Shown piece by piece: positions 1-64,000 of a DNA stretch of 64,000 nucleotides. A program made the position numbers and the translations under genes. Every line of letters begins with the position of its first letter. Within the stretch, counting starts at the first letter, position 1. The stretch comes from Leucobacter chromiisoli (GTDB lineage Bacteria > Actinomycetota > Actinomycetes > Actinomycetales > Microbacteriaceae): assembly GCF_016522505.1 (NCBI RefSeq), contig NZ_JAEHOH010000019.1, forward strand, positions 1 through 64,000, written 5' to 3'. The notes under the pieces were generated by a model. The model saw only the letters and a list, made by a program, of their open reading frames with translations. It searched no databases and had not been told where the DNA came from.

Positions 1-93
1 GGCTCCCAGGAGATGACTGGGTTGATAGGCCAGATGTGGAAGCGCTGTAAGGTGTGGAGCTGACTGGTACTAATAAGCCGATGACTTGACTTC
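1..93 (+). rRNA. 23S ribosomal RNA, 3' end (partial)
   Basis: The first ~93 bases match the conserved 3' end of bacterial 23S rRNA, with the hallmark GGTACTAATAAGCCG near position 66 followed by the terminal helix strand. The gene starts before the window. The exact 3' end is approximate (about 90-97). It is followed by a spacer and the 5S gene, the usual 16S-23S-5S order. Confidence 0.93.
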
Positions 94-153
94 ATCCCGC
101 ATATTGGTGTGGGGCATGGGTGTCAGTTGTGTGTGTGTTCGCGTCCGCTTTGT

Positions 154-179
154 GGTTCTTGACGTATGGTCCAAGAACC
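154..179 (+). other. 23S-5S spacer stem-loop
   Basis: A perfect 8-bp inverted repeat, GGTTCTTG (154-161) and CAAGAACC (172-179), encloses a 10-base loop between the 23S and 5S genes. It is probably an rRNA processing stem. Downstream (192-231) lies a run of nine C, six T and then three GGGG blocks, which can pair or form G-rich structure. No gene is seen in the spacer (about 94-250). Confidence 0.5.
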
Positions 180-250
180 CTACCCATAACTCCCCCCCCC
201 TTTTTTGTGTTGGGGTGGTGGGGTGGTGGGGTGTTTGGTAGGTCAATAGT

Positions 251-367
251 GTTACGGTGGTTATAGCGTCAGGGAAACGCCCGGTGACATTCCGAACCCG
301 GAAGCTAAGGCTGACAGCGCCGATGGTACTGCACTCGGGAGGGTGTGGGAGAGTAGGACACCGCCGG
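251..367 (+). rRNA. rrf: 5S ribosomal RNA
   Basis: About 117 bases with the 5S hallmarks: GTTACGGTGG at the 5' end, the loop CCCGGTGACATTCCGAACCC, the GAAGCTAAG segment, and a 3' part ending GAGAGTAGGACACCGCCG that pairs back with the 5' end. It lies about 157 bases after the 23S end, in the same orientation. Ends are good to within a few bases. Confidence 0.95.
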
Positions 368-395
368 ACTCCTCGTAACGGAGATAGGGTCGTTG

Positions 396-448
396 ATCAG
401 GAAACAGGGGTGAGTGCCAGTGCTGGCGCTCACGGATCCCTTCCTGAT
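396..448 (+). terminator. rRNA operon terminator hairpin
   Basis: Two nested inverted repeats follow the 5S gene. The outer arms are ATCAGGAA (396-403) and TTCCTGAT (441-448). The inner arms are GTGAGTGCCAG (410-420) and CTGGCGCTCAC (423-433), with one G-T pair and a 2-base loop. It has no long U-tract, but position and stability fit the rRNA operon terminator. Confidence 0.65.
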
Positions 449-516
449 TGGCGGCCCTACTTCTGTTTGTACGCATTTTCTCCAGCGACACGCACAACGC
501 CCCGGGAGGCAGCAGC

Positions 517-2418
517 ATGAACGATCGTTCGACACGAGACGGCTCGGAAGGGCGCGACCCTCGCCGCTCGGACGACGATCGCTCCCGACGGCATCGGAGC
601 GGGGACCGAGGCTCCGACTCCTCGCGGCGCGGCGCCGACTCCAGGAGGGGCGGCCCGCAGTGGCGCGAGGAGGGAGGTCGGCGCGGAGAACGCGGTGGCG
701 ACCGCGGCGACTACGGAAACCGCCGCTCCGGGGACCGCCGCGAGGGGGACCGTCGCGACGGACGGAACGGCCGCGACGGAGATGATCGTCAGCAGCGTTT
801 CGATCGCGACGGTCGTCGCGGCTCTGGCCGGAGCGACAGTCGCGGGGCGGGTCGAGATGACCGTGGCTACGGTCGAAGCGACGACCGCGGACACCGGCGG
901 GACGAGAACCGCTCCTTCGGTCGGGACGAGAACCGCTCCTACGGTCGGGCCGAGAAGCGCTCCTACGGTCGGGACGACGACCGCGGGTACGGACGCGACA
1001 ACGCTCGGGGGCACGATCGCGATCGCCGTCCGCGGCGGGAGGACCGGGGTTTCGACCGGGACGATCGCGCCCCTCGTCGCGATCAGGATCGTGGAGATCG
1101 AGGCTCTCGACGTGACGTCAACCGAGACGACCGCCGGCCGCGTCGGGACTTCGACGCCGGCGGCGGACCGGAGCGACGCGAATCCACCCGCGATGACCGT
1201 CCCCAGCGGAGGTTCGGACAGGATGACCGTCGCCCGCGCCGGGACTTCGGCCGGGACGATCGCCCGCGCCGGGACGATCGCCCGCGCCGGGACTTCGACC
1301 GGGACGACCGCCCGCGTCGGGACTTCGGCCGCGAGGATCGCCCGCGCCGCGGCTTCGACCGCGACTACCGCGGCCGAGGCCAGGGCCGCGAGGGAGGCCG
1401 CGCGGACGGAGGGGAGCAGCGGCTCGGCCGCGGAGGCACCCGAGGCGCCGGTCGCAGCGACCGCGGTGGCCGCGACCGGGAGTTCACGGAGTCGGAGCGC
1501 CTCGCCCACGAGCTGCGCCCGGTTCGCTCGGAGCATCAGGACCCGGAGATCCCGGTGGATGTCCGCGCGAAGCACCTGCACCCCGCCGCGCGCAACGAGC
1601 TGAAGACCCTGCAGACGGATACCCAGGACCGGGTGGCCCGTCATCTCGCGATGGTGGCGCTGCTGATCGACTCCGATCCGGAACTCGCGCACCAGCACGC
1701 GCTCTCGGCCTCGCGCCGCGCCGGACGGATCCCGGTGGCCCGCGAGACCCTCGCGGTGACCGCCTATCGCATCGGGGACTACGCCCTCGCGCTGCGAGAA
1801 CTGCGCACCTATCGGCGCCTGTCGGGATCCGATGCCCATGTCGCGTTGATGGTGGACTGCGAGCGCGGTCTCGGGCGTCCTGAGAAGGCCCTCGAGACCG
1901 GCGTGGAGGCCGACCCCGCCTCCCTGGATTCCGAGCAGCGGGTGCAGCTCGCGATCGCGATGTCGGGGGCGAGGCTCGACCTCGGGCAGACGCAGCAGGC
2001 GCTGCTCGAGCTGGAGATCCCCGAGCTCGATCCGAAGCGCGCGTTCTCGTGGAGCCCCGACCTCTTCGCCGCGTACGCCACGGTGCTCGAGGATCTCGGC
2101 CGCGTCGACGAGGCCGCCGAGTGGCAGCGTCGTGCTGAGCAGGCGCAAGCGGCGCTCCAGGCGCACTACGGGGCCCACGACACCCTCGAGGTGTTCGAGG
2201 TGTTCGAGACGCCCGATGCCGGTTCCGCCGAGCTCGACGATCCGGAACCCGACGCCGCCGGGTCAGGTTCCGGCGAGGCCTTCGATGCGGAGAAGACGGA
2301 GTCGGTCGAGCCCGAGACGGCGGGGCAGGTCGAGCCCGGGGCCGCGGAAACGGGCGAGAACGCCGGAGAGAGCGACGCTGGGGGCGGGACCGACGCGGAC
2401 GAGACGCGGGAGGCGTAG
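517..2418 (+). CDS. TPR-containing protein with long Arg/Asp/Gly-rich N-terminus
   Basis: 633 residues. Residues ~1-330 are low complexity, dominated by R, D and G, with repeated units such as RPRRDFGRDDRPRRD; this part is probably disordered and RNA- or ribosome-associated by analogy with RG/RD-rich proteins. Residues ~340-540 form helical tetratricopeptide-like repeats (for example the ALALRELRTYRR region). The last ~80 residues are acidic. The start chosen is ATG 517 with GGGAGG at 504-509; a TTG at 448 is in frame but has no ribosome site and lies by the terminator. The stop abuts the start of the HAD gene, so they probably form one operon. Exact role unknown. Confidence 0.8.
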   Translation: MNDRSTRDGSEGRDPRRSDDDRSRRHRSGDRGSDSSRRGADSRRGGPQWREEGGRRGERGGDRGDYGNRRSGDRREGDRRDGRNGRDGDDRQQRFDRDGRRGSGRSDSRGAGRDDRGYGRSDDRGHRRDENRSFGRDENRSYGRAEKRSYGRDDDRGYGRDNARGHDRDRRPRREDRGFDRDDRAPRRDQDRGDRGSRRDVNRDDRRPRRDFDAGGGPERRESTRDDRPQRRFGQDDRRPRRDFGRDDRPRRDDRPRRDFDRDDRPRRDFGREDRPRRGFDRDYRGRGQGREGGRADGGEQRLGRGGTRGAGRSDRGGRDREFTESERLAHELRPVRSEHQDPEIPVDVRAKHLHPAARNELKTLQTDTQDRVARHLAMVALLIDSDPELAHQHALSASRRAGRIPVARETLAVTAYRIGDYALALRELRTYRRLSGSDAHVALMVDCERGLGRPEKALETGVEADPASLDSEQRVQLAIAMSGARLDLGQTQQALLELEIPELDPKRAFSWSPDLFAAYATVLEDLGRVDEAAEWQRRAEQAQAALQAHYGAHDTLEVFEVFETPDAGSAELDDPEPDAAGSGSGEAFDAEKTESVEPETAGQVEPGAAETGENAGESDAGGGTDADETREA

Positions 2419-3468
2419 ATGGGGCTGTTCGGTGCACGGGGGACCCGGCTCGGGCCGGCGCCCCTCGAGGGTCGCGAGCTGCTGCTCGCCGACCTCGACG
2501 GAGTGGTCTACAAAGGGCCCGGGGCGATTCCGGGGGCGGTCGAGAGCCTGAACCTCGCGTCCACCCGGGCCCGGCTCGGCTACATCACGAACAACGCCTC
2601 GCGCACCGATGCCCAGGTCGCCGATCACCTGCGCGGTCTCGGCCTGTCGCCGGCCACCTCCGACGTCGTCACCTCGCCCCAGGCGGCCGTCGCGCTGCTG
2701 GCGCAGACGGTGCCGGCGGGGTCGAGGGTGCTGGTCGTCGGCGGCGACGGGCTCGTCGACGAGCTGGCGAAGGCCGGCTTCGAGGCGACCCGGAGCGCCG
2801 ACGACGGCCCGGCGGCGGTGATCCAGGGCTTCGCGCCGCACGTGGGGTGGGAGCACCTCGCCGAGGCCGCCTTCGCACTGGCGGAGCGCCCGGGCGAGGA
2901 ACCGCTGCCCTGGATCGCGACCAACACCGACTGGACGATCCCGGTCGCCCGCGGCCTCGCGCCCGGCAACGGCACGCTCGTGTCGGCGGTGCACACCGCC
3001 GTGCAGCGCCTGCCGGTGTTCGCGGGCAAGCCCGAGCCGGCCATCTACGAGACGGCATTCGAGCGCTTCGGCACGCGCAACGCGCTGATGCTCGGCGACC
3101 GTCTCGACACCGACATCAAGGGCGCCCGCGCGGCCGGCATCCCGTCGCTGCAGGTGCTGACCGGCGTCGACCGGCCCAAGCAGCTCGTCGCCGCTTCGCA
3201 GGACATGCGGCCCGACTACATCGTCGCCGACCTCTCCGGGCTGCACGAGCCGTACCCGACCACCGAGTTCGCGAAGGACGGCACGGCGAAGGTGGGATCG
3301 GCCCGGGTGCGCATGGACGGTCACATCGTGCGCATCGTGGCCGAGGGCGACTCGGAGATCGATCTGCTGCGCGCCGGTTGCGCGGCGATCTGGGCATCGG
3401 GTCTCGCGATCTACGGCCTCAAGGTCCCCGAGCTGCTCTACGCGGACCACTGGCGCGCCGACGCCTGA
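2419..3468 (+). CDS. HAD-IIA family (NagD-like) phosphatase
   Basis: 349 residues. The N-terminal motif I is LLADLDGVVYKG (about residues 22-33), the aspartate nucleophile DxD form of HAD phosphohydrolases. The TNNAS motif II and a C-terminal GDRLDTDIKGA metal-binding motif follow. The order and length fit the NagD/PGP class IIA family, which dephosphorylates small phosphometabolites; the substrate cannot be read from the sequence. The ATG follows the TPR gene's stop with no gap. In related actinobacteria this gene usually lies directly before the small protein and tlyA, which here start 7.4 kb later. Confidence 0.88.
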   Translation: MGLFGARGTRLGPAPLEGRELLLADLDGVVYKGPGAIPGAVESLNLASTRARLGYITNNASRTDAQVADHLRGLGLSPATSDVVTSPQAAVALLAQTVPAGSRVLVVGGDGLVDELAKAGFEATRSADDGPAAVIQGFAPHVGWEHLAEAAFALAERPGEEPLPWIATNTDWTIPVARGLAPGNGTLVSAVHTAVQRLPVFAGKPEPAIYETAFERFGTRNALMLGDRLDTDIKGARAAGIPSLQVLTGVDRPKQLVAASQDMRPDYIVADLSGLHEPYPTTEFAKDGTAKVGSARVRMDGHIVRIVAEGDSEIDLLRAGCAAIWASGLAIYGLKVPELLYADHWRADA

Positions 3469-3595
3469 CGGCTCCACCGGCGCCTCGACGCCGCGTCGGC
3501 GGACGCGCCGATCCCGGGTCGCCCGCGGCGGCGCCAGAGGTCTCGGCGCCGCTCTCGCGTCACTAATAAGTCTGCTCTGTTCTGAATTTGCGTCG

Positions 3596-3614
3596 TAATA
3601 AATATGCTTTATTA
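3596..3614. promoter_or_regulatory. AT-rich palindrome upstream of the transport cassette
   Basis: TAATAAA (3596-3602), spacer TATGC, TTTATTA (3608-3614): a perfect 7-5-7 inverted repeat in an otherwise GC-rich genome, 30 bases before the GTG of the kinase gene. It is a good operator candidate for the FadR-type regulator encoded at the far end of the same cassette. No run of T follows it, so a terminator is unlikely. Confidence 0.5.
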
Positions 3615-3643
3615 TTGACTCGGACAACGCAGAGAGGCATGGA

Positions 3644-4183
3644 GTGGCACAGTCGCCAGTGATCGTTATGGGAGTGTCGGGCGCCGGCAAGACGACGGTG
3701 GGCTCCGCCCTCGCCGCCGAGCGGAGGCGCCCCTTCATCGACGCCGACGACCTGCACCCCAGCGAGAACCGCAGGAAGATGGAGAGCGGGATCCCGCTCG
3801 ACGACCTCGACCGCGGGCCGTGGATCAGCGCGGTGGGCGCCGAGATCGCCCGTCTCTCGGGTGAGGGCGCCGCCCCCGTGGTCGCGTGCTCAGCGCTCAA
3901 GGCCGCGTACCGCGAGGCGCTTCGCGAGTTCCACCCCCGCCTCGCCTTCGTGTACCTCGAGGGGAAGCGGGAGACCCTCGAGGAACGGCTCGGCACCCGC
4001 GAGCACGAGTACATGCCGTCGAGCCTGCTGGTCTCGCAGCTCGAGACGCTCGAGCCCCCGCTCGGAGAGGAACGGGTGCTCGGCGTCGACATCCGCCACG
4101 ACGTGTCCGCCATCGTCGAGCGGGCGGCGGAGTGGCTGGCGAGACTCGAAGACGAGAACACACCCCTGGAGAGGACGATATGA
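3644..4183 (+). CDS. gntK: Gluconokinase-family kinase
   Basis: 179 residues, full length for the GntK/IdnK family, which phosphorylates D-gluconate to 6-phosphogluconate with ATP. Walker A GVSGAGKTTVG lies at residues ~10-20, and the family signature FIDADDLHPSENRRKM at ~31-46. GTG 3644 is chosen because AGAGAGG lies 6 bases upstream (3631-3637). Its stop overlaps the ABC ATPase start (ATGA), so the two are translationally coupled. A kinase heading a polyamine-type transporter operon is unusual, so the true substrate may be a polyhydroxylated or amino compound brought in by this transporter. Confidence 0.85.
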   Translation: MAQSPVIVMGVSGAGKTTVGSALAAERRRPFIDADDLHPSENRRKMESGIPLDDLDRGPWISAVGAEIARLSGEGAAPVVACSALKAAYREALREFHPRLAFVYLEGKRETLEERLGTREHEYMPSSLLVSQLETLEPPLGEERVLGVDIRHDVSAIVERAAEWLARLEDENTPLERTI

Positions 4184-5274
4184 ACCGGAACGCTCAGAAG
4201 GGCTCGGCGCTGACGCTGCGCGGAGTGACGAAGGAGTTCAACGGGGTCGCCGTCGTGGACGGGCTGGATCTCGAACTGCGCGCCGGGGAGTTCGTGTCTC
4301 TGCTGGGGCCCTCGGGTTGCGGGAAGACGACGACGCTCCGCATGATCGCGGGATTCGAGCGGGTCGACGGCGGCGGCATCTTCCTCGACGACGACGAGAT
4401 CACGGGACTGCCGGCGAACAAGCGCGAGATCAACACGGTCTTCCAGTCCTACGCCCTGTTCCCCCACCTCACGGTCGCGGCCAACATCGCCTACGGACTC
4501 CGTCAGCGACGCGTCCCGAAGGCCGAGCTCGCCGAGCGGGTGGGCGACGCCCTCGCCCTCGTCCGCCTCCAGAGCTTCGCGGATCGCAAGCCCGCGCAGC
4601 TCTCGGGCGGTCAGCAGCAGCGCGTGGCGCTCGCGCGAGCGCTCGTCAACCGGCCTCGGGTCCTGCTGCTCGACGAGCCCCTGGCCGCCCTCGACCGGCA
4701 GCTCCGCGAGGAGGTGCAGATCGAACTGCGCCTCATCCAGAACCGGCTGAAGACCACGTTCCTCTTCGTGACCCACGATCAGCACGAGGCCCTCGCCATG
4801 AGCGATCGCGTGGCGATCATGAACGGCGGCCGCATCGAGCAGCTCGCCGACCCGGAGACCGTCTACGCCCGTCCCCGCACCCGCTTCGTAGCCGGCTTCG
4901 TCGGGCAGCAGAACTTCTTCGAGGGGATCGAGCGGCTGGGCGCGGGCGACTACCGCTCCGCAGACGGCATCGGCATCTCCTCGCAGGCCGCGGTGGCCGA
5001 GGCGGCGACGGCCGCGATCCGCCCCGAAGCGGTGCGGCTCTCGGCCGACAGCGCGCACGCCGCGCATGCCGCGGCCGCGGCCAACCAGGTCGGCGGCGTG
5101 GTCGAGGCCGTGAACTACCTCGGCGACGCGCGGCAGTACGTCGTCAGGACCGAGGCGGATCGCCTGCTGCTGGTGCGCAGCGCGACCTCGGCCCAGCCGA
5201 GCGGCTTCGCGCCGGGCGACCGCGTCCGCGCCTCGTGGCGCGCCGAGGACGTCGCCCTGTTCCCGAACACCTGA
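4180..5274 (+). CDS. potA: Polyamine-type ABC transporter ATP-binding protein
   Basis: 364 residues. Walker A GPSGCGKTT (~45-53), Q-loop in NTVFQSYALF, signature LSGGQQQRVALARAL (~143-157), Walker B VLLLDEPLAALD and switch His in THDQHEA are all intact. A C-terminal TOBE-like region follows from ~280. This is the PotA/CysA-type subgroup that energises import of spermidine/putrescine or similar cations. It overlaps gntK by 4 bases and is followed 45 bases later by the binding-protein gene, then two permeases, giving a complete importer. Substrate specificity is assigned by family only. Confidence 0.9.
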   Translation: MNRNAQKGSALTLRGVTKEFNGVAVVDGLDLELRAGEFVSLLGPSGCGKTTTLRMIAGFERVDGGGIFLDDDEITGLPANKREINTVFQSYALFPHLTVAANIAYGLRQRRVPKAELAERVGDALALVRLQSFADRKPAQLSGGQQQRVALARALVNRPRVLLLDEPLAALDRQLREEVQIELRLIQNRLKTTFLFVTHDQHEALAMSDRVAIMNGGRIEQLADPETVYARPRTRFVAGFVGQQNFFEGIERLGAGDYRSADGIGISSQAAVAEAATAAIRPEAVRLSADSAHAAHAAAAANQVGGVVEAVNYLGDARQYVVRTEADRLLLVRSATSAQPSGFAPGDRVRASWRAEDVALFPNT

Positions 5275-5319
5275 AGACCCGCATAACTCTCAACCGTGAT
5301 TGTCAAAGGAGCGCACGAC

Positions 5320-6459
5320 ATGGAACGACACTCGATCCCACGCATTCTCATCCCGAGCTCGAGCGAGGGGCGCGTCACCCGACGCCTCTTCCTCGGCGGT
5401 GTCCTCGGAGCGGGAGCGGCGGCCGCGCTGGCGGCCTGCGCCCCGGCGGGCAAGAGCGACGGCGGAGGCGGCGGCGACCTCCGGGTCTACTCCTGGTCGG
5501 AGTACGACGACCCCGAGAACCTCGACGGCTTCACGACGAAGCAGGTGCTGGTCGACTCCTACTCCTCCAACGAGGAGATGATCTCGAAGCTGGTCGCCGC
5601 CCGCGGCACGAGCGGCTACGACATCGTCATCCCGACCGGCGTCTTCATCCCGCAGATGGCCGAGAACGAGCTGCTCGAGGAGCTCGACCTGAGCAGGCTC
5701 ACGAACTTCGAGAAGCTGAACCCCGCCTTCCGCGGGCAGGCCTGGGACCCCGACAACACGTACTCGGTCTGCAAGTTCTGGGGCACGACGGGCTTCGCGT
5801 ACGACACCCAGGTGATCCAGCGCGAGCTGACCTCGTGGGAGGATTTCGTCGACGCCGTCAAGAACGAGGCGAGCGGGCGCACCGCGCTCTCGGACGACCC
5901 CGGTGAGATCTGCGCGATCCTGCCGTTCATCAAGGGATGGAACCAGAGCACGCAGGATCCCGCGGAGCTCGAGCAGATCCGCACCTTCCTGGTCGACGAG
6001 CTCGCTCCGCACATCTCCGCGTTCGACTCGGCGCCCGGCGGCGGGGCGATCCCGCAGGGCTCCCAGGCCCTCGTGCACACCTGGAACGGCGAGGCGCGAC
6101 GCGGCATCCTCGCCAGCCCGGATCCGGATCGCTGGAAGTGGGTGCTGCCGACCCCCGAGACCAACCTGTGGATGGACAACTGGGCGATCGTGAAGGGCGC
6201 GGAGAACATCGACGCCGCGTACGAGTTCATCGACTACTCGCTCGCGCCGGAGGCGGCTCTGCTGAACACCGAGTACGTCGGGTACGGCACCGGCATCGAC
6301 GGCACCGAGGAGGCGGCGCGCGAGGCCGGCGTCGAGCGCCTCGAGATGATCTTCCCGACCGAGGAGGAGACCCAGCGGATGTACACGGGAGAGATCAACG
6401 AGGCCCAGCAGGTCCGTATGGAGATCGTCGCCGAGATGAAGGCGCGCGCGGGGGCGTAG
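5320..6459 (+). CDS. potD: Polyamine-type ABC transporter substrate-binding lipoprotein
   Basis: 379 residues. The N-terminus has a twin-arginine motif (TRRLFLGG, ~20-27), a hydrophobic stretch and the lipobox ALAAC with Cys40, indicating a Tat-exported lipoprotein anchored outside the membrane. The mature part begins LRVYSWSEYDDPENL, typical of the PotD/PotF cluster of periplasmic-binding proteins. ATG 5320 is chosen because AAAGGAG (5305-5311) is correctly spaced; an upstream in-frame GTG at 5296 would remove that site. It is the extracytoplasmic ligand receptor for the adjacent ATPase and permeases. Confidence 0.88.
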   Translation: MERHSIPRILIPSSSEGRVTRRLFLGGVLGAGAAAALAACAPAGKSDGGGGGDLRVYSWSEYDDPENLDGFTTKQVLVDSYSSNEEMISKLVAARGTSGYDIVIPTGVFIPQMAENELLEELDLSRLTNFEKLNPAFRGQAWDPDNTYSVCKFWGTTGFAYDTQVIQRELTSWEDFVDAVKNEASGRTALSDDPGEICAILPFIKGWNQSTQDPAELEQIRTFLVDELAPHISAFDSAPGGGAIPQGSQALVHTWNGEARRGILASPDPDRWKWVLPTPETNLWMDNWAIVKGAENIDAAYEFIDYSLAPEAALLNTEYVGYGTGIDGTEEAAREAGVERLEMIFPTEEETQRMYTGEINEAQQVRMEIVAEMKARAGA

Positions 6460-6463
6460 GGGA

Positions 6464-7411
6464 GTGGCACGCACGAACACCGGCGGAAGGCAGCGGGGGC
6501 TCTCGACGCTGCTCTCCGTTCCCGGCGCGCTCTGGATGGCGCTCTTCTTCCTGACCCCGATCGTCGTGGTGATCTGGTACAGCTTCGGCAGCAAGCCCGA
6601 CCTCTACCGCACCCACTCCAACGACGTCCTGTCGCTCGACCGGTACGGTGAGGTGCTGAGCGGGGCCTTCCTGCAGACCTTCGTCAACACCCTGCAGATC
6701 GCGGCCATCGGCACGCTGTTCTGCGTGGTCATCGCCGTGCCGTTCTGCTACTGGCTCGCCGTCAAGGTCGCGCCGCGCTGGCGCTACGCCGTGCTCGCCC
6801 TGGTGCTCGTGCCCTACTGGACGAACTTCCTGATCCGCACGATCGGATGGCAGGTGCTGCTCGCGCCCGAGGGGCCGATCACCCAGGTGCTCAGGCAGCT
6901 GGGACTGGTCGACCCGGCCTTCTCCATGCTCTACACCCGAGGAGCGGTGCAGCTGGGCGTCATCTACAACTATCTCCCCCTGATGATCCTGCCGATATTC
7001 GTCGCCATGGAGCGGCTCTCGCCCGCACTGCGGGAGGCCAGCAAGGATCTCGGCGCCGGCCGGTGGGCGACGTTCCGGCAGGTCACCCTGCCGCTGGCGA
7101 GGCCGGGCATCGTCTCGGGCATGCTGCTCGTCTTCATCCCGCTCATGGGCGACTACATCACGGCTCAGGTGCTCGGCGGCGCCAAGGGGAACATGGTCGG
7201 GCAGATGATCGCCGGGCAGTTCCAGCAGGGCCAGAACTGGGCGCTGGGGTCGGCGATGTCGGTCGTGCTCATCCTGAGCACGATGCTGAGCATCGCGCTC
7301 GTGGCCGCGGCGGGCGTCGCAGCCGGCGCGATCCTGCGGCGTCGGAACCGGGTGGCGACCGTCGCACCGGAGCCGCAGGCCGCCCCGATGCGGAAGGAGG
7401 TGCCGGCATGA
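6464..7411 (+). CDS. potB: Polyamine-type ABC transporter permease (PotB-like)
   Basis: 315 residues with about six hydrophobic membrane segments. The EAA loop that docks the ATPase is visible as EASKDLGAGRWATFRQVTLP (~204-223). The GTG at 6464 follows the binding-protein stop by 4 bases with GGGGA just before it. Its stop overlaps the next permease start (ATGA). Family knowledge: PotB and PotC form the heterodimeric channel of spermidine/putrescine importers. Confidence 0.88.
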   Translation: MARTNTGGRQRGLSTLLSVPGALWMALFFLTPIVVVIWYSFGSKPDLYRTHSNDVLSLDRYGEVLSGAFLQTFVNTLQIAAIGTLFCVVIAVPFCYWLAVKVAPRWRYAVLALVLVPYWTNFLIRTIGWQVLLAPEGPITQVLRQLGLVDPAFSMLYTRGAVQLGVIYNYLPLMILPIFVAMERLSPALREASKDLGAGRWATFRQVTLPLARPGIVSGMLLVFIPLMGDYITAQVLGGAKGNMVGQMIAGQFQQGQNWALGSAMSVVLILSTMLSIALVAAAGVAAGAILRRRNRVATVAPEPQAAPMRKEVPA

Positions 7412-8262
7412 GCGCTGCGAAGCCGCACCGGAACAGGGGCGATGCGGCGCTCGGGGTCTGGGGAGTGCTCGTGCTCCTCTTCCTGTTCGCGCCGCTCATC
7501 GTCATCGTCGTCTACTCGTTCAACACCGGGCGCCTGCTGGGCGCGTGGGAGGGCGCCGGGCCGGATGCCTACATCGCGGCGTTCAACTCGAGCCCCATCG
7601 TGAGCGCCGTGCTGGTCTCGCTGCGGGCGAGCGTGGTCGCGACCGCCCTCGCGGTGCTGCTCGGCTCCACCCTCGGCATCGGCCTCGGCCTGCGGACGGG
7701 CGGGTTCAGTTCGGCACTCATGGCGGTGCTCGGCATGGTGCTCGTGACCCCCGAGATCGTGCAGGCGGTCTCGTTGATGCCGTGGCTCACCTCGCTGACG
7801 GTCGACTGGGGCGTCGCCCTCTTCGGCGACGGGATCCTCCGTCTCGCGATCGGCCACTCGCTCTTCGCGTCGGCCATCGTGTCCTTCCTCGTGCGGGGCC
7901 GCGTGCGATCGCTCGATCCGGCCCTGTTCGAGGCCGCCGAGGATCTGTACGCCTCGCGGTGGAACAGCTTCCGGCAGATCCTGCTGCCCCAGCTCACGCC
8001 CGCGGTCGCGGCGGGCGGGCTCATGGCCTTCACGCTGAGCCTCGACAACACGATCATCTCGGCCTTCGTGCAGGTGACGGGGAGCACCCCGTGGCCGGTC
8101 TACGTGCTGAGCTCGCTGCGCTCCGGGCTGCGCCCCGAGCTCGCGGCCATGGCAACCGTCATGCTCGTGGCGACGCTGGTGCTGCTCGCCGTCGCGGCCC
8201 TGATCCTGCGTCGCGGAGGCTCCTCGAAGAGCCTCGCCCACGCGCTCGTGGAAAACCCGTAG
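7408..8262 (+). CDS. potC: Polyamine-type ABC transporter permease (PotC-like)
   Basis: 284 residues and about six membrane segments. The EAA-type cytoplasmic loop is seen as EAAEDLYASRWNSFRQILLP (~175-194). It pairs with the preceding permease, with which it overlaps by 4 bases. The next gene starts 22 bases downstream, so the transporter and the amidohydrolase are probably co-transcribed. Confidence 0.88.
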   Translation: MSAAKPHRNRGDAALGVWGVLVLLFLFAPLIVIVVYSFNTGRLLGAWEGAGPDAYIAAFNSSPIVSAVLVSLRASVVATALAVLLGSTLGIGLGLRTGGFSSALMAVLGMVLVTPEIVQAVSLMPWLTSLTVDWGVALFGDGILRLAIGHSLFASAIVSFLVRGRVRSLDPALFEAAEDLYASRWNSFRQILLPQLTPAVAAGGLMAFTLSLDNTIISAFVQVTGSTPWPVYVLSSLRSGLRPELAAMATVMLVATLVLLAVAALILRRGGSSKSLAHALVENP

Positions 8263-8284
8263 TCCCGTTCCTGAGGAGTCCCCC

Positions 8285-9925
8285 ATGACCGCAACGCGCT
8301 CGCTCGCCATCGTCGACTGCACGCTGCCGCTCGTCGGCCCCGGCCGTTTCGCCATCGAGACGTCGGGCTCGAGGATCTCGCGGGTGGTGCCGATGCGCGA
8401 GTGGGCGTCGCGCGGGGGCGAGGAGCTCGACGCGGCCGGCAGGTCGGTGCTGCCGGGGTTCACCGACGCCCACGTGCACCTCGTGGAGTCGGGGATCGAA
8501 CTGGCGCGCTGCGACCTGTCGGGCAGCCGCTCGCGCGCCCACGCCCTCGAACTGATCGCCGCGTACCTGGAGCGCCGGCCGGAGGCGCCGTGGGTGGTGG
8601 GGCGCGGCTGGTCCCTCGACCACTTCGCCGACACCAACTCCATGCGGGACGACCTCGACCGGCTCACGGGTGCGCGGCCGGCGTACCTCTCGAACAAGGA
8701 CGGGCACAGCGCCTGGGTGAACTCGGCCGCGCTGCGGCTCGCGGGGGTGGACGAGCGCAGCCCCGACCCGGAGGGCGGGAGGATCGAGCGCGACGCCGCC
8801 GGGCGCCCGTCGGGGCTGCTGCACGAGGCGGCGATGCTGCTCGTCGCCGATCTGATCCCGCCGCTCGACGACGACACGCGTCTGGAGGGGCTGATCGCCG
8901 GCCAGCGGCACGCCTTCTCGCTCGGCGTCACGGGGTGGCAGGAGGCCATCGTCGGCGACTTCGTGCCGACCACCGACGTCGAGGGGTGCTACCGCCGGGC
9001 GCTCGACACGGGGGTGCTGCGCGGTCAGGTGACCGGCAACCTGTGGCTGCCCAGGAAGGACCCCGCCGGCGCGCTTCCCGATCTGGTGGCCAGGCGGGAC
9101 GCCTTCGCCGGGGAGGAGCGCTTCCGCATCGGCGCGGTGAAGGTGATGTACGACGGGGTGTGCGAGACCCTCACGGGCGCGGTCTCGATCCCGTACCTCG
9201 ACGGTGCGGCCGAGCCGAATCGCGGCATCACGTTCTTCGAGCCCGAGGTGCTCGCCCCGATCATCCTGCAGCTCGACCGCCTCGGCTTCGACGTGCACGC
9301 GCACGTGATCGGCGATCGCGCGACCGATGAGCTCCTCTCGATGATCGAGGCCGCGCTCGTCGATGCGCCCGTCCGCGACCGCCGGCACCAGCTCGCCCAC
9401 CTGCAGATCCTGAACGAGCGGCTCATCGGCCGCATGGCGCGGGCCGGCGTGATCGCGAACGTGCAGCCCTTCTGGGCCCAGGCCGACGCCCAGATGACGG
9501 AGATGACGCTGCCGTTCCTCGACCCCTCGCTGCACGCGCACCAGTACGCGTTCCGCTCGCTCGAGCGCGCGGGCGTGCCGCTCGCGTTCGGGTCGGACTG
9601 GCCCGTGACCACGCCGGATCCCCTCGAGTGGATCCACGTCGCGGTGAACCGCAGCCACCCTTCGGAGCCCGCCGCCCCCTTCCTGCCGGAGGAGGCGCTG
9701 TCGCGCGACAGCGCTCTGCGCGCGGCGACGAGCGGCGCCGCCCACGCGGCGCGCCAGGACGGCCTGCGCGGCGCGACGCGGCCGGGGCTGCTCGCCGATC
9801 TCGTGCTGCTCGACTCGGACCTCGGCGAGGTGCCGGATCCCGAGCTGCGGAGCGTCCGCGTCGACGCGACGATCGTCAGGGGCGAGACGCTGTTCGAGCG
9901 CGGCGGGGAGCCGGCGGCGCGGTGA
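8285..9925 (+). CDS. Amidohydrolase family 3 (YtcJ-like) metal-dependent hydrolase
   Basis: 546 residues. The metal-binding HxH appears in FTDAHVHLVESG (~60-71). A second conserved His (DVHAHVIGDRA, ~337-347) and the C-terminal FGSDWPV motif complete the amidohydrolase-3 pattern. No signal peptide is seen, so it acts in the cytosol. Family members hydrolyse amides, N-formyl or N-acyl groups. As the last gene of the ABC-importer operon it may process the imported compound. GAGGAG lies before ATG 8285. The substrate is unknown; it could release an amine or a polyol acid for the kinase at the operon head. Confidence 0.82.
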   Translation: MTATRSLAIVDCTLPLVGPGRFAIETSGSRISRVVPMREWASRGGEELDAAGRSVLPGFTDAHVHLVESGIELARCDLSGSRSRAHALELIAAYLERRPEAPWVVGRGWSLDHFADTNSMRDDLDRLTGARPAYLSNKDGHSAWVNSAALRLAGVDERSPDPEGGRIERDAAGRPSGLLHEAAMLLVADLIPPLDDDTRLEGLIAGQRHAFSLGVTGWQEAIVGDFVPTTDVEGCYRRALDTGVLRGQVTGNLWLPRKDPAGALPDLVARRDAFAGEERFRIGAVKVMYDGVCETLTGAVSIPYLDGAAEPNRGITFFEPEVLAPIILQLDRLGFDVHAHVIGDRATDELLSMIEAALVDAPVRDRRHQLAHLQILNERLIGRMARAGVIANVQPFWAQADAQMTEMTLPFLDPSLHAHQYAFRSLERAGVPLAFGSDWPVTTPDPLEWIHVAVNRSHPSEPAAPFLPEEALSRDSALRAATSGAAHAARQDGLRGATRPGLLADLVLLDSDLGEVPDPELRSVRVDATIVRGETLFERGGEPAAR

Positions 9926-9960
9926 GTCGCGTGGGCGCCTGAGGCTCCGGCCCGGCGCTC

Positions 9961-10752
9961 TCAGGCGCCGAGGGTGCCGCCGGCCACGCCCTCGCCGGCC
10001 ACGCCCTCGCCGGCGGCGCCGTCGCCGCCGTCCGTGGCGAGGACGGAGGGCCGCGGAACGTGCGACCAGGTCTTCGAGACCTCCGCCACGGTGCGGCGCA
10101 TGATCCGGTCCATGGCGGAGTGCGCGGCGCCGGCGTCGCGCTCCCAGATCGCCTCGGCGACCGCCAGGTGGAGGGCCAGGGCGTCCTCGTGGGGGCGCTC
10201 CGGCATGAGCCCCTGCTCCGTGCGGGCGGTGAGCACCTCGGCGACCAGCGAGTCCAGCTGGACGAACATCTCGTTGCCGCTCGCCTCGAGGACCAGGCTG
10301 TGGAACGCGATGTCGAGCTCCAGGAAGCGGTGCAGGTCCCCGCTGCGACCGACGGTCCGCATCTCGGCGGCGAGATCCAGGATCCGCACCGCCATCCGAT
10401 CCTCGCGGTGCTCGGCCGCCATCTCGGCCGCCTTCGGCTCCACGGCCGACCGCAGCTCGGTGAGCGAGCGCAGCTGACCGCCCGTCGAGCCGACGGCGAT
10501 GCGCCACCGGATCACGAGCGGATCGTAGAGGTTCCACTGGGTGGGAGGCAGCACGCGGATGCCTACCCGCTTCGTCGCGGCGACGAGGCCGAGCGACTGC
10601 AGCACGCGCACGGCCTCCCGCACCACGGGGCGCGAGACGCCGTGCTCGCCGGCCACGTTGTCGGCGAGGAGCACGCTCCCCTCGGGGAGCTCCCCGCTCA
10701 CGATCCGGGTGCCGAGCGCCTGCAGGAGCTGATCGTGCAGAGTCTCGGCCAT
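9961..10752 (-). CDS. FadR/GntR-family transcriptional regulator (FCD domain)
   Basis: 263 residues. The N-terminal winged helix (~1-70) contains the GntR signature GVSRPVVREAVRVLQSLGL. The C-terminal all-helical FCD ligand-binding domain (~95-235) has the expected Asp/His metal residues (for example LDIAFHSLVLEASGN). It is convergent to the amidohydrolase gene and is the likely regulator of the cassette, perhaps through the palindrome at 3596-3614. The start is placed at ATG 10752. The C-terminus holds a duplicated GEGVAGEGVAGG caused by a 15-base tandem repeat near 9982-10011. Confidence 0.87.
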   Translation of the reverse strand: MAETLHDQLLQALGTRIVSGELPEGSVLLADNVAGEHGVSRPVVREAVRVLQSLGLVAATKRVGIRVLPPTQWNLYDPLVIRWRIAVGSTGGQLRSLTELRSAVEPKAAEMAAEHREDRMAVRILDLAAEMRTVGRSGDLHRFLELDIAFHSLVLEASGNEMFVQLDSLVAEVLTARTEQGLMPERPHEDALALHLAVAEAIWERDAGAAHSAMDRIMRRTVAEVSKTWSHVPRPSVLATDGGDGAAGEGVAGEGVAGGTLGA

Positions 10753-10848
10753 GGGAACATCGTATCCGGCTCTCGGCGGCAGGCCGCCGGGGCCTCCGCC
10801 GGCGGGCGCGCCCGCCGGCCGCGCGGCGGCGGGACTACGCTGGGAGGC

Positions 10849-11109
10849 ATGAGCGACGAGCGGGTTCGGGATGCGGGAGAGGCGTCGGCGCCATCCGACG
10901 CCGGAGCGTCGGCGCCGGGCGGCGAGCCGGGCGGGTCCGCGGACGGCCTGCTCGATCGGGTGGGGTTGATCGAGTCCCAGCCGCTCGCGCAGCGCGCCGC
11001 CGGGTTCGAGCAGCTGCACGACGAGCTGCTCGCCGAGCTGCAGCGCAGCGATCAGAGCGGCTCGGGGGCGGGCCCCGGTTCCCCGGCCCCGCAGGGGAAC
11101 GGTGCCTAG
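10849..11109 (+). CDS. Small conserved acidic protein preceding tlyA
   Basis: 86 residues. The N-terminal third is low complexity. The conserved-looking core (about 33-66) is GLLDRVGLIESQPLAQRAAG followed by a helix. Similar small proteins between the HAD phosphatase and tlyA are typical of actinobacteria; no biochemical role is known to me. TACGCT sits 7 bases before ATG 10849, a leaderless-type promoter. The gene overlaps tlyA by 8 bases. Confidence 0.7.
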   Translation: MSDERVRDAGEASAPSDAGASAPGGEPGGSADGLLDRVGLIESQPLAQRAAGFEQLHDELLAELQRSDQSGSGAGPGSPAPQGNGA

Positions 11110-11953
11110 CGGCACCTGGGCCGGGGCGGCGCAGCGCCTCGACCGCGCGCTCGCCGAGCTCGGGCTCGTGCGATCTCGCAGCCGCGCCGCCGAACTCGTC
11201 GCCGAGGGACGGGTGCTCGTCGACGGCGCCGTCGCGGCGAAGGCGGGCCAGCGGATCGCGCCCGGCTCCCGGATCGAGCTCGAGGGCGCCGACCGCTACG
11301 TCGGCCGGGCGGCCCACAAGCTCGTCGCCGCGCTCGACGCGTTCGGCGTCGATCCGGCGGGTCGTCTCGCGCTCGACCTCGGCGCGTCCACCGGCGGCTT
11401 CACCCAGGTGCTCCTGGAGCGCGGGGCCGAGGCCGTGCAGGCCATCGACGTGGGGCACGACCAGCTGGCCCCGCAGCTCAGGAACGACGACCGGGTGCGC
11501 CTCGTGGAGGGCTGCAACGCGCGCGACCTCACGGCCGAGCGGCTGGCCGCGGACACCGGGATCGACCGGCGTCCCGACCTCGTCGTCGCCGACCTCTCCT
11601 TCATCTCGCTCACGCTGATCCTGCCCGCCATCGCGCGCACCGCGGCGGAGGGCGCCGACCTGGTGCTGCTGATCAAGCCGCAGTTCGAGGTCGGCCGCCT
11701 CGGGATCCGCGATGGCATCGTCACCGATCCCGAGCAGCGCGCCTCGGCCGTGCGCGCGGTGCTCGCCGCCGCGGCGGGGCTCGGGTACGCGACGCGGGGC
11801 CTCGACGCCTCGCCGATCGCAGGCACGGCGGGCAACCGGGAGTTCCTGGTGCACTTCGCCCCCTCACCGCGCGAAACACCGCCCGATCCGACAGAATGGG
11901 AGGGGCGGATCCGCGAGCTCTGCTCCGACGCCGGGCCCGTCGCCGAGGCCTAG
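11102..11953 (+). CDS. tlyA: TlyA-family rRNA 2'-O-methyltransferase / haemolysin A homologue
   Basis: 283 residues. An N-terminal S4 RNA-binding domain (~10-65, RLDRALAELGLVRSRSRAAE) is followed by an FtsJ-type SAM-dependent methyltransferase with motif LALDLGASTGGFTQVLLERG (~91-110) and LVVADLSFISL. In mycobacteria TlyA methylates 16S and 23S rRNA (2'-O), which affects capreomycin sensitivity. The start is GTG 11102, overlapping the upstream small gene. It is followed by nadK and recN, the standard actinobacterial order. Confidence 0.93.
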   Translation: MPSGTWAGAAQRLDRALAELGLVRSRSRAAELVAEGRVLVDGAVAAKAGQRIAPGSRIELEGADRYVGRAAHKLVAALDAFGVDPAGRLALDLGASTGGFTQVLLERGAEAVQAIDVGHDQLAPQLRNDDRVRLVEGCNARDLTAERLAADTGIDRRPDLVVADLSFISLTLILPAIARTAAEGADLVLLIKPQFEVGRLGIRDGIVTDPEQRASAVRAVLAAAAGLGYATRGLDASPIAGTAGNREFLVHFAPSPRETPPDPTEWEGRIRELCSDAGPVAEA

Positions 11954-11987
11954 ACCAGGACGACCGCCGAGAGATCCGAGGAGGGGC

Positions 11988-12917
11988 ATGACCGCGCACG
12001 TCGACACCGCCAGACGCATTCTCGTCGTCTCGCACACGGCGCGACCCGAGGCCATCGCCGCCACCCTGAGCGTCGTCTCGGCGCTCCGCTCGGCCGGGGT
12101 GCTGCCCGTGATGGAGGCGGGCGACCGCGAGGAGTTCGCGCCGCACCTGCAGCCCGAGCGCACCGCGCAGCTCGGCGTCGACGTCGCGGTCTCGGAGCTC
12201 GAGATCGCGCTCGTGCTCGGGGGCGACGGCACGATCCTGCGCGCGGCCGAGCTGCTGCGGGGATCGGACTGCCCCATCGTCGGGGTGAACCTCGGCCACG
12301 TCGGCTTCCTCGCGGAGATGGAGAGCCACGACCTCGCCGTGACCGTCGACCGCGTGCTCGCCCGCGACTACACCGTCGAGCAGCGCGTCACGCTCGACGT
12401 GCGGGCCACCATCGACGGCGAGGTCATCGCCGAGACGTGGGCGCTCAACGAGGCGAGCGTCGAGAAGCGGCAGCGCATGCTCGAGGTCGCCGTCGGCGTC
12501 GACGGCAGGCCGCTCTCGTCGTTCGGGTGCGACGGCGTGGTGCTCGCGACGCCGACGGGGTCGACGGCCTACGCGTTCTCCGCCGGCGGGCCGGTCGTGT
12601 GGCCCGGCGTGGAGGCGATGCTGCTCGTGCCGATCGCCGCGCACGCGCTCTTCAACCGGCCCCTCGTCGTCGGCCCGCGATCGGTGCTGAGCGTCGAGAT
12701 CCTGCACCAGAGCGTCGGCCAGGGGGTGCTGTGGTGCGACGGACGGAGGCGCACCGAGCTGCCCGCCGGCGCGGTGATCGAGGTGCGGCGCTCGCCGCTG
12801 TCGGTGCTGCTCGCCAGGCTGGACGAGGCCGTGTTCACGGACCGGCTCGTCGGGAAGTTCCACCTGCCCGTCGCCGGCTGGCGGGGGCCGAGAGCCGCGG
12901 AGAGGGGCGACGGGTGA
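11988..12917 (+). CDS. nadK: NAD kinase
   Basis: 309 residues. The diagnostic GGDGTIL motif lies at ~77-83, the conserved NE is in WALNEASVEKR, and the Gly-rich DGVVLATPTGSTAY segment at ~185-198. It phosphorylates NAD to NADP in the cytosol. GAGGAGGGG lies just upstream of ATG 11988. The stop overlaps recN (GTGA), so the two are coupled. Confidence 0.95.
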   Translation: MTAHVDTARRILVVSHTARPEAIAATLSVVSALRSAGVLPVMEAGDREEFAPHLQPERTAQLGVDVAVSELEIALVLGGDGTILRAAELLRGSDCPIVGVNLGHVGFLAEMESHDLAVTVDRVLARDYTVEQRVTLDVRATIDGEVIAETWALNEASVEKRQRMLEVAVGVDGRPLSSFGCDGVVLATPTGSTAYAFSAGGPVVWPGVEAMLLVPIAAHALFNRPLVVGPRSVLSVEILHQSVGQGVLWCDGRRRTELPAGAVIEVRRSPLSVLLARLDEAVFTDRLVGKFHLPVAGWRGPRAAERGDG

Positions 12918-14593
12918 TCGAGGAGCTGCGCATCCGGGACCTCGGCGTCATCGCCGACACCACGCTCGCGCTGGGACAGGGATTCACGGCGATCACCGGG
13001 GAGACCGGGGCGGGCAAGACGATGGTGGTGACCGCCCTGGGGCTGCTGATGGGCGCCCGCAGCGACGCGGGGGCGGTGCGCAGCGGCGCGTCGCAGGCCC
13101 GCGTCGGGGGCATCGTGCAGACGCGGGATCCCGAGGTGGCCGAGCTCGTCGACGAGGTCGGCGGGGAGATCGAGGACGGGGAGCTCGTGCTCGGCCGCAC
13201 GGTCAGCGCCGAGGGACGCAGCCGGGCGAGCGTCGGCGGCGTCGCCGCCCCGGCGGCGAGCCTCGGACGGCTCGCCGCACGGCTGTTCGCCGTGCACGGG
13301 CAGTCCGATCAGCTGCGCCTGCGCAGCGCCGCGGCCCAGCGCGACACGCTCGACCGCTTCGGCGGGCAGGAGCTCGCCGCGGTGCTCGACGACTACCGCG
13401 AAGCGCACCGCGAACGGCGCGAGGTGGCGGCGCGCGTGGAGGAGCTGACGAGCGCCCGGGAGGACCGCGCGAACGAGGCCGTCCGGCTCCGCGCGGAGCT
13501 CGAGGAGATCGCGGCCGTGGACCCCGTGGCCGGAGAGGAGGCGGAGCTCGCGCAGCGCATCGCGAGACTCGGCAACCTCGAGGAGCTCCGCGAGGCCACG
13601 TCGGCCGCCCATGAGGCGCTGGCGACCGACTCCGACGACCCGTTCAGCCGCGACGCGGGCAGCCTGATCGACACGGCACAGCGCGAGCTCGAGCGCGCGG
13701 TGGCGCACGACGCCCGCCTCGAGGGGGTGCTCGAAGCCCTGCGCGGCCTCAGCTTCCAGGTGAGCGACGCCGCGCGCGAGCTCGCCGCCTACGCCGGGGA
13801 CCTCGACCAGGAGGGGCCGGGCGAGCTGGCGCGGGCGAACGAGCGGCTCGCCGCCCTGAACGGGCTCTTCCGCAGCTACGGGGCCGACTCGGCCGAGGTG
13901 ATCGCCTACGCCGCCGCCGGAGCGGCACGGCTCGCCGAGATCGACGGCGACGACGAGCAGGTCGCCGAGCTGGCGGAGCGTCTGGACGCGGTGTCGCAGC
14001 GGGAACGGGAGCTCGCCGAGCGGCTGAGCACGCTGCGGCGGGAGGCGGCGTCGACCCTCTCCGAGCGGGTGAGCGCGGAGCTGCGCCAGCTCGCGCTGCC
14101 CGACGCCGAGTTCGTCGCGGAAGTCTCGGAGACGGAGCTCGGCGCCTCCGGCAAGGACGAGGTGCAGTTCCTGCTGCGCCCGCACCCCGGCTCGGAGCCG
14201 CGGCCGATCGCGAAGGGCGCGTCCGGGGGCGAGCTCTCCCGCGTGATGCTGGCCCTCGAGGTGGTCGTGGCCGCGGTCGATCCCGTGCCGACCTTCGTGT
14301 TCGACGAGGTCGACGCCGGAGTCGGCGGCGCCGCGGCGATCGAGATCGGGCGCAGGCTCGCGAGGCTGGCCGCCACCTCGCAGGTGATCGTGGTGACCCA
14401 CCTCGCCCAGGTGGCCGCCTTCGCGAACAACCACCTCCAGGTGGTGAAGGACTCCGCGGGAGGGTTCACGGAGTCGAGCTGCCGCCGGCTCGAGGGGGAG
14501 GAGCGCCTCGGCGAGATGGCGCGGCTGCTCTCGGGGCTCAGTGACTCGAGCAGCGCGCTCGAGCACGCCGCCGAGCTGCTCGCGCTCCGCTGA
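12914..14593 (+). CDS. recN: DNA repair protein RecN
   Basis: 559 residues, normal RecN length. The SMC-like ATPase head is split: N-terminal Walker A TGETGAGKTMVV (~30-41) and C-terminal Walker B FVFDEVDAGVGG, with the signature KGASGGELSRVMLALE between them. The middle (~170-390) is predicted coiled coil rich in E, R and A. RecN is a cohesin-like protein used in double-strand-break repair. The GTG start overlaps nadK by 4 bases. Confidence 0.95.
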   Translation: MIEELRIRDLGVIADTTLALGQGFTAITGETGAGKTMVVTALGLLMGARSDAGAVRSGASQARVGGIVQTRDPEVAELVDEVGGEIEDGELVLGRTVSAEGRSRASVGGVAAPAASLGRLAARLFAVHGQSDQLRLRSAAAQRDTLDRFGGQELAAVLDDYREAHRERREVAARVEELTSAREDRANEAVRLRAELEEIAAVDPVAGEEAELAQRIARLGNLEELREATSAAHEALATDSDDPFSRDAGSLIDTAQRELERAVAHDARLEGVLEALRGLSFQVSDAARELAAYAGDLDQEGPGELARANERLAALNGLFRSYGADSAEVIAYAAAGAARLAEIDGDDEQVAELAERLDAVSQRERELAERLSTLRREAASTLSERVSAELRQLALPDAEFVAEVSETELGASGKDEVQFLLRPHPGSEPRPIAKGASGGELSRVMLALEVVVAAVDPVPTFVFDEVDAGVGGAAAIEIGRRLARLAATSQVIVVTHLAQVAAFANNHLQVVKDSAGGFTESSCRRLEGEERLGEMARLLSGLSDSSSALEHAAELLALR

Positions 14594-14649
14594 GGGGGCG
14601 CGTCGAGGGGCGGCGCTGCCGTGTCGGGGGCTGCTGCTACGCTCACCAC

Positions 14650-17642
<2,993 letters not shown>

Positions 17643-17660
17643 GCGGCAACGGCGCGCGGC

Positions 17661-18392
17661 ATGACGAGTCACGAGCGAGGCGGTGCGGCCGGGTCGGCTG
17701 AGCCCTGCGGGCCCGTCGAGCCGGCCGAGGCTCCCGCCGAGCCGGCCGAGGCTCCCGCCGAGCTGGCCGATGCGCCCGCCGAGGTGCCGATCCTCGCCAG
17801 CGAGCTGATCGCCCGGGGCCGCGTGTGGGACGTGCGCCGGGATCGCTTCGAGTTCGGCGGCGCCGAGCTGGTGCGCGACTACGTCGACCACCCCGGCGCC
17901 GTCGCCGTGCTCGCCGTCGACTCCGACGAGCGGGTGCTGCTCATCCGGCAGTACCGACACGCCATCGCCCACCGCGACTGGGAGATCCCCGCCGGGCTCA
18001 TGGACGTCGCGGGGGAGAGCGGCCTCGCCGGGGCCCAGCGGGAACTGGTGGAGGAGGCCGACCTCGTCGCCGGGCGCTGGGACCTGCTCGTCGACGTCTG
18101 CACCACCCCCGGCGGCAACAGCGAGGCCGTCCGCATCTTCCTGGCGCGGGATCTGGGCGCCGTGGAGCACGACTACGTGCGGGAGGGCGAGGAGGCCGAG
18201 ATGGTGCTCCGGTGGGAGCCGCTCGACGCGGTGGTGGACGCGGTGCTCGCCGGGCGGGTGCAGAACGCGATCACCGCGAACGCCGTGCTCGCCGCGGCGG
18301 CCTCGCGGGCGCGCGGCTGGGCGACGCTGCGCCCGGCGGACACGCCGTGGAACCGGCGCGCCGCGGTGCGGGGAGAGCGCTCGGCGTCGTGA
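17661..18392 (+). CDS. NUDIX hydrolase, ADP-ribose pyrophosphatase-like
   Basis: 243 residues. The first ~40 residues are a Pro/Ala/Glu repeat region ([14 protein letters not shown]). The NUDIX box is seen as [20 protein letters not shown] followed by EAD (~113-135), with Ala in place of the usual Gly near its end. The preceding IRQYRHA motif is typical of ADP-ribose pyrophosphatases. It is coupled to xerD by a GTGA overlap and follows pyrG by 18 bases, the usual actinobacterial order. Confidence 0.88.
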
Positions 18393-19510
18393 GCGCGGAC
18401 AGCGCGGGCTCGGGCGGCGTGAGTTCAGGCGGCGTGAGCCCGGAGCAGGGAGCCGACCGCTTCCTGCGGCACGTCGCGCTCGAACGCGGGCTCTCGGAGA
18501 ACAGCCGCGGCGCCTATCGGCGCGATCTGACGGCCTATGCCCAGTGGCTCGCGGGGCGCGGCATCCGGGATCTCGCGGAGGTCACCCCCGACACGCTGTC
18601 CGCCTACGTCGCCGAGCTCGGGGGCGCGCCGGGGGCGGGAAGCGGCGGCCGATCCGAGCGCGATCCCGGCTCCGATCCTCACCCCGACCGCGATCCGGGG
18701 CTCGCCGCCGATCCCGCCGATCCCGGTCCCGGTCCCGAGCCCGCAGCGCCGCCGCCGCGTCGTCTCGCCCCGGCCTCGATGGCGAGGCGCATGTCGACGG
18801 TGCGGGGGATGCACCGCTTCCTCTTCGAGGAGGGCGCGCTGCCCGCGCACGCCGGAAGCGGCGTGCGCACGCCGAAGAAGGGTCGGCGGCTGCCGAAGGC
18901 GCTGGCGTTCGAGGAGGTCGAGGCGCTGCTCGGCGCGATCGGCGGGGACGACCCGGTGAGCCTGCGGGATCGCGCCCTGCTCGAGCTGCTCTACGCCAGC
19001 GGGGCGCGGGTCAGCGAGGTCACCGCCCTCGACATCGACGACCTGCTCGCAGGCGGAGGCGGCGACGCCTGGGGCGATCCCGAGCGGGCGCTCGGCGAGG
19101 GCGGTTTCCTGCGCGTGACCGGCAAGGGCTCCAAGCAGCGGATCGTGCCCTACGGGCGCTACGCGGGCCGCGCGCTCGCGGCGTACCTGGTGCGCGCACG
19201 GCCGCAGATGGCGGCGAAGGGCGTCGGGACGCCGGCGCTGTTCGTCGGGCCCCGCGGCGCCAGGCTCTCGCGTCAGAGCGCGTGGCTCGTGATCAAGGCG
19301 GCCGCCGAGCGCGCCGAGATCGCGGCCGAGGTGTCTCCCCACACCCTGCGCCACTCCTTCGCCACGCACCTGCTCGCGGGCGGCGCGGACGTGCGCACGG
19401 TGCAGGAGCTGCTCGGCCACGCCTCGGTGACGACCACGCAGATCTACACGCAGGTGACCGCCGATACGCTGCGAGAGCACTACCTGAGCGCCCATCCCCG
19501 GGCGAAGTAG
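18389..19510 (+). CDS. xerD: Site-specific tyrosine recombinase XerD
   Basis: 373 residues, longer than the usual ~300. All catalytic residues are present: R207 (SGARVSEV), K246 (GKGSK), H318 and R321 (HTLRH), H344 (LLGHAS) and Y353 (QIYTQ). XerC/XerD resolve chromosome dimers at dif. The extra length is mainly a Pro/Asp/Gly-rich insert at ~80-125 inside the N-terminal SAM-like domain, plus a Gly/Asp loop at ~219-237. The start is GTG 18389, overlapping the NUDIX stop. Context (pyrG-nudix-xerD) supports the chromosomal housekeeping role rather than a phage integrase. Confidence 0.92.
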
Positions 19511-19531
19511 CGCGGCCGCGGATCCGTGCCG

Positions 19532-20956
19532 CTACAGCGCGCGCACCGCGTCGAGCGCGCCGCGCAGGTCTCGGATCAGATCGTCGGCCGACTCGAGGCC
19601 GACCGAGAGGCGCAGCAGGCCGGGCGTGATCCCGAGCCGCCCGTTGACCTCGGGGGCGAAGGTGCCGTGCGTCGACGTCAGCGGATGCAGCACCATCGAC
19701 CGGGTGTCGCCGATGCCGGTCATGCGCGAGAAGACGCGCAGCCCGTTCACGAATGCGCGCGCCCCATCGATCCCGCCGCGCACGGTCACGCCGAACACCG
19801 ATCCGGTCCTGCCCCGCCCTGCCGCGTCCGCGCCGTAGTCGCGCACCGCGAGCCCGTGCAGCGGGTTCGACGGCAGGCCGGCGTAGTCGACCGACTCGAC
19901 CTCGGGCTGCTCCTCGAGCCAGGTCGCGATCCGCAGGGACGACTCGACGTGGCGCTCCATGCGCAGCGACAGCGTCTCCATGCCCTGGTGCAGCAGGAAG
20001 CCGTGGAACGGCGAGAGGGTCGGGCCGATGTCGTTCACCACCGACTCGCGCACGGCGCGCGCGTAGGCGCCTCGGCCGAAGCGCTCGAGCATCGGCGCGA
20101 CGCCGGGCCTCGACGACTGCGTGACGAGCGGATAGGAGCGGCCGGCGCGCTCCGCGGCCTCCCAGTCGAAGGTGCCGCCGTCCACCACGGCGCCGCCCAC
20201 CGCCGCTCCGTGCCCCGTGAGGAACTTGGTGGTCGAGTGCACGACGATGTGGCAGCCGTGCTCGAACGGGCGGATGAGTGCCGGCGTGCCGACGGTGTTG
20301 TCCACGACGACCGGCAGGTTGTATCGGGCGGCGACCTCGGCGATGCGGCGCAGATCGGTGATGTCGTTGCGAGGGTTCGGGATCGTCTCGGTGTAGATCG
20401 CCTTCGTGTCGGGGCGGATCGCCCGCTCCCACTCCGCGTCGTTCTCGGCATCCCACACGTAGTCGAACTCGATGCCGAAGCGCTTGAAGCTGCGGCCGAA
20501 GAGGATCCGGGTGCCGCCGTAGATCGACCCCGTCGACACGATGTGGTCGCCCTGCTGCGCCAGCGCGAAGAGCGCGGCGGAGATCGCGGCCTGCCCGCTG
20601 GCGACCGCGACGGAGACGGTGCCGCCCTCGAGCGAGGCGAGCCGCTCCTCGGCCACCCAGTTCGTCGGGTTGCCCTGGCGCGAGTAGATGGGGGCATGCT
20701 CGCTGGGGGAGAAGCCGCCCGCCTCGCCGTGCCCCGCGTGCTCGTCGGCGCGCCAGTGGATGCTGCCGTCGAAGCGGCTGACCTGGTCGTCGAAATCGTC
20801 GAACAGATAGCCCGCGGAGAGGGCGATCGGCGGCACGCGGAGGCCGCTGTTCCTGTCGGGGTACTCGCCCGCGTGCACCTGGCGGGTGTCGAAGCCGAAG
20901 CCCTCCCAGTCGTAGACGGGGGGAGCCGCGCTCTGCGGGGGCGGCGCGCTGTTCAT
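19532..20956 (-). CDS. metY: O-acetylhomoserine aminocarboxypropyltransferase (Cys/Met metabolism PLP enzyme)
   Basis: 474 residues. It has the Cys/Met-metabolism PLP fold with PLP lysine in VVHSTTKFLTGHG and the family start GFDTRQVHAG. Length and the long N-terminal part fit O-acetylhomoserine sulfhydrylase, which makes homocysteine from O-acetylhomoserine and sulfide. It starts (ATG 20956) overlapping the stop of the upstream aminotransferase gene by 4 bases on the same strand, so the two are an operon. Other members of the family (cystathionine gamma-synthase/lyase) are less likely because of length. Confidence 0.87.
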   Translation of the reverse strand: MNSAPPPQSAAPPVYDWEGFGFDTRQVHAGEYPDRNSGLRVPPIALSAGYLFDDFDDQVSRFDGSIHWRADEHAGHGEAGGFSPSEHAPIYSRQGNPTNWVAEERLASLEGGTVSVAVASGQAAISAALFALAQQGDHIVSTGSIYGGTRILFGRSFKRFGIEFDYVWDAENDAEWERAIRPDTKAIYTETIPNPRNDITDLRRIAEVAARYNLPVVVDNTVGTPALIRPFEHGCHIVVHSTTKFLTGHGAAVGGAVVDGGTFDWEAAERAGRSYPLVTQSSRPGVAPMLERFGRGAYARAVRESVVNDIGPTLSPFHGFLLHQGMETLSLRMERHVESSLRIATWLEEQPEVESVDYAGLPSNPLHGLAVRDYGADAAGRGRTGSVFGVTVRGGIDGARAFVNGLRVFSRMTGIGDTRSMVLHPLTSTHGTFAPEVNGRLGITPGLLRLSVGLESADDLIRDLRGALDAVRAL

Positions 20957-22380
20957 TCTGGGTCCTCCGTGGTGAGCTGCGATGGGAGGCGAGAGGCGGA
21001 AGATCGTTCCGGATCACCGCTGCCAGGCGCTTTTCCCGCCTCTCGCGCCTGTTCTCCCGAGGGGGTGGAGGCCGGGGAGCCGGTGGCTCGGCGGTCGTCT
21101 TCCTGAGGCGGCAGGATCGCCGCGATGCGGTCGACCGCATCGCGGAGCGTATCGGGGGCGCAGGCCAGGTTCAGACGGACGTGGCCCGCCCCGCCCGTGC
21201 CGAAGGCCCCGCCCCTGTTCAGGGCGACGCGGGCCTCGCGCAGGATGCGCGCGTGCGGGTCGTCGCCGAGCCCGGCCTCGCGGAAGTCCAGCCACGCGAG
21301 GTAGCCGGCCCGCGGACGCGTGTAGCGTACCCCGGGAAGGCGATCCCGCACGAGGTCGGCGAGCAACCGGTCGTTCTCCTGGATCCGGGTGATCGCGCGG
21401 TCGAGCCAGTCCCTCGCGTCGCGGAACGCCGCGACGTTGGCGTGCAGGCCGAGGATGCTCGCGCGCACGGGGGTCTCGGGCGGCAGCCGCCGCAGGACGG
21501 CGTCGGCCCGCTCGTCTGCGGCCACGATCACCGAGCACTTGGTGCCGGCGAGATTCCAGCCCTTGCTCGCCGAGGTGACGGTCACCGAGAGCGCACCCGC
21601 GGCGGCGGCGAGCGGCGCGAACGGGGCGAACCCGACCCCCGAGTGCACGAGGGGGGCGTGGATTTCGTCGGAGATGACGAACACGTCGTGCGCGGCGGCG
21701 AGACGGGCCAGCTCGGCGAGCTCGTCGGCGGAGTGGACGAGCCCGTGCGGGTTGTGCGGGCTGCACAGGAGGAACGCGTCGATGCCCGGGTCGCTCGCGA
21801 AGGCGCGCTCGATCGCGGCGAGGTCGAGGCGCGGCGGATCCGCCTCCTGAGCCGCTCCCGCTTCCCCGTCCGGCGCCGCGTCTCGATCCTGCGCCGCTTC
21901 CCCGTCCGGCGCCGCGTTCCGCAGCGGGATCTCGACGACCTCGAAGGGAACCTCCTCGAGCATCTCGAAGAAGCTCGGGTAGACGGGGGTCGGCAGCGCG
22001 ATGCGGCCGCCCTCGGGGCGGAAGACGCGCAGCGACTCGACGATGCCCGTGGCGACGTCGGTGGCGAGGTGCACGCGGGAGGGCGCGACCTCCCACCCCC
22101 AGCGATCCCGCACGAAGTCGGCGAAGGCCGGGGCGAGCGGGCCGGCCTCGTCGATGTAGCCGAGGTCGGAGGCCTCGACTCGCTCGATCAGGGCGCGGCG
22201 GATCTCCGGGGCGACCGCGAAGTCCATCTCCGCGACGAAGAGGGGGAGCACGTCCTCGGGGTACCTGGTCCACTTGATGCTCGTGCGCTGCTCGCGGAGC
22301 AGCGCCGGGGCCAGCAGCGCGAAGGGCGTGCCGCCGGGGTCGGCGCCATCGAGGCGGGCGGGGTCGTCTGGGGAAGCCAT
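20953..22380 (-). CDS. PatB/MalY-type PLP-dependent C-S lyase or aminotransferase
   Basis: 475 residues from ATG 22380 (an ATG six codons upstream is possible). It is a class I/II aminotransferase fold of the MalY/PatB subgroup (start IKWTRYPEDVLPLFVAEMDF), with PLP lysine in SASKGWNLAG. Such enzymes cleave cystathionine. It is coupled to metY, supporting sulfur amino-acid metabolism. A low-complexity insert (around residues 155-180) comes from a 21-base direct repeat at 21861-21881 and 21897-21917. The C-terminal ~45 residues are a variable tail. Confidence 0.82.
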   Translation of the reverse strand: MASPDDPARLDGADPGGTPFALLAPALLREQRTSIKWTRYPEDVLPLFVAEMDFAVAPEIRRALIERVEASDLGYIDEAGPLAPAFADFVRDRWGWEVAPSRVHLATDVATGIVESLRVFRPEGGRIALPTPVYPSFFEMLEEVPFEVVEIPLRNAAPDGEAAQDRDAAPDGEAGAAQEADPPRLDLAAIERAFASDPGIDAFLLCSPHNPHGLVHSADELAELARLAAAHDVFVISDEIHAPLVHSGVGFAPFAPLAAAAGALSVTVTSASKGWNLAGTKCSVIVAADERADAVLRRLPPETPVRASILGLHANVAAFRDARDWLDRAITRIQENDRLLADLVRDRLPGVRYTRPRAGYLAWLDFREAGLGDDPHARILREARVALNRGGAFGTGGAGHVRLNLACAPDTLRDAVDRIAAILPPQEDDRRATGSPASTPSGEQAREAGKAPGSGDPERSSASRLPSQLTTEDPE

Positions 22381-22474
22381 GCCCCCATGGTCGCGCATCG
22401 TCGGCGTGGTGCACAGGCGATCCCGTAAGCGGGCGTCATCTTCGAGGTCGGGCCCGCCTGGGGCGCCGCCCCGG

Positions 22475-23182
22475 CTATCCGCGCTCGGCGATGAGCTGGA
22501 ACTCGACCTGCCCGGTCGGCTCGACCGAGACGAAGCCGAGGCTCGGGGCATCCACTCCGTAGTCGGCGAAGACGATCGGGATCGCGCCAGCCAGCTCGGT
22601 TCGCGCGCCGTCGCTGCGCACCTCGACCGTCACCGAGACCGGCTGCGTGACGCCCGCGAGGGTGAGCTCGCCCGTCACCTCCTGCTCCACGGTCTCTCCC
22701 GACCCCGGCGCCTCTCCCAGCGGAATCGCCTCCGTCGTGCGGAAGGTCGCCGTGGGGTGCTCCGAGACGCGCATCGCCCGAGCCCGGAAGTACTCGTCGC
22801 GGCTGCCGTTGTCGGTCTCGATGGAAGCCACGTCGACGGTGAACTCGGCGCTCTCGAGGGTGAGCCCCTCGCCGATCGCGATGGCCCCCTCGACCCGGTC
22901 GGTGCGGCCGGTCACGGTGACGTCGGTGCCGTTCAGCACCTCGTCGACCCGGTAGCCGGCCTCCGATCCCGAGACGATCGCCCAGTCGCCGATGAGGTCG
23001 GCGGCAGCGAGGGGAGCCGCGGGCTCGAGGCTCTCCCCCTCGTCGATCTCGAGCGAGGGGGCCTCGGCTGCGGGCGCGGCGATGAAATCGCGGTACAGGC
23101 CCGGCCCCGCGAGAGCTCCGGCCACCCCGATGACGACGAGGCCGCCGGCGACGCCGATCAGGATCTTCTGCTTCTTCTGCAT
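22475..23182 (-). CDS. YceI family protein, membrane-anchored
   Basis: 235 residues. An N-terminal membrane segment (~7-29) precedes a YceI-like lipocalin fold: WAIVSGSEAGYRVDEVL start, FTVDVASIETDNGSRDEYFR and ATFRTTEAI motifs, and a final strand VEFQLIAERG. YceI-domain proteins bind polyisoprenoid or amphiphilic molecules outside the membrane. The start codon ATG 23182 overlaps the 3' end of the upstream zinc protease gene by 25 bases. Confidence 0.86.
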   Translation of the reverse strand: MQKKQKILIGVAGGLVVIGVAGALAGPGLYRDFIAAPAAEAPSLEIDEGESLEPAAPLAAADLIGDWAIVSGSEAGYRVDEVLNGTDVTVTGRTDRVEGAIAIGEGLTLESAEFTVDVASIETDNGSRDEYFRARAMRVSEHPTATFRTTEAIPLGEAPGSGETVEQEVTGELTLAGVTQPVSVTVEVRSDGARTELAGAIPIVFADYGVDAPSLGFVSVEPTGQVEFQLIAERG

Positions 23183-23796
23183 GGCTGCTCTCCGCGAGGG
23201 GGTGCGTCACCGGACGGTGGACGCGACTCCAGGTTCCCAGCGGAGCTCATGAACGCGCTGGAAGGAAGCGGGGAGTTCGCTGCGGAATGCGCCGCCTCGG
23301 CACCGCCCTCCGCGCGGCCCCGGTTGCGGCGCCGGATCTCCCGCGGCGGGCGGCCGCCCAGGTACGACGCGGAGGGATCCACCGTGAAGCCCTGACCCAG
23401 CACCTCGCGCCCCACCAGCATGCGGAAGACCATCTCCTCGCGCGATGCGAGCGTCATCTCGGCCTGGCGCCGGTGCCCCAGCAGCTCGATGTCCATGAGC
23501 ACGACGAGGCGATCCTGCGCGTGCCCCGAGGAGCTGCGCACGGTGCGCCGGTCGTGCAGCGGCAGCTCCACGGTCACCGCGTCGTCCTCGCTGCGCTGCC
23601 ACGGGTGCACGCGGAACCGCACCCACGTCTCGCCCTCGCGCGAGAACTCCTCGACGGCCGAGGCGTGGAGCGCCGAGGTCTGCGCTCCCGTATCGATCTT
23701 GGCCTTGATCCAGGACACGCCGATATCCGGCAGGCTCACCCATTCACGCCAGCCCGTGGTGGTGCTTGAATAGTGTGGTTCCGACACGTACCCCAT
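23158..23796 (-). CDS. ATP-dependent zinc protease-family protein (RimK partner)
   Basis: 212 residues. The aspartic-protease-like fold of family PF05618 is seen: GWREWVSLPDIGVSWIKAK, then the active-site IDTGAQTSALHA (~34-45) and LVGREVLGQGFTVDPS. It lies divergent to the RimK-like gene, 17 bases apart; in other bacteria such proteases occur beside RimK and modulate glutamate-ligase activity. The start may be ATG 23796 or GTG 23787. The last ~60 residues are Pro/Arg/Ser-rich, unlike the family core, and run into the yceI gene. Confidence 0.8.
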   Translation of the reverse strand: MGYVSEPHYSSTTTGWREWVSLPDIGVSWIKAKIDTGAQTSALHASAVEEFSREGETWVRFRVHPWQRSEDDAVTVELPLHDRRTVRSSSGHAQDRLVVLMDIELLGHRRQAEMTLASREEMVFRMLVGREVLGQGFTVDPSASYLGGRPPREIRRRNRGRAEGGAEAAHSAANSPLPSSAFMSSAGNLESRPPSGDAPPRGEQPCRRSRRS

Positions 23797-23813
23797 CTTG
23801 GCAGGTCATCACG

Positions 23814-25001
23814 GTGAAACTCGCGATCCTCTCGCGCGCTCCGCAGGCGTACTCCACTCAGCGGCTGCTGGCGGCGGCCCTCGAACGCGGGCACCGGGCG
23901 AAGGTGCTCAACACGCTCCGCTTCGCGATCGACCTCTCGAGCGAGGAGCCGGATCTGCAGTACCGGGGCAAGCAGCTGAGCGACTACGACGCGATCCTGC
24001 CGCGGATCGGCAACTCGATCACCTACTTCGGCACGGCGGTGGTGCGGCAGTTCGAGCAGATGGACGTCTACACGCCCAACACGGCGAACGGCATCTCGAA
24101 CGCCCGCGACAAGCTGCGCGCCATCCAGATCCTCTCGCGGCACAACATCGACATGCCGGCGACGGCGTTCGTGCGCAACCGGGCCGACGTGCGCCCGGCG
24201 ATCGAGAGCGTGGGCGGCGCACCGGTCGTCATCAAGCTGCTGGAGGGGACGCAGGGGATCGGCGTGATCCTCGCACCCCAGGTGAAGGTCGCCGAGGCCA
24301 TCATCGAGACCCTGCACTCGACCCGGCAGAACGTGCTGATCCAGCGCTTCGTCTCGGAGAGCCGCGGGCGCGACGTGCGGGCGCTCGTGGTCGGCGACCG
24401 CGTGGTCGCCGCGATGCGGCGCGTGGCGAGCGGCGACGAGTTCCGCTCCAACGTGCATCGCGGCGGCACGGTCGAAGCGGTGAAGCTCGACCCCGCCTAC
24501 GAGCAGGCCGCCGTGCGGGCCGCGCAGATCATGGGGCTGCGGGTCGCGGGCGTCGACATGCTCGAGGGCGACGAGGGGCCGCTGGTCATGGAGGTGAACT
24601 CCTCGCCCGGGCTGCAGGGCATCGAGTCGGCCACGGGCCTCGACGTCGCGGGCGCGATCATCGACTACATCGCCGACCGCGTGGGCTTCCCCGAGATCGA
24701 CGTGCGGCAACGGCTGAGCGTGTCGACGGGGTACGGCGTGGCCGAGCTGGCGATGCACGCGGGCACCGAGCAGATCGGCAAGACCCTGGGCGAGCTCGGG
24801 CTCTGGGATCGCGACATCACGGTGCTGACGCTGCACCGCGGAGTCTCGGTCATCCCGAACCCCCGCAAGCACGTGGTCGTCGAGGCCGAGGACCGCCTGC
24901 TCTGCTTCGGCAGGCTCGACGAGATGCGGTCGATGATCCCGGAGCGCCGGCGGCGGCGGGCCCGCGTGCGCAAACTCCCGCCGGAGGCGCAGGACCTCTG
25001 A
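23814..25001 (+). CDS. rimK: RimK-family ATP-grasp ligase fused to a TrkA-C (RCK_C) domain
   Basis: 395 residues. An ATP-grasp core (~1-290) of the RimK type carries KLAILSRAP at the start, PVVIKLLEGTQGIGVILA (ATP lysine) and the metal motif VMEVNSSPGLQGIE. A C-terminal ~85-residue domain, from about 310 (GYGVAELAMHAGTEQIGKTL), resembles the ligand-binding RCK_C of potassium channels and is absent from E. coli RimK. RimK adds glutamate to ribosomal protein S6 or makes polyglutamate. GTG 23814 is the likely start, matching the family N-terminus. The 3' end merges into an 84-base tandem repeat. Confidence 0.85.
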   Translation: MKLAILSRAPQAYSTQRLLAAALERGHRAKVLNTLRFAIDLSSEEPDLQYRGKQLSDYDAILPRIGNSITYFGTAVVRQFEQMDVYTPNTANGISNARDKLRAIQILSRHNIDMPATAFVRNRADVRPAIESVGGAPVVIKLLEGTQGIGVILAPQVKVAEAIIETLHSTRQNVLIQRFVSESRGRDVRALVVGDRVVAAMRRVASGDEFRSNVHRGGTVEAVKLDPAYEQAAVRAAQIMGLRVAGVDMLEGDEGPLVMEVNSSPGLQGIESATGLDVAGAIIDYIADRVGFPEIDVRQRLSVSTGYGVAELAMHAGTEQIGKTLGELGLWDRDITVLTLHRGVSVIPNPRKHVVVEAEDRLLCFGRLDEMRSMIPERRRRRARVRKLPPEAQDL

Positions 25002-25170
25002 GGACGCGAAGCGTTCGAAGACGTCCTGCGGTGCCGCCCACGGCGGCAGCCCGCGGAGCGCAGCGAGGGGTGGCAGGACCTCTGAGGACGCGAAGCGTTC
25101 GAAGACGTCCTGCGGTGCCGCCCACGGCGGCAGCCCGCGGAGTGCAGCGAGGGGTGGCAGGACCTCTGAG
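24991..25170 (+). repeat. 84-bp tandem repeat (two full copies plus a partial third)
   Basis: The unit starting AGGACCTCTGAGGACGCG begins at 24991, 25075 and 25159 (period exactly 84). Copies one and two differ at one position (gagcgcag / gagtgcag). Each unit holds inverted repeats, for example GCCGCC-CAC-GGCGGC and a CGAAGCGTTCG palindrome. The first copy includes the last three codons of rimK, so the repeat seems to have grown from the gene's end. Confidence 0.92.
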
Positions 25171-25192
25171 GACGCGTGCTTGAATGGGCGGT

Positions 25193-26893
25193 ATGACTAC
25201 TGGCACCGGTGAGCGGGGAGCGGCGGCCCCCGACGATCCTCGCGAGGCGCGGCGCTACACGGAATTCGAGACCTCGCAGCATCGCTCGGCGGGGGCCGGC
25301 GACGGGTGGGACGTGACCGACGTCGCCACCGGCCCGGCGGCCGTCACGCCCGGGCCGGCGCCCGCTGCGGCGGGACCGGAGCCCCACGCGGCGCCGCGAG
25401 AGCCGCAGGAGTTCCGGATCGACCTCGAGCGGATCCGCTTCTCCCCGTACTTCGCGCGGCTGTCGGCCGTCACGCAGGTGGTGCCGCAGAGCGGGGTCGG
25501 TCCCGTGATGCACAACCGCCTCACCCACTCGCTGAAGGTGAGCGCGGTGGCCCGCGTCATCGCGGCGAACCTCGCCGGGCATCGGGCGCAGCACGAGGCG
25601 TTCCGGCGCGGCGAGGCCGAGCGCGACGACGCCACCGGTGCGCTGATCGCGAGGCTCGGCGGGTGCGACACGATCGTCGCCCAGGCCGCGGCGCACGCCC
25701 ACGACCTTGGCCACCCGCCCTTCGGGCACCTCGGCGAGCGGGTGCTCGACCGGGTCGCCCGAGAGCGGCTCGGCCTGGCGGAGGGCTTCGAGGGGAACGC
25801 CCAGACCTTCCGGATCCTGACCTCGCTCGACACCCTGGGCCGAGACTTCCCGGGCCTGAATGTCACCGCGGCCGTGCGCGCATCGGTGCTCAAGTACCCC
25901 TGGACCCGCGTCGAGTGGGTCGGCCTCGACCTCGACGAGCGCTCGGCCGCGGATCGCCCGCGCGGTGTCGGCACCGACGCCGCGGCCGGGGCGGAGAAGT
26001 TCTCGAGCTACGGCCTCGACGCCGCCGAGATGGAGGCGTCGCTCGCGGCCTTCCCCGCGATCGCGCGGGGCGTGCAGACGATCGAGTGCGCGGTGATGGA
26101 CCTGGCCGACGACATCGCCTACGCGATCCACGACCTCGACGACTTCACCCGCGCCGGGGTGCTCCAGCAGGCCGTGGTGTCGGGCGAGCTGCGCTGCTGG
26201 CTGAGCGACGCCGCAGCCTTCGAGGAGGCGGAGCAGGGCGAGCTCGAGGCCGACTGGCGCCGGCCCGGTGTCTCGCTGGAGCTGCTCTGGCGCCGGCTCA
26301 TCACCAAGGACGCCTGGATCGCCGACCGGGACGCCTTCCGCGAGGCGGTGATCCGGGTGAGCGCCGAGCTCGGCGACGGGCTGCTCAGCACGCCCTACGA
26401 CGGCGGCATCGACAGCGAGCGCGCCGTCTCCGGCTTCACGCGTCGCTGGATCGAGCACCTGCGCACCTCGATCGTCGTCGAGGAGCACCCGCACGTGCGC
26501 AGCGGCCACGTGCATCTGAACCGGCGCGCGTGGCACGAGGTCGCGGTGCTGAAGTTCGTGCACGCCCGGTTCGTGCTGGAGCGACCGGAGCTCGCCCAGT
26601 CGCAGCGCGGCATGGCGCGCGTCGTCGAGGGGCTGGCGCTCGGCTTCGACGCCTGGCTCGCCGACGACTCCGATTCGGGACGCGCTCCGCGCAGGTTGCT
26701 GGAGTGGGTCGAGGAGGCGACGGAGGCGACCTTCGCCCTGCGCGAGGAGCGGCCCGAACTGCTCGCGGGCGATGCGAGCGATGCCGCGCTCCGCCGCCAG
26801 GGCCGGGCGCGGGCCGTGCTCGACTACGTGTCGTCGTTCACGGACCAGCAGGCGATCACGACCTACGAGTCTCTGACCTCGGGGCGCGCGTGA
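25193..26893 (+). CDS. dgt: dGTPase-like HD-domain triphosphohydrolase
   Basis: 566 residues. The HD motif lies in AAHAHDLGHPPFGHLGE (~164-180), preceded by RLTHSLKVS; the DDIAYAIHDLDD motif is the second metal/phosphate region. These fit Dgt-type dNTP triphosphohydrolases that hydrolyse dNTP to nucleoside and triphosphate. ATG 25193 is chosen: TTGAAT lies just upstream (leaderless type); ATG 25184 is possible. It overlaps the DUF2520 gene (GTGA). Residues ~20-75 are a variable linker. Confidence 0.87.
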   Translation: MTTGTGERGAAAPDDPREARRYTEFETSQHRSAGAGDGWDVTDVATGPAAVTPGPAPAAAGPEPHAAPREPQEFRIDLERIRFSPYFARLSAVTQVVPQSGVGPVMHNRLTHSLKVSAVARVIAANLAGHRAQHEAFRRGEAERDDATGALIARLGGCDTIVAQAAAHAHDLGHPPFGHLGERVLDRVARERLGLAEGFEGNAQTFRILTSLDTLGRDFPGLNVTAAVRASVLKYPWTRVEWVGLDLDERSAADRPRGVGTDAAAGAEKFSSYGLDAAEMEASLAAFPAIARGVQTIECAVMDLADDIAYAIHDLDDFTRAGVLQQAVVSGELRCWLSDAAAFEEAEQGELEADWRRPGVSLELLWRRLITKDAWIADRDAFREAVIRVSAELGDGLLSTPYDGGIDSERAVSGFTRRWIEHLRTSIVVEEHPHVRSGHVHLNRRAWHEVAVLKFVHARFVLERPELAQSQRGMARVVEGLALGFDAWLADDSDSGRAPRRLLEWVEEATEATFALREERPELLAGDASDAALRRQGRARAVLDYVSSFTDQQAITTYESLTSGRA

Positions 26894-27750
26894 GGGGGCT
26901 CGCCATCGGAGACGGCGGGTCCGTCCGGGTGCTGATCGTCGGGCGCGGCCGCATGGGCGGGGCGCTCGCCGCCGCGCTGACGCGGGCCGGGGCGGAGGTG
27001 ACGCTCGCCGCGGGGCGCGAGGGGGCAGCGATCCCGGCGTCCGCGGCGGATGTCGTGCTGCTCGCCGTGCCCGACGCGGCGATCGCCGAGACGGCCGCGC
27101 GCGTCGGCGCGGGGCCGCTCGTGGGCCACCTCTCGGGGGCGACCGGCCTCCGCTCGCTCGCACCGCACGAGGCGTTCGGCCTGCATCCGCTGCTCACCGT
27201 GACGGGGCCCGAGGCGCGTTTCGACGGCGCCTCGGCCGCCATCGCGGGATCGACGCCGCGCGCGTTGCGCGTCGCACGGGACCTCGCCGCAGCGCTCGGC
27301 CTGCGCGCCTTCGAGGTCGCCGAGGAGGACCGGGCGGCGTATCACGCGGCGGCATCCGTCGCCTCGAACTTCCTCGTGGTCGTGGAGGGGCTCGCCGAGG
27401 AGCTCGCGGGCACGGCGGGGGTGAGCCGCGACGCTCTCGCTCCGCTCGTGCGGGCCGCCGTCGAGAACTGGGTGCGATCCGGCGCCTCCGCCGCGCTCAC
27501 GGGACCGGTGGCGCGCGGCGACGAGGCCACCGTCGAGCGGCAGCGGGCCGCCGTGGCCGAGCGGCTTCCCGATAGGCTTCCCCTGTTCGACGCTCTCGTG
27601 GCGGCCACGCGCGAACTCGCGGCGAGGAGCGCGGGCGGAGCGCGGAGCGACCCCGGGCAGGACCGCCGGGCGGGCCGGGACGTCGGGTCGACGCCCCGGG
27701 GCACGAGCAGTCGGGCAGACCGGACCGGACGAGACGGAGCACCAGCATGA
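26890..27750 (+). CDS. Rossmann-fold / DUF2520 protein upstream of panC
   Basis: 286 residues. The N-terminal NAD(P)-binding fold has VRVLIVGRGRMGGALAAAL (~12-30, a GxGxxG variant) and a C-terminal all-helical DUF2520 domain (~125-250) with ASVASNFLVVVEGLAEEL. It overlaps both dgt and panC by 4 bases. The position directly before panC-panB, together with the fold, hints that it might supply a ketopantoate-reductase-like step or other pantothenate role. That function is inferred, not shown. The last ~40 residues are disordered. Confidence 0.82.
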   Translation: MRGLAIGDGGSVRVLIVGRGRMGGALAAALTRAGAEVTLAAGREGAAIPASAADVVLLAVPDAAIAETAARVGAGPLVGHLSGATGLRSLAPHEAFGLHPLLTVTGPEARFDGASAAIAGSTPRALRVARDLAAALGLRAFEVAEEDRAAYHAAASVASNFLVVVEGLAEELAGTAGVSRDALAPLVRAAVENWVRSGASAALTGPVARGDEATVERQRAAVAERLPDRLPLFDALVAATRELAARSAGGARSDPGQDRRAGRDVGSTPRGTSSRADRTGRDGAPA

Positions 27751-28604
27751 GGACCGTTCGCACCATACGCGAGCTGAGGGAGGCGCTGCGGCCGGCGCGG
27801 GCCGGGACGATCGGCTTCGTGCCGACCATGGGGGCGCTGCACGAGGGGCACCTGTCGCTCGTGCGCGCGGCTCGTCGGGCGAACGACACGGTCGTGCTCT
27901 CGATCTTCGTGAATCCGACGCAGTTCACCGAGGCCGCGGACCTCGAGGCCTATCCCCGGGACCAGGCGCGGGATCTGAGGCTGGCGGAGGAGGCCGGCGT
28001 CGACGTGGTCTTCGCCCCCGACGCCGAGGAGATGTACCCTGCCGGATTCGCCACCGTGGTGAGCGTCGGCGGCTCGATCACCGAGACCCTCGAGGCCGAG
28101 GGGCGGGGGCGCGGCCACTTCGACGGCATGGCGACCGTCGTCGCCAAGCTGCTGCTCGCGGTGCTGCCCGACAAGGCCTACTTCGGGGCGAAGGACGCGC
28201 AGCAGGCCGTCGTGGTGCGCCGCCTCGTCGCCGACCTGAACATCCCCGTGGCGATCGACGTCTGCGAGACCTCCCGGGAGGCCGACGGCCTCGCGCGATC
28301 GAGCCGCAACGTGCGCCTCGGCCCCGACGAGCGGCGGCGGGCCGCCGCGATCCCGCAGGCCCTGCGCCTCGTCGAGCGGCTGGCGCGCGAGGGCGAGACG
28401 AGGCCCGCGGAACTGCGCACCGCCGCCTCCCGGATCCTGCGCGAGAACGGGATCGAGGAGGAGTACCTCGCGTTCGTCGACCCGGATACGCTGGAGAGGG
28501 TGCCCGCCGTCGATCGCCCGACGCTCGTCGCCGTCGCCGCGAGAGTCGGCGGAGTCCGCCTGATCGACAACGTCCGACTCGCCCAGGGAGAAGCAGACCG
28601 ATGA
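27747..28604 (+). CDS. panC: Pantothenate synthetase
   Basis: 285 residues, standard length. It carries the class I synthetase motifs: PTMGALHEGHLSLVRAA (HxGH), SIFVNPTQF, and KDAQQAVVVRRLVADL. It joins pantoate and beta-alanine with ATP. Its ATG overlaps the DUF2520 stop and its stop overlaps panB (ATGA), giving a tightly coupled pantothenate operon. Confidence 0.96.
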   Translation: MRTVRTIRELREALRPARAGTIGFVPTMGALHEGHLSLVRAARRANDTVVLSIFVNPTQFTEAADLEAYPRDQARDLRLAEEAGVDVVFAPDAEEMYPAGFATVVSVGGSITETLEAEGRGRGHFDGMATVVAKLLLAVLPDKAYFGAKDAQQAVVVRRLVADLNIPVAIDVCETSREADGLARSSRNVRLGPDERRRAAAIPQALRLVERLAREGETRPAELRTAASRILRENGIEEEYLAFVDPDTLERVPAVDRPTLVAVAARVGGVRLIDNVRLAQGEADR

Positions 28605-29452
28605 CAGCGCTCACGATCCCCCGCCTCGCCGAGATGAAGGCCCAGCGCGAGCCCATCGTGATGGTGACCGCCTACGACTACCCCTCCGCGAGAGCCGCGG
28701 AGCGGGCCGGGGTGGACATGATCCTGGTGGGCGATTCGGGTGCCCAGGTCGTGCTGGGGCAGGAATCGACGGTCGCGGTGACCACCGACGAGATGCTCGT
28801 GCTCGCCCGCGCGGTGCGCCGCGGCGCCGCCTCCCCGCTCGTCGTGTGCGACGTGCCCTTCGGCTCCACGGAGCTCTCCGACGAGCAGGCCGTCGCGACG
28901 GCGATGCGCTTCGTGAAGGAGGCCGGCGCGGACGCGGTGAAGCTCGAGGGCGGCGGCCCCGAGCGGCTGAGCCGCATCCGAGCGATCACGGCCGCGGGCA
29001 TCCCCGTCGTCGGGCATATCGGGCTCACGCCGCAGACGGCGACCGCGCTCGGCGGCCTCCGAGCGCAGGGCCGGACCTCGTCGACGGCGACGCGCGTCGC
29101 CCGCGAGGCGCTGGCCGTCGAGGCGGCCGGGGCGATCGCCCTCGTCGTCGAGGCGGTGCCCACGCCGGTGGTCGACGCGTTCCTCCCCGAGCTCGCGATC
29201 CCGGTCATCGGGATCGGGGCGGGCCCCGCCGACGGCCAAGTGCTCGTGCTGCACGACCTGCTCGGCATCACGGAGGGGAGGACCGCCAAGTTCGTGAAGC
29301 GCTTCGCGAGCGTCGGCGTCGAGACCGTCGCGGGCATCGCCGCCTACGCCGCGGAGGTGCGCAGCGGAGCGTTCCCGGCCGACGAGCACCAGTACGGCGC
29401 GAGCGACGAGGCGGTCGAGGCCGCCCGGGCGGCGCTGCCCGGCCGCGACTGA
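28601..29452 (+). CDS. panB: 3-methyl-2-oxobutanoate hydroxymethyltransferase
   Basis: 283 residues. Motifs include PIVMVTAYDYPSARAAERAG, DMILVGDSGAQVVLGQESTV and VKLEGGGPERL; these are the metal and substrate residues of ketopantoate hydroxymethyltransferase (methylene-THF dependent). It lacks none of the usual regions. It is coupled to panC and ends 14 bases before the convergent lipid kinase gene. Confidence 0.96.
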   Translation: MTALTIPRLAEMKAQREPIVMVTAYDYPSARAAERAGVDMILVGDSGAQVVLGQESTVAVTTDEMLVLARAVRRGAASPLVVCDVPFGSTELSDEQAVATAMRFVKEAGADAVKLEGGGPERLSRIRAITAAGIPVVGHIGLTPQTATALGGLRAQGRTSSTATRVAREALAVEAAGAIALVVEAVPTPVVDAFLPELAIPVIGIGAGPADGQVLVLHDLLGITEGRTAKFVKRFASVGVETVAGIAAYAAEVRSGAFPADEHQYGASDEAVEAARAALPGRD

Positions 29453-29466
29453 CGGCGCAGCGCGGG

Positions 29467-30435
29467 TCAGCGCACGCGGAGGGCGCCCGCCCGGATCGAG
29501 GCCTCGAACCCCGTCGTCTCGCCGATCTGCTCGCCATCGATCTCGAAGGCGAGGGGCACCGGGAGCGATACACTCACGCTGCGGGCCCTGAGATGCGTCG
29601 TCGAGTCGGTGCTCTCGGCCACCTTGGCCTTGGAGATGAGGCGCTTCAGCCCGTTGTCCCACATCATGTTGCGCATGGTCTCGAGCCAGGCGCCGACGCC
29701 GTCGGCCCGCAGCACCAGGAGGTCCAGTTCGCCGTCGGAGGGGTTCGCATCGGGCAGCAGCGTGATCCCGCCCTGGATGGTGCCGCAGTTCGCGACGAGC
29801 AGGGTGTGCGCCTCCTCCTCGCGGGCCTCCGCGTCGTCGAGCGCGAGTGAGAACCTCACGCGCTGCGTGCCGGACGCGGCCCGTCCGAGCGATTCGACGT
29901 AGGCGAGCCAGCCGGCCCGGTCCTTGAGCCCCGCGTCCGTCTCCGCGATCATCTGGGCGTCGATGCCGAAGCCGACCATCACGACGAAGGCGTGGTGCTG
30001 CTCCTCCCCGTCGGCGAGCGTCACCCGGACCTCGCCCAGATCGAGCGGGATGCCCTCGTCGGCCATCGCCCGCGCGAACGCCGCCTGCGGGTCGCCGAGG
30101 GGCACGCCGAGGTTGCGGGCCAGCAGGTTGCCGGTGCCGAGCGGGACGATGCCGAGGTCGGCGGTGCCGTCGGCCCGCCCGAGGCGCTCGGCCACGGCCC
30201 GAACGGTCCCGTCGCCGCCCACGGCGACGACCACGCCGCATCCCGCGTCGAGCGCCCGCTGCGCGGCCTCCTGGCCGGGATCCTCGAGCGTGGTCTCGAA
30301 CCAGAGCAGCTCGGGTTCGCCGTTCGCATCGGCCGCGATCCCCGCGGCCTCCGCGAGGGCCTCCTCGAAGGCGGCCGACAGCTTGCCCCGCTCGGCCTTC
30401 GACGGATTCCAGACGATCCCGATCTTCTCGCTCAT
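29467..30435 (-). CDS. Diacylglycerol kinase family lipid kinase
   Basis: 322 residues. The catalytic-domain signature VVAVGGDGTVRAVAERL (~71-87) and the LGIVPLGTGNLLARNL motif (~94-109) identify a DagK/YegS-like lipid kinase; the C-terminal beta domain carries FEIDGEQIGET. Substrates in actinobacteria include diacylglycerol and other lipid alcohols; not resolvable here. ATG 30435 follows AAGGGG. It is convergent to panB. Confidence 0.88.
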   Translation of the reverse strand: MSEKIGIVWNPSKAERGKLSAAFEEALAEAAGIAADANGEPELLWFETTLEDPGQEAAQRALDAGCGVVVAVGGDGTVRAVAERLGRADGTADLGIVPLGTGNLLARNLGVPLGDPQAAFARAMADEGIPLDLGEVRVTLADGEEQHHAFVVMVGFGIDAQMIAETDAGLKDRAGWLAYVESLGRAASGTQRVRFSLALDDAEAREEEAHTLLVANCGTIQGGITLLPDANPSDGELDLLVLRADGVGAWLETMRNMMWDNGLKRLISKAKVAESTDSTTHLRARSVSVSLPVPLAFEIDGEQIGETTGFEASIRAGALRVR

Positions 30436-30549
30436 GTAGACCCCTTCGAGTTCGCTCCAGGCGCGCGGAGGTCGCGCCACCCTCAGCTTGCCGCTTCGCG
30501 TCACGCCGGTCAATGAGAAGCAGCGTCGGCTTGTGTGTCAGATTTTATT

Positions 30550-30596
30550 AACATATCAGAGATGTTATATATAGCAAACATTTGGTGAATGTGCTA
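30550..30596 (+). promoter_or_regulatory. HipB-type operators and promoter region
   Basis: An AT-rich patch (30535-30600) holds two inverted repeats: AACAT-N7-ATGTT (30550-30566) and ACATT-N5-AATGT (30578-30592), the latter extended by TAGC on the left and GCTA on the right with offset. TATATA between them (30567-30572) could be a -10 region. HipB-type antitoxins repress their own operon through such palindromes. Confidence 0.5.
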
Positions 30597-30655
30597 TTTT
30601 TTGAACATCGATGAGATGGTCGTTTTGTTTGACAGTGTGTTGAGAAGGTGATGGC

Positions 30656-31312
30656 GTGAAGGTTCTGAAGCCGGCAGACGTTTCCCGCCTGATCAAGACC
30701 GAGCGACTCAGCCGCGGGCTCACGCAGCAGGAGGTGGCCGGAGCTGTGGGGATCACCCGGCAGTCACTGGCGCGTATCGAGAAGGGGCACGGAGGTGCGT
30801 CGCTGGACACCTTCTTGCGTATCTTCTCCGCGCTCGGGATTACGCTCAGTGCCACCTCCGGGGAGCAGGAGGAAAACAGGGCGCAGAACCGCACCCTCCC
30901 TCTGGGCGGCGGAGCAGCGTTGAGCAGCCTGCTGGGGTCGAAGACCGGAAGCCCCTATGCAGATATCTTCAAACGAGCAGGCGGGACCGCTAGCGCCTCT
31001 GCCCTCAAGCAACTCCCGGGGGCAGGAACCGATTCCGTATTGAACGCCTTGAAACCGCTATCGAACACGTCGTTTCTCGGTTCGCTTGGATCGGACAGTG
31101 CTCGCTCTCCGATCGGCGCTGGGCTCGCCACGAGGATTCCAAGCATGCGGCTCCCTCGCCTCTCGTACCGGGAGCTGCTCGGAATCCCTGTCCACGAACA
31201 GGGAACGGAAGACGAACCCGAATCTCCTGGCGACGAGATCTCCCCGACCGGTGCTGACGATGACGCTGACCCCCGGATGACGAGAGGACCCGAGAATGAC
31301 TCGGACGCTTGA
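30656..31312 (+). CDS. hipB: HipB-like antitoxin with long C-terminal extension
   Basis: 218 residues. The N-terminal helix-turn-helix (~6-62, LTQQEVAGAVGITRQSLARI) is of the Cro/HipB type. The remaining ~155 residues are Ser/Gly/Pro-rich with a conserved-looking RLSYRELLGIPV (~167-178). GTG 30656 follows GAGAAGG by 7 bases. It overlaps hipA by 17 bases. GC is lower than in the neighbours, a sign of transfer. It should neutralise the adjacent kinase and repress the operon. Confidence 0.8.
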   Translation: MKVLKPADVSRLIKTERLSRGLTQQEVAGAVGITRQSLARIEKGHGGASLDTFLRIFSALGITLSATSGEQEENRAQNRTLPLGGGAALSSLLGSKTGSPYADIFKRAGGTASASALKQLPGAGTDSVLNALKPLSNTSFLGSLGSDSARSPIGAGLATRIPSMRLPRLSYRELLGIPVHEQGTEDEPESPGDEISPTGADDDADPRMTRGPENDSDA

Positions 31313-32606
31313 TGTCTATCTGTACGGTGAGCGCATCGCGACCATTGATCGACTCAGAAGCGATCTGCGACTGCGGTACACCCGCGAGCATATTGCAGGC
31401 GACGACAGCGTACCGATCTCGGTGCAGTTTCCGGTCACCCCTGAGCTGTTTATCGGCAGAGGCGTCAGGTGGTTCCTCGAGAATCTGTTGCCCGATCGTC
31501 CCGATGTGAAGGAAGCCTGGGCTGTTGAGGCCGGGTTGGACAGCACTGATGCGTTCGATCTGCTCGCTGTGTACGGTGCCGATGTGGCCGGGGCGCTGGA
31601 GTTCTATCCGCAGGGGCGGGATCCACGAGATCTCTCCGTCCATAGGCCGATCCACGAGGAAGACATCGCAGCACGGATTCGGAGTATCCGCGCGGACGAC
31701 TCCCGGTGGACGGAGGGCATCGGTAAGAACGCTCCGTTCTCGCTCGGCGGTGCGCAGGGGAAGTTTGCGCTCGCCCGCCGCGACGGCCAGTGGTGCGAGC
31801 CGACCGGGACGGCTCCTTCGACGCACATCATCAAGCCCGGGGTGAAGAACTTCGAGGGTTCGGATGTGACTGAGCACATCACGATGGAGACTGCCCGTCG
31901 TTTGGGTATTCCGGTGGCTCGTACTCACATCGAGCTCTTCGCGGGCGAGCATGCTCTGGTTGTCGAGCGGTTCGATCGTATCGAGGTCGACGGTCGGCTC
32001 ATCCGCATTCATCAAGAGGATCTGGCGCAAGCGACGGCTACACCGACGATCAAGAAGTATGAAAGCACAGGCGGCCCCGGGTACCGGAGAATATTCGATC
32101 TGTTCGACCGTTACCTCGATCCGGGGGCCGCCTCTGACGCGAAACTGAGATTTGCGGAGAGCCTCGTCTTCTCGTGGATTATCGGCCATGCGGATGGCCA
32201 CTCGAAGAATTACTCGCTCACTCTTCTGCCAGAGGGATCTTTTCTATCGCCACTCTACGATCTGAACTGCAACCCGGTATTCGAGCCGGAAGCGACGTGC
32301 CGGGCGAAAGACTATCGGGCGTTCGATTCGTTGGAACTCGCGTTTTCAGTGGGCGGCAAGCGCGCACTGGGCGAGTTCGACCGCAGCTCACTCAGAATTC
32401 TCGAGCGTGACGCCGGCCTGCAGGACGGCTATCTCGCCACGTACGCGTTCGCACTCGCAGCGCGGTTGGTGCCGACTGTGAACGAAATCATCGATGAGCT
32501 GCCGGAGAAGCTACGGCTGCTGACAGCGGTGAAGAACTTCCCGTTCGTTGCATACTCGCAGTTGAATCGTGTGGCCGATGTCCTGGACGCTCCAATGGAA
32601 CCCTGA
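31296..32606 (+). CDS. hipA: HipA-like Ser/Thr kinase toxin
   Basis: 436 residues. The N-terminal coupling domain (LDVYLYGERIATIDR) precedes the kinase. The Gly-rich loop is FSLGGAQGKFALA (~148-160), the ATP lysine lies in THIIKP, the catalytic motif is GHADGHSKNYSL (~298-309, normally NxDxHxKN) and the metal motif is PLYDLNC. E. coli HipA phosphorylates glutamyl-tRNA synthetase and induces persistence. All core residues seem intact, so the protein is probably active. It is preceded by its antitoxin and convergent to the NUDIX gene. Confidence 0.86.
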   Translation: MTRTLDVYLYGERIATIDRLRSDLRLRYTREHIAGDDSVPISVQFPVTPELFIGRGVRWFLENLLPDRPDVKEAWAVEAGLDSTDAFDLLAVYGADVAGALEFYPQGRDPRDLSVHRPIHEEDIAARIRSIRADDSRWTEGIGKNAPFSLGGAQGKFALARRDGQWCEPTGTAPSTHIIKPGVKNFEGSDVTEHITMETARRLGIPVARTHIELFAGEHALVVERFDRIEVDGRLIRIHQEDLAQATATPTIKKYESTGGPGYRRIFDLFDRYLDPGAASDAKLRFAESLVFSWIIGHADGHSKNYSLTLLPEGSFLSPLYDLNCNPVFEPEATCRAKDYRAFDSLELAFSVGGKRALGEFDRSSLRILERDAGLQDGYLATYAFALAARLVPTVNEIIDELPEKLRLLTAVKNFPFVAYSQLNRVADVLDAPMEP

Positions 32607-32644
32607 GCGTTTGAGGTTGTAGGGGTGGAGGGGCGCCGGGGACA

Positions 32645-33331
32645 CTATCGGTTCACCTCGAACTCGCGCCGTCGATCCCAGGGGAGCGCCCAGCCCAGCT
32701 GGTCGAAGAGGGTCGAGAGCACGATGCCGGTGAATCCCCAGACGGTGCTGCCCCCGAAGTGGGGCCCCAGGCGGAATGCGGCGCCGCGATGGGGGACGGG
32801 TCCGCCCAGCAGCACGGAGGTGCCCCGGGCGTCGGGATCGAGCAGCTCGGCGACGGGAACGCGGAACACCTCGACCGATTCGGTGCGGTCGGCGGCCACC
32901 CTGCTCGGCAGACCCCACCACCCGACCACGGGGGTGACCAGGTTGCCGCTGACGGGGATGTGCACGTCGGGAAGCGACCCGAGCACCTCCACGCCGGAGG
33001 GGTCGAGACCCGTCTCCTCGGCGGCCTCCCGCAGCGCGGTCGCAGGGGCGTCGGCGTCGCCCGGCTCGACCCCGCCGCCGGGGAAGGCGATCTGGCCGGC
33101 GTGGTGCCGCATCCCCTCGGCCCGCCGGGTGAGCAGCACGTCGAGCTCAGGCGGCACCGTGCGCACGGTCTCGACGGCCGGCACGCGGTCGAGCGCCCCG
33201 AAGAGGATCAGCACGGCCGAACGGCGCAGCGGGAGACCCGGATCCTCACCCTGCGGCTCGAACGGCAGCGCCGGGTCCGAGCCCAGCAGCTCGACGAGCT
33301 GCCGCCGGGCGAGGAGCGCCCCCGAGGCCAA
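32645..33331 (-). CDS. NUDIX hydrolase, CoA pyrophosphatase-like (NudL)
   Basis: 228 residues. The region HHAGQIAFPGGGVEPGD precedes the NUDIX box (GGGVEPGDADAPATALREAA then EETGL, ~84-108), a pattern typical of CoA diphosphatases (UPF0035 motif LLTRR and HHAGQIAFPGG). The likely start is TTG 33331 with AGAGGG upstream. It lies 3 bases after the accE stop on the same strand, suggesting joint transcription with the carboxylase genes. Confidence 0.82.
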   Translation of the reverse strand: MASGALLARRQLVELLGSDPALPFEPQGEDPGLPLRRSAVLILFGALDRVPAVETVRTVPPELDVLLTRRAEGMRHHAGQIAFPGGGVEPGDADAPATALREAAEETGLDPSGVEVLGSLPDVHIPVSGNLVTPVVGWWGLPSRVAADRTESVEVFRVPVAELLDPDARGTSVLLGGPVPHRGAAFRLGPHFGGSTVWGFTGIVLSTLFDQLGWALPWDRRREFEVNR

Positions 33332-33334
33332 CGC

Positions 33335-33709
33335 CTATCCCTCTGCGAGCAGGTCCGAGATGCCCTCGGGGACGCGCTGCGACCGCGACCAGGGCTCGCG
33401 GTCGCGCCGCGCGACGCGCTTCACCTGCTGGGTCTCCTCGGCGCGGACCCGTGTGAGCACCGCGATGGCGGCCGCGCGCTCCTCGTCGCTCACCTCGCGG
33501 GTCACGAAGCGGATGTCCTCGCCGCGCACGGCGTCGTCCGCATCGCCGAGCTCCTCGCGCTTGGCGGCGTCGCGCGCCGCGGCGTCGGGGGGCAGGAGAT
33601 CCTCGTCGGCCCGCGCCGCGGGGCCGGGGGCCCCGGCCGCTCCGCCCGCCGCGCCGTCCTCGTCGGCGCGGTGACGGCCGCGCCGGGGTGCGTCCTGTGT
33701 CTCGCTCAT
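33335..33709 (-). CDS. accE: Acyl-CoA carboxylase epsilon subunit
   Basis: 124 residues. The last ~55 residues carry the epsilon-subunit pattern: FVTREVSDEERAAAIAVLTR, then a spacer and WSRSQRVPEGI. The first ~60 are acidic/Ala-rich and variable. Epsilon subunits stabilise the actinobacterial acyl-CoA carboxylase alpha-beta complex, and this gene follows the beta subunit by 24 bases on the same strand, the expected place. Confidence 0.82.
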   Translation of the reverse strand: MSETQDAPRRGRHRADEDGAAGGAAGAPGPAARADEDLLPPDAAARDAAKREELGDADDAVRGEDIRFVTREVSDEERAAAIAVLTRVRAEETQQVKRVARRDREPWSRSQRVPEGISDLLAEG

Positions 33710-33733
33710 CGCGCCCTCGTGCCTCCTTCCCGC

Positions 33734-35362
33734 CTACAGCGGGATGTTGCCGTGCTTCTTGGCGGGCTGCTCGGTGCGCTTGCCCCGCAGCCCGCGCAGC
33801 GACTTGATCACGGCGAGGCGGGTGCCGGCCGGCTCGAGCACGTTGTCCAGCTCGCCGCGCTCGGCAGCGAGGAACGGGCTCGTCACGTCGGCGCTGTACT
33901 TCGCGGTGAGCTCGGCGCGGAGCGCCTCGACGTCGCGCCCCTCGGCCTCAGCCGCGGCGAGCTCCTTGCGGTACAGGATGTTCACGGCGCCGGCGCCGCC
34001 CATCACCGCGATCTCCGCCGTCGGCCAGGCGATGTTGAAGTCGGCGCCCATCTGCTTCGATCCCATCACGATGTACGCGCCGCCGTAGGCCTTGCGCGTG
34101 ATGATCGTGACGAGGGGGACGGTCGCCTCGGCGTAGGCGTAGAGCAGCTTCGCGCCGCGACGGATCACGCCCTGGAACTCCTGATCCGTGCCGGGGAGGT
34201 AGCCGGGCACGTCGACGAGCGTGAGGATCGGGATCGAGAAGGAGTCGCAGAACCGCACGAAGCGGGCGGCCTTCTCGCTCGCGTCGATGTTCAGGGTGCC
34301 GGCCATCTGGTTCGGCTGGTTCGCGACGATGCCGACGGTGCGGCCCTCGACGCGGCCGAAGCCGATGAGCATGTTCGGCGCGAACAGCGGCTGCACCTCG
34401 AGGAACTCGCCCGAGTCGAGGATCCCCTCGATGACGACCTTCATGTCGTACGGCTGGTTCGGGCTGTCGGGGATGAGCGAGTTCAGCCTGCGGTCGGCAT
34501 CGGTGATCTCGAGCGCGGTGTCGCTGTCGTAGACGGGCAGCTCGGCCAGGTTGTTGTCGGGCAGGTAGCTGATCAGGGCGCGGGCGTAGTCGAGCGCGTC
34601 GTGCTCGTCGCTCGCGAGGTAGTGCGAGACGCCGCTCGTCTGGTTGTGGGTGAGGGCGCCGCCGAGCTCCTCGAAGCCGACCTCCTCGCCCGTGACCGTC
34701 TTGATGACGTCGGGGCCCGTGACGAACATGTGGCTCGTCTTGTCGACCATGATCACGAAGTCCGTGAGCGCGGGGGAGTACACCGCGCCGCCGGCCGAGG
34801 GGCCCATGACGATCGAGATCTGCGGGATCACGCCCGAGCACATGGTGTTCAGGCGGAAGATCTTCGCGTAGTTGGAGAGGGCGACGACGCCCTCCTGGAT
34901 CCTGGCGCCGCCCGAGTCGAGGATGCCGAGCAGCGGGGCACCGGTCTTCAGCGCGAACTCCATCGCCTTGACGATCTTCTCGCCGGCGACCTCGCCGAGC
35001 GAGCCGCCGAATGTGGTGAAGTCCTGCGAGAACACGACGACCTGGCGCCCGTGGATGGTGCCCGCGCCCGTGACGACGGAGTCGCCGAAGGGCCGGTTGT
35101 GCTCCATGCCGAAGCCGTGGGTGCGGTGCTTGACGTACTTGTCGAACTCGACGAAGGATCCCGGGTCGAGCAGCTCGGAGATGCGCTCGCGGGCCGTCAG
35201 CTTGCCGCGGGGGTGCTGCTTGGCGGCTGCGGCGGCATCGCGGTCGCCGACGGCCTCCTGGTACTTGCGTCGGTGGTCGGCGATGCGGCCCGCGGTGGAG
35301 GCGAGCGACTCGGCGGCCGATGCCTCGGCGGGGGCGCTGGCGGTGGCGTTCTCTGCAGTCAC
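33734..35362 (-). CDS. accD: Acyl-CoA carboxylase carboxyltransferase (beta) subunit
   Basis: 542 residues. Carboxyltransferase features: [34 protein letters not shown], the oxyanion regions SGGARIQEG and [13 protein letters not shown], and VDVPGYLPG. It belongs to the propionyl/acetyl-CoA carboxylase beta family of actinobacteria (PccB/AccD5-like). GTG 35362 is chosen: TAGGCT lies 7 bases upstream (35370-35375 on this strand), a leaderless promoter. An upstream TTG-type start at 35413 would run through that promoter. It is divergent from the biotin ligase gene. Confidence 0.93.
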
Positions 35363-35499
35363 GAATGTCAGCCTAGCGCGAGGAGGGTGCGCTCCGCGTA
35401 GGAACACCTCCAACGGATGCCGGGATCATTGTGCGGACCCCTACGAACGGCGACGCGCCCCGCCGGGGCTCCGCCGGGGCGCTGCGCTAGCCTCGAGGG

Positions 35500-36324
35500 A
35501 TGGAACTGCCCCGCACGCGCGAGCTGATGCCCCTGGTCCTGTGGCGCGAGAGCTCGCCGTCGACGAACGTCGAGCTTCGAGAGCTCGCATCCGACGACCC
35601 CGGCCTGCCGCACGGCACGGTGCTCGCCACCGCGGACCAGACGGCGGGCCGTGGGCGGGCGGGCCGGGGATGGGCCATGCCGGCCGACACGGCGCTCGCC
35701 GCGTCGGTGCTGGTGCGGGGCTTCGAGCGGAGCGGCCTCGGGCCGGGGTGGCTGCCGCTGCTCACCGGCTCCGCGATGACCGCTGCGCTGCAGCCGTGCT
35801 TCGGCGAGGGCATGCGGGTGGGCGTGAAGTGGCCGAACGACGTGCACGTGCGCGACGAGGAGGACGCGATCGCCGGGCGTCCCGGTCTGAAGCTCGTCGG
35901 GATCCTGTGCGAGATGCTGCCGGACGGCGCGATCATCGTGGGCACCGGCGTCAACCTGCTGCTGCGCGAGGAGGAGCTGCCGACCGAGCGCGCCACCTCG
36001 CTGCTCGCCGCGGGCGCCGACGTCGGCGGTGCGGAATCGCTCGCCGATCCCGCGGGGCGCGACCTCGCCGACCGCGTGCTGTCCGCCTACGCCCGTGAGC
36101 TGCTGCGACTGATCGAGCTGGCGGCGGCGGAGCCGGAGGCCGCCCGCTCCTCGGTGCTCCGCCACTCCCTGACGCTCGGCGCCGAGGTGCGCGTCCACCT
36201 GCCCGGCGGCGAGGTCGTGGACGGCCGCGCGCGGGCCCTCGCCGAGGACGGATCGCTCGCGGTCGACCGCGTCACCGGCGGAACGCTCACGGTCTCCGCC
36301 GGGGACGTCGAGCACCTGCGCTGA
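35500..36324 (+). CDS. birA: Biotin--[acetyl-CoA-carboxylase] ligase
   Basis: 274 residues. Ligase motifs: GTVLATADQTAGRGRAGRGW (~39-58, biotinyl-AMP loop), GVKWPNDVHV and KLVGILCEM. A C-terminal SH3-like domain carries the LRHSLTLGAEVRV region. No N-terminal DNA-binding domain is present, so this is a class I ligase without repressor function. It biotinylates the carboxyl-carrier subunit, and its place divergent to accD fits. TAGCCT sits 6 bases before the ATG. Confidence 0.92.
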   Translation: MELPRTRELMPLVLWRESSPSTNVELRELASDDPGLPHGTVLATADQTAGRGRAGRGWAMPADTALAASVLVRGFERSGLGPGWLPLLTGSAMTAALQPCFGEGMRVGVKWPNDVHVRDEEDAIAGRPGLKLVGILCEMLPDGAIIVGTGVNLLLREEELPTERATSLLAAGADVGGAESLADPAGRDLADRVLSAYARELLRLIELAAAEPEAARSSVLRHSLTLGAEVRVHLPGGEVVDGRARALAEDGSLAVDRVTGGTLTVSAGDVEHLR

Positions 36325-36468
36325 ACGTCGCTCGTCCCGCTCCGCGAAGGGGGAGCGCGGCGGTGCCGCGGCCGGGGACGGACTTCGTGCCACCGGCGGC
36401 GGCGGAGCGGAGTAGTGTTGCGGGTGCGCTCGACGCGCCTCTGCCCGCACTAGCCAAGGATGACGCCG

Positions 36469-37845
36469 ATGTCCGATACCCGATCCCCGCTCCCTCCCGC
36501 GACGGAGATGACCGCGCAGGTCACCGAGGGCCGCTTCAAACGCGTGCTCGGCACCCCGTCTCTGGTGCTGTTCGGTCTCGTCTACATGGTGCCCCTCACC
36601 GTGTTCACCACCTACGGCATCGTCACCTCGCTCACCGGCGGCCGCCTGGTCGACTCCTACCTCATCACCCTCGTGGTGATGCTGTTCACCGCACGGTCGT
36701 ACGCCCGCATGTCGACGGCGATGCCCTACGCGGGTTCGGCCTACGTCTACACGCAGCAGAGCCTCGGCGGCGCGACCGGCTTCCTCGTCGGGTGGGTGCT
36801 GCTGCTCGACTACCTGTTCCTGCCGATGATCAACTACCTCGTCGTCGGCCTGTACATGAACGAGTACTTCCCGGCGATCCCGAACTGGGTGTGGATCCTC
36901 GTGAGCATCGCGATCGTGACGGTGCTCAACATCGTCGGCATCGTCTCCGTCGCGCGGACGAACTTCGTCATCATCGCGGTGCAGGCCGTGTTCGTCGTGC
37001 TGTTCGTCGGGTTCGGCATCTCGACGGCCACGGGCAACGACGTCGACCTGCTCGCCCCGTTCGTCGGCGACGGCAGCGAGGCCGCGGGGCAGACCGGCGT
37101 GCTCTTCAACGGCGCGGCGATCCTGGCGCTCTCCTTCCTCGGATTCGACTCGGTGTCGACGCTCGCGGAGGAGGCGAAGGACGCCCGGCGCACCGTGCCG
37201 CGGGCCATCATGAGCGTGACGCTCGGCGCCGGTCTGATTTTCATCCTGCTGGCCTACGTCTCGCAGCTGGTGTTCCCGTCGAACGAGTTCGACAACGTCG
37301 ACACCGCCAGCACGCAGGTGATCGCAGCCGCCGGCGATTGGCTGGCCGTGCTGTTCGTCGCGGGCTACTCCGCGGGCGCGCTCGGCTCGGCCCTCACCTC
37401 GCAGGCCTCGGTCTCGCGCATCCTGTTCGCGATGGGTCGCGACGGCGTGCTGCCGCGGCCCGTCTTCGGCCGCCTCAGCAAGCGGTTCGGCACCCCGGTC
37501 ACGGCGATCTCGATCGTCTCGGTCGTGTCGCTGCTCGCCATCGTGATCGACCTCGCGACGCTGTCGAACATGATCAGCTTCGGCGCGCTCTTCGCCTTCT
37601 CCTTCGTGAACCTGTCGGTGCTCGTGCACTTCTACATCCGCAAGGGTGAGCGCAGCGGCTGGGCGTGGCTGAACAACCTGGTGCTGCCGGTCGTCGGCGT
37701 CGGGCTCACGATCTGGCTCTGGACGAGCCTCTCGCCGCAGACCTTCGTGCTCGGCCTGTCCTGGCTCGGCGTCGGCGTCGTCCTCCTGCTCATCATCACC
37801 CGCTTCTTCACCCGGCCGACGCCGACGCTCGACCTCGAGGAGTGA
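36469..37845 (+). CDS. APC superfamily amino-acid/polyamine permease
   Basis: 458 residues with about 12 hydrophobic segments. The first helix has GTPSLVLFGLVYMVPLTVFT and the conserved region SFLGFDSVSTLAEEAKDARR (~224-243) is typical of APC-family polyamine/amino-acid importers (PuuP-like). ATG 36469 is chosen because AAGGA (36456-36460) is 8 bases upstream; ATG 36460 overlaps that site. It overlaps the TetR regulator gene by 4 bases (GTGA), suggesting the regulator controls this transporter. Confidence 0.86.
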   Translation: MSDTRSPLPPATEMTAQVTEGRFKRVLGTPSLVLFGLVYMVPLTVFTTYGIVTSLTGGRLVDSYLITLVVMLFTARSYARMSTAMPYAGSAYVYTQQSLGGATGFLVGWVLLLDYLFLPMINYLVVGLYMNEYFPAIPNWVWILVSIAIVTVLNIVGIVSVARTNFVIIAVQAVFVVLFVGFGISTATGNDVDLLAPFVGDGSEAAGQTGVLFNGAAILALSFLGFDSVSTLAEEAKDARRTVPRAIMSVTLGAGLIFILLAYVSQLVFPSNEFDNVDTASTQVIAAAGDWLAVLFVAGYSAGALGSALTSQASVSRILFAMGRDGVLPRPVFGRLSKRFGTPVTAISIVSVVSLLAIVIDLATLSNMISFGALFAFSFVNLSVLVHFYIRKGERSGWAWLNNLVLPVVGVGLTIWLWTSLSPQTFVLGLSWLGVGVVLLLIITRFFTRPTPTLDLEE

Positions 37846-38522
37846 CGGGCGCCGGAGCCGGGCCGCCGCGACGCGCGGGGAGGCCGCGCACCCCGGTCCT
37901 CTCCCGCGCGACGATCATCGAGACCGGTCTGCGCCTCCTCGACGAGCGGGGCTCGGAGCGGACGGGGATGCGCGACATCGCACGTGAGCTCGGGGTCCGG
38001 CCGTCGGCGCTCTACAACCACGTGTCGGGGCGCGGCGACCTGCTCGCCGGGGTCCGCGAGCTCATGGGCGAGCGCATGGACACCTCCGCCTTCGGGAGCC
38101 GGCCCTGGGACGAGGCGCTCGCCGTGTGGGCCCGGTCGTACCGGGAGACCTTCGCCGCGCACCCGCCGACGATCGCGGTGCTCGGCGCGACGCCGCTCGC
38201 CCCCGACTCGCGGACGTCCGCCGCGTACGACCTCGTGCTGCGCGCGCTCGAGGAGGCCGGCTGGCCCCCGGCCCGCGCCCTCGCCCTGATCGTCGCGCTG
38301 GAGTCGTTCCTGCTGGGCTCCGCCCTCGACGCCGCGGCCGACGACACCATGATGGATCCCGGGCCGCGCGCGGACGTGCCGACGTTCTCGCGCGCCTACG
38401 CGGAGCACCGCGAAGCGGCGCGGGCGGCGGGGATCCGGCCGGCCGACGCGGCCTTCGAGGCCGGACTCGCCGCGATGCTCGCCGGGTTCCGCGCCGAGCT
38501 CCGGGCGCTGGTCGCCGACTAG
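37842..38522 (+). CDS. TetR-family transcriptional regulator
   Basis: 226 residues. The N-terminal helix-turn-helix (~20-65, GMRDIARELGVRPSALYNHV) is followed by a tetracycline-repressor-like C-terminal domain with an LE-SFLLGSALD region. The GTG start overlaps the permease stop. The last 4 bases (CTAG) also form the stop of the convergent purU gene. The ligand is unknown; control of the adjacent permease is inferred. Confidence 0.87.
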   Translation: MTGAGAGPPRRAGRPRTPVLSRATIIETGLRLLDERGSERTGMRDIARELGVRPSALYNHVSGRGDLLAGVRELMGERMDTSAFGSRPWDEALAVWARSYRETFAAHPPTIAVLGATPLAPDSRTSAAYDLVLRALEEAGWPPARALALIVALESFLLGSALDAAADDTMMDPGPRADVPTFSRAYAEHREAARAAGIRPADAAFEAGLAAMLAGFRAELRALVAD

Positions 38523-39403
38523 CGGAAGATGATCGTGCGGTCGCCGTCGGCGAGGATGCGGTTCTCCGCGAACCACGCGACGGCGCGGCGCAGGGTGCGG
38601 GCCTCCTCGTCCTGCCCCAGCTGCACCAGCTCCGCCGGCGAGTAGGAGTGGTCGACGCGGGTGACGTCCTGCTCGATGATCGGCCCCTCGTCGAGGTCGG
38701 TCGTGACGAAGTGGGCGGTGGCGCCGATGAGCTTCACTCCGCGGGCGTGCGCCTGCTTGTAGGGGTTCGCCCCCTTGAAGCCGGGCAGGAAGGAGTGGTG
38801 GATGTTGATGGCCTTGCCGGCGAGCGCCTCGCAGAGTCCCGGGGAGAGGATCTGCATGTAGCGGGCGAGCACGACCAGCTCGATGTCGAGCTCCTCCACC
38901 GCCTCGAGCACCCGCGCCTCGAAGGCGGCCTTGTCCTCGGGCCCGGCGATCGCGCGGTGCTCGAACGGGACCCCGTAGAACTCGGCGATGTCGCGTACCG
39001 TCTCGTGGTTCGAGAGGATCAGCGGCACCTCGATCGGCAGCTGACCGCTGCGGCGCCGGTAGAGCAGGTCGTTCACGCAGTGCGTCGCGGTCGAGGCGAG
39101 GAGCAGCGTGCGCACCGGCCGGCCGACCGCGTCGAGGCGCCAGGTCATGTGGTAGCGCTCGGTGACGGGGGCGAGGGCGTCGGCGAAGCGCGCGTCGAAC
39201 GTCTCGGGCTGCGCGACGGCCTCGACCTGCAGCCGCATGAAGAAGCGGCCCGTGTCGCTCGAGGCGAACTGCTGGCTCTCGGCGATGTTGCCGCCCGCGG
39301 CGACGACCGCGCCGCTGACGGCGTGCACGATGCCGGGGCCGTCGATGCAGCTCAGGGTGAGGACCCACTGGGCGTTGGAGGTGCTGGATGCGTTCGTGCT
39401 CAC
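38519..39403 (-). CDS. purU: Formyltetrahydrofolate deformylase
   Basis: 294 residues. An N-terminal ACT domain (~12-90, LTLSCIDGPGIVHAVSGAV) precedes the formyltransferase-like core with the catalytic NIHHSFLPGFKGANPYKQA and GATAHFVTTDLDEGPIIEQD. It hydrolyses 10-formyl-THF to THF and formate, balancing one-carbon pools. It lies between an APC permease/TetR pair and cstA, near the glyA-folD operon. The start is ATG 39403. Confidence 0.95.
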   Translation of the reverse strand: MSTNASSTSNAQWVLTLSCIDGPGIVHAVSGAVVAAGGNIAESQQFASSDTGRFFMRLQVEAVAQPETFDARFADALAPVTERYHMTWRLDAVGRPVRTLLLASTATHCVNDLLYRRRSGQLPIEVPLILSNHETVRDIAEFYGVPFEHRAIAGPEDKAAFEARVLEAVEELDIELVVLARYMQILSPGLCEALAGKAINIHHSFLPGFKGANPYKQAHARGVKLIGATAHFVTTDLDEGPIIEQDVTRVDHSYSPAELVQLGQDEEARTLRRAVAWFAENRILADGDRTIIFR

Positions 39404-39568
39404 GATCCACCAGGGTACTGGATCGCCCGGTACTCAGGCGATTGGTAGCCTGTGATCAGGTTCGTGAGCGCATCGCCGCGAGAACGGGCCCATCGCTCGA
39501 CCCAAGAAGATCAACCCGTCACGACTTCCTCGCACCGTCGCGGGGAACGGATGAGAGGAAAGACCCGA

Positions 39569-41296
39569 ATGAGTCCCGTGGTTCTCATGTTCATCGGCCT
39601 CGCGATCTTCGCGCTCGGCTACTTCGTCTACTCGAAGTACCTCGCGAAACGCGTGTACCGGCTCAACGACGATTTCGAGACGCCCGCGCACGAGCTGAAC
39701 GACGGCGTCGACTACGTGCCCACCAACAAGTTCATCCTCTGGGGGCACCACTTCACCTCGGTGGCCGGGGCGGCCCCGATCGTCGGCCCCGCCATCGCCG
39801 TCATCTGGGGCTGGCTCCCAGCCCTCCTCTGGGTGACCATCGGCACCGTGTTCTTCGCCGGCATGCACGACTTCGGGGCGCTGTGGGCCTCGGCGCGCAA
39901 CAAGGGGCGCTCGATCGGCGCGCTCTCCGGCCGCTACATCGGCAAGCGCGGCGCGAACCTGTTCCTCATCGTGATCTTCCTCCTGCTGCTGATGGTGATC
40001 GCCGCGTTCGCGGTGGTCATCAAGAACCTGCTCATCAGCACGCCGACCTCGGTGATCCCCACGTGGGGCGCCATCGTCGTGGCGCTGCTCGTGGGCGTGG
40101 CGGTGTACCGCCTCCGCTGGCCGCTGATCCCCGTCACGATCGTCGGCGTGACCGCGCTCTACGCGCTGATCGTGCTCGGCGACCGGGTGCCCGTCGTGCT
40201 GCCCGAGTCGTTCCTCGGCATGAGCCCCGCCACCTTCTGGATCGTGACGCTCTTCGTCTACGGCGCGATCGCCTCGCTGCTGCCCGTCTGGGTGCTGCTG
40301 CAGCCGCGCGACTACATCAACGGCGTGCAGCTGTTCGTCGGCCTCGCGCTGCTCTACGGCGCGGTGCTGATCGGTGCCCTCTTCACGGAGGCGAAGCACA
40401 ACATCGTCGCTCCGATGATCAACGACGCCGTGCCCGCGGGCACGCCGAGCATCGTCCCGCTGCTGTTCGTCACCATCGCGTGCGGCGCGATCTCCGGCTT
40501 CCACGGCATGGTCTCCTCCGGCACCAGCTCGAAGCAGCTGGACAAGGAGACCGACGCCCGCTTCGTCGGCTACTTCGGCGCGGTGGGCGAGGGGCTGCTC
40601 TCGCTGGGCACCATCCTCGCGGTCATCGCCGGCTTCCGCACCGTCGCCGAGTGGGAAGAGGTCTACAGCGCCTTCGGTGCCGGCGGAGTGGACGCCTTCG
40701 TGCAGGGCGGCGGCATGCTGATGCAGGACGGCATCGGGCTCCCGGCCTCGCTCAGCGCCACCGTGCTCGCGACGATGGCGGTGCTGTTCGCCGCGACGAC
40801 GATGGACACCGGCATGCGCCTGCTGCGCTTCGTCGTGCAGGAGATCGGCGACGCCGTGAACGTGCGGATCACGAAGGTGCCGGCGACGATCGTCGTCGTG
40901 GCGGTGGGGCTCGGCCTCACCTTCTCGCAGGGGCTCGGGGGCGACGGCGGCCTGCGCATCTGGCCGCTGTTCGGCACCACCAACCAGCTGCTGGCCTCGC
41001 TCACCCTTTCGATCATCGCGGTGATGCTGATCCGCAAGCGCCGCACCCCCTGGCCGGCGCTGATCCCGCTCGCCTTCGTCTTCGTGATGTCGTTCTGGGC
41101 GGCGATCGACCAGCTCTCCTCCTTCGCCAACCCGGAGAGCCCCGACTGGCTGCTGTTCGTGATCGACGTCGTCATCATCGTGGTGAGCGTCTGGGTCGTG
41201 ATCGAGGCCATGATCGCGATGCGGCGCGCGGCGACCGAGCCGCCCGAGGCGGAGGACGCCGACGTGAGGCTCGAAGCCGTACGCGAAGAGGTGTAG
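39569..41296 (+). CDS. cstA: Carbon starvation protein CstA-family transporter
   Basis: 575 residues with about 15-16 hydrophobic segments. Family motifs include LNDGVDYVPTNKFILWGHHF, SVAGAAPIVGPAIAVIWGW and the glycine-rich HDFGALWAS. CstA/BtsT proteins import pyruvate or peptides. ATG 39569 (MSPVVLMF) is preferred because GAGGAAA lies 8-9 bases before it; ATG 39551 is also in frame. Six bases after its stop begins a small Cys-Cys-ending protein, in the place where E. coli carries the small CstA partner YbdD. Confidence 0.92.
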   Translation: MSPVVLMFIGLAIFALGYFVYSKYLAKRVYRLNDDFETPAHELNDGVDYVPTNKFILWGHHFTSVAGAAPIVGPAIAVIWGWLPALLWVTIGTVFFAGMHDFGALWASARNKGRSIGALSGRYIGKRGANLFLIVIFLLLLMVIAAFAVVIKNLLISTPTSVIPTWGAIVVALLVGVAVYRLRWPLIPVTIVGVTALYALIVLGDRVPVVLPESFLGMSPATFWIVTLFVYGAIASLLPVWVLLQPRDYINGVQLFVGLALLYGAVLIGALFTEAKHNIVAPMINDAVPAGTPSIVPLLFVTIACGAISGFHGMVSSGTSSKQLDKETDARFVGYFGAVGEGLLSLGTILAVIAGFRTVAEWEEVYSAFGAGGVDAFVQGGGMLMQDGIGLPASLSATVLATMAVLFAATTMDTGMRLLRFVVQEIGDAVNVRITKVPATIVVVAVGLGLTFSQGLGGDGGLRIWPLFGTTNQLLASLTLSIIAVMLIRKRRTPWPALIPLAFVFVMSFWAAIDQLSSFANPESPDWLLFVIDVVIIVVSVWVVIEAMIAMRRAATEPPEAEDADVRLEAVREEV

Positions 41297-41302
41297 GCGG
41301 CG

Positions 41303-41602
41303 GTGAGCGCTGATCGGAACGCGGCCCGGCGGCGGGGAGCCCCGCTCTCGCAGCGCTGGGCCGCGTTCCGCGACGGGCTGCAGGAGTTCTACGCCGGCCC
41401 GTACCGGCGCACCTTCGCCCGCGAGGGCCGCGACGAGGACGACTTCTTCACGTTGATCGTGCTGGGGGAGGCTCTCGGGGTGCCGGATCCGGCCGCCTAC
41501 TACACCGTGGAGCTGCTGCCGGCGCTCTACGACGACTTCCACGACTGGCATCGCCGCATGGGCATGCCCCGATCCCCTCTGGACCACCTCGCATGCTGCT
41601 AG
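41303..41602 (+). CDS. Cory-CC-star family small protein (C-terminal Cys-Cys)
   Basis: 99 residues from GTG 41303. The protein ends PRSPLDHLACC, with the two last residues Cys-Cys just before the stop, the trait of the actinobacterial cory-CC-star proteins. The central part (QEFYAGPYRRTFAREG, YYTVELLPALYDDFHDWHRR) is helical and acidic/aromatic. It overlaps the ArsA-like ATPase gene by 10 bases and follows cstA by 6. The E. coli CstA partner YbdD also ends in Cys-Cys, so an analogous role as CstA accessory, perhaps with the ATPase, is inferred. Confidence 0.78.
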   Translation: MSADRNAARRRGAPLSQRWAAFRDGLQEFYAGPYRRTFAREGRDEDDFFTLIVLGEALGVPDPAAYYTVELLPALYDDFHDWHRRMGMPRSPLDHLACC

Positions 41603-42561
41603 ACGTTCTGCGCTCCCGGCGCGTGCTGTTCGTGGGCGGCAAGGGCGGTGTCGGCAAGACCTCGATCTCGTCGGCCATCGCCCTCGCCCGGGCGCGCGAG
41701 GGCGCCCGCGTGCTCGTGGTCTCGACCGACCCCGCCCACAACCTGGGGCACCTCTGGGGAGCCGAGGTCGGCGACGAGCCGGTGCGCCTGGCGACGGCGG
41801 CGCACGGGTACGTCGACGGGATCGAGATCGACCCGCGAGCGACGGTCGACCGGCACCTCGCGGCCGTGCACGACGCGATGCGCAGGATCCTGCCCGAGCG
41901 CATGCATCCGCACGCCAAGCGGCATCTCGAGCTCGCGCGCGAGGCTCCGGGCAGTCACGAGGCGGCCGTGCTCGAGCGGGTCGCCGACACGGTGGAGCTC
42001 GCGCGCGAGCACTACGACCTGCTGGTGTTCGACACCGCCCCCTCCGGGCACACGCTGCGGCTCATGGCGCTTCCCCGGCAGCTCGGCGACTGGACGGAGA
42101 CGCTGCTCGCCAATCGCGACCGCTCCGAGCGCTTCTCCTCCGCGATGCGCGGGCTCGCCAGCGGCCGCGACAGCGACCCGGAGCGCAGCGGAGACGCCCT
42201 CATCAGGCAGGCGCTGCTGCGCCGACGCGGCCGCTTCGAGCTGCTGCAGCGCACGGTCGCCGACCCGCTGGCGACCGGGTTCGTGATCGTCAGCGTGGCC
42301 GAACCGATGCCCGTGGCCGAGACCCTCGAGCTCTCGGAGTCGCTGCGCCGGATCGGCGTCGACATCGCCGCGCTCGTCGTCAACCGGCGCTCGCCGCAGG
42401 ACGCGGGGGAGCTGCTGGCCGCGCGCAGACGGCTCGAGGATCGCGGCCTCCGCGCGCTCGAGGACCGGTTGCCCGGCGTGCCGCTCGCCGAGGTGCCGCT
42501 GCTCGGGGGCGATCCCCGCGGGGAGGCCGCCGTGGCCGCGCTCGCGGACGCGCTGCCCTGA
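41593..42561 (+). CDS. ArsA/GET3-like P-loop ATPase
   Basis: 322 residues. It has the deviant Walker A FVGGKGGVGKTSISSAIAL (~13-31) of the SIMIBI class, switch I/II features STDPAHNLGHLWG and VFDTAPSGHTLRLMALP. The architecture is a single ArsA/Get3-like half, not the fused arsenite pump. No arsenic genes are near. Its overlap with the small Cys-Cys protein downstream of cstA suggests a chaperone or membrane-insertion role for that partner rather than arsenic export. Confidence 0.85.
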   Translation: MLLDVLRSRRVLFVGGKGGVGKTSISSAIALARAREGARVLVVSTDPAHNLGHLWGAEVGDEPVRLATAAHGYVDGIEIDPRATVDRHLAAVHDAMRRILPERMHPHAKRHLELAREAPGSHEAAVLERVADTVELAREHYDLLVFDTAPSGHTLRLMALPRQLGDWTETLLANRDRSERFSSAMRGLASGRDSDPERSGDALIRQALLRRRGRFELLQRTVADPLATGFVIVSVAEPMPVAETLELSESLRRIGVDIAALVVNRRSPQDAGELLAARRRLEDRGLRALEDRLPGVPLAEVPLLGGDPRGEAAVAALADALP

Positions 42562-42615
42562 CGGGCCGCCGGGCGAGCGGGGGAGGATCGAGAGATGACC
42601 CTCGGGCGGCGGAGC

Positions 42616-42621
42616 TATAGA
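42616..42621 (+). promoter_or_regulatory. Likely -10 element of the glyA-folD operon
   Basis: TATAGA (42616-42621) in a GC-rich stretch lies just before the riboswitch; ATGACC at 42595-42600 may be the -35 element (15-base spacing). Transcription would start near 42628, exactly where the riboswitch fold begins. Confidence 0.45.
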
Positions 42622-42627
42622 ATGGTC

Positions 42628-42705
42628 AGCGTCGTGACTGGCGTTCAGATGGTCACCATCGGGGAACGACAACATTCAGAGATGGCCGCTCGCCTGGGCC
42701 GCAGG
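42628..42705 (+). ncRNA. ZTP (pfl) riboswitch upstream of glyA-folD
   Basis: The leader carries the conserved ZTP-riboswitch sequences in order: CGTGACTGGCG (42633-42643), ACCATCGGGGAACG (42655-42668), and GGCCGCTCGCCTGGGC (42684-42699). This RNA senses ZMP/ZTP, a sign of low 10-formyl-THF, and turns on one-carbon genes; glyA and folD are established targets. A perfect hairpin CCGCGC-GT-GCGCGG (42717-42730) sits between the aptamer and the GGAG (42737-42740) of glyA and may be the expression platform. Confidence 0.85.
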
Positions 42706-42747
42706 ATCCTCACCATCCGCGCGTGCGCGGTGAAACGGAGCTAAGCA

Positions 42748-44031
42748 ATGTCAACCCAGTCATCCTTCTTCAACGAGCCCCTCGAGGTCGTGGATCCCGA
42801 GATCGCCGAGGTGCTGAAGAACGAGCTCGGCCGCCAGCGCGGCACGCTCGAGATGATCGCGAGCGAGAACTTCGTTCCGCGCGCGGTGCTCGAGTCGCAG
42901 GGCTCGGTGCTCACCAACAAGTACGCCGAGGGCTACCCCGGCCGCCGCTACTACGGCGGCTGCGAGTTCGTGGATGTCGCTGAGGAGCTGGCCCGCGAGC
43001 GCGCGAAGAGCCTGTTCGGAGCCAAGTACGCGAACGTGCAGCCCCACTCGGGCGCCTCAGCCAACGCGGCGGTGCTCTCCGCCATCGCCGAGCCGGGCGA
43101 CACGATCCTCGGCCTCGAGCTGGCCCACGGCGGCCACCTCACCCACGGCATGAAGCTGAACTTCTCGGGCAAGCTGTACAACGTCGTCTCGTACGGCGTC
43201 GATCCCGAGACCATGCGCATCGACATGGACGTGGTGCGCGAGAAGGCCCGTGAGCACAAGCCCAAGGTCATCATCGCCGGCTGGTCGGCGTACCCCCGGC
43301 ACCTCGACTTCGCCGAGTTCCGCGCGATCGCCGACGAGGTCGGCGCGACGCTCTGGGTGGACATGGCGCACTTCGCCGGTCTCGTCGCGGCAGGGCTGCA
43401 CCCGAGCCCGGTGCCGCACGCGCACGTCACCTCCTCGACCGTCCACAAGACGATCGGCGGCCCCCGCTCCGGCTTCATCCTCACGAACGACCTCGAGCTG
43501 CACAAGAAGCTCAACTCGAACGTCTTCCCCGGTCAGCAGGGCGGCCCGCTGATGCACGTCATCGCGGCGAAGGCGACCGCCTTCAAGCTGGCCGCGACCG
43601 ACGAGTTCAAGGACCGCCAGGAGCGCACCATCTCGGGCGCGAAGCTCCTCGGCGAGGCGCTGACGAGCGAGGCCTCGAAGGCCGCGGGTGTCGACGTGCT
43701 CACCGGCGGCACCGATGTGCACCTCGTGCTCGCGGATCTGCGCGAGTCCGAGCTCGACGGCCAGCAGGCCGAGGACGCGCTGCACGCGGTCGGCATCACC
43801 GTCAACCGCAACGCGGTGCCCTTCGACCCCCGCCCCCCGATGGTGACGAGCGGTCTCCGCATCGGCACTCCCGCCCTCGCGACCCGCGGCTTCGGCGACG
43901 CCGAGTTCGCGGAGGTGGCCGACATCGTCTCGCTCACGCTGCAGAAGGGCGCCGACGTCGATGCGCTCTCGGCGCGCGTGAAGGCTCTCGCCGACGCGTT
44001 CCCGCTCTACCCCGGCCTCGAGGAGTGGTAG
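42748..44031 (+). CDS. glyA: Serine hydroxymethyltransferase
   Basis: 427 residues. PLP lysine lies in [19 protein letters not shown], with the family motifs [32 protein letters not shown] and [13 protein letters not shown]. It interconverts serine and glycine with THF/methylene-THF. GGAG is 7 bases before the ATG. It is led by a ZTP riboswitch and followed 4 bases later by folD. Confidence 0.97.
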
Positions 44032-44035
44032 GACG

Positions 44036-44914
44036 ATGACCGCCCAGATTCTCGACGGGAAGGCCGCCGCCGCAGCCATCAAGCAGGAGCTGGCCGAGCG
44101 GGTCGCCGCGCTGGCCGAGCGCGGCGTCGTCCCGGGTCTCGCGACCGTGCTGGTCGGCGAGGACCCCGGATCGCAGTGGTACGTCGCGGGGAAGCACCGC
44201 GACTGCGCCGAGGTCGGCATCGCCTCGATCAAGCGCGAGCTGCCGGAGACGGTGACGCAGGAGGAGCTCGAGGCGGTGCTCGACGAGCTCAACGCCGACC
44301 CCGGGTGCACCGGCTACATCGTGCAGCTCCCGCTGCCGAAGCACATCGACACCGATCGGATCCTCGAGCGCATCGATCCCGACAAGGACGCGGACGGGCT
44401 GCACCCGACGAACCTCGGCCGGCTGGTGCTCAACGCGAACTCGCCGATCTCGAGCCCGCTGCCGTGCACGCCGCGCGGTGTGATCGAGCTGGTCGAGCGC
44501 AACGGCATCTCGTGGGCCGGCAAGCACGTCGTGGTCGTGGGCCGCGGCGTCACGGTGGGCCGCCCCATCGGCCCGCTGCTGACGCGCCGCGAGTACAACG
44601 CGACCGTGACGCTCACGCACACGGGCACGCGAGATCTCGGCGCCGAGCTGCGGCGCGCCGACGTGATCGTCGCGGCGGCCGGCGTCGAGGGGATCGTGCA
44701 GGCTGAGAACGTGAAACCCGGCGCCGTCGTGCTCGACGTCGGCGTCTCGCGCAAGGTCGACCCCGAGACCGGCAAGAGCCGCGTCGTGGGCGACGTCGAT
44801 CCCGAGGTGGCGTCCATCGCCGGCTGGGTGTCGCCGAACCCCGGCGGGGTCGGGCCCATGACCCGCGCGCTGCTGCTGAAGAACGTGGTCGAGATGGCGG
44901 AGCGGAGGAGCTGA
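44036..44914 (+). CDS. folD: Bifunctional methylene-THF dehydrogenase / methenyl-THF cyclohydrolase
   Basis: 292 residues. It carries the FolD motifs [20 protein letters not shown] (catalytic Lys), [13 protein letters not shown] and the NADP-binding [15 protein letters not shown], and the terminal [17 protein letters not shown]. It makes 10-formyl-THF from methylene-THF. With glyA it is under the ZTP riboswitch. A 37-residue Cys-rich gene follows its stop by one base. Confidence 0.97.
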
Positions 44915-44915
44915 G

Positions 44916-45029
44916 ATGTGCCAGGCGGTGCGCTGCGAGAAGTGCGGCAAGGCGACATGGGTCGGGTGCGGTGAGCACGTGGAGCAGGCCCTCGCGCCCT
45001 TCTCCGCGGAGGAGCGCTGCAGCTGCTGA
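44916..45029 (+). CDS. 37-residue Cys-rich zinc-ribbon-like microprotein
   Basis: ATG 44916 to TGA 45029, just after the folD stop. The sequence begins MCQAVRCEKCGKATWVGCG and ends ERCSC. Cysteines lie at positions 2, 7, 10, 18, 35 and 37, with His21: a likely metal-binding knuckle. I recall similar MCxxVxCxxCGKxTWxGCGxHV microproteins as unannotated genes in various bacteria. GAGGAG lies 7-8 bases upstream, inside the folD end. It is the last gene before the strong terminator, so co-transcribed with glyA-folD. Function unknown. Confidence 0.72.
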   Translation: MCQAVRCEKCGKATWVGCGEHVEQALAPFSAEERCSC

Positions 45030-45066
45030 GACCCGAGCGCATCGGCTGACCGACGCGTCCGATGAC

Positions 45067-45110
45067 GACGAGTGCCGGGGCGGATGGGAACATCCGCCCC
45101 GGCACTCGTC
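45067..45110. terminator. Strong bidirectional terminator hairpin
   Basis: A perfect 20-bp stem with a GGAA loop: left arm 45067-45086 (begins GACGAGTGCC), right arm 45091-45110 (ends GGCACTCGTC). It separates the glyA-folD-microprotein operon from the convergent surface-protein gene and can serve both. Confidence 0.9.
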
Positions 45111-45140
45111 ATTCCGGTATCGGCTCTCGCCGGAGCGCGG

Positions 45141-47327
45141 TCACCCTCTGCGGAGCGATCTCGCGACGAGGATCGATCCACCGGCGCCGACCAGCAGGAT
45201 CGCCGCGCCGATCAGACCCGGCGCGAGGCCCGGCCCGCCGGTCCTGCTCAGCTTCTCACCGGGTGTCTTCGGCTCGTTCGCGCTCGGCGGGGGATTCTCC
45301 GAGATGGTGTTGGTCAGAGCGACCTCCACCGTCCGGGACTCGCCGATGGTCAGGGTGTCGACGCTGAACTCGGCGCCGGTCCAGGTGCCGCCCTCGATTG
45401 TGGCGGGCGCGATCTCGCTCAGCGTCACCTCCGCGCCGGCGGGCAGCGGTCCGCTCGTCACGACGGTGCCGTCCGCCGGAACCGTCAGCTCCCCGGATCC
45501 CGCCTCGTAACCGGGGCCGGAGGGGTACTCGTAGCCGACGGTGAACGTCGTCCCGGCCGGCACGAGGCCCGCACCGGTGCCCTCGATGAGCTTCTTCACC
45601 GAGAAGTCCCCCACGAGTGCCGTGAGCGTGTTGGTCACCCGCACCTCGGCGACCTCGTCGGCCCCGACGGTGACGCTCGCCGGCTCGATCACCGGGACCT
45701 CCCAGGCGCCGCCCGCGACCTGGACGGGATCCTGCTCCGAGAAGGTCACCACCGCGCCCACGGGCAGCCCGTCAACCTCGACCCGGGTGCCGTCGGCCGG
45801 CAGCTCGATCGAGCCGGAGCCCGCGGGGATGCCGAGCGATTCGTCGGCCTCCCAGGCGTAGTCGAGCTCGAACGCGAGGTCCTCGGGCAGCAGCACGCCA
45901 TCGTCGTTCACGATGCGCTTGAGGGCGGCGATCGACCCGGTGTCGAGCGTCGCCTCGTTCAGCAGGCGGATCTCGGTGACCTTGCCGAGTGTGCCGGCGG
46001 CGTCCGAGAAGGTCAGTTCCAGGCGGTCGGTCTCGGTGCCGTCGGGCAGCACGAACACCGGATCGGCCCAGGTGACGTTGGTCGGCGCGGTCTGCCGGAC
46101 CTCCTCGAGTGCGATCGTCGTCCCCTGCGGCAGGGTGGCGCTGGTGAAGGTCTCGCCCGCGCCGATGACGATGTCGTCCTGGGGCTGACCGTCGACCGAG
46201 TACTTCACCGTGAACTCGGGGTTCAGCGTGGTGTCTCCCGCGAGCTCCTTGGTGAGCGTGAATTTGCCCTCGTTCTCGCCGACGACGGTGCCGCCGCCGC
46301 CCTGGCGAACGACCCTTCCGGAGCCCTCGCCGGAACCCTGCCCCTCGACCGACCACTCGGCGGTGTTGGTGTACTCCACACCCGACTCGATCCCCGCTCT
46401 GACCTTCACGACCCAGTCGACGAGGTAGACGGAACCGGCGATCTCGCGGTGCCCATCGGGGAGGTCGGCCCCGGTGAGCCCGGCGACCGACTCGAACTGC
46501 GCGCGCGTGCCGTTCTCCGAGACCGTCACCCCCTCGGACTTGACCGCGTATGCGGGAGCCCAGCGGCCGTTGGCGCCGAGCGCCAGGGAGCGCGCCTCGC
46601 GCACCGTGGGCCCGCCGACCAGCTCGTAGAGATCGGTGTCCAAGTGATCCTTGACGACGACCGTTCTCCCGGCGGGTATGCCGTCGGCCGGGGCGGGGAC
46701 GCCGACGCGCCAGACCAGTTCGTCGTTCCCCAGATCGGATACCCAGCCGCTCTTGTATCCGCCCTGACCCGTGAAGTCGCAGTTCTCGGTGCAGGGGTTG
46801 CTCGTCGGCGGGGTCACGGTCACCGACGTGGTGAAGCTGCCGAATACGAACTCGTGCTCGACGGTCTCGTCGTTGCCGAGCCTCACATCGACGAAGAAGA
46901 AAAAGCTGCCGCTCATGTTGCGCGGATGACTGTTCACGTATTCGGGATCGACGACGCAGTCGATCCTGTCGGTCGAGACCACGCACTCTCCCGCGACCTC
47001 CCCATCGGCGCCGATCATGTCGAAGCGGTCTGTATAGCCCTGCAGACCCTCCGGCAGATCGATGCTCACGGTCACGGGGTTCTCTGCTGTGCCGTCGACG
47101 GTCCAGTCGACGTTGATCTGCTGCCTGCTGCCGTCGGTGAACTCCTCGTTCTGGAAGTCGACGGAGGTGATGGTGCCCGGTTGCGCCTGCGCGCTGCTCA
47201 CGGGGCCCGCGAGCAACGAGGACAATCCGATCAGCAGAGCGGCCGCTGCAGCCAGGGCGATACGCGCCCTCGAGCGATGCGGGCGGAGGGCATCGCGTCC
47301 GAGCGATGCGGGGTGCTGCCTGAACAC
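45141..47327 (-). CDS. LPXTG-like (LSRTG) cell-wall surface protein with repeat domains
   Basis: 728 residues from GTG 47327, chosen because GGAG lies 5 bases upstream (47333-47336); ATG 47354 is an alternative. A signal peptide (~20-48, ending SAQA) is followed by an adhesin-like beta-rich part (~50-375) with four Cys residues, then three repeated beta domains of DUF5979-like type (starting near KFTLTKELAG, SIAALKRIVN and DFSVKKLIEG), and the sorting signal LSRTG (693-697), a hydrophobic helix and RRG tail. Sortase would attach it to peptidoglycan; binding partner unknown. The repeats show Leu-Asp/Gly-rich strands typical of adhesin stalks. Confidence 0.83.
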   Translation of the reverse strand: MFRQHPASLGRDALRPHRSRARIALAAAAALLIGLSSLLAGPVSSAQAQPGTITSVDFQNEEFTDGSRQQINVDWTVDGTAENPVTVSIDLPEGLQGYTDRFDMIGADGEVAGECVVSTDRIDCVVDPEYVNSHPRNMSGSFFFFVDVRLGNDETVEHEFVFGSFTTSVTVTPPTSNPCTENCDFTGQGGYKSGWVSDLGNDELVWRVGVPAPADGIPAGRTVVVKDHLDTDLYELVGGPTVREARSLALGANGRWAPAYAVKSEGVTVSENGTRAQFESVAGLTGADLPDGHREIAGSVYLVDWVVKVRAGIESGVEYTNTAEWSVEGQGSGEGSGRVVRQGGGGTVVGENEGKFTLTKELAGDTTLNPEFTVKYSVDGQPQDDIVIGAGETFTSATLPQGTTIALEEVRQTAPTNVTWADPVFVLPDGTETDRLELTFSDAAGTLGKVTEIRLLNEATLDTGSIAALKRIVNDDGVLLPEDLAFELDYAWEADESLGIPAGSGSIELPADGTRVEVDGLPVGAVVTFSEQDPVQVAGGAWEVPVIEPASVTVGADEVAEVRVTNTLTALVGDFSVKKLIEGTGAGLVPAGTTFTVGYEYPSGPGYEAGSGELTVPADGTVVTSGPLPAGAEVTLSEIAPATIEGGTWTGAEFSVDTLTIGESRTVEVALTNTISENPPPSANEPKTPGEKLSRTGGPGLAPGLIGAAILLVGAGGSILVARSLRRG

Positions 47328-47447
47328 TGAGTCTCCAGTTCGTTCGGTTTCCATCTGCCGAAGCGCCGAAGTCCCCCCAGCTTCGCGCCGCCCCAGCCGC
47401 CCCTGACGGACGATGATCCGAAGCACAGGGCGGGCGGAGCCACTTTC

Positions 47448-47475
47448 ATTATGCATTCATAGACGGAATTAGCAA
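47448..47475 (-). promoter_or_regulatory. Promoter of the surface protein gene
   Basis: On the minus strand TTGCTA (47475-47470) and CATAAT (47453-47448) are 16 bases apart, in an AT-rich patch unlike the neighbouring DNA. Transcription would start near 47440, giving a leader of about 110 bases with GC-rich hairpin-forming sequence before GTG 47327; no known riboswitch was recognised in it. Confidence 0.5.
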
Positions 47476-47538
47476 AATAAATATGGCTTTCAGGGGAAAT
47501 GGCCGGTTTCTTCGGCTCGTCGGCGACGGCCCCGAAGC

Positions 47539-47976
47539 TCAGAATGCGCTCGAGGGACCTTCTCGCCAGGCCGCCGGAGGGTCGCCTTCGCTCTCGTCGG
47601 CGCCGGGCTGCCCGTCCTTGGTGGCACTCGGGTGGCCGTCGACGTCGGTAGGTGCTTCTGTGGCCAGGGCGCTCATCGAGTGAATGAGGCGCACGAAGCT
47701 CGCTTCGTCCAGTTCGAGTTCGAGCCCCTCGTCATCGCCGAGGAAGAACCATCTCCGCCGGTCGCCGTCGCGCTGCCAGCGCCCGAGGATCAGCGTGCGC
47801 TCCTCCGTGCGCTCGACGAGAGTTGAGTCGACGAAGGTTCGTCTTCGTGCGACCACGCTGAGGGCGACTCCGTCGTCGCGATGGGTACGGTCGTCAGGGT
47901 GGTCCTGTTCGGTGTGCACGACGGTGCACCAGGGCGGGCAGAGGTGCCGCTGCCAGCTCGGTCGGACGCGGGGCAT
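47539..47976 (-). CDS. DUF6907-family actinobacterial protein
   Basis: 145 residues. The N-terminal CPPWCTVVHTEQDHPDDRTH (~13-32) is the CPPWC...H hallmark of DUF6907 proteins, small actinobacterial proteins that often accompany XRE regulators and accessory islands. The rest is beta-rich to ~105, then a disordered tail. AAGGGAA lies 5 bases before ATG 47976. It lies downstream of the XRE gene on the same strand. The function of this family is unknown. Confidence 0.72.
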   Translation of the reverse strand: MPRVRPSWQRHLCPPWCTVVHTEQDHPDDRTHRDDGVALSVVARRRTFVDSTLVERTEERTLILGRWQRDGDRRRWFFLGDDEGLELELDEASFVRLIHSMSALATEAPTDVDGHPSATKDGQPGADESEGDPPAAWREGPSSAF

Positions 47977-48047
47977 CGGGTTCCCTTCATGGCGACTGTG
48001 GCACGGTCATCACATGATAGGGCCGGCCCCCGACATCGGGTGCGCGC

Positions 48048-48329
48048 TCAGCGTCCCCCGCCCAAGTCGGGCCATGGTGCCGGAAGTAGCTCGTCGAGAG
48101 TGACCTCCAGTTGCTGGGCTACCGCCATGATGTTGCGCAGGCTGGGATTCGCCGGTCTTCCCGGGGAAGACTCGCCCTTCTCGAGCTTCTGGTAGGTGTA
48201 GCGCGTGATGCCGGCGGCGTGGGCGAGACGCTCCTGGCTGAACCCGTGCTCGATCCTGCGCTGCTGCAGCCGCGTGCCCAGTCGGCGCGCGAACTCATCC
48301 CAGGTCTCTTCGGGTCTCTGTTTTGCCAC
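48048..48329 (-). CDS. XRE-family helix-turn-helix protein
   Basis: 93 residues. A Cro/C1-type HTH (~12-82) with FSQERLAHAAGITRYTYQKL and a C-terminal LEVTLDELLPAPW is seen. The start is probably GTG 48329. It is upstream of the DUF6907 gene on the same strand (71 bases apart) and both look accessory. It may autoregulate or control its neighbour. Confidence 0.78.
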   Translation of the reverse strand: MAKQRPEETWDEFARRLGTRLQQRRIEHGFSQERLAHAAGITRYTYQKLEKGESSPGRPANPSLRNIMAVAQQLEVTLDELLPAPWPDLGGGR

Positions 48330-48790
48330 CTCTCAAGGTTCGAGCAGTGGGCAGTTGTGAGTGGCCATCTTCATTTGGCTTTTACCTGTTCTTGAGGCAA
48401 GATGTGGGTGAAGCATGAACGATTCCGAGTTCGCTGCGTGCGGCGTCCGTCCTGACCGATCTCGCTCCGCGCGCAGTGCTGCTCCCGCCGCGTCCGCCGT
48501 TCAGTCCCGGATGGCGGGCGGCCTTCGACGATCGGTGGAGCTGCCCGGTCTCCCCGAGAGGTGGTTCTCCGATAGTCGACGGCTCGTTGTGGCGGGGCCG
48601 ACCGGGCGAACCGGTCGGCAGGGTCCGCGGAAGAGCGGAGACGCTCGAACGCGGGCCCGTCTCCCCTCCGATCTCTCGGGGTTCTCGCGGCAAATCCCGT
48701 GATGCGGCGTGCATACTTGTCTGCGGACTGTGCGCCGCGACCGGGGCCAGCTCCGCTCAGAGAACGCCGACCCGAAAGCCGAGCACCGCC
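48330..48790. other. 461-bp stretch without a convincing gene
   Basis: Between the XRE gene and dedA I see no protein with recognisable features. A 95-codon open frame from ATG 48415 exists, but its composition is that of a random GC-rich frame. GCATACTTGT near 48710 may be part of the dedA promoter. Confidence 0.5.
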
Positions 48791-49540
48791 GTGATCCTGC
48801 CGACCTCCGCCCTGGCTGCGCTCCCGGCCGTCTCAGCGGCTCTGCCCGCGCTGCTCGGCATCGACTGGCTCGATCCCGAGACCCTGCTGCAGGCGGGCGG
48901 ATGGGCGGCGCTGATCCTCGCGTGCGCGTTCGTCTTCCTCGAGACGGGCGTGCTCGTGCTCGCGTTCCTGCCCGGAGACTCGCTGCTGTTCACCGTCGGC
49001 CTCTTCAGCGCGACGGGCATCATCGACGTGCCGATCTGGATGGCGTGCCTCGCCCTCTTCGTGTTCGCCTTCGCCGGCGATCAGATGGGCTTCATGATCG
49101 GCCGCAGGCTCGGCCCCGCCGTCTTCACGCGCGAGAAGAGCCGTCTCTTCAATCCCGAGAACGTGGAGCGCACGCACGTGTTCTTCGAGAAGCACGGCCC
49201 CAAGGCGATCATCATCGCCAGGTTCCTGCCCGTCTTCAGGGCGTTCGTGCCCGCGGCCGCCGGCGTCGGGCGGATGGAGTACCGTCACTTCGCGGCGTAC
49301 AACGCGATCGGGGCGTTGCTCTGGGGCGTCGGCGTCACGCTGCTCGGGTTCTTCCTGGGACAGGTGCCGTTCGTGCGCGAGTACAGCGAGGTCTTCATCA
49401 TCGTGCTCGTGCTGATCCCCGGCGTCCCGATCCTCATCGAGCTGTGGCGCGCGTTCTCGACGTGGCGCGCCGGCCGCGCTGATCGCGACGGCCGCGCTGC
49501 AGCGGGGCGGGAGGCCGAGCCGAGCTCGGCCCCCGAGTAG
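48791..49540 (+). CDS. DedA family membrane protein
   Basis: 249 residues. The DedA pattern is clear: a first helix then FLETGVLVLAFLPGDSLLFTVG (the conserved E and PGDSLL), FAGDQMGFMIGRRLG, and FLPVFRAFVPAAAGVGRM. Members are undecaprenyl-phosphate or lipid translocases of the SNARE-associated/DedA fold. GTG 48791 fits the family start; no good ribosome site is seen, so the start is uncertain. Confidence 0.88.
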   Translation: MILPTSALAALPAVSAALPALLGIDWLDPETLLQAGGWAALILACAFVFLETGVLVLAFLPGDSLLFTVGLFSATGIIDVPIWMACLALFVFAFAGDQMGFMIGRRLGPAVFTREKSRLFNPENVERTHVFFEKHGPKAIIIARFLPVFRAFVPAAAGVGRMEYRHFAAYNAIGALLWGVGVTLLGFFLGQVPFVREYSEVFIIVLVLIPGVPILIELWRAFSTWRAGRADRDGRAAAGREAEPSSAPE

Positions 49541-49585
49541 GGCGCTCGCCCCCGACGGCGCGCCGAGGGCGCGGCTGCGCGGCGT

Positions 49586-50062
49586 CTATCGGTAGAACCC
49601 GTCCCGCAGGTTGATGCCGTGCTCCAGCCAGGCCTTGAGCGCCGCGAGCATGCCGGTCCATCCTTCGCAATTGCCGAACGCGGCATCGGCGCCCGCGGCG
49701 GTCGCCTGCCAGGACGTCTCGGTGATGGTGACCAGCGTCCGGGCGTCCCCGTCGAGCGACTCGAACTCGAAGACCACCCGCGTGGAGCCCCTCCGGTCGG
49801 TCGTGGCCTCGCCGTCCCACTCGATGACCAGCCGGTGCGGGGGGTCGGCGGCGACCACCGTAACGGGGAACGCGCCGGGGAAGTCGGCGAAATCCCACTC
49901 CACCTGCTCGCCGGGCGACAGGCGCCCGCGGGCACCGCCGGTGGTGAAGTACCGCGAGAGCTGCTCGGGATCGGCCACGGCCTCGTACACCTGCGCGCGC
50001 GGGCGCGCGACACGCCCCGAGACGGTGAAGGAGAGTTCGGAGAGAGGGGCGTCGCTATTCAT
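49586..50062 (-). CDS. SRPBCC/AHSA1-family protein
   Basis: 158 residues with the START/Bet v 1 fold of the AHSA1 (SRPBCC) group: FTVSGRVARPRAQVYEAVAD at the start, and the final helix WTGMLAALKAWLEHGINLRD. It is divergent from an ArsR gene with only 16 bases between start codons, the usual ArsR-SRPBCC pair; the regulator is expected to repress both. Start ATG 50062 lies in a palindrome. Binding ligand unknown. Confidence 0.85.
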   Translation of the reverse strand: MNSDAPLSELSFTVSGRVARPRAQVYEAVADPEQLSRYFTTGGARGRLSPGEQVEWDFADFPGAFPVTVVAADPPHRLVIEWDGEATTDRRGSTRVVFEFESLDGDARTLVTITETSWQATAAGADAAFGNCEGWTGMLAALKAWLEHGINLRDGFYR

Positions 50063-50088
50063 GTTATAAAATTACAACATGAATAGCG
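50053..50088. promoter_or_regulatory. Palindrome spanning both divergent start codons
   Basis: CGCTATTCATGTT (50053-50065) and AACATGAATAGCG (50076-50088) are perfect inverted repeats around ATAAAATTAC. Each arm contains the ATG of one gene, so both proteins begin Met-Asn-Ser. On the plus strand TATAAA (50065-50070) lies 8 bases before the ATG, which fits a leaderless transcript. The ArsR protein likely binds here. Confidence 0.72.
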
Positions 50089-50405
50089 CGATCGACAAGG
50101 ATTCCGATGATGATCGGGTGTTCAAGGCGCTGGCCTCCCCGGTGCGCCGCAGGATTCTGGATGAGCTGAAGGTGTCTCCCCGCACCACCGGATCGCTCTG
50201 CGCGCGCTTCTCGGAGCTCGATCGCACCACCGTGCTGCAGCACCTGCGGGTGCTCGAGCGCGCCGAGCTGGTCTCCGGGCGCAAGGCGGGCCGGGAGCGC
50301 CACCTTTCCCTTGCGCCGTTGCCGATCAAGCGCATCCATGACCGCTGGATCGGCGGCTACATGAACGCGGCGGTCGACCTGCTCGCCCGGCTCGACGGGG
50401 AGTGA
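50079..50405 (+). CDS. ArsR-family transcriptional regulator
   Basis: 108 residues. A winged helix (~12-85) with FKALASPVRRRILDELKV and TTVLQHLRVLERAELVSGRK is typical of ArsR/SmtB regulators; metal-binding Cys pairs (CxC) are absent, as in SRPBCC-associated members. It is divergent to the SRPBCC gene and starts inside the palindrome. It probably represses both genes until a ligand binds. Confidence 0.87.
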   Translation: MNSAIDKDSDDDRVFKALASPVRRRILDELKVSPRTTGSLCARFSELDRTTVLQHLRVLERAELVSGRKAGRERHLSLAPLPIKRIHDRWIGGYMNAAVDLLARLDGE

Positions 50406-50438
50406 GGGTGCCGGGGTTGGGCGATCCTCCACGGGGGC

Positions 50439-50484
50439 TTGACCGAGTGCCCTTCCCGACGTAATGTACAACCAAATGGTTGTA
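50439..50484 (+). promoter_or_regulatory. Consensus promoter and operator of second ArsR gene
   Basis: TTGACC (50439-50444), 17 bases, TAATGT (50462-50467): a near-consensus sigma-70 promoter. Eight bases later comes ATG 50476. The perfect palindrome TACAACCA-AA-TGGTTGTA (50467-50484) overlaps the -10 and the start codon. The ACAACCA/TGGTTGT core is the typical ArsR-SRPBCC operator. Confidence 0.78.
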
Positions 50485-50838
50485 AATGAGCAGGATCTCT
50501 CAGACGAACGGGTGAACCGGATCTTCCGGGCGCTCGCGGACGCGACGCGACGCGACATCGTGCGCCGCACGCTCGACGCCGAGGCCTCGATCTCGGAGCT
50601 CGCGCGCGACTACGACATGTCCTTCGCCGCCGTGCAGAAGCACGTCGCGGTGCTCGAGGCCGCCGACCTCGTCGCCAGGATCCCGAGGGGAAGGGAGCGC
50701 ATCATCCGCGGCAACCCCGACACCATCCGTCGCACCCGGGAGCTCCTGGGGCACTTCGAGCAGATCTGGCGAGCGCGCATCGATCGTCTCGACGCGCTGC
50801 TCGCGGAGGAGCCGCCCGGCCCGACCCGCCAGGGCTGA
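50476..50838 (+). CDS. ArsR-family transcriptional regulator (SRPBCC-associated)
   Basis: 120 residues. The winged helix (~10-90) contains RIFRALADATRRDIVRRTLD and SFAAVQKHVAVLEAADLVAR. ATG 50476 is preferred over ATG 50464 because a TTGACC-N17-TAATGT promoter would start transcription at or next to this codon. A tandem SRPBCC gene follows by 101 bases, its likely target. It differs from the first ArsR gene and is not a recent duplicate. Confidence 0.86.
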   Translation: MVVNEQDLSDERVNRIFRALADATRRDIVRRTLDAEASISELARDYDMSFAAVQKHVAVLEAADLVARIPRGRERIIRGNPDTIRRTRELLGHFEQIWRARIDRLDALLAEEPPGPTRQG

Positions 50839-50939
50839 GCCGCCCCGAGTCCACGGGGAGGATCGCTCCCCGAACCCTCCGGGCACCGCCGACGACCGTC
50901 GGAGCCCGGATCCGCATCACCCTCACCGAAAGGCGCATC

Positions 50940-51932
50940 ATGCCCATCACCGCTGTGAACACCGATCCCGAGGCGCTGACGCTCACCGTCGTCGCCGACT
51001 TCACCGTCCCCGTGCGCAGGCTCTGGGACGCCTACCTCGATCCGCGCCAGATCGAGCGCTTCTGGGGGCCGCCCGAGTACCCCGCGACCTTCCTGCGTCA
51101 CGACGCCTTCCCCGGAGGGCTCACCAACTACTACATGACCGGGCCCGAGGGCGACCGCAGCCACGGCTACTGGGAATGGGTCGCCGTCGACGAGCCGCGC
51201 GCCTTCGAGGTGCGCGACGGGTTCTCGCACGACGACGGCACCCCGAACGCCGAGATGCCGAGCATGCGCATGGTCTTCGAGTTCGCGGAGACCGCGCTCG
51301 GCTCCCGCCTCACCACGACGACCCACTTCAGCTCACTCGAGGAGCTCGAGCAGCTGCAGGGCATGGGCATGGTCGAGGGCATGAGCGCAGCGATGGGGCA
51401 GATCGACGCGGTCGTCGAGGATCTCGCGTCGTTCGCGGCGGGCCGGGGCACCGAGCTGCAGCTCATCGGGGAGAACCAGGCGCGGACCTCGCGGATCGTG
51501 CGCGGCACCGTCGAACAGGTCTGGCGGGCCCACCACGACCCCGACCTGCTGCGCCGGTGGCAGCTGGGGCCCGACGGCTGGACGATGCCGATCTGCGAGG
51601 TCGGCACCGAGCCGGGGCAGCGCCATCGCAGCGGCTGGGAGAACTCGGCGGACGGTCAGCGGTTCGGCTTCACCGGCGTGGTGCAGGAGATCGCGCCGCC
51701 GCACCGCTCGGTGAGCACCGAGGCGATGTGGACCCTCGAGGATCCGGATGCGGCGAACAGCCCCGAGACGATCAACGAGCTCACCCTCACCCCCGTCGAG
51801 GGCGGCACGCTCGTCTCGCTGCTGATCACCTACCCCGACTCCGCCACGCGCGAGATGATCCTCTCGACCGGCATGGTCGACGGCATGGAGGCGAGCTACG
51901 CCCGCCTCGAGAACGAGGTGATCGCCGCATAG
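50940..51932 (+). CDS. Tandem SRPBCC/AHSA1-domain protein
   Basis: 330 residues made of two AHSA1 domains in a row: ~1-165 (DFTVPVRRLWDAYLDPRQIE, then ERFWGP) and ~172-328 (RIVRGTVEQVWRAHHDPDLL). The second copy keeps the W-x-A-x-x-x-P motif. GAAAGG lies 6 bases before ATG 50940. It follows the second ArsR gene. A fused pair of these ligand-binding domains is uncommon but known in actinobacteria. Ligand unknown. Confidence 0.83.
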   Translation: MPITAVNTDPEALTLTVVADFTVPVRRLWDAYLDPRQIERFWGPPEYPATFLRHDAFPGGLTNYYMTGPEGDRSHGYWEWVAVDEPRAFEVRDGFSHDDGTPNAEMPSMRMVFEFAETALGSRLTTTTHFSSLEELEQLQGMGMVEGMSAAMGQIDAVVEDLASFAAGRGTELQLIGENQARTSRIVRGTVEQVWRAHHDPDLLRRWQLGPDGWTMPICEVGTEPGQRHRSGWENSADGQRFGFTGVVQEIAPPHRSVSTEAMWTLEDPDAANSPETINELTLTPVEGGTLVSLLITYPDSATREMILSTGMVDGMEASYARLENEVIAA

Positions 51933-52018
51933 TTCGGTGCAGGCGGGAGGCGAGACCGCAGTTCCGCGCCCGTGCTCGCCCGCCCGGTTCCGCGCTTCGC
52001 ACGGAGCCGGGCGGGCGT

Positions 52019-52603
52019 CTACTTCCGCTTCGCAGCGGCCTTCGCGGCCCGCTTCGTCTCGCGCACCTTCGCGAGCGTCTCGGGCGACACGATGTCGGCG
52101 ACGCTGCGGAATGCCCCCTCCTCGCCGTAGGGGGCGCTCGCCTCGCGCCAGCCGTCGCCCTCGAAACCACACTGCTTGCCGAGCAGCGCGAGGAAGATCT
52201 TCGCCTTCTGCTCGCCGAAGCCCGGAAGCGCCCGCAGGCGCTTCAGCACCGTCGGGCCGTCGGGGCCGGCGCCGCTCCCGTCGGGCGTCGTCCAGATCGC
52301 GCTCGCCTCCCCGCCCCAGTCGTCGAGCAGCTGCTGGCACAGCGTCTGCACGCGGCCGGCCATGGATCCCGGGAACCGGTGCACGGCCGGGGTCTGCCTG
52401 AACACCTCGACGAAGGCCTCGGGATCCGCCCCCGCGATCGCCGCGGCGTCGAACGCGCCGAGCCGCTGCTCGATCTTCAGCGGCCCGACGAACGCGACCT
52501 CCATCGCCACCTGCTGGTCGAGCAGCATGCCCAGAACAAGTGCGAGGGGGTTGTTCGTGAGCAATTCATCGGCGGCGGCGTCGCCGGTCAGCTGGAGCTT
52601 CAT
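52019..52603 (-). CDS. HhH-GPD-type base-excision DNA repair protein
   Basis: 194 residues. It starts MKLQLTGDAAADELLTNNPL, then GMLLDQQVAMEVAF and the HhH element VLKRLRALPGFGEQKAKIFL (~129-148). The protein looks complete and probably acts on damaged bases. Its first ~33 codons recur twice more downstream as fragments, making this gene the likely intact member of an accretion site. ATG 52603 has TAATCT just upstream. A low-GC gene begins 93 bases away on the other strand. Confidence 0.84.
   Translation of the reverse strand: MKLQLTGDAAADELLTNNPLALVLGMLLDQQVAMEVAFVGPLKIEQRLGAFDAAAIAGADPEAFVEVFRQTPAVHRFPGSMAGRVQTLCQQLLDDWGGEASAIWTTPDGSGAGPDGPTVLKRLRALPGFGEQKAKIFLALLGKQCGFEGDGWREASAPYGEEGAFRSVADIVSPETLAKVRETKRAAKAAAKRK
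52511..52584 (-). repeat. HhH-GPD 5'-segment copy A (inside the intact gene)
   Basis: This segment encodes residues ~7-31 (DAAADELLTNNPLALVLG then MLLDQQ). The edge TGCTGGTCGAGCAGCATGCC (52512-52531) is identical in copy B (53859-53878) and close in copy C (56088-56104). The 5-bp arms TGCTG and CAGCA flank GTCGAG, giving a small inverted repeat that could be a recombination core. Confidence 0.8.
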
Positions 52604-52696
52604 GGGTAGATTATTCCAATCCTTGAGTCGCAACAGGGCACCTTTGAGTGTGAGATGAAAGTACCTTGTCTTGCCTCTGTACAATAGTCTGGTTCC

Positions 52697-53737
52697 ATGA
52701 CTGAACCTCGATCTGCAGGCGATATTAGTTTCATTACGCAGCAAGCGCCGGTCGATGAACGTGGGCGCGCGCTGTACGCAATTGCCAGATCAATACTACG
52801 AGCTCAGCTTGATCAGCTGACCCACTCGGACCTGGAAGATTTGGACCGAGACCGCGCTGATGTGACGATGCGACAGCTAGCCAAGATGGCCCGGTTGAAC
52901 CGTGACAAAGGAATGCGTGGGGACGGTTTCGAGTGGGCTGTTCACGAGGCCATTCTCGGCGAAGAGCCGTCGGTACTGGAGCCGCTGGTAAATGTGATGA
53001 AGAAGGCCTCTCCTCCACGGTTTAGAACTCTTGAGGTGCCTAGATCGTTGCTTTTTGGGTATGAAAGGGCAAAGTATCTAGGATTTATCGACGCCATGGT
53101 TGAGGAGGCTGCGGACATGGCAGTTCTACTTCCCGATGGTCAAGGTCGGCCCTTCAAATTCGATACTTGGGTATCAGTAGCTGCTGGTGGTAAAGCCTCT
53201 GAGCCCCTCCTGCGCTCGCGAATCAAACAGATTTGGAAGACCGATCTGTTCCTCAGCGATGAGGAACGTCATAGACATCTCGCCACGACAATCAAGAGTA
53301 ATTGGCACACGCTAGAAGGAGGAGCGGGCCTACGAGTGGCGATTGTTCCTGAGGCGCCGGATCTTCGTGCTGGTGTTCGCTTTTCACAAAAGCATGGGCT
53401 TTGGCTTACGGTGCTACCTGATCCAGGTGGGTTCATGGGTCTCTTCAACGATGCGTACGAGGCTGTGGCGGAAGCAATCTATACCCTCGGTAAGCATGAA
53501 CGCGGTCACTACTTCTATAAGCCGACCCCTATGGGTCGCCGTCTCCAAGAACAGCTAGAAAAGTACCCAACAGCGAAAGTGGTCGATATCGAATACGCCC
53601 TGAATGAAGCCGCTCAGCAGCAACTCGTTGGAGTCGAACGGCGTCTGGTTTCGGTGGATGCACCAGGCTGGCTGCATTTGAACGCGTCAAGGGTCCCTGC
53701 CGTTGCACCCAAGCCATACTTTGAGCCTCTTGACTAA
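52697..53737 (+). CDS. Low-GC protein of unknown function, possible PD-(D/E)XK nuclease
   Basis: 346 residues. GC is near 50%, far below neighbours, so it was probably acquired. I do not recognise the family. The N-terminus is helical; GDGFEWAVHEAI (~76-86) with Glu79, then IKQIWKTDLFLSD (Asp183) and LATTIKSNWHTLEGGAGLRV (Lys200) fit the order E...D...xK of divergent PD-(D/E)XK nucleases; this is inference only. TACAAT (52680-52685) lies 11 bases before ATG 52697. It stands alone between HhH-GPD gene segment copies A and B, on the other strand, as the only gene of that interval. Confidence 0.7.
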   Translation: MTEPRSAGDISFITQQAPVDERGRALYAIARSILRAQLDQLTHSDLEDLDRDRADVTMRQLAKMARLNRDKGMRGDGFEWAVHEAILGEEPSVLEPLVNVMKKASPPRFRTLEVPRSLLFGYERAKYLGFIDAMVEEAADMAVLLPDGQGRPFKFDTWVSVAAGGKASEPLLRSRIKQIWKTDLFLSDEERHRHLATTIKSNWHTLEGGAGLRVAIVPEAPDLRAGVRFSQKHGLWLTVLPDPGGFMGLFNDAYEAVAEAIYTLGKHERGHYFYKPTPMGRRLQEQLEKYPTAKVVDIEYALNEAAQQQLVGVERRLVSVDAPGWLHLNASRVPAVAPKPYFEPLD

Positions 53738-53844
53738 CGCCCCGATGAATCAGTGGAGCAAATTTTCATGTGTTCGTTGCGTTCTTGGCTGAAGCATTTT
53801 GATTGGAGCTCTGGGTAGCGCGCTAAAATACAAGTTGCTATCTC

Positions 53845-53929
53845 CTGGTTAACGGAGTTGCTGGTCGAGCAGCATGCCGTTGAGCAGCGCGAGCGGATTC
53901 TCCGTGAGCAGGCGGTCGGCAGCGGGGTC
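53845..53929 (-). pseudogene. HhH-GPD 5'-fragment copy B (orphan)
   Basis: On the minus strand this encodes DPAADRLLTENPLALLNG then MLLDQQLR and a stop: the N-terminal part of the HhH-GPD protein, cut off right after LLDQQ. On its upstream side it is cut by the IS3 element end. It is no functional gene. It lies in direct orientation to copies A and C. Confidence 0.78.
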
Positions 53930-53956
53930 TGATGTAGGAACAGGTGACAGTTCTGG

Positions 53957-54844
53957 TTAGGCCGCGAGGGCCAGGTCGTTGTTCATGATGGCCTCGAACT
54001 CGATCGGCGTCAAACGGCCCAGGCGGACCTGCCTGCGTCGCCGGCGGTAGGTCCGCTCGATCCAGGTCACGATCGCGATCCGCAGTTCTTCACGTGTGGC
54101 CCAGGAGCGCCGGTTCAGGACGTTCTTCTGCAGCAGGCTGAAGAACGATTCCATTGCCGCGTTATCGCCGCAGGACGCGACCCTGCCCATCGAGCCGACG
54201 AGGTTGTGCGCGGCGAGTTCTCGACGCAGTTTCCTGCTTCGAAATTGCGATCCACGGTCGGAATGCACGATGCAGCCGTTCACGTCTTGGCGCATCCGGA
54301 CCGCGTTTCGGACGGCGCGGACCGCGAGTGATGCTTTCATTCTCGAGTCGATCGAGTAGCCCACGATCCGACCACTGAAAGCGTCCTTGACCGCGCAAAG
54401 ATAGAGTCGGCCTTCACTCGTTTTGTGTTCCGTGATGTCTGTCAGCCAGAGCTGGTTCGGTCGGGAAGCTGTGAACTGGTGACGCTCACGCCCGTGCTCG
54501 TCGATAACGACACAGAGATCGTCGTGAACAGCAGGGCCAGGCTTCTTCCCATTCTTGCTCCGCTTCTTCCCGAACACACTCCACCAGCCGTTCACCGATG
54601 CGATCCGCCACGCCGTCCGGTCCGACATCGCTTGTCCCTCGTCGCGGGCTTCGTCGGCGAGGAGCCGATACCCGAATTCGGGGTCGTCACGATGTGCGTC
54701 GAACAGCGCGTTCGCGCGATACGCCTCGCCCAACTCCCGGCTGGTGACTGGCGTCTTCAACCAGCGGTAGTAGGGCTGGCGGGCGAGCTTCAATACCCGG
54801 CACGACACCACGACGGGAATCCCGTCCGCGGCGAGCTCGCTCAC
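53957..54844 (-). CDS. IS3-family transposase OrfB
   Basis: 295 residues as a separate frame. The integrase-core DDE triad is D136 (WLTDITEH), D196 (VHSDRGSQF) and E232 (NAAMESFFSLLQ), with the D-35-E spacing and K/R later, all intact. It overlaps orfA by 4 bases. A -1 frameshift at GGGAAAAG (minus strand, 54865-54858) would fuse the frames to give OrfAB with KRLYPLVSELAADG, the normal IS3 N-terminus of the catalytic part. Confidence 0.92.
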   Translation of the reverse strand: MSELAADGIPVVVSCRVLKLARQPYYRWLKTPVTSRELGEAYRANALFDAHRDDPEFGYRLLADEARDEGQAMSDRTAWRIASVNGWWSVFGKKRSKNGKKPGPAVHDDLCVVIDEHGRERHQFTASRPNQLWLTDITEHKTSEGRLYLCAVKDAFSGRIVGYSIDSRMKASLAVRAVRNAVRMRQDVNGCIVHSDRGSQFRSRKLRRELAAHNLVGSMGRVASCGDNAAMESFFSLLQKNVLNRRSWATREELRIAIVTWIERTYRRRRRQVRLGRLTPIEFEAIMNNDLALAA

Positions 54845-55149
54845 GAGCGGGTAGAGCCTTTTCCCGGCAGATGAGCCTGCGACAGATACGCCGCTGCGCG
54901 ACGCAGCACCTCATTCTCTTGTTCGAGGAGGCGATTGCGTTTGCGGAGCTCACGCAGCTCGGCGGACTCCGACTTCGTCTCACCCGGCTGTTCGCCGGCC
55001 TCGACACGTGCCTGACGCATCCACTTGTCGAGCGTTCCAACATGGACGCCGAAATCTTTCGCGATCTGCGCGAGAGTGACGTCTGGATCACGGTTCTGGG
55101 CGACGCGGATCACGTCGTCGCGGAACTCCTTAGGAAACGGCTTGGGCAT
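54841..55149 (-). CDS. IS3-family transposase OrfA
   Basis: 102 residues. An HTH (~5-50, FRDDVIRVAQNRDPDVTLAQ) binds the terminal repeats, and a leucine-zipper-like coiled coil (LRKRNRLLEQENEVLRRAAA, ~68-87) mediates dimerisation, both typical of IS3 OrfA. The frame ends GKGSTRS, just past the slippery AAAAG used for OrfAB production. Confidence 0.92.
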   Translation of the reverse strand: MPKPFPKEFRDDVIRVAQNRDPDVTLAQIAKDFGVHVGTLDKWMRQARVEAGEQPGETKSESAELRELRKRNRLLEQENEVLRRAAAYLSQAHLPGKGSTRS

Positions 55150-55384
55150 GATGACATCCTTCCAGGCCAGCCCTCTCGGCTAGCCACGTTTGATGTCACC
55201 TGTTCCTGCATCAGACCCTCTTGCCCGAGGGGTTCCGGGGTGTCCACTCCGGCGGCTCGACGTGACTCCACATGCGCAATCACACTCGGTGACGATGCGT
55301 GCCAAGGCTTGCGAACTGTACCTCGGCTGGTCTGGCACTTGAACGGATGCCGCGGGAGGACGGGTCAGGTCATTCGATGAGCAT

Positions 55385-55409
55385 TGCATGTAGAATGCAT
55401 GTGTTATAT
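55385..55409 (+). promoter_or_regulatory. vapBC operator/promoter
   Basis: TGCAT-GTAGA-ATGCA (55385-55399) is a perfect inverted repeat; further GCAT/ATGC motifs follow. TTATAT (55404-55409) lies 9 bases before the vapB ATG, suggesting a leaderless transcript that the antitoxin can repress. Confidence 0.55.
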
Positions 55410-55418
55410 GCTAGTTGC

Positions 55419-55643
55419 ATGACAACGATCCAGGTTCGCAACGTCTCCGAGGAGACGAGCCGTGCGCTCAAAGCGAAGGCGGCGCTCGAGGGTCGTTCGC
55501 TGAGCGACTACCTGCTGCGCGAGCTCGACCGCCTCGCGACGCGTCCGAGCCGGGCCGAACTGCTGGAGCGGATCGCGAGCCGTAGCGTTGTCGCACTCGA
55601 ACCGGCGGCACAGGTGCTCGCCGAGCAGCGACGCGGTCGATGA
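55419..55643 (+). CDS. vapB: VapB/FitA-like ribbon-helix-helix antitoxin
   Basis: 74 residues. It begins MTTIQVRNVSEETSRALKAK, and LEGRSLSDYLLRELDRLA completes the ribbon-helix-helix. ATG 55419 is chosen because it matches the family start and the upstream TTATAT; upstream in-frame codons run through the operator. The stop overlaps vapC (ATGA). It should bind DNA and neutralise VapC. Confidence 0.88.
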   Translation: MTTIQVRNVSEETSRALKAKAALEGRSLSDYLLRELDRLATRPSRAELLERIASRSVVALEPAAQVLAEQRRGR

Positions 55644-56023
55644 CGCTCGTCGTCGATGCATCTGCGGTCGCCGAGATCCTATTCGGAACCGAAGCAGGGC
55701 GACGGGCGGCTGCGCTGATAGGCCAGCACGAACTGCTGGCGCCGCAGCACCTCACGGCCGAGGTCGCCTCCGTCATCCGCGGCTGGTCTCTCAGCCAGCA
55801 GGTCACCGACGAGCAGGCGCTGCGTGCATTCCGCGAGTTCGACGCGCTCGGCATCGAGCAGGTGCCGATGATGTCCATGCTGCCCGCCGTCTATTCCCTG
55901 CGGCACAATGTCAGCGCCTATGACGCCATGTACGTCGTGCTCGCGCGGGCAGCGCAGTGCTCACTGCTGACTCTCGACGCTCGTCTCTCGGCATCCGTTC
56001 CGGATTGCGCGCTGCTGCCGTAA
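55640..56023 (+). CDS. vapC: VapC PIN-domain ribonuclease toxin
   Basis: 127 residues. The PIN acidic residues are all present: D6 (VVDASAVAEIL), E41 (LTAEVASVIRG), D95 (SAYDAMYVVLA) and D113 (LLTLDARL). VapC toxins cleave tRNA or rRNA when freed from VapB. Intact and coupled to its antitoxin. It sits between the IS3 element and HhH-GPD fragment copy C. Confidence 0.9.
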   Translation: MTLVVDASAVAEILFGTEAGRRAAALIGQHELLAPQHLTAEVASVIRGWSLSQQVTDEQALRAFREFDALGIEQVPMMSMLPAVYSLRHNVSAYDAMYVVLARAAQCSLLTLDARLSASVPDCALLP

Positions 56024-56037
56024 CTTCTTGCGCCTCG

Positions 56038-56337
56038 TCAGGGTGCGAGCCACTCCCGCGTCATATTGCCCTCTGGTGAGCGCACCCGCTGGTCCAGCAG
56101 CATCCCGATCAGGAGCGCGAGCGGGTTCTCGGTGAGGAGCGTGTCGGCGGCAGCGTCGTCGGTGAGGTGGATGACCAGGAGTCCAGTGTCACCGATCTGG
56201 TGCTGAAACCACGGGGAACCGACGCGGAGCATGACCGAAGACTCGCCGCGGACGACTCCTGCCGGAGCGGTGCTGTCACCATGCGCCCAGAGAGACGCGC
56301 CCGAAGCGAGGTCGACACGGTGGGACATCGTCCGCAC
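56038..56337 (-). pseudogene. Chimeric remnant with HhH-GPD 5'-fragment copy C
   Basis: An open frame of 99 codons on the minus strand. Its second half reads LTDDAAADTLLTENPLALLI then GMLLDQR, the N-terminal HhH-GPD segment (DNA 56088-56178), and then diverges to VRSPEGN and a stop. Its first ~55 residues (for example GSPWFQHQIGDTGLLVI) do not match the HhH-GPD start and are unrecognised. It is probably not functional; it marks the outer border of the accessory segment. Confidence 0.68.
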
Positions 56338-56347
56338 GGCGCCCGAG

Positions 56348-58111
56348 TCAGGAATCGCCGAATCGGCCGTCCGTCCAGGCGAGCAGCTCGGGGATGAGCG
56401 GGGAGTCGGCCTCGACGAGCGGGACGTGGTCGACGCCGGGGTAGGTGCGGTAGTCGATCTGTCCGCCTGCGGCGCGGACTTCGTCGACGTACTCCTGCTG
56501 GGCCGCGGGGATGACGAGGGTATCGGCCTCGCCCTGCCCGATCAGGACGGGCGCCGGGATCGTGGCACGGGGCACGTTCTGAGCCAAGCGCGCTCCGAGC
56601 GGGCCCGCGGTCGGGTCGTCCCGGAAGATCGCCGGATCTGCGCTCAGTGCGAGGACGTCCAGGACCGAGACGAGCATGCCCGGCTCTGACAGGCACCGCG
56701 TCGACATCGATCGCACTGTCTGCTCGGCACCGGGACGGATGTACTCGCGCCAGGTCACATCGGGGTAGTTTTCGGTGTACGCGGCGACGACGAAGGAGGC
56801 GAAGACGCTGCCGCCCGTGACGTTCGGAAGATTCCGGACGAGGGCGGGCAGGTTGGCCGCCGGTGCGAGCGCGGCGACGCCGTGGAGCGTGAGCTCCGGG
56901 GAATAATCGGCGGCCGATGCGCCGCTCCACAGTGCCGCTCCGCCGCCCTGGGAGTGCCCCCACGCGACCACGTCCGTGCTGAGGTCGGCCGGCCCGAGCT
57001 GCCCAGCGGCGCGAACCGCGTCGAGGGAGGCGCGGGCCGAGTCCTCGCCGATCAGGTAGGGGTGCGGCCCCTCGGTGCCGAGCCCGATGTAATCGGTGGC
57101 GACGAGCGCCCAGCCCCGGTCGATGATCTCGGGCAGCACGAACAGCGCGCCGGAGCCGAACGGATCCTCGAGCAGCGACGGGGCGCACTGCTGCCCGAAC
57201 CCGGTGGTCCCATGAGGCCAGTCGGCGACGGGCCAGTGGCCGGGCCCGTTCTCGGGCACGACCACCAGACCGCTTGCCACGGCTGGGGTGCCGTCTGCTC
57301 GACTGCTCGTGTAGAGGATGCGCCACCCGATCGCACCCTCGGGCACTCCCCGCGTGAAGGGCTCTGCGCGGATCAGCTGGCCCGGTGCATCCGGCACATC
57401 GCGGGAAGGGGCGTAGAACTCGTCGACGACCGGCGATCCCTCGTGCAACCCGACACTCACCGCTCCCGCTGCGACGGCCAGGGCCAGCGACGCGATGGCC
57501 GCGGTCGTGCGCGCGAAGCGGCGCATCCTTCCAGGGGCGCGCCCGCGCGACGGCCCGGTCGCTCCTCGGAGCGCCCTCCATCCCGCCGTGCACCCGTCGA
57601 TGACGAGGCGCGCGCCGAAGGCGACGGCGGCGACGAGGAGCGTGATGTCGGGCCACAGCAGGGCGAGCAGACCGAGGATCGCCGATGCGGCGCCGAGCGC
57701 GCCCGCTGCGACCCGGTCATCGACGCCGATGCTGCGCCGGAACGCACCGGAGGCGGTGCGCACGCCGCCCACGAGCAGCCCCGCGGCGATCACGGCGGCG
57801 AGCACGCGCACGGTGAGGCCCATGTGCAGCAGCACGAACACGCCCGCTGCGACCCAGAGCACGGCCTCGAACACCAGGGCTCGCCGCCACCAGGAGGGCC
57901 CGTGGAGCTCGCTCTCTCGATCGTGGACGATGATCACGACGCCGTGGACGAGGAAGCCCGCTCCGACGAGCAGCGCGAGGACGTCCAGAGAGAGTGTCGG
58001 GCGGATGATCAGGAACGCTCCCAGCCCGAGCGCGAGCACCGCCAGGATGATGAGCTGCGAGCGGGGCTGCGACTCGGCCGCGGCGTCACTGTGCGGGGAC
58101 GTCGAGCTCAT
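56348..58111 (-). CDS. HdeD-like membrane domain fused to a secretory lipase-like hydrolase
   Basis: 587 residues. The N-terminal ~175 residues form six hydrophobic helices of the HdeD/DUF308 type (FLIIRPTLSLDVLALLVGAG). A further membrane segment (~200-225) precedes an alpha/beta hydrolase domain with nucleophile elbow AWGHSQGGGAALW (Ser ~395) and a late His in YPGVDHVPLVEA, as in the LIP secretory-lipase family. The hydrolase should lie outside the membrane. The combination is uncommon and its substrate unknown. Confidence 0.82.
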   Translation of the reverse strand: MSSTSPHSDAAAESQPRSQLIILAVLALGLGAFLIIRPTLSLDVLALLVGAGFLVHGVVIIVHDRESELHGPSWWRRALVFEAVLWVAAGVFVLLHMGLTVRVLAAVIAAGLLVGGVRTASGAFRRSIGVDDRVAAGALGAASAILGLLALLWPDITLLVAAVAFGARLVIDGCTAGWRALRGATGPSRGRAPGRMRRFARTTAAIASLALAVAAGAVSVGLHEGSPVVDEFYAPSRDVPDAPGQLIRAEPFTRGVPEGAIGWRILYTSSRADGTPAVASGLVVVPENGPGHWPVADWPHGTTGFGQQCAPSLLEDPFGSGALFVLPEIIDRGWALVATDYIGLGTEGPHPYLIGEDSARASLDAVRAAGQLGPADLSTDVVAWGHSQGGGAALWSGASAADYSPELTLHGVAALAPAANLPALVRNLPNVTGGSVFASFVVAAYTENYPDVTWREYIRPGAEQTVRSMSTRCLSEPGMLVSVLDVLALSADPAIFRDDPTAGPLGARLAQNVPRATIPAPVLIGQGEADTLVIPAAQQEYVDEVRAAGGQIDYRTYPGVDHVPLVEADSPLIPELLAWTDGRFGDS

Positions 58112-58197
58112 GTCACAATCCTATGGACGACGGACGTATGCCGGATCTCTCGGAGAGATGCGTCGCCAGAGCGGGGCCGAACGCCCCTCAGACCGGG

Positions 58198-59709
58198 TCA
58201 GCCCCCGAGCCCGCCCGTGAGTCGCGCGTGGAAGTCGGTCGTCTGCTCGTTCATGCCGACCAGTTCGACCGTCTTGCCGTGCTGCTCGTACTTCGTGACG
58301 ATGGCGTCGAGCGCCGCGACCGTGGAAGCGTCCCAGATGTGCGACTGCGACATGTCGATCACGACGCGCTCGGGATCCTCGGCGTACTCGAACAGCGTGG
58401 TGAGGTCGTTGCTCGACGCGAAGAACAGCTCCCCGGTCACGAAGTAGTGCGCGGTGCTCACGCCGAACGCCTCGGTCACCTCGCGATCCACCGACACGAA
58501 GTGCGCGACGCGCCGCACGAACAGTACCGAGGCCACGAACACGCCCACGATCACGCCGATGGCGAGGTTGTGCGTCGCCACCACGACCACGACCGTCGTC
58601 ACCATGACGAAGGTCTCGCTCTTCGGCATGCGCTTGAGCGTGGACGGCGTGATGCTGTGCCAGTCGAACGCCGCGACCGACACCATGATCATCACGGCGA
58701 CGAGCGCCGCCATGGGGATGATGCTGACGAGGTCGCCGAGCGCGACGACGAGGATCAGGAGGAACACGCCCGCGAGGAAGGTGGAGACGCGGGTGCGCGC
58801 CCCCGACACCTTCACGTTCATCATGGTCTGGCCGATCACCGCGCATCCGCCCATTCCGCCGAAGAAGCCCGAGAGGATGTTGGCCGAGCCCTGCGCCCAG
58901 GATTCCCGCGTCTTGTTCGAGTGGGTGTCGGTCACCTCGTCGACGAGCTTCGCCGTCATCAGCGACTCCATGAGACCGACGACCGCCACGGCGAGCGCGT
59001 ACGGGGCGATGATCGTGAAGGTCTCCCAGGTGAGCGGGACGTCGGGGACGAAGAGCTCGGGCAGGCTGCGCGGCAGCTCGCCCTGGTCGCCCACCGTCGG
59101 CACGTTGAACGCGAAGAGCACCGCCGCGGCGGTGATGACGATCACCGAGACGAGCGGGGCGGGGATCGCCTTGGTGATCCGGGGCATGACGATGATGACG
59201 AGGATCCCGGCGGCGACCAGCGGGTAGACGAGCCAGGGCACGCCGATGAGGTGCGGCAGCTGGGCCATGAAGACGAGGATCGCCAGGGCGTTCACGAAGC
59301 CGACCATGACGCTCCGGGGGAGGAAGCGCATGAGCTTGGCCACGCCGAGCACGGCGAGGACGATCTGGAAGACGCCGGCGAGGATGATGGTCGCGATGAG
59401 GTAGTCGAGGCCGTAGGTCGGGGCGACGGGCGCGACCACGAGCGCCACGGCGCCGGTGGCTGCCGTGATCATGGCGGGCCTGCCGCCGAGGAACGCGATC
59501 GCCACCGCCATGATGAATGACGAGAAGAGGCCGACCTTCGGGTCGACGCCCGCGATGATCGAGAAGGAGATGGCCTCGGGGATCAGCGCGAGGCCGACGA
59601 CCAGCCCGGCCAGAGCCTCGCGGGTGAGGAGCCGGGGGCTCTTCAGCGCCTGAATGACGGACGGCTGCGGCCGATACCGGTTCTTGCCGTCCGTCGTCGC
59701 GGTGGCCAT
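58198..59709 (-). CDS. SulP family anion transporter with STAS domain
   Basis: 503 residues. The start region GLVVGLALIPEAISFSIIAG is the SulP signature; about 10-12 membrane segments follow, then a C-terminal STAS domain (~410-500) with VVIDMSQSHIWDASTVAALD. Substrates in bacteria include sulfate, bicarbonate and dicarboxylates. GGAGGAA lies before ATG 59709. It is divergent from a MerR gene with an operator between, so it is likely regulated by it. Confidence 0.9.
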   Translation of the reverse strand: MATATTDGKNRYRPQPSVIQALKSPRLLTREALAGLVVGLALIPEAISFSIIAGVDPKVGLFSSFIMAVAIAFLGGRPAMITAATGAVALVVAPVAPTYGLDYLIATIILAGVFQIVLAVLGVAKLMRFLPRSVMVGFVNALAILVFMAQLPHLIGVPWLVYPLVAAGILVIIVMPRITKAIPAPLVSVIVITAAAVLFAFNVPTVGDQGELPRSLPELFVPDVPLTWETFTIIAPYALAVAVVGLMESLMTAKLVDEVTDTHSNKTRESWAQGSANILSGFFGGMGGCAVIGQTMMNVKVSGARTRVSTFLAGVFLLILVVALGDLVSIIPMAALVAVMIMVSVAAFDWHSITPSTLKRMPKSETFVMVTTVVVVVATHNLAIGVIVGVFVASVLFVRRVAHFVSVDREVTEAFGVSTAHYFVTGELFFASSNDLTTLFEYAEDPERVVIDMSQSHIWDASTVAALDAIVTKYEQHGKTVELVGMNEQTTDFHARLTGGLGG

Positions 59710-59840
59710 GCGGTTCCTCCAGTGTTCGTGTGCGCGCTCTCGACGTGAAAGCATGGGTGAAGCCTGCGGGCGCGCCTTCGCGGTCGCCCGGCGGGCCGAT
59801 CCGCGCGGGTCGCGGCCCGGCGAAGGCGGGCACAGCAAGA

Positions 59841-59863
59841 AACCCTAACGTAATGTGAGGGTT
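59841..59863. promoter_or_regulatory. MerR-type operator between sulP and merR-like gene
   Basis: AACCCTAACGTAATGTGAGGG at 59841-59861 (plus TT) is an imperfect palindrome with CCCT/AGGG arms and the ACGT core. This spacing is typical of MerR-family sites. Confidence 0.6.
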
Positions 59864-59893
59864 GAGTCGAGTCGACCGAGCGAGGAGGGGCGC

Positions 59894-60310
59894 ATGCCCG
59901 AGAGCGGGATGATGCACATCGGCGAGCTGGCGGAGCGCACCGAGTTGTCGCTGCGCACGATCCGGCACTACGACGAGATCGGGCTGCTGACACCCTCGGG
60001 CCGCTCGGAGGGAGGGTTCCGCCTCTACACGGAGGACGATCTCGAGCGGCTCATGCTGATCCGCCGCATGAAACCGCTGGGCTACTCGCTCGAGCAGATG
60101 GGGGATCTGCTGCGAGCCATCGACAACGCCGGCAGCGCGGGATCGGCCGGGGCGAACGCGCAGCGCGCGCTCGAGGACTTCCGCGCGGACGCCGAGGAGC
60201 GCCGCGCCAAGCTCGCGAAGCAGCTGGGCGCCGCGGACGAGTTCATCGGGCAGCTGCAGCGGGCGACGGCCGGGGCCGAGGGGAGCGACTCCGAGGCGAC
60301 CGGCGTCTAG
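59894..60310 (+). CDS. MerR-family transcriptional regulator
   Basis: 138 residues. The MerR winged helix (~7-75) reads IGELAERTELSLRTIRHYDE and GFRLYTEDDLERLMLIRRMK. A coiled-coil helix (~85-130) follows. No metal-binding Cys is seen. ATG 59894 follows GAGGAGGGG (59882-59890). It is divergent from sulP. Its stop (TAG) shares CTAG with the stop of the convergent coaBC gene. Confidence 0.87.
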   Translation: MPESGMMHIGELAERTELSLRTIRHYDEIGLLTPSGRSEGGFRLYTEDDLERLMLIRRMKPLGYSLEQMGDLLRAIDNAGSAGSAGANAQRALEDFRADAEERRAKLAKQLGAADEFIGQLQRATAGAEGSDSEATGV

Positions 60311-61578
60311 CCGAGCGGCGTCTCGTCCCTCCCGCGGAGCGCGAGCACGGCGTCGAGCAGCCCCTCGGCCGCCTCGCGCTTGCTGCCTCCGACGGTCGCG
60401 ATGAGCTCATCGGCCGCGTCGATGAGGTGCAGCGTGTTCCGCCCCGTCTCGAAGCCTTCGGCCCAGCCGACCGCGTTCACCGCGAGCAGGTCGACGCCCT
60501 TGCGCCGCCGCTTGCGGCGGCCGCGCTCGAGGAGCTCCTCCTCGGACTCCGCCGTCTCGGCGGCGAAGCCGACGAGCGTCTGGCCCGCCGGCCGCGCCGC
60601 GACGATACCCGCCAGGATGTCGGGATTCTCCACCAGGCGCAGCACCGGGGGAGCGCCGGCAGTGTCCTCTTTCCGGAGCTTCCCCTCCGCGACGCTGTCC
60701 ACGCGGTAGTCGGCGACCGCGGCGGCCATCACCACGACGTCGACGCCCGCGGCCGCAGCGCTCGCCGCCGCTTCGAGTTCGGCGGCCGTGCCGACGCGCT
60801 CGATCCGGATCGTCGGGTGCGCGCCCGCCTCGGCGAGCACGGCGTCCTCGACGTTCGCGGCGAGGAGCCGCACCCGCGCTCCGCGCTCCGCCGCCGCGAC
60901 GGCGACCGCGACGCCCTGGCGACCGCTCGAGCGGTTGCCGAGGTAGCGCACGGGATCGATCGGCTCGCGCGTGCCTCCGGCCGTCACGAGCACGGCGAGA
61001 CCGTGCCAGTCGTCGCGCGTCCCAGGCGTGCCCGCCCCGGCGCTCTCCGCGCCGCCGGCCGCGAGCCGCAGCGCCGCCGCGGCGATCTGCTCGGGCTCGC
61101 TCATGCGCCCCGGGCCGCTGTCGTCGCCCGTGAGCCTGCCGCTCTCCGGGCCCACGACGACCACCCCGCGATCCCGCAGCGTCGCCAGGTTCTGCTGCGT
61201 GGCGGGGTGCTGCCACATCTCGGTGTGCATCGCCGGCGCGACGAGCACCGGCGCGCGGGTCGCGAGCAGCGTGGTGCCGAGCAGGTCGTCGGCGAGGCCG
61301 GCGGTCATCTTCGCGAGCGTGTTCGCGGTCGCGGGGGCGACGATCACGAGATCGGCGCGCTGGCCGAGGGCCACGTGCCGCACCTCTGGCACGTCCTCGT
61401 GCACCGAGGTGGTGACGGGGCGGCGGCTGATCGCCTCCCAGGTCGGCTTCCCGACGAAGCGCAGGGCGTCCTCCGTCGGCACCACGTGGACCTCGTGACC
61501 CCCCTCGACGAGCAGGCGCGCGAGCACGATGGACTTGTAGGCGGCGATGCCGCCGGTGACGCCGAGCACGATGAACAC
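60307..61578 (-). CDS. coaBC: Bifunctional phosphopantothenoylcysteine decarboxylase/synthetase
   Basis: 423 residues. The N-terminal flavoprotein CoaC domain (~1-180) has VLGVTGGIAAYKSIVLARLL, APATANTLAKMTAG and the PAMHTEMW motif. The C-terminal CoaB domain (~195-420) has VTAGGTREPIDPVRYLGNRS and AAAVADYRV. It couples phosphopantothenate to cysteine and decarboxylates the product in CoA synthesis, completing a path that uses panB and panC elsewhere in the window. Confidence 0.94.
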   Translation of the reverse strand: MFIVLGVTGGIAAYKSIVLARLLVEGGHEVHVVPTEDALRFVGKPTWEAISRRPVTTSVHEDVPEVRHVALGQRADLVIVAPATANTLAKMTAGLADDLLGTTLLATRAPVLVAPAMHTEMWQHPATQQNLATLRDRGVVVVGPESGRLTGDDSGPGRMSEPEQIAAAALRLAAGGAESAGAGTPGTRDDWHGLAVLVTAGGTREPIDPVRYLGNRSSGRQGVAVAVAAAERGARVRLLAANVEDAVLAEAGAHPTIRIERVGTAAELEAAASAAAAGVDVVVMAAAVADYRVDSVAEGKLRKEDTAGAPPVLRLVENPDILAGIVAARPAGQTLVGFAAETAESEEELLERGRRKRRRKGVDLLAVNAVGWAEGFETGRNTLHLIDAADELIATVGGSKREAAEGLLDAVLALRGRDETPLG

Positions 61579-61686
61579 GACTCCATCTTCGCATCCGCGC
61601 GCCGGGTGCGCACCACGCCGGAGCGCCGCGGCCGCGGAGCGGTCCCGCCGCTACGATCGGACGCAGAGCGGGATGGAGGGGCGGGC

Positions 61687-62400
61687 ATGTGCACGGTGGT
61701 GATCGAGGTGCCCGGCGCGGCGAGTGCCGAGGGAGCCGCGACGCGCCTGCTGGCGGTGCGCGACGAGGATCCCGAGCGCGAGTGGGATCCGCCCGGCGAG
61801 TGGTGGCCGGAGGCGCACCCCGGGGTGCAGGGGGTTCGGGATCGCCGCGCCGGCGGCGCCTGGCTCGCGGTCTCGGAGCGGCAGGGGCGGCTCGCCGTGA
61901 TCCTGAACCGGCCGGAGCCCGTGGCGCAGGGCCGCGGGCCGCTCGCCTCCCGCGGCGGGATCGTGCTCGACTCCGTCGCGAGCGACTCCCCGTACGCCGT
62001 CGACGACCCGCCGACGGCGAGCTTCAACCTCGTGGAGGTGCGACCGGAGGGCGCGTTCGTGACGGCGTGGGACGGGAGCGCCGTGCGGAGGCGGCGTCTG
62101 GCTCCCGGCGTGCACATGATCGCCCACCACGAGGTCGACGACCCGCGCACGGCGCGCATCACCGCCTGGCTGCCGGAGTTCCGCGCGCTCGCCGGGCTGC
62201 CCGCCCCGGAGTGGCGGCGGCGCTGGGCCGAGGTGCTGGAGCGCAGCGCCGAGCTCTCGCCCGCCGACGATCGCGCGATCGTGCGCGACAATCGGGCGCA
62301 CGGCTTCCCGACGGTCTCGCTGTTCGCCTGCCTCGCCGAGGTCGCGCGGGGCGCCGCGAGCCTCGAACCGCTCGGGCTGCGCGACCCCCGGATCCGCTAG
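61687..62400 (+). CDS. NRDE (TANGO2-like) family protein
   Basis: 237 residues beginning MCTVVIEVPG, with the N-terminal Cys2 typical of this Ntn-hydrolase-like family, and the NRDE-equivalent VRDEDPEREWDPP. A TACGAT element lies 30 bases upstream and GGAGGGGCGGGC just before ATG 61687. The function of bacterial members is unresolved. It is transcribed alone between coaBC and the GST-like gene. Confidence 0.8.
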   Translation: MCTVVIEVPGAASAEGAATRLLAVRDEDPEREWDPPGEWWPEAHPGVQGVRDRRAGGAWLAVSERQGRLAVILNRPEPVAQGRGPLASRGGIVLDSVASDSPYAVDDPPTASFNLVEVRPEGAFVTAWDGSAVRRRRLAPGVHMIAHHEVDDPRTARITAWLPEFRALAGLPAPEWRRRWAEVLERSAELSPADDRAIVRDNRAHGFPTVSLFACLAEVARGAASLEPLGLRDPRIR

Positions 62401-62415
62401 CCGGGGTCGGGTCGT

Positions 62416-63531
62416 CTACGCCGGGTAGAGCGGGTTGTGCCCCGCCGCGACCCGCTCCTCCTCGCGCACCGGCTCCGGCGGGGTGCCGTCGCCGAAGGGC
62501 TCCCCGCCCAGGCGAGCGCGGTCGTGGGGGTCGAGCCAGCCCGCGAGATCGGGGCCCGCGGGCACGATCCCGGTCGGATTGATGTCCTCGTGCGTGATGT
62601 AGTAGTGCCGCTTGATCTGCACGAAGTCGATCGTGTCGCCGAAGCCCGGGGTCTGGAACAGATCGCGCGCGTAACCCCAGAGATGCTCCATCTCGTCGAG
62701 CTTGTTGCGGTTCGCCTTGAAGTGCCCGTGGTACACGGGGTCGAAGCGCGCGAGCGTCGTGAAGAGGCGCACGTCGGCCTCCGTGATCGTGCCGCCCATG
62801 AGGTACCGCCGCGACGAGAGGCGCTCCTCGAGCCAGTCCATCGCCTCCCAGAGCCGCGCGTACGCCGCGTCGTAGGCCTCCTGGGATCCCGCGAAGCCGC
62901 AGCGGTACACGCCGTTGTTGACCTCGGTGAAGACCCGCTCGATCACGGGCCGCATCTCCTCGAACCCGCCCTCCGGCAGCAGGTCGGGGGCGCCCTCGCG
63001 GTGGAACTCGCGCCACTCGGTCGAGAAGTCGAGCGTGATCTGCGGGTAGTCGTTCGTCACGACGCCGCCGGTCGGGATGTCGACGATGGCGGGCACGGTG
63101 ATCCCGCGCGAGTATCCGGGGAACCGCGCGAAGTAGTTCTGCTGCAGCCGCTCCGTGCCGAGCACGGGGTCGACGCCGCCGGGGTCGAGGTCGAAGGTCC
63201 AGGAGCGGGAGTCGTGCGTCGGGCCCGGGCGTCCGAGCGAGATCGCGTCCTCGAGGCCGAGCAGCCGGCGCACGATGATCGTGCGGTTGGCCCACGGGCA
63301 TGCGGCCGCGGCCACCAGGCGGTAGCGCCCCGGCTCGACGGGCCAGGCCTCGGCTCCCTCGGAGAGTCCGAAGCCGAGCGATCCGATCTTCGAGGGCGGA
63401 GGCGCGGGAAGGGCGCGCACGGCCGCGGGATCCGCCACGATCCGATCCTCGATGTAGTTCGTGTCGCGGGTGAACTCGGCGCCGGTCGTGACGTAGGCGC
63501 CCTTCGTGGAGTGCTCGGTCTTCTTCGCCAT
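62416..63531 (-). CDS. Glutathionyl-hydroquinone reductase-like (Xi-class GST) protein
   Basis: 371 residues. Catalytic Cys78 is in AAACPWANRTIIVRRLLG; the C-terminal all-helical GST domain has YLMGGTITEADVRLFTTLAR and a conserved Tyr-rich region (KRHYYITHEDINPTGIVP). Xi-class enzymes reduce S-glutathionyl hydroquinones. Actinobacteria usually use mycothiol instead of glutathione, so the cosubstrate here may differ. It is convergent to the NRDE gene and 67 bases from the LuxR-type gene. Confidence 0.88.
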   Translation of the reverse strand: MAKKTEHSTKGAYVTTGAEFTRDTNYIEDRIVADPAAVRALPAPPPSKIGSLGFGLSEGAEAWPVEPGRYRLVAAAACPWANRTIIVRRLLGLEDAISLGRPGPTHDSRSWTFDLDPGGVDPVLGTERLQQNYFARFPGYSRGITVPAIVDIPTGGVVTNDYPQITLDFSTEWREFHREGAPDLLPEGGFEEMRPVIERVFTEVNNGVYRCGFAGSQEAYDAAYARLWEAMDWLEERLSSRRYLMGGTITEADVRLFTTLARFDPVYHGHFKANRNKLDEMEHLWGYARDLFQTPGFGDTIDFVQIKRHYYITHEDINPTGIVPAGPDLAGWLDPHDRARLGGEPFGDGTPPEPVREEERVAAGHNPLYPA

Positions 63532-63598
63532 GCCGCCAGCCTACGCCGCACCGGGCCGGGATGGCAGCGGCGAGCCGGCTCGCCGCTGCCGACCGCGA

Positions 63599-64000
63599 CT
63601 AGAGGAGATCCAGCTGCGCCGCCTTCGTGACGGCCTCCCTCCGCCCCGATACGTGGAGCTTCCGGTAGATGCTGCGGGTCTGACTCTTGATCGTGTTGAG
63701 CGAGACGTGCAGTTCGGCGGCGATCGCGGCGAGCGGCCGACCTTCCTCGAGCGCGCGCAGCACCAGCTGCTCCCGTGCGGTGAGCGGCTCCAGCATCGGT
63801 CCGTCGTGCGCGACCGGCGGGCCCGCCGGCTCCCTCCAGAGGGCGCGGCTCGTCAACCGCCGCAGGTCGTCGAGGGCCTGGGCCGGGAGGAACGCGAGCG
63901 GCAGCGGATTCTGCAGCTTGCCGAGGGCGTAGCAGCCCTCATCGGCGCGGGCGCTCGCGAGCTCGGAGTTGCCCAGCCGATCCTGGGCGACGGCGCGCAG
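63599..64000 (-). CDS. LuxR-type transcriptional regulator, C-terminal part (partial)
   Basis: The open frame runs off the right edge on the minus strand, about 133 codons. The last ~65 residues are a LuxR/GerE HTH: LTAREQLVLRALEEGRPLAA and LHVSLNTIKSQTRSIYRKLH. The upstream part (for example LGNSELASARADEGCYALGK) is helical like the TPR region of MalT/LAL regulators. The start of the gene lies outside the window. Confidence 0.78.
   Translation of the reverse strand: MRAVAQDRLGNSELASARADEGCYALGKLQNPLPLAFLPAQALDDLRRLTSRALWREPAGPPVAHDGPMLEPLTAREQLVLRALEEGRPLAAIAAELHVSLNTIKSQTRSIYRKLHVSGRREAVTKAAQLDLL

Follow-up and report, generated by a model that had tools for sequence, protein, structure and literature searches.

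Small cassettes that lack a recombinase gene probably insert at a site-specific hotspot near the start of an actinobacterial DNA repair gene, through an enzyme supplied in trans that is most likely a large serine recombinase. The gene encodes an HhH-GPD-type base excision repair protein (TIGR03252). Comparison of loci and genomes shows that the insertions lie at a single point close to the gene start, within the codons LLD|Q. The gene-proximal end of each segment brings an in-frame replacement 5' end, and the old 5' end stays as an orphan at the far end of the segment. Successive insertions are possible, each next to the gene body.

Three starts of one repair gene in Leucobacter

The window is a 64,000-nucleotide stretch of the Leucobacter chromiisoli genome. 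The intact repair gene is located at 52019..52603 on the minus strand (TIGR03252, 282.8 bits against a cut-off of 136.5). Profile A1, which has 38 columns and represents the N-terminus of the TIGR03252 gene, was run on the genome of the window and matches at 52490-52603 (E 9.4e-22), 56083-56172 (E 3.1e-16) and 53855-53935 (E 2.0e-12). The three copies of the 5' end described in the earlier note are thus present. They are also seen as an 85-nt repeat family at 52498, 53845 and 56073, the outer two being 65% and 76% identical to the middle one.

Two of the copies are orphans, both on the minus strand: orphan B at 53855..53935, with the presumed crossover at 53865-53866, and orphan C at 56083..56178, with the presumed crossover at 56093-56094. 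Both depart from the gene sequence after LLDQ. They break at the same codons, as had been proposed, and the break can be refined to the inside of LLD|Q. In the intact gene, junction comparisons place the presumed crossover step at GA (52518..52519, minus strand; codons LLD|Q), within what would be the regenerated attachment site of the gene. The 20-base edge said to be identical between copies A and B, TGCTGGTCGAGCAGCATGCC, occurs at 52512 and 53859 only in the 3.35-Mb assembly; the reversed-pattern control occurs 0 times. Orphan C retains the entire 5' end, and its start codon is CTG by comparison with Leucobacter tardus. An apparent native promoter, judged by eye, is still present there.

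Segment 1 (52520..53866, minus strand; 1347 bp from crossover to crossover) comprises a putative new gene 5' end, a cargo gene and a far-end half-site. The half-site (53846..53866, minus strand) has TTAACC at offset 12 from GA (leave-one-out matrix score 9.76, background fraction 1.15e-4). The GC content of the segment is 53.5%, against 67.8% in the remainder of its 6-kb stretch, which agrees with the low-GC gene noticed earlier between A and B. This cargo (52697..53737, plus strand) encodes a protein of 346 aa that has no sequence match in Pfam, NCBIfam, PADLOC or PDB. It has 681 homologues, and the names listed among them are hypothetical or uncharacterised. In the genome G768, the cargo at this site is a relative with 28% identity, and other relatives are found in the Pseudomonas phages H66 and AUS531phi. 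Among 258 genomes of the order, the protein is seen only in the window's own genome. The AlphaFold model has a mean pLDDT of 72, and its best fold match reaches only E 0.73. Conserved residues E79, D183 and K200 hint at a PD-(D/E)XK-like nuclease, which is a guess.

Segment 2 (53867..56094, minus strand) is 2228 bp long, counting an IS3 element of ~1.28 kb. Its far-end half-site (56074..56094, minus strand) has CTCACC, one letter away from the far-end motif, at offset 12 from GA (leave-one-out score 6.27, background fraction 1.35e-3). Both the IS3 element and the VapBC pair that the earlier note placed between B and C are found. The IS3-family insertion sequence (53930..55213, minus strand; frames 54841-55149 and 53957-54844; NF033516, 2.5e-69) is bounded by inverted repeats and cuts orphan B on B's own 5' side. 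Because its end truncates this orphan, the element is a passenger in segment 2. The VapB-like antitoxin, of the FitA-like ribbon-helix-helix type (PF22513, 4.7e-8), is at 55419..55643 on the plus strand, its start being picked by eye within the listed frame 55299-55643. The VapC-like PIN-domain toxin (PF01850, 3.6e-11) follows at 55640..56023 on the plus strand, and VapC homologues lie directly upstream of the TIGR03252 repair gene in L042 (83% identity) and L044 (89%).

Recurrence, empty sites and far ends

Occupancy of the site extends to at least three families within a single actinobacterial order. In total, 15 orphan 5' ends are spread over 12 genomes of seven genera. All of them end within profile columns 29-35, and 11 end at column 32; the break at the LLDQ codons recurs in other genomes. 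The profile ends at column 38 and is blind to longer orphans; therefore the DNA junctions were also read directly, and every one departs from the gene at the core. In 11 of the 12 genomes, the repair gene or its body follows downstream, with contig and strand shared, and in G069 the contig ends first. G098, G149 and G171 were rejected as further orphan genomes, their second profile match being weak (E 0.05-0.08). The 13 closed segments are 0.5-2.2 kb in size. Their cargoes include AbiU/AIPR, VapBC, Phd/YefM-ParE and one 346-aa family (twice).

Empty sites are seen in relatives. In the congeners of three occupied genomes (G375, G295 and G694), the gene is uninterrupted at this point and the segment is absent (20/20). 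In 12 of these 20, collinearity of the flank outside the gene start extends as far as the core: 5/5 for G375, 2/6 (with gaps) for G295, and 5/9 for G694. In L. tardus, a SulP gene lies directly upstream of the repair gene; it corresponds to 58198-59838 of the window (82% over 485 aa).

Of 14 Leucobacter genes compared, 13 are closer to orphan C than to the 5' end that the window's gene has now. The orphan is likewise the nearer end to the congener genes in 5/5 comparisons for G375 and in six of nine for G694, with two ties and one against. For G295, whose two ends are 96% alike, two comparisons indicate the orphan as the older end, one is a tie and three are against. Orphan C is probably the native 5' end of the gene, and copy A, the first ~85 coding bases of the repair gene, is likely to have arrived with segment 1. 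According to the earlier note, small elements insert at a single place in the 5' part of the gene; every insertion would provide a new 5' end, and the previous one would remain. The breakpoints, the empty sites and the comparison of old and new ends support this.

The far ends of the segments, including those with unrelated cargoes, have a weak motif in common, at an offset of 12-13 from GA. By leave-one-out matrix, nine of 13 junctions, some of which come from related cassettes, fall in the top 0.2% of the background and four do not. The junctions of G018, G467 and G587/G646 and the left junction of G069 fit poorly; the near-identical G646 junction was dropped from the leave-one-out matrix. 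A junction at position 7863 of L042, 138 bp upstream of the repair gene, was spotted by eye before scoring. With a matrix of 12 junctions without L042, from which the G646 and left G069 junctions were also dropped, it scores 32.1 bits, and the next of 2,364,678 scanned windows scores 17.1. The outer motif is not enriched near serine-recombinase fragments (17 of 359,438 scanned windows, against 63 of 1,366,400 in controls), based on 47 fragment loci, some of which overlap and many of which have only ~1.5 kb of flank.

The exchange point and the enzyme

Partner junctions differ just 5' of GA in six pairs (window C/B, G774 small, G467, G646, G694 and G768) and just 3' of GA in one pair, G375. In att sites of large serine recombinases, the exchange takes place at a central dinucleotide of 2 bp. 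Here the six pairs would set the 5' limit of the exchange, and the 3' limit at GA would rest on the G375 pair, in which a later C-to-T change is conceivable. The idea that gene sites are palindromic about GA was dropped, as symmetry about GA is weak over 80 gene sites: at offset 8, the two arms match at a mean of 4.5 of 7 positions and rank third among 70 choices of centre and offset. The most symmetric choice is the TGCTG/CAGCA arms, whose centre is one base from GA. TGCCGAT is seen at offset 8, exactly, on the left in 21 of the 80 sites, on the right in six and on both sides in three. Use of the site by Xer-type enzymes appears unlikely, as the core does not resemble dif.

It can be proposed that a circular cassette carries one joint site, in which the gene 5' end of the cassette forms one half and a distinct far-end sequence the other. 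A recombinase acting in trans would join it with the chromosomal site at or beside GA of CTN-GA-YCAG, and this exchange would regenerate the chromosomal site. The supplied 5' end presumably keeps the repair gene working, and the cargo, often for defence or a toxin-antitoxin system, presumably pays for itself. A trans recombinase fits better than homologous recombination because of the fixed breakpoint and the far-end motif. The enzyme would most likely be a large serine recombinase, chiefly because an element with one sits at the same step in G774, and also because the differences between partner junctions confine the exchange to a very short stretch.

The element of G774 is 7 kb long, mobilizable, and encodes a MobA-like relaxase besides the large serine recombinase. 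Its left half-site, in a register noticed by eye, is equalled or exceeded by 475 of 963,180 scanned windows; its right half-site does not match, as 514,900 of 963,180 score as high. Relatives of the recombinase at E<=1e-20 occur in 41 of 396 genomes of the order, with at most 42% identity among the matches listed, G774 itself aside. In G215, such a relative is on the contig of the repair gene, with other genes in between. Among viral contigs, 56 stretches fit a pattern and 0 are relatives; 21 plasmid records match, all at less than 60% identity. A search for orphans on plasmids gave five records in which the match covers all 38 residues, which are not orphans within the reach of the query. No parent element with a cassette-type far end was found. 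A phage origin of the site was also rejected: tblastn of the N-terminus against 50,697 phage records gave one match (E=4), and pattern scans of viral contigs gave 29 stretches, then 0, then three, all unrelated (the 29 as judged by eye from translations).

The earlier note saw no integrase in the segments of the window, and this extends to the 13 closed segments. No recombinase is seen among their listed reading frames and scanned main proteins, PF07508 has no match inside any closed segment across the 12 genomes, and PF00589 has none inside closed segments in the five of 12 genomes searched. A PF07508 protein is absent in five of the 12 orphan genomes (G069, G615, G694, and the single-contig G646 and G768), so a serine enzyme would not be resident where the cassettes are. 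In att sites of large serine recombinases, the zinc-domain motif is placed symmetrically about the centre, and in attP it is 5 bp more distal than in attB (PMC3783163). Phage serine integrases are reported in the same paper not to recombine hybrid-site pairings. The joint site inferred for the cassettes is a hybrid, which speaks against the serine model.

The same cassettes could instead be moved by a tyrosine integrase of the dusA/prfC 5'-end kind, with the segments as its microCIMEs and an exchange of 6-8 bp around CTSGACCAG; this is unlikely, though to be taken seriously. The supplied 5' end and the tandem accretion are a topology reported for dusA/prfC elements (PMC8409611) and CIMEs (PMC7563491), no other choice of arms is as symmetric over the 80 gene sites as TGCTG/CAGCA, and tyrosine recombinases are present in 5/5 genomes searched. 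However, the differences of partner junctions beside GA, 5' in six pairs and 3' in G375, are awkward for an overlap of 6-8 bp. G295 and G375 each have a third tyrosine recombinase, presumably non-Xer, and these two have no mutual match at 60 bits; no such enzyme is found at the site in the five of 12 genomes covered by the PF00589 search.

A relaxase or other HUH enzyme recombining single strands, with sites alike on the left half (the gene 5' end) and unlike on the right, is improbable. It would account for junctions that are common on the left and divergent on the right, and the G774 element does encode a MobA-like relaxase; yet most junctions have a far-end motif of their own, needless for a one-sided mechanism, and no relaxase is among the cassette proteins scanned. 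The orphans could also be decayed paralogues, or products of tandem duplication or of homologous recombination with foreign DNA, their breakpoints coinciding by chance or through conservation; these readings are still more improbable. The fixed endpoint of 15/15 orphans, the common far-end motif of unrelated cargoes and the empty sites in congeners all argue against them. Ordinary recombination may contribute at some loci: in G295, congeners do not separate the old from the new of the 96% identical ends, and G018 has a duplicated 223-bp piece of flank (96%).

Known systems and the repair gene as an anchor

The small cassettes at the TIGR03252 site are a variant of 5'-end-targeting elements, microCIMEs and SCC. 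The start of the TIGR03252 gene would serve as an attachment site that the literature searched does not name. Among openly licensed PMC papers, none mentions HhH-GPD together with attB, none mentions TIGR03252 or 'HhH-GPD-type base excision', and the titles and abstract openings of related openly licensed PMC papers do not name the site. Such insertion would be a simple route for the movement of single defence genes. With an ordinary repair gene as anchor, orphan gene starts could reveal defence genes that integrase-based island finders miss. If the enzyme is a serine recombinase, this would be a natural case of action on hybrid sites.

It can be speculated, tentatively, that the process resembles integron-like capture, in which all sites have the gene-derived half in common and the enzyme acts in trans. 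Any DNA between the gene start and a far-end half-site could then leave as a circle with the replacement start and enter other species, where the site would be regenerated, and single defence or toxin-antitoxin genes would spread. The duplicated host flank within the G018 segment would have been captured from a former host. Integron gene cassettes are likewise small and recombinase-less, and their arrays grow at a fixed end by a regenerated site; however, their GTTRRRY core is absent from the junctions as read by eye.

In SCC, one half of the site copies the gene end and restores that end, and pseudo-SCCs without a recombinase exist. SCC and ECC, which use serine recombinases, likewise lie at one end of a conserved gene and accumulate att sites; more than one attR is reported for 16 of 32 ECC elements (PMC6222049). 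They differ in that they carry ccr and use the 3' region of rlmH, whereas the cassettes are at the 5' end of TIGR03252 in Actinomycetota, have no ccr and are of single-gene size.

Elements at dusA and prfC insert within the 5' coding region and supply a new N-terminal coding sequence and promoter (PMC8409611). The dusA-specific IMEs and ICE SXT thus share with the cassettes the 5' coding-region insertion with an in-frame replacement of 5' coding sequence. The replacement end of the cassettes also includes upstream DNA, which may hold a promoter for the gene. Those elements are large and carry an integrase, whereas the cassettes are 0.5-2.2 kb, target TIGR03252 and have no integrase seen. In CIMEs, att sites are kept, and recombination and conjugation genes are absent (PMC7563491). 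The cassettes are alike in keeping putative att sites and apparently having neither a recombination nor a conjugation module. CIMEs derive by deletion from an ICE or IME with the same specificity. The IME of G774 shares the crossover step of the cassettes, but its right half-site does not match, and no parent with the same far end was found. A further likeness to CIMEs and microCIMEs is accretion, seen in G774 with an IME that shares the site.

The repair-gene locus in the window

The intact gene of a TIGR03252 HhH-GPD-type repair protein lies at 52022–52603 on the minus strand (282.8 bits, cut-off 136.5). Its 5′ end (copy A) and two more copies upstream, the orphans B and C, form one repeat family, and the three direct copies described in the earlier note were thus all recovered. 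The core is the break point at the LLD-Q codons, with GA as the presumed crossover step. The low-GC gene and the IS3 plus VapBC segment described between the copies were also found. Segment A-B (1347 bp core to core, 53.5% GC) carries one 346-aa gene. Segment B-C (2228 bp core to core) carries VapBC and an IS3-family element, which cuts orphan B. The 20-base core common to A and B does not occur again in the 3.35-Mb assembly.

A secretory-lipase/DUF308 gene (56348–58111) is located between orphan C and a SulP gene (58198–59838). In Leucobacter tardus (L033), this SulP gene (82%) is directly upstream of the repair gene, and the secretory-lipase/DUF308 gene may have come in by another, older insertion, for which no junction was recognised. 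A tyrosine recombinase, presumably Xer-type, is encoded at 18902–19459 on the same contig (PF00589, 131.7 bits), about 33 kb from the hotspot and with no apparent link to it.

Orphans and empty sites in other genomes

Among 54 Leucobacter genomes, 37 have a match, and orphans are seen in G000 (the genome of the window), G018 and G069. The G069 assembly has 8% contamination, and its orphan contig is without the repair gene. In the family search, 185 of 398 genomes match at E ≤ 0.1 and six match more than once; G000, G295 and G375 bear orphans, and G098, G149 and G171 were rejected, their second matches being only weak. In the order search, 180 of 396 genomes match at 1e-4, and all eight with more than one match have orphans (G000, G467, G587, G615, G646, G694, G768 and G774). 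These samples overlap; pooled, they give 15 orphans in 12 genomes, which belong to seven genera in three families. Occupancy is low: with the window's genome included in every count, 3/37, 3/185 and 8/180 of the genomes with a match hold orphans. The breakpoint is shared, as the earlier note expected: orphan matches end at columns 29–35 of the 38-column profile, and at column 32 in 11 of 15.

Upstream regions were compared with those of congeners for G375 (n = 5), G295 (n = 6) and G694 (n = 9). In all 20 congeners the gene is uninterrupted through the core, the alignment of the orphan to the native 5′ end extends to the core, and the segments have no match (blastn 1e-5, gene strand; tblastx 1e-8). 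DNA beyond the gene start is collinear up to the core in 5/5 congeners of G375 (about 1.6 kb), 2/6 of G295 (with gaps) and 5/9 of G694 (0.8–1.3 kb). In the remaining congeners the last 84–190 bp alone align, so the flank is uninformative there. Empty-site versions of the locus, which the earlier note had proposed to look for, are therefore present.

The same note held that the old 5′ end is left behind. This agrees with G375, where 5/5 congeners are closer to the orphan than to the present 5′ end, with G694 (6/9, with two ties and one against) and with orphan C of the window (13 of 14 comparisons). G295 is split, with two for the orphan, one tie and three against. G018 has two copies (96%) of a 223-bp stretch of its upstream flank (L145, 3188–3410 and 7119–7341). 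One of them is inside the segment, which looks as if it had picked up flanking DNA from a former host.

Sequence comparison thus supports well the reading of the earlier note, that small integrase-less cassettes would insert at a fixed step and exchange the 5′ end of the gene. Their working resembles microCIMEs, SCC-type elements and integron cassettes; among these, microCIMEs are the best fit in the features tested.

Junction sequences and the recombinase

In gene sense, orphans read CTN or TTC, then GA-YCAG, and then depart from the gene sequence. Six pairs of partner sites (window C/B, the small cassette of G774, G467, G646, G694 and G768) differ in the base immediately 5′ of GA; in G375 it is the base immediately 3′ of GA that differs. 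Past the core, a weak motif at offset 12, [TGC]T[AG]ACC, is common to the far ends (segment ends next to the orphans); with locus L042 counted, 8 of 15 junctions have it in exact form. In leave-one-out scoring, 9 of 13 junctions rank within the top 0.2% of background and four outside; the 13 are not all independent, since G295 and G069 appear to be related past the core, and so do G615, G768 and G467. In 11/15 junctions the motif contains an in-frame stop, so that translation of the orphan would give a peptide of about 35 residues.

A matrix built from 12 junctions, leaving out L042, was scanned over 80 further loci (2,364,678 windows). L042 position 7863 ranks first with 32.1 bits, the second-best window having 17.1; this junction had been spotted by eye before, so the scan measures it and does not predict it. 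It is 138 bp upstream of the repair gene of that genome, with a VapBC homologue just beyond. Locus L044 has VapBC at the equivalent place, with no recognisable orphan beside it.

In line with the earlier note, the reading frames listed and the proteins scanned for the 13 closed segments showed no recombinase. In G774 the repair gene is interrupted at the GA step by a 6.8-kb element, beside a small cassette of the common type. Besides a large serine recombinase of 512 aa (PF00239, PF07508, PF13408), this element encodes a relaxase and one HTH, one Rep-like and one NikA-like protein, and its junction has GAC-TC in place of GA-YCAG. Its left half-site, read outward from GA, has TTAACCATG at offset 12, where the cassettes have their motif; 475 of 963,180 background windows score at least as high. 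The right half-site does not match. According to PMC3783163, the zinc-domain motif of attB is 5 bp closer to the centre than that of attP. This rule is only weakly echoed at the gene sites. Of 80 such sites, 21 have an exact TGCCGAT at offset 8 on the left, 6 have one on the right and 3 have it on both sides; when 70 choices were ranked by symmetry, GA came third. A PF07508 protein is absent from five orphan-bearing genomes, two of them single-contig, which counts against a resident enzyme. Around other serine recombinases, at loci mostly with short flanks, no cassette-like half-site stands out. That the enzyme is a serine recombinase is our best inference, not a demonstration.

Cargo genes

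The G467 segment carries AbiU/AIPR (PADLOC 2.3e-115; PF10592 9.9e-42). G295 has Phd/YefM with a ParE-type toxin, and an APH-superfamily fragment as well; in G069 a Phd/YefM antitoxin is accompanied by what looks by eye like a similar toxin. The cargo is VapBC in the window, DUF4265 in G615 and DUF3021 in G774. Proteins scanned from the G375, G587 and G694 segments had no family match. Defence or toxin-antitoxin cargo is therefore frequent, not universal.

The contaminated G069 assembly includes a contig with two orphans (L146, 1–3701). Its open left segment, at least 3.7 kb and not closed, has a PDC-S19 gene (2.9e-80) and a gene that by eye resembles a DNA methyltransferase, so use of the site may extend to larger segments. 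Beyond the G018 orphan, outside the closed segment, are a NucC-like PD-DExK gene (2.9e-23) and a 404-aa gene.

The 346-aa protein of the window shares 28% identity (8e-26) with a protein of 354 aa encoded at this site in G768. The 346-aa protein also has relatives in Pseudomonas phages H66 (51%) and AUS531phi (27%). The H66 relative (L257, 3465–4535) has ORFan genes as neighbours and lies close to a gene for a putative host nuclease inhibitor.
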